Source: Thermococci archaeon (GTDB lineage Archaea; Hadarchaeota; B88-G9). From it: a stretch of DNA of 10,766 nt. The notes beneath the pieces were generated by a model. That model worked only from the letters and a program-made list of their open reading frames with translations. It made no database searches and was not told the DNA's origin. A program made the translations under genes and the position numbers. This document shows, piece after piece, positions 1-10,766 of this stretch (position 1 is its first letter; every line of letters begins with the position of its first letter). The stretch covers positions 1 to 10,766 of the forward strand of contig QMUK01000037.1 in assembly GCA_003660555.1 (NCBI GenBank). Reading direction: 5' to 3'.

Positions 1-480
1 ATGAAGAACTGCGACGAGTACATAACCAGCGAAATGAAGAAACTTGGATACGAGAAACAACTCCCTGGGGAAATACTCTGCGAGGAGGAATTCGAGATAT
101 TCCCGTTCGGAAAAACAGAGGAAGAAGTGAGATTAGCAGAGGCATTCGACGAATTCCTAAGGAAAAGCGAATTAGGTTTCATTCATTTGTGGATAATTCC
201 AGGAGAGGAGAAGGAGGTGATTGAGAATTTCGAATTCAAAAAATTCGTCAAGGAATGTCTTTCCAAGGAGCCCATAGATGAAATTGAAGTAGGGAAGAGC
301 AAAGCAAAGGTCTATCGTTGCGTTCCACACATAGAAGTGCACAGGGAAGCTGGAAGAGAGGCATACTTCACCCTCTTCGAATTTGGAGAGGAACCTAAAA
401 CGTTGATGTGTTTCTCAACAGATCTAAGAGAGATTGAGGAAATCATAAGTGAGATATCAAGGTGTAAGAAATGGAATTGA
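1..480 (+). CDS. acidic hypothetical protein, possible RiPP-cluster member
   Basis: I do not recognise this 159-residue protein. It is strongly acidic, predicted mixed alpha/beta, and has no signal peptide or membrane segment. It holds six scattered cysteines (near the N terminus in MKNC, then ILCE, KECL, YRCV, LMCF and SRCK) and a segment VPHIEVHREAG with two histidines. The ATG lies at the first base of the window, so the true start could be further upstream and no ribosome binding site can be checked. It ends 31 bases before the ATG at 512 of the cysteine-rich gene, or overlaps it if that gene starts at GTG 449, which suggests one transcript with the precursor and the radical SAM enzyme. 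A role in the same pathway is inference from position only. Confidence 0.7.
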   Translation: MKNCDEYITSEMKKLGYEKQLPGEILCEEEFEIFPFGKTEEEVRLAEAFDEFLRKSELGFIHLWIIPGEEKEVIENFEFKKFVKECLSKEPIDEIEVGKSKAKVYRCVPHIEVHREAGREAYFTLFEFGEEPKTLMCFSTDLREIEEIISEISRCKKWN

Positions 481-511
481 GGAGAAAGCTAGCCTGAATC
501 GTAGAATACTT

Positions 512-733
512 ATGGAAAGTCTACTTAGGGAGGAGGAGGGCTTCTTTCTGGGTGTCTTCAATCTAAGAAATGAGGGGTACACGCAAGACGAAGCGATGTG
601 CGGATATGACACTTGCATAGGGGATGTGTGCTTAATAACAGATTATTGTGAGTTAGGAGACACTTGCGTCGGAGAAACATGCGAAGAAAGCATATTTGTC
701 CCACAGAGACTTGCGCTAGTGAGAATTGCTTAG
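512..733 (+). CDS. Cys-rich repeat RiPP-like precursor, 5' part (leader plus first six Cys)
   Basis: This frame carries the N terminus of the cysteine-rich protein. From ATG 512 there is a Cys-free stretch of about 29 residues (MESLLREEEGFFLGVF at its start) that resembles a RiPP leader, then six cysteines spaced Cys-x4/x5-Cys with an acidic residue two places before each of the last five (GYDTC, IGDVC, LITDYC, ELGDTC, VGETC). After the Cys at 680 the pattern collapses and the frame stops at 731. The same pattern resumes in the next frame at the Cys at 697, so the two frames are one gene broken by a frameshift. An in-frame GTG at 449 would add 21 residues and overlap the upstream gene. ATG 512 is preferred for its codon, but no strong ribosome site sits directly before it. 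Function is inferred from pattern and neighbours. Confidence 0.6.
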   Translation: MESLLREEEGFFLGVFNLRNEGYTQDEAMCGYDTCIGDVCLITDYCELGDTCVGETCEESIFVPQRLALVRIA

Positions 734-1383
734 AACACTACTGCCACAATCACACCTGCTCCGGATACTCCACGAATCTATCCTGCCCCCTAGCGCATTG
801 TCTCGTCTCATACGGATTAGTATTGTGCGTTTATCACACCTGCCCCGAAACACACTCTTGTAGAGACCATAGCTGTAATTCTTATGATTGCTCAATAAGA
901 CACTCATGTGAGGGAACAGACACCTGTCTCGAGGAAGTGTGTGGCCAGAGCGATTCCTGCACAACTGATGTTTGTTCAAATGAAGTGTGTAGAGCTCAAG
1001 ATGCGTGCGAGGAAGAATCCTGTGGAACAGACACTTGTCGTTCATCACACGTGTGTGCAAATGACGTTTGCGAAGAATCCAACTCCTGTGTCTTCAAGGA
1101 AGATTGCAGTAGTCACGATTGTTCTTCAGACACATGTTCTTCAGACACATGTAGCTCAGAAGACTGCTCTTCAGAGGAATGTTCCTCAGATAAATGCGAC
1201 ATAGAGAATTGCTCATCCCACGATTGCAAAGAGGACCATGATTGCACCTCCCATGAGTGTAACTCACACACTAGTCCAGGAAATCCAAATGAGAGCAAGT
1301 ACTCCAATGGGATATACCTGCCATTGAACCCCTTAAGGAGAATAGAGGACCTAAGAAAAGTATTCGGGAAGTGGTGGTCCTGA
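664..1383 (+). CDS. Cys-rich repeat RiPP-like precursor, 3' part (35 Cys)
   Basis: This is the main body of the cysteine-rich protein. From the Cys at 697 it holds 35 cysteines separated by 4 or 5 residues, with only two longer gaps of 8. The residue two before each Cys is nearly always Asp, Glu or His (TETC, LEHYC, GTDTC, SSHDC). The end of the repeat becomes almost uniform (CSSDT, CSSED, CSSEE). A Cys-free tail of about 39 residues follows, rich in Pro and Asn and then basic and aromatic, ending in GKWWS. The TTG at 664 and ATG at 679 give Arg-rich peptides that do not fit the pattern, so translation probably begins at 512 in the other frame. The stop at 1381 lies inside the radical SAM gene, indicating translational coupling. 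Likely role: substrate peptide modified at its Cys or [D/E/H] residues. A metal-binding metallothionein-like protein is the main alternative. Confidence 0.75.
   Translation: MRRRNMRRKHICPTETCASENCLEHYCHNHTCSGYSTNLSCPLAHCLVSYGLVLCVYHTCPETHSCRDHSCNSYDCSIRHSCEGTDTCLEEVCGQSDSCTTDVCSNEVCRAQDACEEESCGTDTCRSSHVCANDVCEESNSCVFKEDCSSHDCSSDTCSSDTCSSEDCSSEECSSDKCDIENCSSHDCKEDHDCTSHECNSHTSPGNPNESKYSNGIYLPLNPLRRIEDLRKVFGKWWS
680..699 (+). other. frameshift junction in the Cys-rich gene
   Basis: The Cys-x4/5-Cys pattern runs in one frame up to the TGC at 680 and continues in the -1 frame from the TGT at 697. One extra T in the TTT at 695-697 would give Ser-Ile-Phe-Cys-Pro and a regular five-residue spacer. 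No canonical X-XXY-YYZ slippery heptamer is seen. An indel in the read or assembly, or a true mutation, is therefore more likely than programmed shifting. Confidence 0.7.
1105..1224 (+). repeat. 15-base tandem repeat coding for C-S-S-x-x units
   Basis: Eight consecutive 15-base units begin at 1105, 1120, 1135, 1150, 1165, 1180, 1195 and 1210. Each starts with a Cys codon (TGT/TGC) and mostly encodes Cys-Ser-Ser-[D/E/H]-x. Units 1120-1134 and 1135-1149 are identical (tgttcttcagacaca) and the others diverge at several positions. This indicates recent growth of the repeat by unit duplication, in phase with the codons. Confidence 0.85.
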
Positions 1384-3212
1384 ATCTCCTAGAGTGCTAC
1401 TTCGCGGTCAATCCGATTGCCAAGTATGCTAGAACACTTAACGGAGGATCAATCTGGATTCAGCACCCAGAATATCTGAACTTCTTCTTGCAAGACATCT
1501 TGGAAAGGAGTAACGGAAGGAAAAGGCTAAAAGATCTGATCTCAGAGACTCTGGAGTGGTACAGGGAATGGGGCCTCTGCTTAGGAGAGGAAGAGGCCTT
1601 CGAGAGAATAAGAAGGAAAATAGAAATATTGCACAGAAAGGCCCTATTCGTTGCATTGGAAAAACCTACCAAAGAGGAAATAAGATTAAAAGTCCCAGAA
1701 ATAAACATAGAAATATCTGAGGACAGAATCTCTGCGTACTGCCAAGGAGAGAAGTTCGCCTCTTTGCCATTTGAGGAGAGAAGCAGGGAAGTTCTTCTCA
1801 GACCAATAGAAATCAGGAAACCCTACATGCTCCTTCCCCACCCGGGGATAGGATACAAGATGTTTCACCTTCTGTCCTTTTATTTCTCCTCTCAGGGGAA
1901 GGACTTGGTAGTGCCTGAGCCCTCGAAGAAGAAAATGAGAAAAATATATGCTGAATACGGAGACTATTGGAAGATCTTGCCAAAGGAAGACAGGGAGCTA
2001 ATAAAATCGGAGGAATCTCTGGGATTGAGAACACTAAGGGGCTACCTACCTGAGGCAATTCACTGGTATCCCACTTACAAGTGCAACTTCAGGTGTATAC
2101 ACTGCTCCAGAGAAGCTTCTCCGGATAGAACTGAGGAGGAACTGTCTCCAAATGAGAAGTATCAGCTCATTGAACATTTCTTGGAGAAGACCAATTTGAT
2201 GCACGTGAGCATAGTAGGAGAACCTTTTATTCTACCTGAGATCCTTGGAATAATGGAATTCTTGGCAGAGAACAGAGTTTACTTCCTAGTAGCAACCAAT
2301 GGATGGTTCGTAAACAAGAAAGTGGCAGATAAACTGGCTGAGTTCGGTCCCTATTTGAATCACGTGGAGATATCCATAGACGGAGCCTCCCCAGAGACCC
2401 ACGACTACTTCAGGGGAAGGAAAGGGGCATTCAAAAGGGCAATTAGGGCCATTAGGCTCTTGAGAGAAAGAGGAATACTGGTTTTACCCCAAGCATGCAT
2501 ACATTCTCTGAACAAGGAGGAAATCCCGAGAATATGGGACGTAGTCGTCAAGGAAGGAGGAGCAGACCACTTCAGGGTGATTCCCCTAATGGATCACGGT
2601 AGAGGAAAGAATCCAATTCTAAAGATAACCGGAGAGGAGGTAAGAGATGTATATCTCAAACTGAAGGAGAAGTACTACGAATACGAAGGAAGAGTATACA
2701 TAAGCAGACCATGGGAGCAAATATACGAAGAGGAAAGGGAAATGGAGCTTAGGAGAAGAGGAACTTTAATCTTGAGAAGGCCTAGACTATTGGGATCGCA
2801 CTGCTTCGCCATGTGCAAGGGTTTCTTGACCGAGGTAACGATAGAGCCAGATGGAAGCTACTGGCCTTGTTCCTACTTGGTGGGAGTTGAGGAATTCAAG
2901 GCAGGGAAGTTCCCAGATGACATAGTGGAGGTTTGGCTCAAGTCTGAGGCTATAAAGAGGTTCTCCTTGGCTAGGTTATCAATACCAAAGGAGTGTTACC
3001 CTTGCTCTAAAGCGACGCTCTGCAGGGGAAAGTGTGTCGCAGAAGCCTATCTCGAATACTTCGACTACTTCAGAGCAAGTCCAAAGTGTTCCTTGGCAAA
3101 TAAACAGCATGGAGAACACGGAGAAGAACGTAGAAGAGAAAATACTGAGTTTACCTATAGATCCAACCGGGAGCTAGGTAACTGCACTTGGATCTTGGAT
3201 ATCTTCGTCTAG
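1371..3212 (+). CDS. radical SAM/SPASM peptide maturase with N-terminal PqqD-like domain
   Basis: A 613-residue enzyme expected to bind three [4Fe-4S] clusters and use S-adenosylmethionine radical chemistry on a peptide. Residues about 20-95 look like a PqqD-type RiPP recognition element (a KRLKDLISE helix, then FERIRRKIEILHRKALF). Residues about 100-235 are of unknown type. The radical SAM core has Cys238-x3-Cys242-x2-Cys245 and a Gly283-Glu284-Pro285 SAM-binding motif. The C-terminal SPASM domain fits the family pattern exactly: Cys482-x12-Gly-x4-Cys500, then Cys542-x2-Cys545-x5-Cys551-x3-Cys555, and Cys573. A basic tail of about 40 residues follows. The GTG start at 1371 (GTG 1374 is an alternative) overlaps the Cys-rich gene by 13 bases, so that protein is the probable substrate. 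Thioether or other Cys crosslinking is inferred from characterised SPASM peptide maturases. Confidence 0.9.
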   Translation: MVVLNLLECYFAVNPIAKYARTLNGGSIWIQHPEYLNFFLQDILERSNGRKRLKDLISETLEWYREWGLCLGEEEAFERIRRKIEILHRKALFVALEKPTKEEIRLKVPEINIEISEDRISAYCQGEKFASLPFEERSREVLLRPIEIRKPYMLLPHPGIGYKMFHLLSFYFSSQGKDLVVPEPSKKKMRKIYAEYGDYWKILPKEDRELIKSEESLGLRTLRGYLPEAIHWYPTYKCNFRCIHCSREASPDRTEEELSPNEKYQLIEHFLEKTNLMHVSIVGEPFILPEILGIMEFLAENRVYFLVATNGWFVNKKVADKLAEFGPYLNHVEISIDGASPETHDYFRGRKGAFKRAIRAIRLLRERGILVLPQACIHSLNKEEIPRIWDVVVKEGGADHFRVIPLMDHGRGKNPILKITGEEVRDVYLKLKEKYYEYEGRVYISRPWEQIYEEEREMELRRRGTLILRRPRLLGSHCFAMCKGFLTEVTIEPDGSYWPCSYLVGVEEFKAGKFPDDIVEVWLKSEAIKRFSLARLSIPKECYPCSKATLCRGKCVAEAYLEYFDYFRASPKCSLANKQHGEHGEERRRENTEFTYRSNRELGNCTWILDIFV

Positions 3213-3291
3213 AGTTCCGAAGGACTCCTCCATAGCGGAAGGGAAAGGCTTTTCCGTAGTGGGGGCAATAGAGACTAGGGGAGGAAGATAA
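3109..3291 (+). pseudogene. possible small reading frame interrupted by TAG
   Basis: An ATG at 3109, inside the 3' end of the radical SAM gene but in another frame, opens 22 codons ending at TAG 3175-3177. The same frame then stays open for 37 more codons to TAA 3289. The downstream peptide (SIAEGKGFSVVGAIETRGGR at its end) looks protein-like and uses AGG/AGA arginine as the neighbours do. It could be a small decayed gene, a TAG read-through gene, or chance. No family is recognised. Confidence 0.2.
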
Positions 3292-3293
3292 TA
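3278..3293 (+). promoter_or_regulatory. strong ribosome binding site facing an ATA codon
   Basis: GGGGAGG at 3278-3284 is a strong archaeal Shine-Dalgarno match. In the frame of the coiled-coil gene it is followed by ATA at 3288 and 3291 rather than ATG, GTG or TTG. The first standard start is GTG 3318, which has no good ribosome site. Use of ATA 3291, six bases after the site, would add nine sensible residues beginning I-D-K-S-E-I-K-K. Confidence 0.4.
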
Positions 3294-3317
3294 GACAAGT
3301 CCGAGATAAAGAAGATC

Positions 3318-3683
3318 GTGAAGGAAGTACTAGAGGAAGACCCAGGAATAATTCATTCAATTTTAGCCAAAATTGTCCCTTGGGAGAAGCTGTCAACTAA
3401 GGATGACCTGAGACAAACGATAGATATTAGTGAGAAGAGATTCGAGGAGATGCTCCACTACTCAGAGAAGAGATTCGAGTCCGTTGAGAAACACCTCAAC
3501 TCAATAGAGAAGAGATTCGAGGAGATGCTCCACTACTCAGAGAAGAGATTCGAGTCCGTTGAGAAAAGGCTAGACGAGGTGAACTCTAGGATAGCACTCT
3601 TGGAGAAGGCTGTAATAGGCTTTAACCTCACCATTTTGGGAGCACTAATCTCCATTTTGATGAAGTTACTCTTCTTCTCTTAG
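3318..3683 (+). CDS. coiled-coil protein with C-terminal membrane anchor
   Basis: A 121-residue protein of unknown function. Residues about 1-30 form a short head (KEVLEEDPGIIHSILAK, then VPWEKLSTKDDL). Residues about 35-98 are a heptad-like coiled coil built from repeated SEKRFEE/SEKRFES units. The last 22 residues (FNLTILGALISILMKLLFFS) form one hydrophobic segment, so it is probably anchored in the membrane by its C terminus with the coil in the cytoplasm. GTG 3318 is the first standard start codon in frame, but the strong ribosome site at 3278-3284 suggests initiation about nine codons earlier at a non-standard ATA. The coil contains an exact internal duplication. It lies about 105 bases after the radical SAM gene on the same strand and faces aIF5A 37 bases downstream. 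No tie to the peptide system is shown. Confidence 0.75.
   Translation: MKEVLEEDPGIIHSILAKIVPWEKLSTKDDLRQTIDISEKRFEEMLHYSEKRFESVEKHLNSIEKRFEEMLHYSEKRFESVEKRLDEVNSRIALLEKAVIGFNLTILGALISILMKLLFFS
3432..3566 (+). repeat. exact 60-base direct repeat, period 75
   Basis: Bases 3432-3491 and 3507-3566 are identical over 60 bases, offset by 75 bases (25 codons, in frame). Each copy also contains two copies of gagaagagattcgag, so that 15-mer occurs four times. The identity at silent positions points to a recent in-frame duplication lengthening the coiled coil. Confidence 0.9.
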
Positions 3684-3720
3684 CCTTAGGCAGAGACATC
3701 AAATAACTGAGCAATTGGAA

Positions 3721-4116
3721 TCACTCTCTCCTGACCCTCTCTATCCTCCTCTTCCCGAGACTCTCTATGTAATCCACCGAAGCCCCAGGCTCCATTTCCC
3801 CCTTGAGTTCCTCTGGTATTGGAAGCTCGAAAGTCTCGTAGCTCTCCAAATCCATCAGTTGGACCATTTCTCCCATTACAGATATCACTTGGGCAGTCTT
3901 CCTCTCTATTATTGGAACCTCTATTTTGGCATCCACAGGTTTTATTATCACCCTCTTCTGTCCATCGAAAATTCCAATGGCTTCTATTCTGGCCTTGGCT
4001 GAGCCGTGCTTCCCTGGAGAGGAAGTCCTCATGCTAACTATTTTACAGGGTTCTCCGTCTATGACTACGGGTTTCCCCTCTTTGAGGGATCCAACGTCAA
4101 CTATTTTCTTGGTCAT
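3721..4116 (-). CDS. translation factor aIF5A
   Basis: Archaeal IF5A, the homologue of eIF5A and bacterial EF-P, which helps the ribosome through difficult peptide bonds. The 131-residue length matches the family. The N-terminal SH3-like barrel carries the modification loop [10 protein letters not shown], with Lys36 as the residue converted to hypusine or deoxyhypusine. The C-terminal OB-fold runs from about residue 70 ([20 protein letters not shown]). ATG 4116 is preceded by GGTGAT at suitable spacing. It is divergent from the phosphatase gene with only 24 bases between them. Its promoter therefore probably lies inside that gene, where a TATA-like element is seen at 4190-4198. It ends 37 bases from the convergent coiled-coil gene. 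Confidence 0.97.
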
Positions 4117-4140
4117 TTCGAATCACCACGGGGGAAGACC

Positions 4141-4917
4141 TTGTTGCTCGAGGACTTGAGAAAGGTCGCGGGGATTGTGGCGAGGGAAATTTATAAAAGT
4201 TTAGGTAGAGGGACTTGGAAAGAGCTCTCCATCGGAGAGGGAGGGGACTTGACCACAGAGATGGATCTAATGGCCGAGGAACTAGTGATCCACGGGTTAG
4301 AGGAACTGGGCCATTCCTTCGTCCTCGTTTCCGAGGAATCTGGAGAAAGAGTATTTGGAAGAAATCCAGAGTTTACAGTCTTCTTAGATCCAATAGATGG
4401 TACTTCAAATGCCATTAGAGGTATACCTATTTCATCGACCTCTATATCTGTCTCAAGAAGGGGAAGGAGACTTAAGGACGTGGAAATCGGGGTGATAAGA
4501 GACATATTTAGTAAGGAGGAGTTCTACTCAGTTAAGGGAAAGGGAGCGTACTTCAACGAATCTAGAGTACTAGTCGAAGAGAGAGGAATAGAAATAGCTA
4601 GCATATATCCCTACGGAATAGACGAAGAGGACCTTTCGACAATAAGGAGAATTAAGAAGGTTAGACTCTTGGGATCCATCTCACTAGAGACTTGCTATGT
4701 TGCACTAGGCAGATTAGATGCGGTTCTAATACCGAAGGAGAAGATGAGAACAATAGATCTCTCAGCGTCCTATCTATTCTCTGTGGAATCAGGGTCCTTT
4801 GTTTCCAACTTCCATCTAGAGGAAATAGGGAATCTGAAGATTTCACCGAAGATTAGAACGTCATTGATAGTTTCTTCGTCTGAAACATCTGCTAGGAGGA
4901 TACTAAGCAATGGATAA
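4141..4917 (+). CDS. inositol monophosphatase/FBPase-family phosphatase, possible NADP phosphatase
   Basis: A metal-dependent sugar or nucleotide phosphatase of the IMPase/archaeal FBPase fold, 258 residues from TTG 4141, close to the archaeal family size. Visible family motifs are GGDLT (Asp36), SEESGE (Glu65-Glu66), DPIDGTSN (Asp83, Asp86) and TIDLSA (Asp206), so all metal ligands are present. The open frame extends upstream into antisense aIF5A, but that part does not look like protein. TTG 4141 follows GGGGGAAG and begins the expected N-terminal helix. The stop overlaps the NAD kinase start by 8 bases. Since Methanocaldococcus MJ0917 fuses this fold to NAD kinase and acts as NADP phosphatase, this gene may dephosphorylate NADP. 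Fructose 1,6-bisphosphate or inositol phosphate are alternative substrates. Confidence 0.92.
   Translation: MLLEDLRKVAGIVAREIYKSLGRGTWKELSIGEGGDLTTEMDLMAEELVIHGLEELGHSFVLVSEESGERVFGRNPEFTVFLDPIDGTSNAIRGIPISSTSISVSRRGRRLKDVEIGVIRDIFSKEEFYSVKGKGAYFNESRVLVEERGIEIASIYPYGIDEEDLSTIRRIKKVRLLGSISLETCYVALGRLDAVLIPKEKMRTIDLSASYLFSVESGSFVSNFHLEEIGNLKISPKIRTSLIVSSSETSARRILSNG
4190..4198 (-). promoter_or_regulatory. TATA-like element, candidate aIF5A promoter
   Basis: The sequence tttataaaa (TTTTATAAA on the minus strand) is a good archaeal box A match, 74-82 bases upstream of the aIF5A ATG and inside the phosphatase coding region. Transcription from it would leave an aIF5A leader of about 50 bases. It also reads as a TATA box on the plus strand, but transcription would then begin downstream of the phosphatase start. 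Confidence 0.35.
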
Positions 4918-5743
4918 AAGGGGAAAAAAGAGAATAGGTTTGTTTTCCATGAGAGACGAGAGAGTCTTGAATTACTGCTCATCCCTGATTGAGGACTTGA
5001 GTGAAATTGGAGTGGAAGTCGTTCTAGAGGAGAGAACAGCTGAGGCAATAGGCATGGAAGGGAAACCAATGAGTGAAATGGAAGTAGATCTCCTTCTTGT
5101 CTTAGGAGGAGACGGAACCATACTGAGAGCCCACAGAGAACTGGACGGAAGAGAAATACCAGTACTGGGAGTGAACTTCGGGAAGATGGGATTCCTAGCC
5201 GAGGTTGGCCCAGAGGAACTCATGGACTCATTGGAGAAATTCCTCTCCGGAGACACTTGGGTAGACAGGAGAAGCAAGGTCAAAACACAAGTAGAAGGTA
5301 AGAGATTCCCAGACGCTCTGAACGAGGTAGTCCTCATAACAGAGAAGCCAGCAAAGATAATGAAGTTTTCTTTGGAGATAGGAGGAGAGTACTTCTGCGA
5401 ATTCTATGGGGACGGAATAATAGTTTCCAGCCCGACAGGATCCACTGCATATTCTCTATCGGCAGGAGGTCCCCTAGTAGATCCCAGATCCAGAGGACTT
5501 GTTATAACACCGATAAGCCCATTTAAGCCAATATTGAGGCCTATGTTTGTCCCAGAAGAAATAGAAGTAGTAATTAGACCCAAATTAAAGAGAAAGAGAG
5601 CTCTTTTAGTGATAGACGGAATAGAAGAGGGAAAAATAGAGGAGGGAGAGGAGTCCAGAGTATCTGTGTCAGAGAAACAGGCTTACTTCCTGAGGACCGG
5701 GAGAAGCTTTTACAGGAAAGTCAGGGAGATGTTATTGAAATGA
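4910..5743 (+). CDS. nadK: NAD kinase
   Basis: Phosphorylates NAD to NADP using ATP or polyphosphate; cytosolic. The 277-residue length is normal. It shows the diagnostic GGDGT at residues 66-70 with catalytic Asp68, then VLGVNFGKMGFLAEV, the NEVVL segment, YGDGIIVSSPTGSTAYS and SAGGPLVDP of the NAD-binding beta domain. ATG 4910 overlaps the phosphatase stop by 8 bases, and its own stop overlaps the nob1 start as ATGA. Paired with the phosphatase it would set the NAD/NADP ratio in opposite directions. In Methanocaldococcus jannaschii the two activities sit in one polypeptide (MJ0917); here they are separate, coupled genes. Confidence 0.96.
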   Translation: MDKRGKKRIGLFSMRDERVLNYCSSLIEDLSEIGVEVVLEERTAEAIGMEGKPMSEMEVDLLLVLGGDGTILRAHRELDGREIPVLGVNFGKMGFLAEVGPEELMDSLEKFLSGDTWVDRRSKVKTQVEGKRFPDALNEVVLITEKPAKIMKFSLEIGGEYFCEFYGDGIIVSSPTGSTAYSLSAGGPLVDPRSRGLVITPISPFKPILRPMFVPEEIEVVIRPKLKRKRALLVIDGIEEGKIEEGEESRVSVSEKQAYFLRTGRSFYRKVREMLLK

Positions 5744-6279
5744 ATAATAATACTAACCAAGAGGAGAAGAAGAGGAAGATCCTCGTCTTAGATGCCTCCG
5801 TGGTTATACCCTCCTCTGAAGTCACTCTCCTCGAGGGATTGAAAGTTACTGTTCCTGAGGTCAGAGGAGAGCTGAAGGACAGTACCTCCGAGATGAAGTT
5901 CTCTTCCATGATATCATCAGGAGAACTGAAGGAGATGGAACCAACCAAGGAATCCATAGAATTCGTGAGAAGAAAATCAATTGAAATGGGGGAAAATCTG
6001 GGAGATACAGACATAAAGCTGATATCTCTTGCTTGGGAACTTAAGTCAAGTGGAGAAAAGGTAATACTCCTCACAGACGATTATGGAATACAAAACGTTG
6101 CTAGTATGCTAGATATACCTTGGAAAGGTGTGTTTCAGCCGGGGATAAGAGAGGAGGTGAAGTGGAAGTGGAGATGTCCCGCTTGCGGTAAAACATATAA
6201 CGAATTAGTGAGGAGATGTGAGTACTGTGGAACCCAGGTGAGGAGGACTGGGATTGGAAGAGGAAGAAAGACTACTTGA
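5740..6279 (+). CDS. nob1: ribosome maturation endonuclease Nob1
   Basis: Archaeal Nob1, the PIN-domain endonuclease that cuts the 3' end of pre-16S rRNA during small subunit maturation. The 179-residue protein has a PIN domain with the expected acidic residues: Asp18 in LVLDASVV, the Glu in VPEVRGEL, GDTDIK (Asp89, Asp91) and LTDDYG (Asp113). It is followed by a zinc ribbon with Cys146-x2-Cys149 and Cys160-x2-Cys163, and a basic tail RRTGIGRGRKTT. ATG 5740 overlaps the NAD kinase stop (ATGA), and its last 26 bases overlap the next gene. About 12 polar residues precede the PIN core, slightly more than is usual. Confidence 0.95.
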   Translation: MNNNTNQEEKKRKILVLDASVVIPSSEVTLLEGLKVTVPEVRGELKDSTSEMKFSSMISSGELKEMEPTKESIEFVRRKSIEMGENLGDTDIKLISLAWELKSSGEKVILLTDDYGIQNVASMLDIPWKGVFQPGIREEVKWKWRCPACGKTYNELVRRCEYCGTQVRRTGIGRGRKTT

Positions 6280-6829
6280 ACTAGCTGAGAGGGTTAGGGA
6301 ATTGAAGCTAAAAGGTCTATCAACAGAGGAAATTGCTGGAGAATTCAATATTTCGCATGAAACAGTCATATGGTTACTAACAAAGGAAGTGAGTAAGCCG
6401 AAGGATGTTCTCGTCGAGTGGAATAACATAGGGAAGAATCCTGAGAGATTGGAGACAATTTGTAAAGCTCTTGTTGATTTAATGTATGAAGAGTTGGATA
6501 AGAAGCCAGAGTTGGCAGTCGGAATAGAAACAAGCGGAGTCCCAATGGCAACTCTAATTTCCAGACAACTCGGAATTCCCTTGGGAATCATAAGACCTAA
6601 GGGGAGAGGTCTGAGTCTAATAAGCAGGAACTTCTCCTCCGTGCGAGGTAAGAATTTAGTGATAGTAGATGACGTAATCACTACTGGAGAAACCATGAAA
6701 GGAGCAGTTTCTGGAGTAAAAAAGGAAGGAGGAAATCCAATAGCCTGTCTAGTACTGATAGACAAGAAAGGAATAGAAGAAATAGAAGGAGTACCTGTGT
6801 TAAGTCTCTTCAGACTAATAAGACTCTAG
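6254..6829 (+). CDS. gfcR: GfcR/PyrE-like HTH-phosphoribosyltransferase regulator
   Basis: A 191-residue fusion of an N-terminal helix-turn-helix (about residues 17-45, LSTEEIAGEFNISHETVIWL) and a phosphoribosyltransferase domain. The PRPP-binding loop is VDDVITTGE at residues 138-146, and the domain also has VGIETSGVPMATLISRQLG. Orthologues are annotated as orotate phosphoribosyltransferase-like proteins in methanogens, and as the transcription activator GfcR for sugar metabolism genes in Haloferax. It is probably a transcription factor sensing PRPP or a nucleotide rather than the pathway PyrE. Start TTG 6254 sits inside nob1 and is preceded by GAGGAGG at good spacing. It is the last gene of a four-gene overlapping operon, and its stop overlaps the convergent membrane gene by 15 bases. 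Confidence 0.9.
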   Translation: MEEEERLLELAERVRELKLKGLSTEEIAGEFNISHETVIWLLTKEVSKPKDVLVEWNNIGKNPERLETICKALVDLMYEELDKKPELAVGIETSGVPMATLISRQLGIPLGIIRPKGRGLSLISRNFSSVRGKNLVIVDDVITTGETMKGAVSGVKKEGGNPIACLVLIDKKGIEEIEGVPVLSLFRLIRL

Positions 6830-7798
6830 GGCTATTTTCCTACTCAGAATAGCTAGGAAAAACAATCCCATTGCAGAGGGGAACAAGAAACCTATGCATC
6901 TATCCAGAAGGACTAAACTGGCGGCTATCTCCCTTTCCAGTCCTAGTTTGGTGTAAAGTAATAAAGATGAGATCTCCACTGCTCCAATTCCTCCTGGAGT
7001 CAAGAAGAAAAGAGTCCCGGCCACGGAGTATACCAAGGTAACTAGGGCTATTTGCCATATTGGAAGTGATTGCCCAATCGAGAGGAGCACCAACTCGGTT
7101 CTACAAAACGTGAAGAACCACATCAATGAGGTAATTATTCCAGCAGTTGAAATTTTTCTGAAGTCCTGCTCTATTTCCTTCAGACTCTCGTGAAACTTCG
7201 AGGTAGATCTAATTAACTTTTCATTTAGGTCTCTCTTTGAAATTCTCCTGATACCCCTGCAAACCCAGTTCACTATTTTCATTGAATTCTCCTCTGAGTG
7301 AGACAACTTGTATATGAAGTAGGAGAAGAGGACCAATACCACTGCTGAACTCAGGGAAGAAAGGGTAAGGGCAGAGGAAGTGGAGAAAGGTATTAAAAAA
7401 ATGGAAATTATTGCTAAGACGAACAAATCCAATGTCCTCTCTAGCACTACTGATGCAAGCCCTTTCTCATAAGGGATCCCCTCCATTTTTCCTAATAAGT
7501 AAACTCTGGCTATTTCGCCTCCAGTCCTCGCACTAGGTGTAACGTTGTTCAATAATATACCGATTTGTAAGTACTGAAATAATCTACTAGCTTTGTTTCC
7601 AGTAAGGACTTTCCATCTGAGAGACCATAGAGAGAGTATCCCGAGCTGAATGAGAATCGCTAAGAAAATCAAGCTTGGGTTAGACCCACCTATGGTGTTC
7701 ATCAACTCTCTTACTCCGAACACTCTAAGCATTAGCACGAATATCACTGAGAAGAAGATGAAAAGTGCTATTGATTTGATTAGGACATCCCGCTGCAA
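6815..7798 (-). CDS. YbhN/UPF0104 flippase-like integral membrane protein
   Basis: A 327-residue polytopic membrane protein with about eight hydrophobic segments, beginning with one right after MQRDVLIKS. It carries the family signatures SARTGGEIARVYLLGK (about residues 90-105) and FLTPGGIGAVE (about residue 265), seen in the lysylphosphatidylglycerol synthase transmembrane/YbhN/AglD family. Members are linked to lipid or lipid-linked sugar handling in the membrane; the substrate here is unknown. TTG 7798 is preceded by GAGGTG, which lies in the last codons of the NSUN gene. One base separates the two genes, so translation is probably coupled. The 3' end overlaps the convergent gfcR-like gene by 15 bases. 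Confidence 0.88.
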   Translation of the reverse strand: MQRDVLIKSIALFIFFSVIFVLMLRVFGVRELMNTIGGSNPSLIFLAILIQLGILSLWSLRWKVLTGNKASRLFQYLQIGILLNNVTPSARTGGEIARVYLLGKMEGIPYEKGLASVVLERTLDLFVLAIISIFLIPFSTSSALTLSSLSSAVVLVLFSYFIYKLSHSEENSMKIVNWVCRGIRRISKRDLNEKLIRSTSKFHESLKEIEQDFRKISTAGIITSLMWFFTFCRTELVLLSIGQSLPIWQIALVTLVYSVAGTLFFLTPGGIGAVEISSLLLYTKLGLEREIAASLVLLDRCIGFLFPSAMGLFFLAILSRKIALESY

Positions 7799-7799
7799 T

Positions 7800-8939
7800 T
7801 CAACACCTCAGTTTAGCTATGAAAAATCCAGGAACAGGGAGTCTATTTGGGTAGAACCTCTGCACTCTGTCTGAGAAGTGGTATTCCCCAATTCCTTTGT
7901 CTCCTAAGAAGGGCTCATGTTCGATTACTTCTAAACCCAGTTCAGTGAGTTTCTCTACTATCTTCTCGTTTTCCTCCAAAGTCAGGGTGCAGGTACAATA
8001 AACTGCCTCTCCTCCACGCTTCAAGACTTTAGGAATTACTCTAGCCAGACTGTATTGATACCTAGAGAGAACCTCTATTTCTTTTTCATTCTTAGTCTCG
8101 AAGAGTTTCGGTCTAACGCCTAAAGCGGAGCAGGGAGGGTCGAGTATGACCTTGTCGAACTTTCCAAGGATCTGAGAATTCCTGGCATCCATTTTGATTA
8201 CTCTCACCTTTGCCCCCATTCTAGATATGTTCTCCTTCAGTTTTCTTATTCTACTATTTCTCACATCAAGAGCTATGATTTCAGATTTGTTGTTGGTAAT
8301 TTGGGCTATATGAGTAGCTTTACCTCCAGGAGAGGAGCACATGTCCAGTATTCTCTCTCCAGGAGAAGGGTCTAGGGCTAAGGAAGAGATCATTGAAGGA
8401 AGTGACTGAGGATATATCTTTCCATCCAAATAGGCTCTAGTCTCTCTTATTTTGGGTATTAGGTAAACACTTTGCTTAGTTTCTACAGCAATTCCGTTTT
8501 TCCTTACTAACATCTCTCTGGATGACATCCTTGCTACTCCTTTGCCAACTATCACCCCGTTTGGAGCTTTTATTATTACTTCGTCCCCAGGGTTTACTCT
8601 CTTGGACTTAATTACCCCTGGAGCGTATAGATTGGATCCCTGATACACGCTTTCTGCTGCGAATTTGTCAGCTACTACTTCTTTTTCTTCACCGGAGATC
8701 TCTATTTCATTTGGCCCCTCTACCTTCATCCATATAGCCTCACTGAGTTTTTCATCCCTCTTCGCCCTTATTCCCTCTTCCCTCAGACAACTCAGGACTT
8801 CCTTAACCGAAGATTTAATCGTGTTCACCCTGAGGTAATACCTCTCCGGAGGCCTCCTTAGAGCCTCTATTATTTCCTCTACCTCTTTTTCCCCCAATGA
8901 ATTTGAGAGTTTCCTCAAGACCTCAAAGTCTTTATCCAT
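7800..8939 (-). CDS. NSUN6-like RNA m5C methyltransferase with PUA domain
   Basis: An S-adenosylmethionine-dependent RNA cytosine-5 methyltransferase of the RsmB/NOL1/NSUN family, 379 residues from ATG 8939. In order it has an N-terminal helical region, a PUA RNA-binding domain (about residues 85-165, including VNPGDEVIIKA), and the Rossmann domain with LDMCSSPGGKATH for SAM, DPPCS with Cys270 and YCTCTL with Cys317, the expected release and nucleophilic cysteines. PUA placed between the N-terminal part and the catalytic domain is the NSUN6 layout. An archaeal NSUN6 homologue (Pyrococcus PH1991) methylates C72 of tRNA, so a tRNA acceptor stem is the likely target. The frame stays open upstream to 8999, but those 20 residues do not fit the family. 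ATG 8939 overlaps the upstream phosphodiesterase gene by 25 bases. Confidence 0.92.
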   Translation of the reverse strand: MDKDFEVLRKLSNSLGEKEVEEIIEALRRPPERYYLRVNTIKSSVKEVLSCLREEGIRAKRDEKLSEAIWMKVEGPNEIEISGEEKEVVADKFAAESVYQGSNLYAPGVIKSKRVNPGDEVIIKAPNGVIVGKGVARMSSREMLVRKNGIAVETKQSVYLIPKIRETRAYLDGKIYPQSLPSMISSLALDPSPGERILDMCSSPGGKATHIAQITNNKSEIIALDVRNSRIRKLKENISRMGAKVRVIKMDARNSQILGKFDKVILDPPCSALGVRPKLFETKNEKEIEVLSRYQYSLARVIPKVLKRGGEAVYCTCTLTLEENEKIVEKLTELGLEVIEHEPFLGDKGIGEYHFSDRVQRFYPNRLPVPGFFIAKLRC

Positions 8940-9403
8940 ACTTCTTCTCTCTCCGTGTCCAGAAGAGCCACGGTTTCCTTTCCACTCACATACCCGCAAG
9001 CTTCACCGGGATTCACTACTTTTGTCCCTCCTAACTCCTTAATTTCTGGAACGTGGGTGTGTCCGTGGACTATTGCCAGATACCTCCCACTACTGACCAG
9101 TACCTCCAGAAGCCAATCTTCTAATTTGTGAATTAAAAACACCTTCTTCCCATTTGATAGCTCTACTTCCCCGAATTCTCCTAGAAATCTACAGTTAGAG
9201 AAATTCTTTTCTAGATTAAGCCGATCTCCATCGTTATTACCGAAGACTGCTATCATTTCTATATCGAAGTACTTAGCGGTAAAGGGAGAGATTATGTCTC
9301 CCGCGTGCAAAACTAGCTCCACTCCCTCTTCCCTGAAGAGAGACATAGCTCTTTTTATACTTCTTATTCTGTCGTGAGTATCGGAGATCAATCCCACGAT
9401 CAA
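8915..9403 (-). CDS. YfcE-family metallophosphoesterase
   Basis: A small calcineurin-like phosphodiesterase of 162 residues, the usual size for the YfcE/MJ0936 family. The metal-binding motifs are in order: SDTHD (Asp8, His10), HAGDI (Asp36), GNNDGD (Asn57, Asp58), LIHKLED, and HGHTHVPE near residue 115. The substrate is not predictable, as MJ0936 and YfcE act on artificial diester substrates. TTG 9403 is chosen because MIVGLISDTHD aligns with the usual family N terminus; GTG 9397 is a later option. It is first in a minus-strand run with the NSUN-like and flippase-like genes, and its stop lies within the NSUN gene. Confidence 0.93.
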   Translation of the reverse strand: MIVGLISDTHDRIRSIKRAMSLFREEGVELVLHAGDIISPFTAKYFDIEMIAVFGNNDGDRLNLEKNFSNCRFLGEFGEVELSNGKKVFLIHKLEDWLLEVLVSSGRYLAIVHGHTHVPEIKELGGTKVVNPGEACGYVSGKETVALLDTEREEVWIKTLRS

Positions 9404-9437
9404 GCGAACCCCGAAAGTTATTCAGCAGATAAAAGTA
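9404..9437. promoter_or_regulatory. 34-base divergent promoter region
   Basis: This is the whole gap between the two divergent metallophosphoesterase genes. On the minus strand CTTTTAT (bases 9429-9435) lies about 26-32 bases before TTG 9403, the distance expected for a TATA box and a leaderless or near-leaderless transcript. On the plus strand only a weak A/T patch (AAAGTTATT, 9414-9422) is placed to serve the gene at 9438. The two promoters would overlap. Confidence 0.35.
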
Positions 9438-10154
9438 TTGGTGGGGGAGACCCTGAGAATAGGAGTCGTGTCTGACATCCACTCCAATTTAGAGGCACTC
9501 AATGAAGTGATGAAAGAGCTCAAGGACTGTCAAAAAGTGCTATGTGCCGGTGATTTAGTTGGCTATGGCCCAGATCCAAACGAAGTAATAGAATTACTGT
9601 CAAGGGAAACAGAGAAAGGAAGATTCCAGGCTGTCATGGGGAACCACGATTACGCTGTAGTCACTGGAGATACGCATGGATTCAGTCACTTGGCGAGAGA
9701 AGGAGTTAGGTGGACTAGGTCTGTAATGAAGAAAGAGAAGATAGTCTTCCTTCGAAGCCTAAGGAAAAATCTTAAGATTTCAATAGGGGGGATAACCTTC
9801 TCTGTTTTTCATGGAAGCCCTAGAAATCCCCTAGATGAATATGTTTTCCCTCAGACTCCTCAGGAAATTCTGGAGAGATTCCTAAAAGAGAGTGGTGGAA
9901 AAGTACTGATTCTAGGCCATACTCACGTGCCCATGGTTAGGGAACTAAAAGAGGGACTTGTAATAAACCCTGGATCTGTTGGACAGCCTAGGGATTTCGA
10001 TCCCAGAGCTAGTTTCATTGTCTTGGAAATAAAGGAGGGGGAATTAGAGGTGAACTTCAGGAGAGTGGAGTACGACGTTGAATTGACAGTGGAAAAAATT
10101 TCTGAAAGAGGACTCCCGAGAGAGTTGGGGGAGAGACTTCTATACGGACTCTGA
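9438..10154 (+). CDS. calcineurin-like metallophosphoesterase (MJ0912-like)
   Basis: A 238-residue metallophosphoesterase, longer than the YfcE type and resembling the MJ0912 group. It shows all metal-binding motifs in order: SDIHSN (Asp13, His15), AGDLVGYGPDPNE, MGNHDYAV, FHGSPRNP and LGHTHVPM, then NPGSVGQPRD. The substrate is unknown; related enzymes cleave phosphomonoesters or diesters with two bound metals. TTG 9438 is the earliest start. GTG 9441 is an alternative, and both leave little room for a ribosome site, so a leaderless message is possible. The gene is divergent from the other phosphoesterase. Its 3' end overlaps the convergent PRC-barrel gene by 15 bases. Confidence 0.92.
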   Translation: MVGETLRIGVVSDIHSNLEALNEVMKELKDCQKVLCAGDLVGYGPDPNEVIELLSRETEKGRFQAVMGNHDYAVVTGDTHGFSHLAREGVRWTRSVMKKEKIVFLRSLRKNLKISIGGITFSVFHGSPRNPLDEYVFPQTPQEILERFLKESGGKVLILGHTHVPMVRELKEGLVINPGSVGQPRDFDPRASFIVLEIKEGELEVNFRRVEYDVELTVEKISERGLPRELGERLLYGL

Positions 10155-10463
10155 CTCAGGAGCAGATAATCTTGGTATCCCAGATCTCCTAGGAACTTTA
10201 GCTAACATTTGCCTCCTAACTAACTCTCTTTCATCTATTACCACTATTTCCCTCACGGACTTGACTGCGCCATATGGTATTAAGATCATACCCTCTCTGT
10301 CGACTATGAACTTGGATATGTCCTTCCCTATTTCCGGCTCCACTACTAAGGCGAGTATCTTTCCGTTCTCTTCGTTTATTATCAGATCGTATATGAGACC
10401 TATCGTATGACCTTTATCGGTCACCACTGCCTTGTCTCTCAACCTACTAGCCGCGACCTTCAA
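10140..10463 (-). CDS. PRC-barrel domain protein
   Basis: A 107-residue cytosolic protein with one PRC-barrel domain over about residues 1-80, shown by AVVTDKGHTIGLIYDLIIN, ILALVVEPE and ILIPYGAVKSV followed by VVIDE. PRC-barrels occur in the photosynthetic reaction centre H subunit, in RimM, and in many small archaeal proteins of uncertain role. The last 27 residues are basic, then Ser/Pro/Glu-rich and probably disordered. TTG 10463 follows a GGTGAT-like site. The gene lies 11 bases after the CDC48-type AAA ATPase on the same strand, so the two are probably co-transcribed. Confidence 0.88.
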   Translation of the reverse strand: MKVAASRLRDKAVVTDKGHTIGLIYDLIINEENGKILALVVEPEIGKDISKFIVDREGMILIPYGAVKSVREIVVIDERELVRRQMLAKVPRRSGIPRLSAPESESV

Positions 10464-10474
10464 ACCATCACCCC

Positions 10475-10766
10475 TCAGTAATGGGTGAGCTCCGGCTGAC
10501 CTATTTCTCTCACCACCCTCTTATTAATTGTTTCATATATCTGCATTACGCTACTATCTAAACTTCCCTTGATCTCCTTCATAGCCTCTTCGAAGTGTCT
10601 CATTCTGACTTCACTGACTTTACCTTGTGATAGCACCCTCATTGCAGCCTCCCTGCACAGAGCAGCTATGTCAGCCCCCGTGTACCCTTCTGTCCTCTCA
10701 GCCAATTCATCTAAGCTCACGTCTTCTCCTAATGGCATTCCCCTGGTGTGAACCTCGAATATCTTC
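10475..10766 (-). CDS. CDC48/VAT-type AAA ATPase, C-terminal end (partial)
   Basis: Only the last 96 or so codons are in the window; the gene continues past its edge. The visible protein starts with KIFEVHTRGMPL and continues with LDELAERTEGYTGADIAAL and REAAMRVL, the helical lid (sensor 2 region) of an AAA domain. It ends with FEEAMKEIKGSLDSSV as in the D2 domain of CDC48/p97/VAT, a protein-unfolding ATPase that works with the proteasome. The ATG at 10738 is internal and not the start. The tail ends in LTHY, so Tyr is last rather than second to last as in the proteasome-docking HbYX motif. Other AAA proteins such as PAN are less likely given the lid sequence. Confidence 0.9.
   Translation of the reverse strand, partial: KIFEVHTRGMPLGEDVSLDELAERTEGYTGADIAALCREAAMRVLSQGKVSEVRMRHFEEAMKEIKGSLDSSVMQIYETINKRVVREIGQPELTHY

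Follow-up and report, generated by a model that had tools for sequence, protein, structure and literature searches.

Does this archaeal locus encode a radical SAM/SPASM enzyme that cross-links a very long cysteine-repeat polypeptide, and what in its genes bears on such a reading? The question is raised by two overlapping genes in the window, which is the whole stretch of 10,766 nucleotides analysed here and one entire contig (C37) of an archaeal genome of 1.3 Mb in 150 contigs, 91% complete. The preliminary description had read this gene pair as a RiPP system with a long, multiply crosslinked or metal-binding product. The features needed for the argument are listed below.

1 to 480, plus strand: C-terminal part of X2, truncated by the contig start (residues 5-149 in the window align with residues 305-449 of X1)
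512 to 699, plus strand: precursor 2, first frame (ATG at 512, frame 2), with a Cys-free leader of 29 amino acids and the first Cys
599 to 1261, plus strand: Cys core of precursor 2, 41 Cys, spacers C-x(2,3)-[DEHYNQF]-x-C, from spacing and spacer counts
683 to 696, plus strand: stretch of the -1 frame change in precursor 2, from frame comparison (RNA folding z -1.18)
697 to 1383, plus strand: precursor 2, second frame (frame 1, stop at 1381-1383), with the remaining Cys repeats and the tail
1288 to 1380, plus strand: C-terminal tail free of Cys, NESKYSNGIYLPLNPLRRIEDLRKVFGKWWS, sharing 77% identity with that of precursor 1
1371 to 3212, plus strand: radical SAM/SPASM enzyme, 613 amino acids, with a 225-residue N-terminal region of no assigned fold
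2082 to 2105, plus strand: CxxxCxxC motif (C238, C242, C245), SAM-cluster ligands, invariant columns
2814 to 3089, plus strand: SPASM domain with seven Cys from C482 to C573, from Pfam match and alignment
Contig C120, L162 positions 1-872, minus strand: remainder of X2 at the contig end (the fragment aligns with residues 1-264 of X1)

Two long cysteine-repeat precursors

Once a single frameshift is bridged, positions 512-1383 translate into 290 amino acids with exactly 41 Cys, as had been claimed, and the Cys-free segments noted earlier at both ends are present: 29 residues precede the first Cys (residue 30) and 40 follow the last (residue 250). Consecutive Cys are separated by 4 or 5 residues in 38 of 40 spacings (26 of 4 and 12 of 5, the other two of 8), a regularity reached in 0 of 20,000 random placements within the same core, and a strict run of Cys at every fifth residue lies near the C-terminal end. 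The repeats were considered as a DNA microsatellite and this was rejected: Tandem Repeats Finder detects only a 15-mer repeated imperfectly about 5 times, at 1120-1196, and the Cys codons are a mixture of TGT and TGC.

A search with precursor 2 against its own genome found a second contig, C120, which carries X1, precursor 1 and X2 as far as its residue 290. Bridged precursor 1 has 409 amino acids and 60 Cys, spaced by 4 or 5 residues in 52 of 59 cases. The two precursors have the same architecture and a common 31-residue Cys-free C-terminal tail, and their leaders differ. The start of C120 (reverse strand) and the end of contig C87 have an exact overlap of 123 bases; a remnant of a precursor tail lies on this end of C87, upstream of X1. 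Contigs C120 and C37 share no sequence overlap. Both broken pieces of X2 sit at contig ends, X1 and X2 are the only copies of X found in the genome, and the estimated gap in X2 is about 110 bp; we therefore infer that C120 joins C37, which would place precursor 1 directly upstream of the window locus. The gene order would then probably be tail remnant, X1, precursor 1, X2, precursor 2 and enzyme. The hydrophobic helix at the N-terminus of X1 (467 amino acids) suggests a membrane or cell-surface location for the X proteins; the AlphaFold model of X1, with a mean pLDDT of 40, was set aside. Next to these genes we identified neither a peptidase nor a dedicated transporter.

Each precursor gene contains one -1 frame change, located between Cys codons at unrelated sequences (GAAGAAAGCATATT in the window and CTCTCCAA on C120); in precursor 2 it falls between the codons at 680-682 and 697-699. 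Programmed frameshifting is not claimed, since neither site has a slippery heptamer or unusually stable downstream RNA. Translation could possibly restart at an ATG at or just before the change in both genes, as the window has an ATG at 679-681 with GGAG at 671-674 and precursor 1 has an ATG at its frame change. About 20 other genes read on these contigs look intact, as judged from the lists of open reading frames. The exact 123-bp contig overlap suggests k-mer short-read assembly, in which indel errors are uncommon and repeats can be misassembled.

Comparison of the two precursors bears on whether the frames are used. Their last 31 residues agree as NESKY.NGIYLPLNPL..IEDL.K.FG.WW., with pS of 0.52 and pN of 0.11, and the homologous middle repeats have pS of 0.82 and pN of 0.27. 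High synonymous change together with low amino acid change, in the tail as in the middle repeats, indicates that the precursors are evolving under purifying selection. In precursor 1 the middle repeats precede the frame change, in precursor 2 they follow it, and the tail is downstream of the change in both; protein encoded on either side of the frame changes has thus been under selection. Because the tail is shared while the leaders differ, it suggests that the C-terminal tail may be the element recognised by the enzyme.

The residue two places before each cysteine

The count covers 89 spacers, each 4 or 5 residues long, from the two precursors, with the bridging position excluded. The residue two places before the following Cys (Cys-2) is Asp, Glu, His, Tyr, Asn, Gln or Phe in 87 of them, against 41.6 expected (0 of 20,000 permutations). 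Asp, Glu or His occupies 76 of the 89, with His alone in 23, and Tyr is found in 7; Ser and Thr never occur there, though Ser is the most frequent spacer residue. The 5-residue spacers carry a residue of this class at +4 from the preceding Cys in 32 of 33 cases and at +3 in 9 of 33, which ties the register to the Cys that follows. Each member of the candidate acceptor set has a C-H adjacent to either an aromatic ring or a carbonyl, probably the kind of position used by PapB-type enzymes.

The same rule is seen in CefA peptides from two putatively Thermococcus-like genomes (loci L037 and L200), where the peptides are encoded beside a TIGR04463/CefB-like enzyme: 26 of 28 positions follow it, against 7.7 expected, mainly with Asp, Asn and Gln. 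The common Cys-2 rule is the best evidence that the long precursors and the CefA peptides may work alike. Small RiPPs with Cys at every fifth residue are already known and are named in NCBIfam as CefA/CefB (NF038108/NF038107), and a literature search for this system found no experimental paper. The present locus resembles it in the repeated C-x4-C, the polar or aromatic residue at Cys-2 and the tandem precursors beside a radical SAM/SPASM gene. It differs in Cys number (41-60, where the examined CefA loci have about 5-11), in the mixed spacing of 4 and 5, in the use of Asp, Glu, His and Tyr rather than Asp, Asn and Gln at -2, and in having a conserved C-terminal tail, a non-CefB enzyme and X proteins. 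Against NF038108 the second frame of precursor 2 scores 28.4 bits (E 1.1e-6) and that of precursor 1 18.6 bits, both below the cut-off of 30. Other loci examined as CefA (L034, L035 and L201) were rejected as simple repeats or other reading frames, and a precursor match in genome G243 proved to be a membrane protein that has a CGNGxCE motif and is unrelated. CefA peptides are also encoded in pairs, like the two precursors. A bare reading frame with Cys at every fifth position counts for little by itself, because nine Cys codons at an exact spacing of five occur in at least 115 stretches, nearly all of them simple repeats or off-frame, with no radical SAM neighbour.

The main rival to thioether formation is a metal-binding polythiol. 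The precursors would then be unmodified, metallothionein-like metal binders or redox buffers with Cys and Asp, Glu, His and perhaps Tyr as ligands, and the enzyme would serve another purpose or make a minor change. The residues that predominate at Cys-2, Asp, Glu and His, are usual metal ligands together with Cys, and the core is acidic (46 Asp or Glu to 7 Lys or Arg); composition alone cannot tell such a polythiol from a thioether substrate. However, the clusters of CxC and CxxC that metallothioneins usually use are absent from the precursors, the Cys-2 rule also holds in CefA with mainly Asp, Asn and Gln rather than Asp, Glu and His, and the coding sequence overlaps that of a RiPP-type maturase. 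We regard the polythiol as unlikely.

The radical SAM/SPASM enzyme

Given a GTG start at 1371, the enzyme reading frame overlaps the 3' end of precursor 2 by 13 bases, in agreement with the earlier reading, and the overlap would suggest coupled translation. The enzyme matches Pfam PF04055 (79 bits) and PF13186 (22.1 bits, cut-off 21.5), both above their cut-offs. The exact SPASM cysteine pattern that had been described is borne out: CxxxCxxC and all seven SPASM Cys are present, the latter as C482-x12-G-x4-C500 and C542-x2-C545-x5-C551-x3-C555-x17-C573, and across 26 aligned sequences the motif Cys are invariant except for C573, which is nearly so. In the AlphaFold model pLDDT is mostly above 80 at residues 231-440, and the closest solved structures are the RiPP maturases SuiB, SkfB and CteB, followed by anSME. 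SuiB, SkfB and CteB share the radical SAM and SPASM fold with the enzyme at only 16-21% identity, and they have no detectable counterpart of its N-terminal 225 residues.

That N-terminal region had been described as a PqqD-like (RRE) domain, and this part of the RiPP reading could not be confirmed. A Pfam PqqD match is absent even at E 10, and hhalign of residues 1-110 against a PqqD profile built from 21 archaeal PqqD-like sequences gives 5%, where two PqqD-like sequences kept out of the profile reach 96% and 93% and an unrelated protein reaches 26%; the order of elements in the alignment is plausible, as judged by eye only. AlphaFold confidence in this region is low. The remainder of the RiPP reading, a long multi-Cys substrate paired with an enzyme of RiPP-maturase type, is favoured by the structure matches, the second precursor and the spacer rule. 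Archaeal relatives are 23-29% identical over the catalytic part and align only from about residue 215, which makes the N-terminal region specific to this enzyme. A search of 297 archaeal genomes found no full-length orthologue, and the N-terminus gave three weak hits there, each to an unrelated protein. A scan of about 85,000 species returned none, and viral contigs searched with the enzyme, X1 and precursor gave no match; these scans see close relatives only.

Assignment by sequence models points elsewhere than to CefB. The top NCBIfam models are ScmE, AhbD and the mycofactocin maturase, all far under cut-off; the AhbD/NirJ/ScmE group scores 118-124 bits, with curated cut-offs of 400-650 bits, and the enzyme differs from that group in its extra N-terminal region and in its Cys-repeat neighbour. 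The CefB model NF038107 scores 33.7 bits over model positions 92-273 only, below its cut-off of 600, and PapB is outside the 25 best NCBIfam models. By these scores the enzyme is neither CefB nor a member of the PapB/CefB group. A better CefB-like enzyme (146 bits) is encoded on contig C3, beside an open reading frame of 87 residues with 4 Cys, and it could act on the precursors instead.

These assignments leave room for another modification of the precursors, such as alpha-carbon (sactipeptide) thioethers, C-C links at His, Tyr or Asp, epimerisation, or use of the precursors as a scaffold for a small molecule. The best-scoring models are not of known thioether makers, and SuiB, which ranks first among the structural matches, makes a C-C bond between Lys and Trp, though SkfB and CteB form thioethers. 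A Cys at every 5-6 residues with a fixed acceptor position fits Cys chemistry better, and such other modifications seem to us distinctly improbable. It is also conceivable that the genes are adjacent by chance, with the precursors being disulfide-cross-linked surface or structural proteins and the enzyme belonging to heme or cofactor metabolism. The hydrophobic helix of X, the AhbD/NirJ scores and the observation of the precursor-enzyme pairing in a single genome would agree with this. Against it, the precursor and enzyme genes overlap, the N-terminal region is particular to this enzyme, and a separate AhbD/NirJ2-like enzyme is encoded on contig C84 (about 280 bits, compared with 118 for the locus enzyme), so that chance adjacency is very unlikely.

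Proposed cross-linking and its meaning

The reading that we prefer, and to which we give roughly an even chance, is iterative, ranthipeptide-like thioether cross-linking of giant CefA-like substrates by the locus enzyme. The ribosome would make two long acidic polypeptides, one with 41 Cys and the other with 60, each a chain of C-x(2,3)-[D/E/H/Y/N/Q/F]-x-C units. The enzyme encoded after precursor 2 would bind both, perhaps through the tail, and move along the chain, linking the sulfur of every Cys with a side-chain carbon of the residue that lies 3-4 after it and 2 before the next Cys. The product would be a polythioether chain with about 40 and about 60 links, comparable to the six that PapB makes on PapA, and X1 and X2, anchored in the membrane or exported through it, might hold or handle it at the cell surface. 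The action of the enzyme on the precursors, the chemistry and the roles of the tail and of X are inferred. The reading of the Cys-repeat proteins as substrates is strengthened by the presence of two such long genes in the probable locus, which have diverged and obey the same spacer rule; the occurrence in a single genome, the frame change in each precursor gene, the lack of an identified peptidase or transporter beside them and the model scores of the enzyme count against the thioether reading.

Comparable chemistry is known from freyrasin: PapB connects the sulfur of Cys with the beta-carbon of Asp or the gamma-carbon of Glu, installs six links in each PapA and tolerates Cys-Xn-Asp units of n = 0-6 (PMC9413430). 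The likeness lies in repeats that place an acidic residue 3-4 positions after a Cys, in a radical SAM/SPASM enzyme and in iterative modification (PMC9413430). The units with 5-residue spacers correspond to the CX3D-type unit of PapA; PapA has six such units, compared with 40-60 here, and PapB acceptors are Asp and Glu only. In a fuller version of the thioether reading, one enzyme from a lineage without known ranthipeptide makers would install about 100 Cys cross-links on the two substrates, using Asp, Glu, His and Tyr as acceptors, and the result would be an extended surface or metal-binding polymer. We hold this fuller version to be doubtful. To our knowledge, His and Tyr are not established ranthipeptide acceptors.

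Relative to the known small Cys-every-fifth RiPPs, the locus is new in the size of its precursors and in having paired X genes and the tail; its acceptor set, the different lineage of its enzyme and the spacer rule itself are new as well. The spacer rule predicts the partner residue of each Cys and can be tested on a short repeat. RiPP enzymes with known products act mostly on short peptides and install few cross-links. If the proposed reading is true, acceptor roles for His and Tyr would extend the chemistry known so far, and radical cross-linking of substrates of 290 and 409 residues would build protein-sized material, beyond small peptides.

Frame changes in the giant precursor genes

Each of the two giant Cys-repeat precursor genes of this genome carries one -1 frame change:
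Window 683-696: precursor 2 (41 Cys), -1 frame change
L162 (contig C120), about 1578-1592, minus strand: precursor 1 (60 Cys), -1 frame change
The sequences at the two sites are unrelated to each other and both are non-slippery. In both genes, purifying selection is seen on either side of the frame change and an ATG lies at, or just upstream of, it.

Maturase-type enzymes and their neighbors

Contig C3 of this genome encodes a second radical SAM enzyme of the peptide-maturase type, which is TIGR04463/CefB-like (183 and 146 bits). Its gene lies directly downstream of an 87-residue ORF that has four Cys close to its C-terminus (DCSSNLTVEIPACKFTCGIYCS) and is a candidate small RiPP precursor:
L232 (C3) 1351-2700, minus strand: radical SAM enzyme
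L232 (C3) 2704-2967, minus strand: 87-residue ORF

In genomes provisionally labeled Thermococcus-like, a CefB/TIGR04463-like enzyme adjoins paired CefA peptides, and L037 additionally has ABC transporter genes and a small exported protein; the CefA cut-off was exceeded in only two of the 94 genomes of this family:
L037 8247-10363: CefA pair and enzyme
L200 1269-3070: CefA pair and enzyme

The N-terminus of another archaeal radical SAM/SPASM enzyme (L209, genome G038, contig C35; in the same frame as L008) is a real PqqD domain, and its catalytic part is 28% identical to that of the window enzyme.

Downstream of the gene for the window enzyme lies one for a coiled-coil protein. This gene contains an internal repeat of 33 bases (3432-3554), and its product has a hydrophobic helix at the C-terminal end:
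Window 3318-3683: coiled-coil protein

Precursor-tail remnant and cassette origin

Upstream of X1, the gene preceding precursor 1, lies a precursor-tail remnant, made up of EDQKKIFGNWWN and the non-coding sequence after it:
L170 (contig C87) 5598-5660: precursor-tail remnant
The position of this remnant suggests that the cassette originated by tandem duplication, with one copy since lost.
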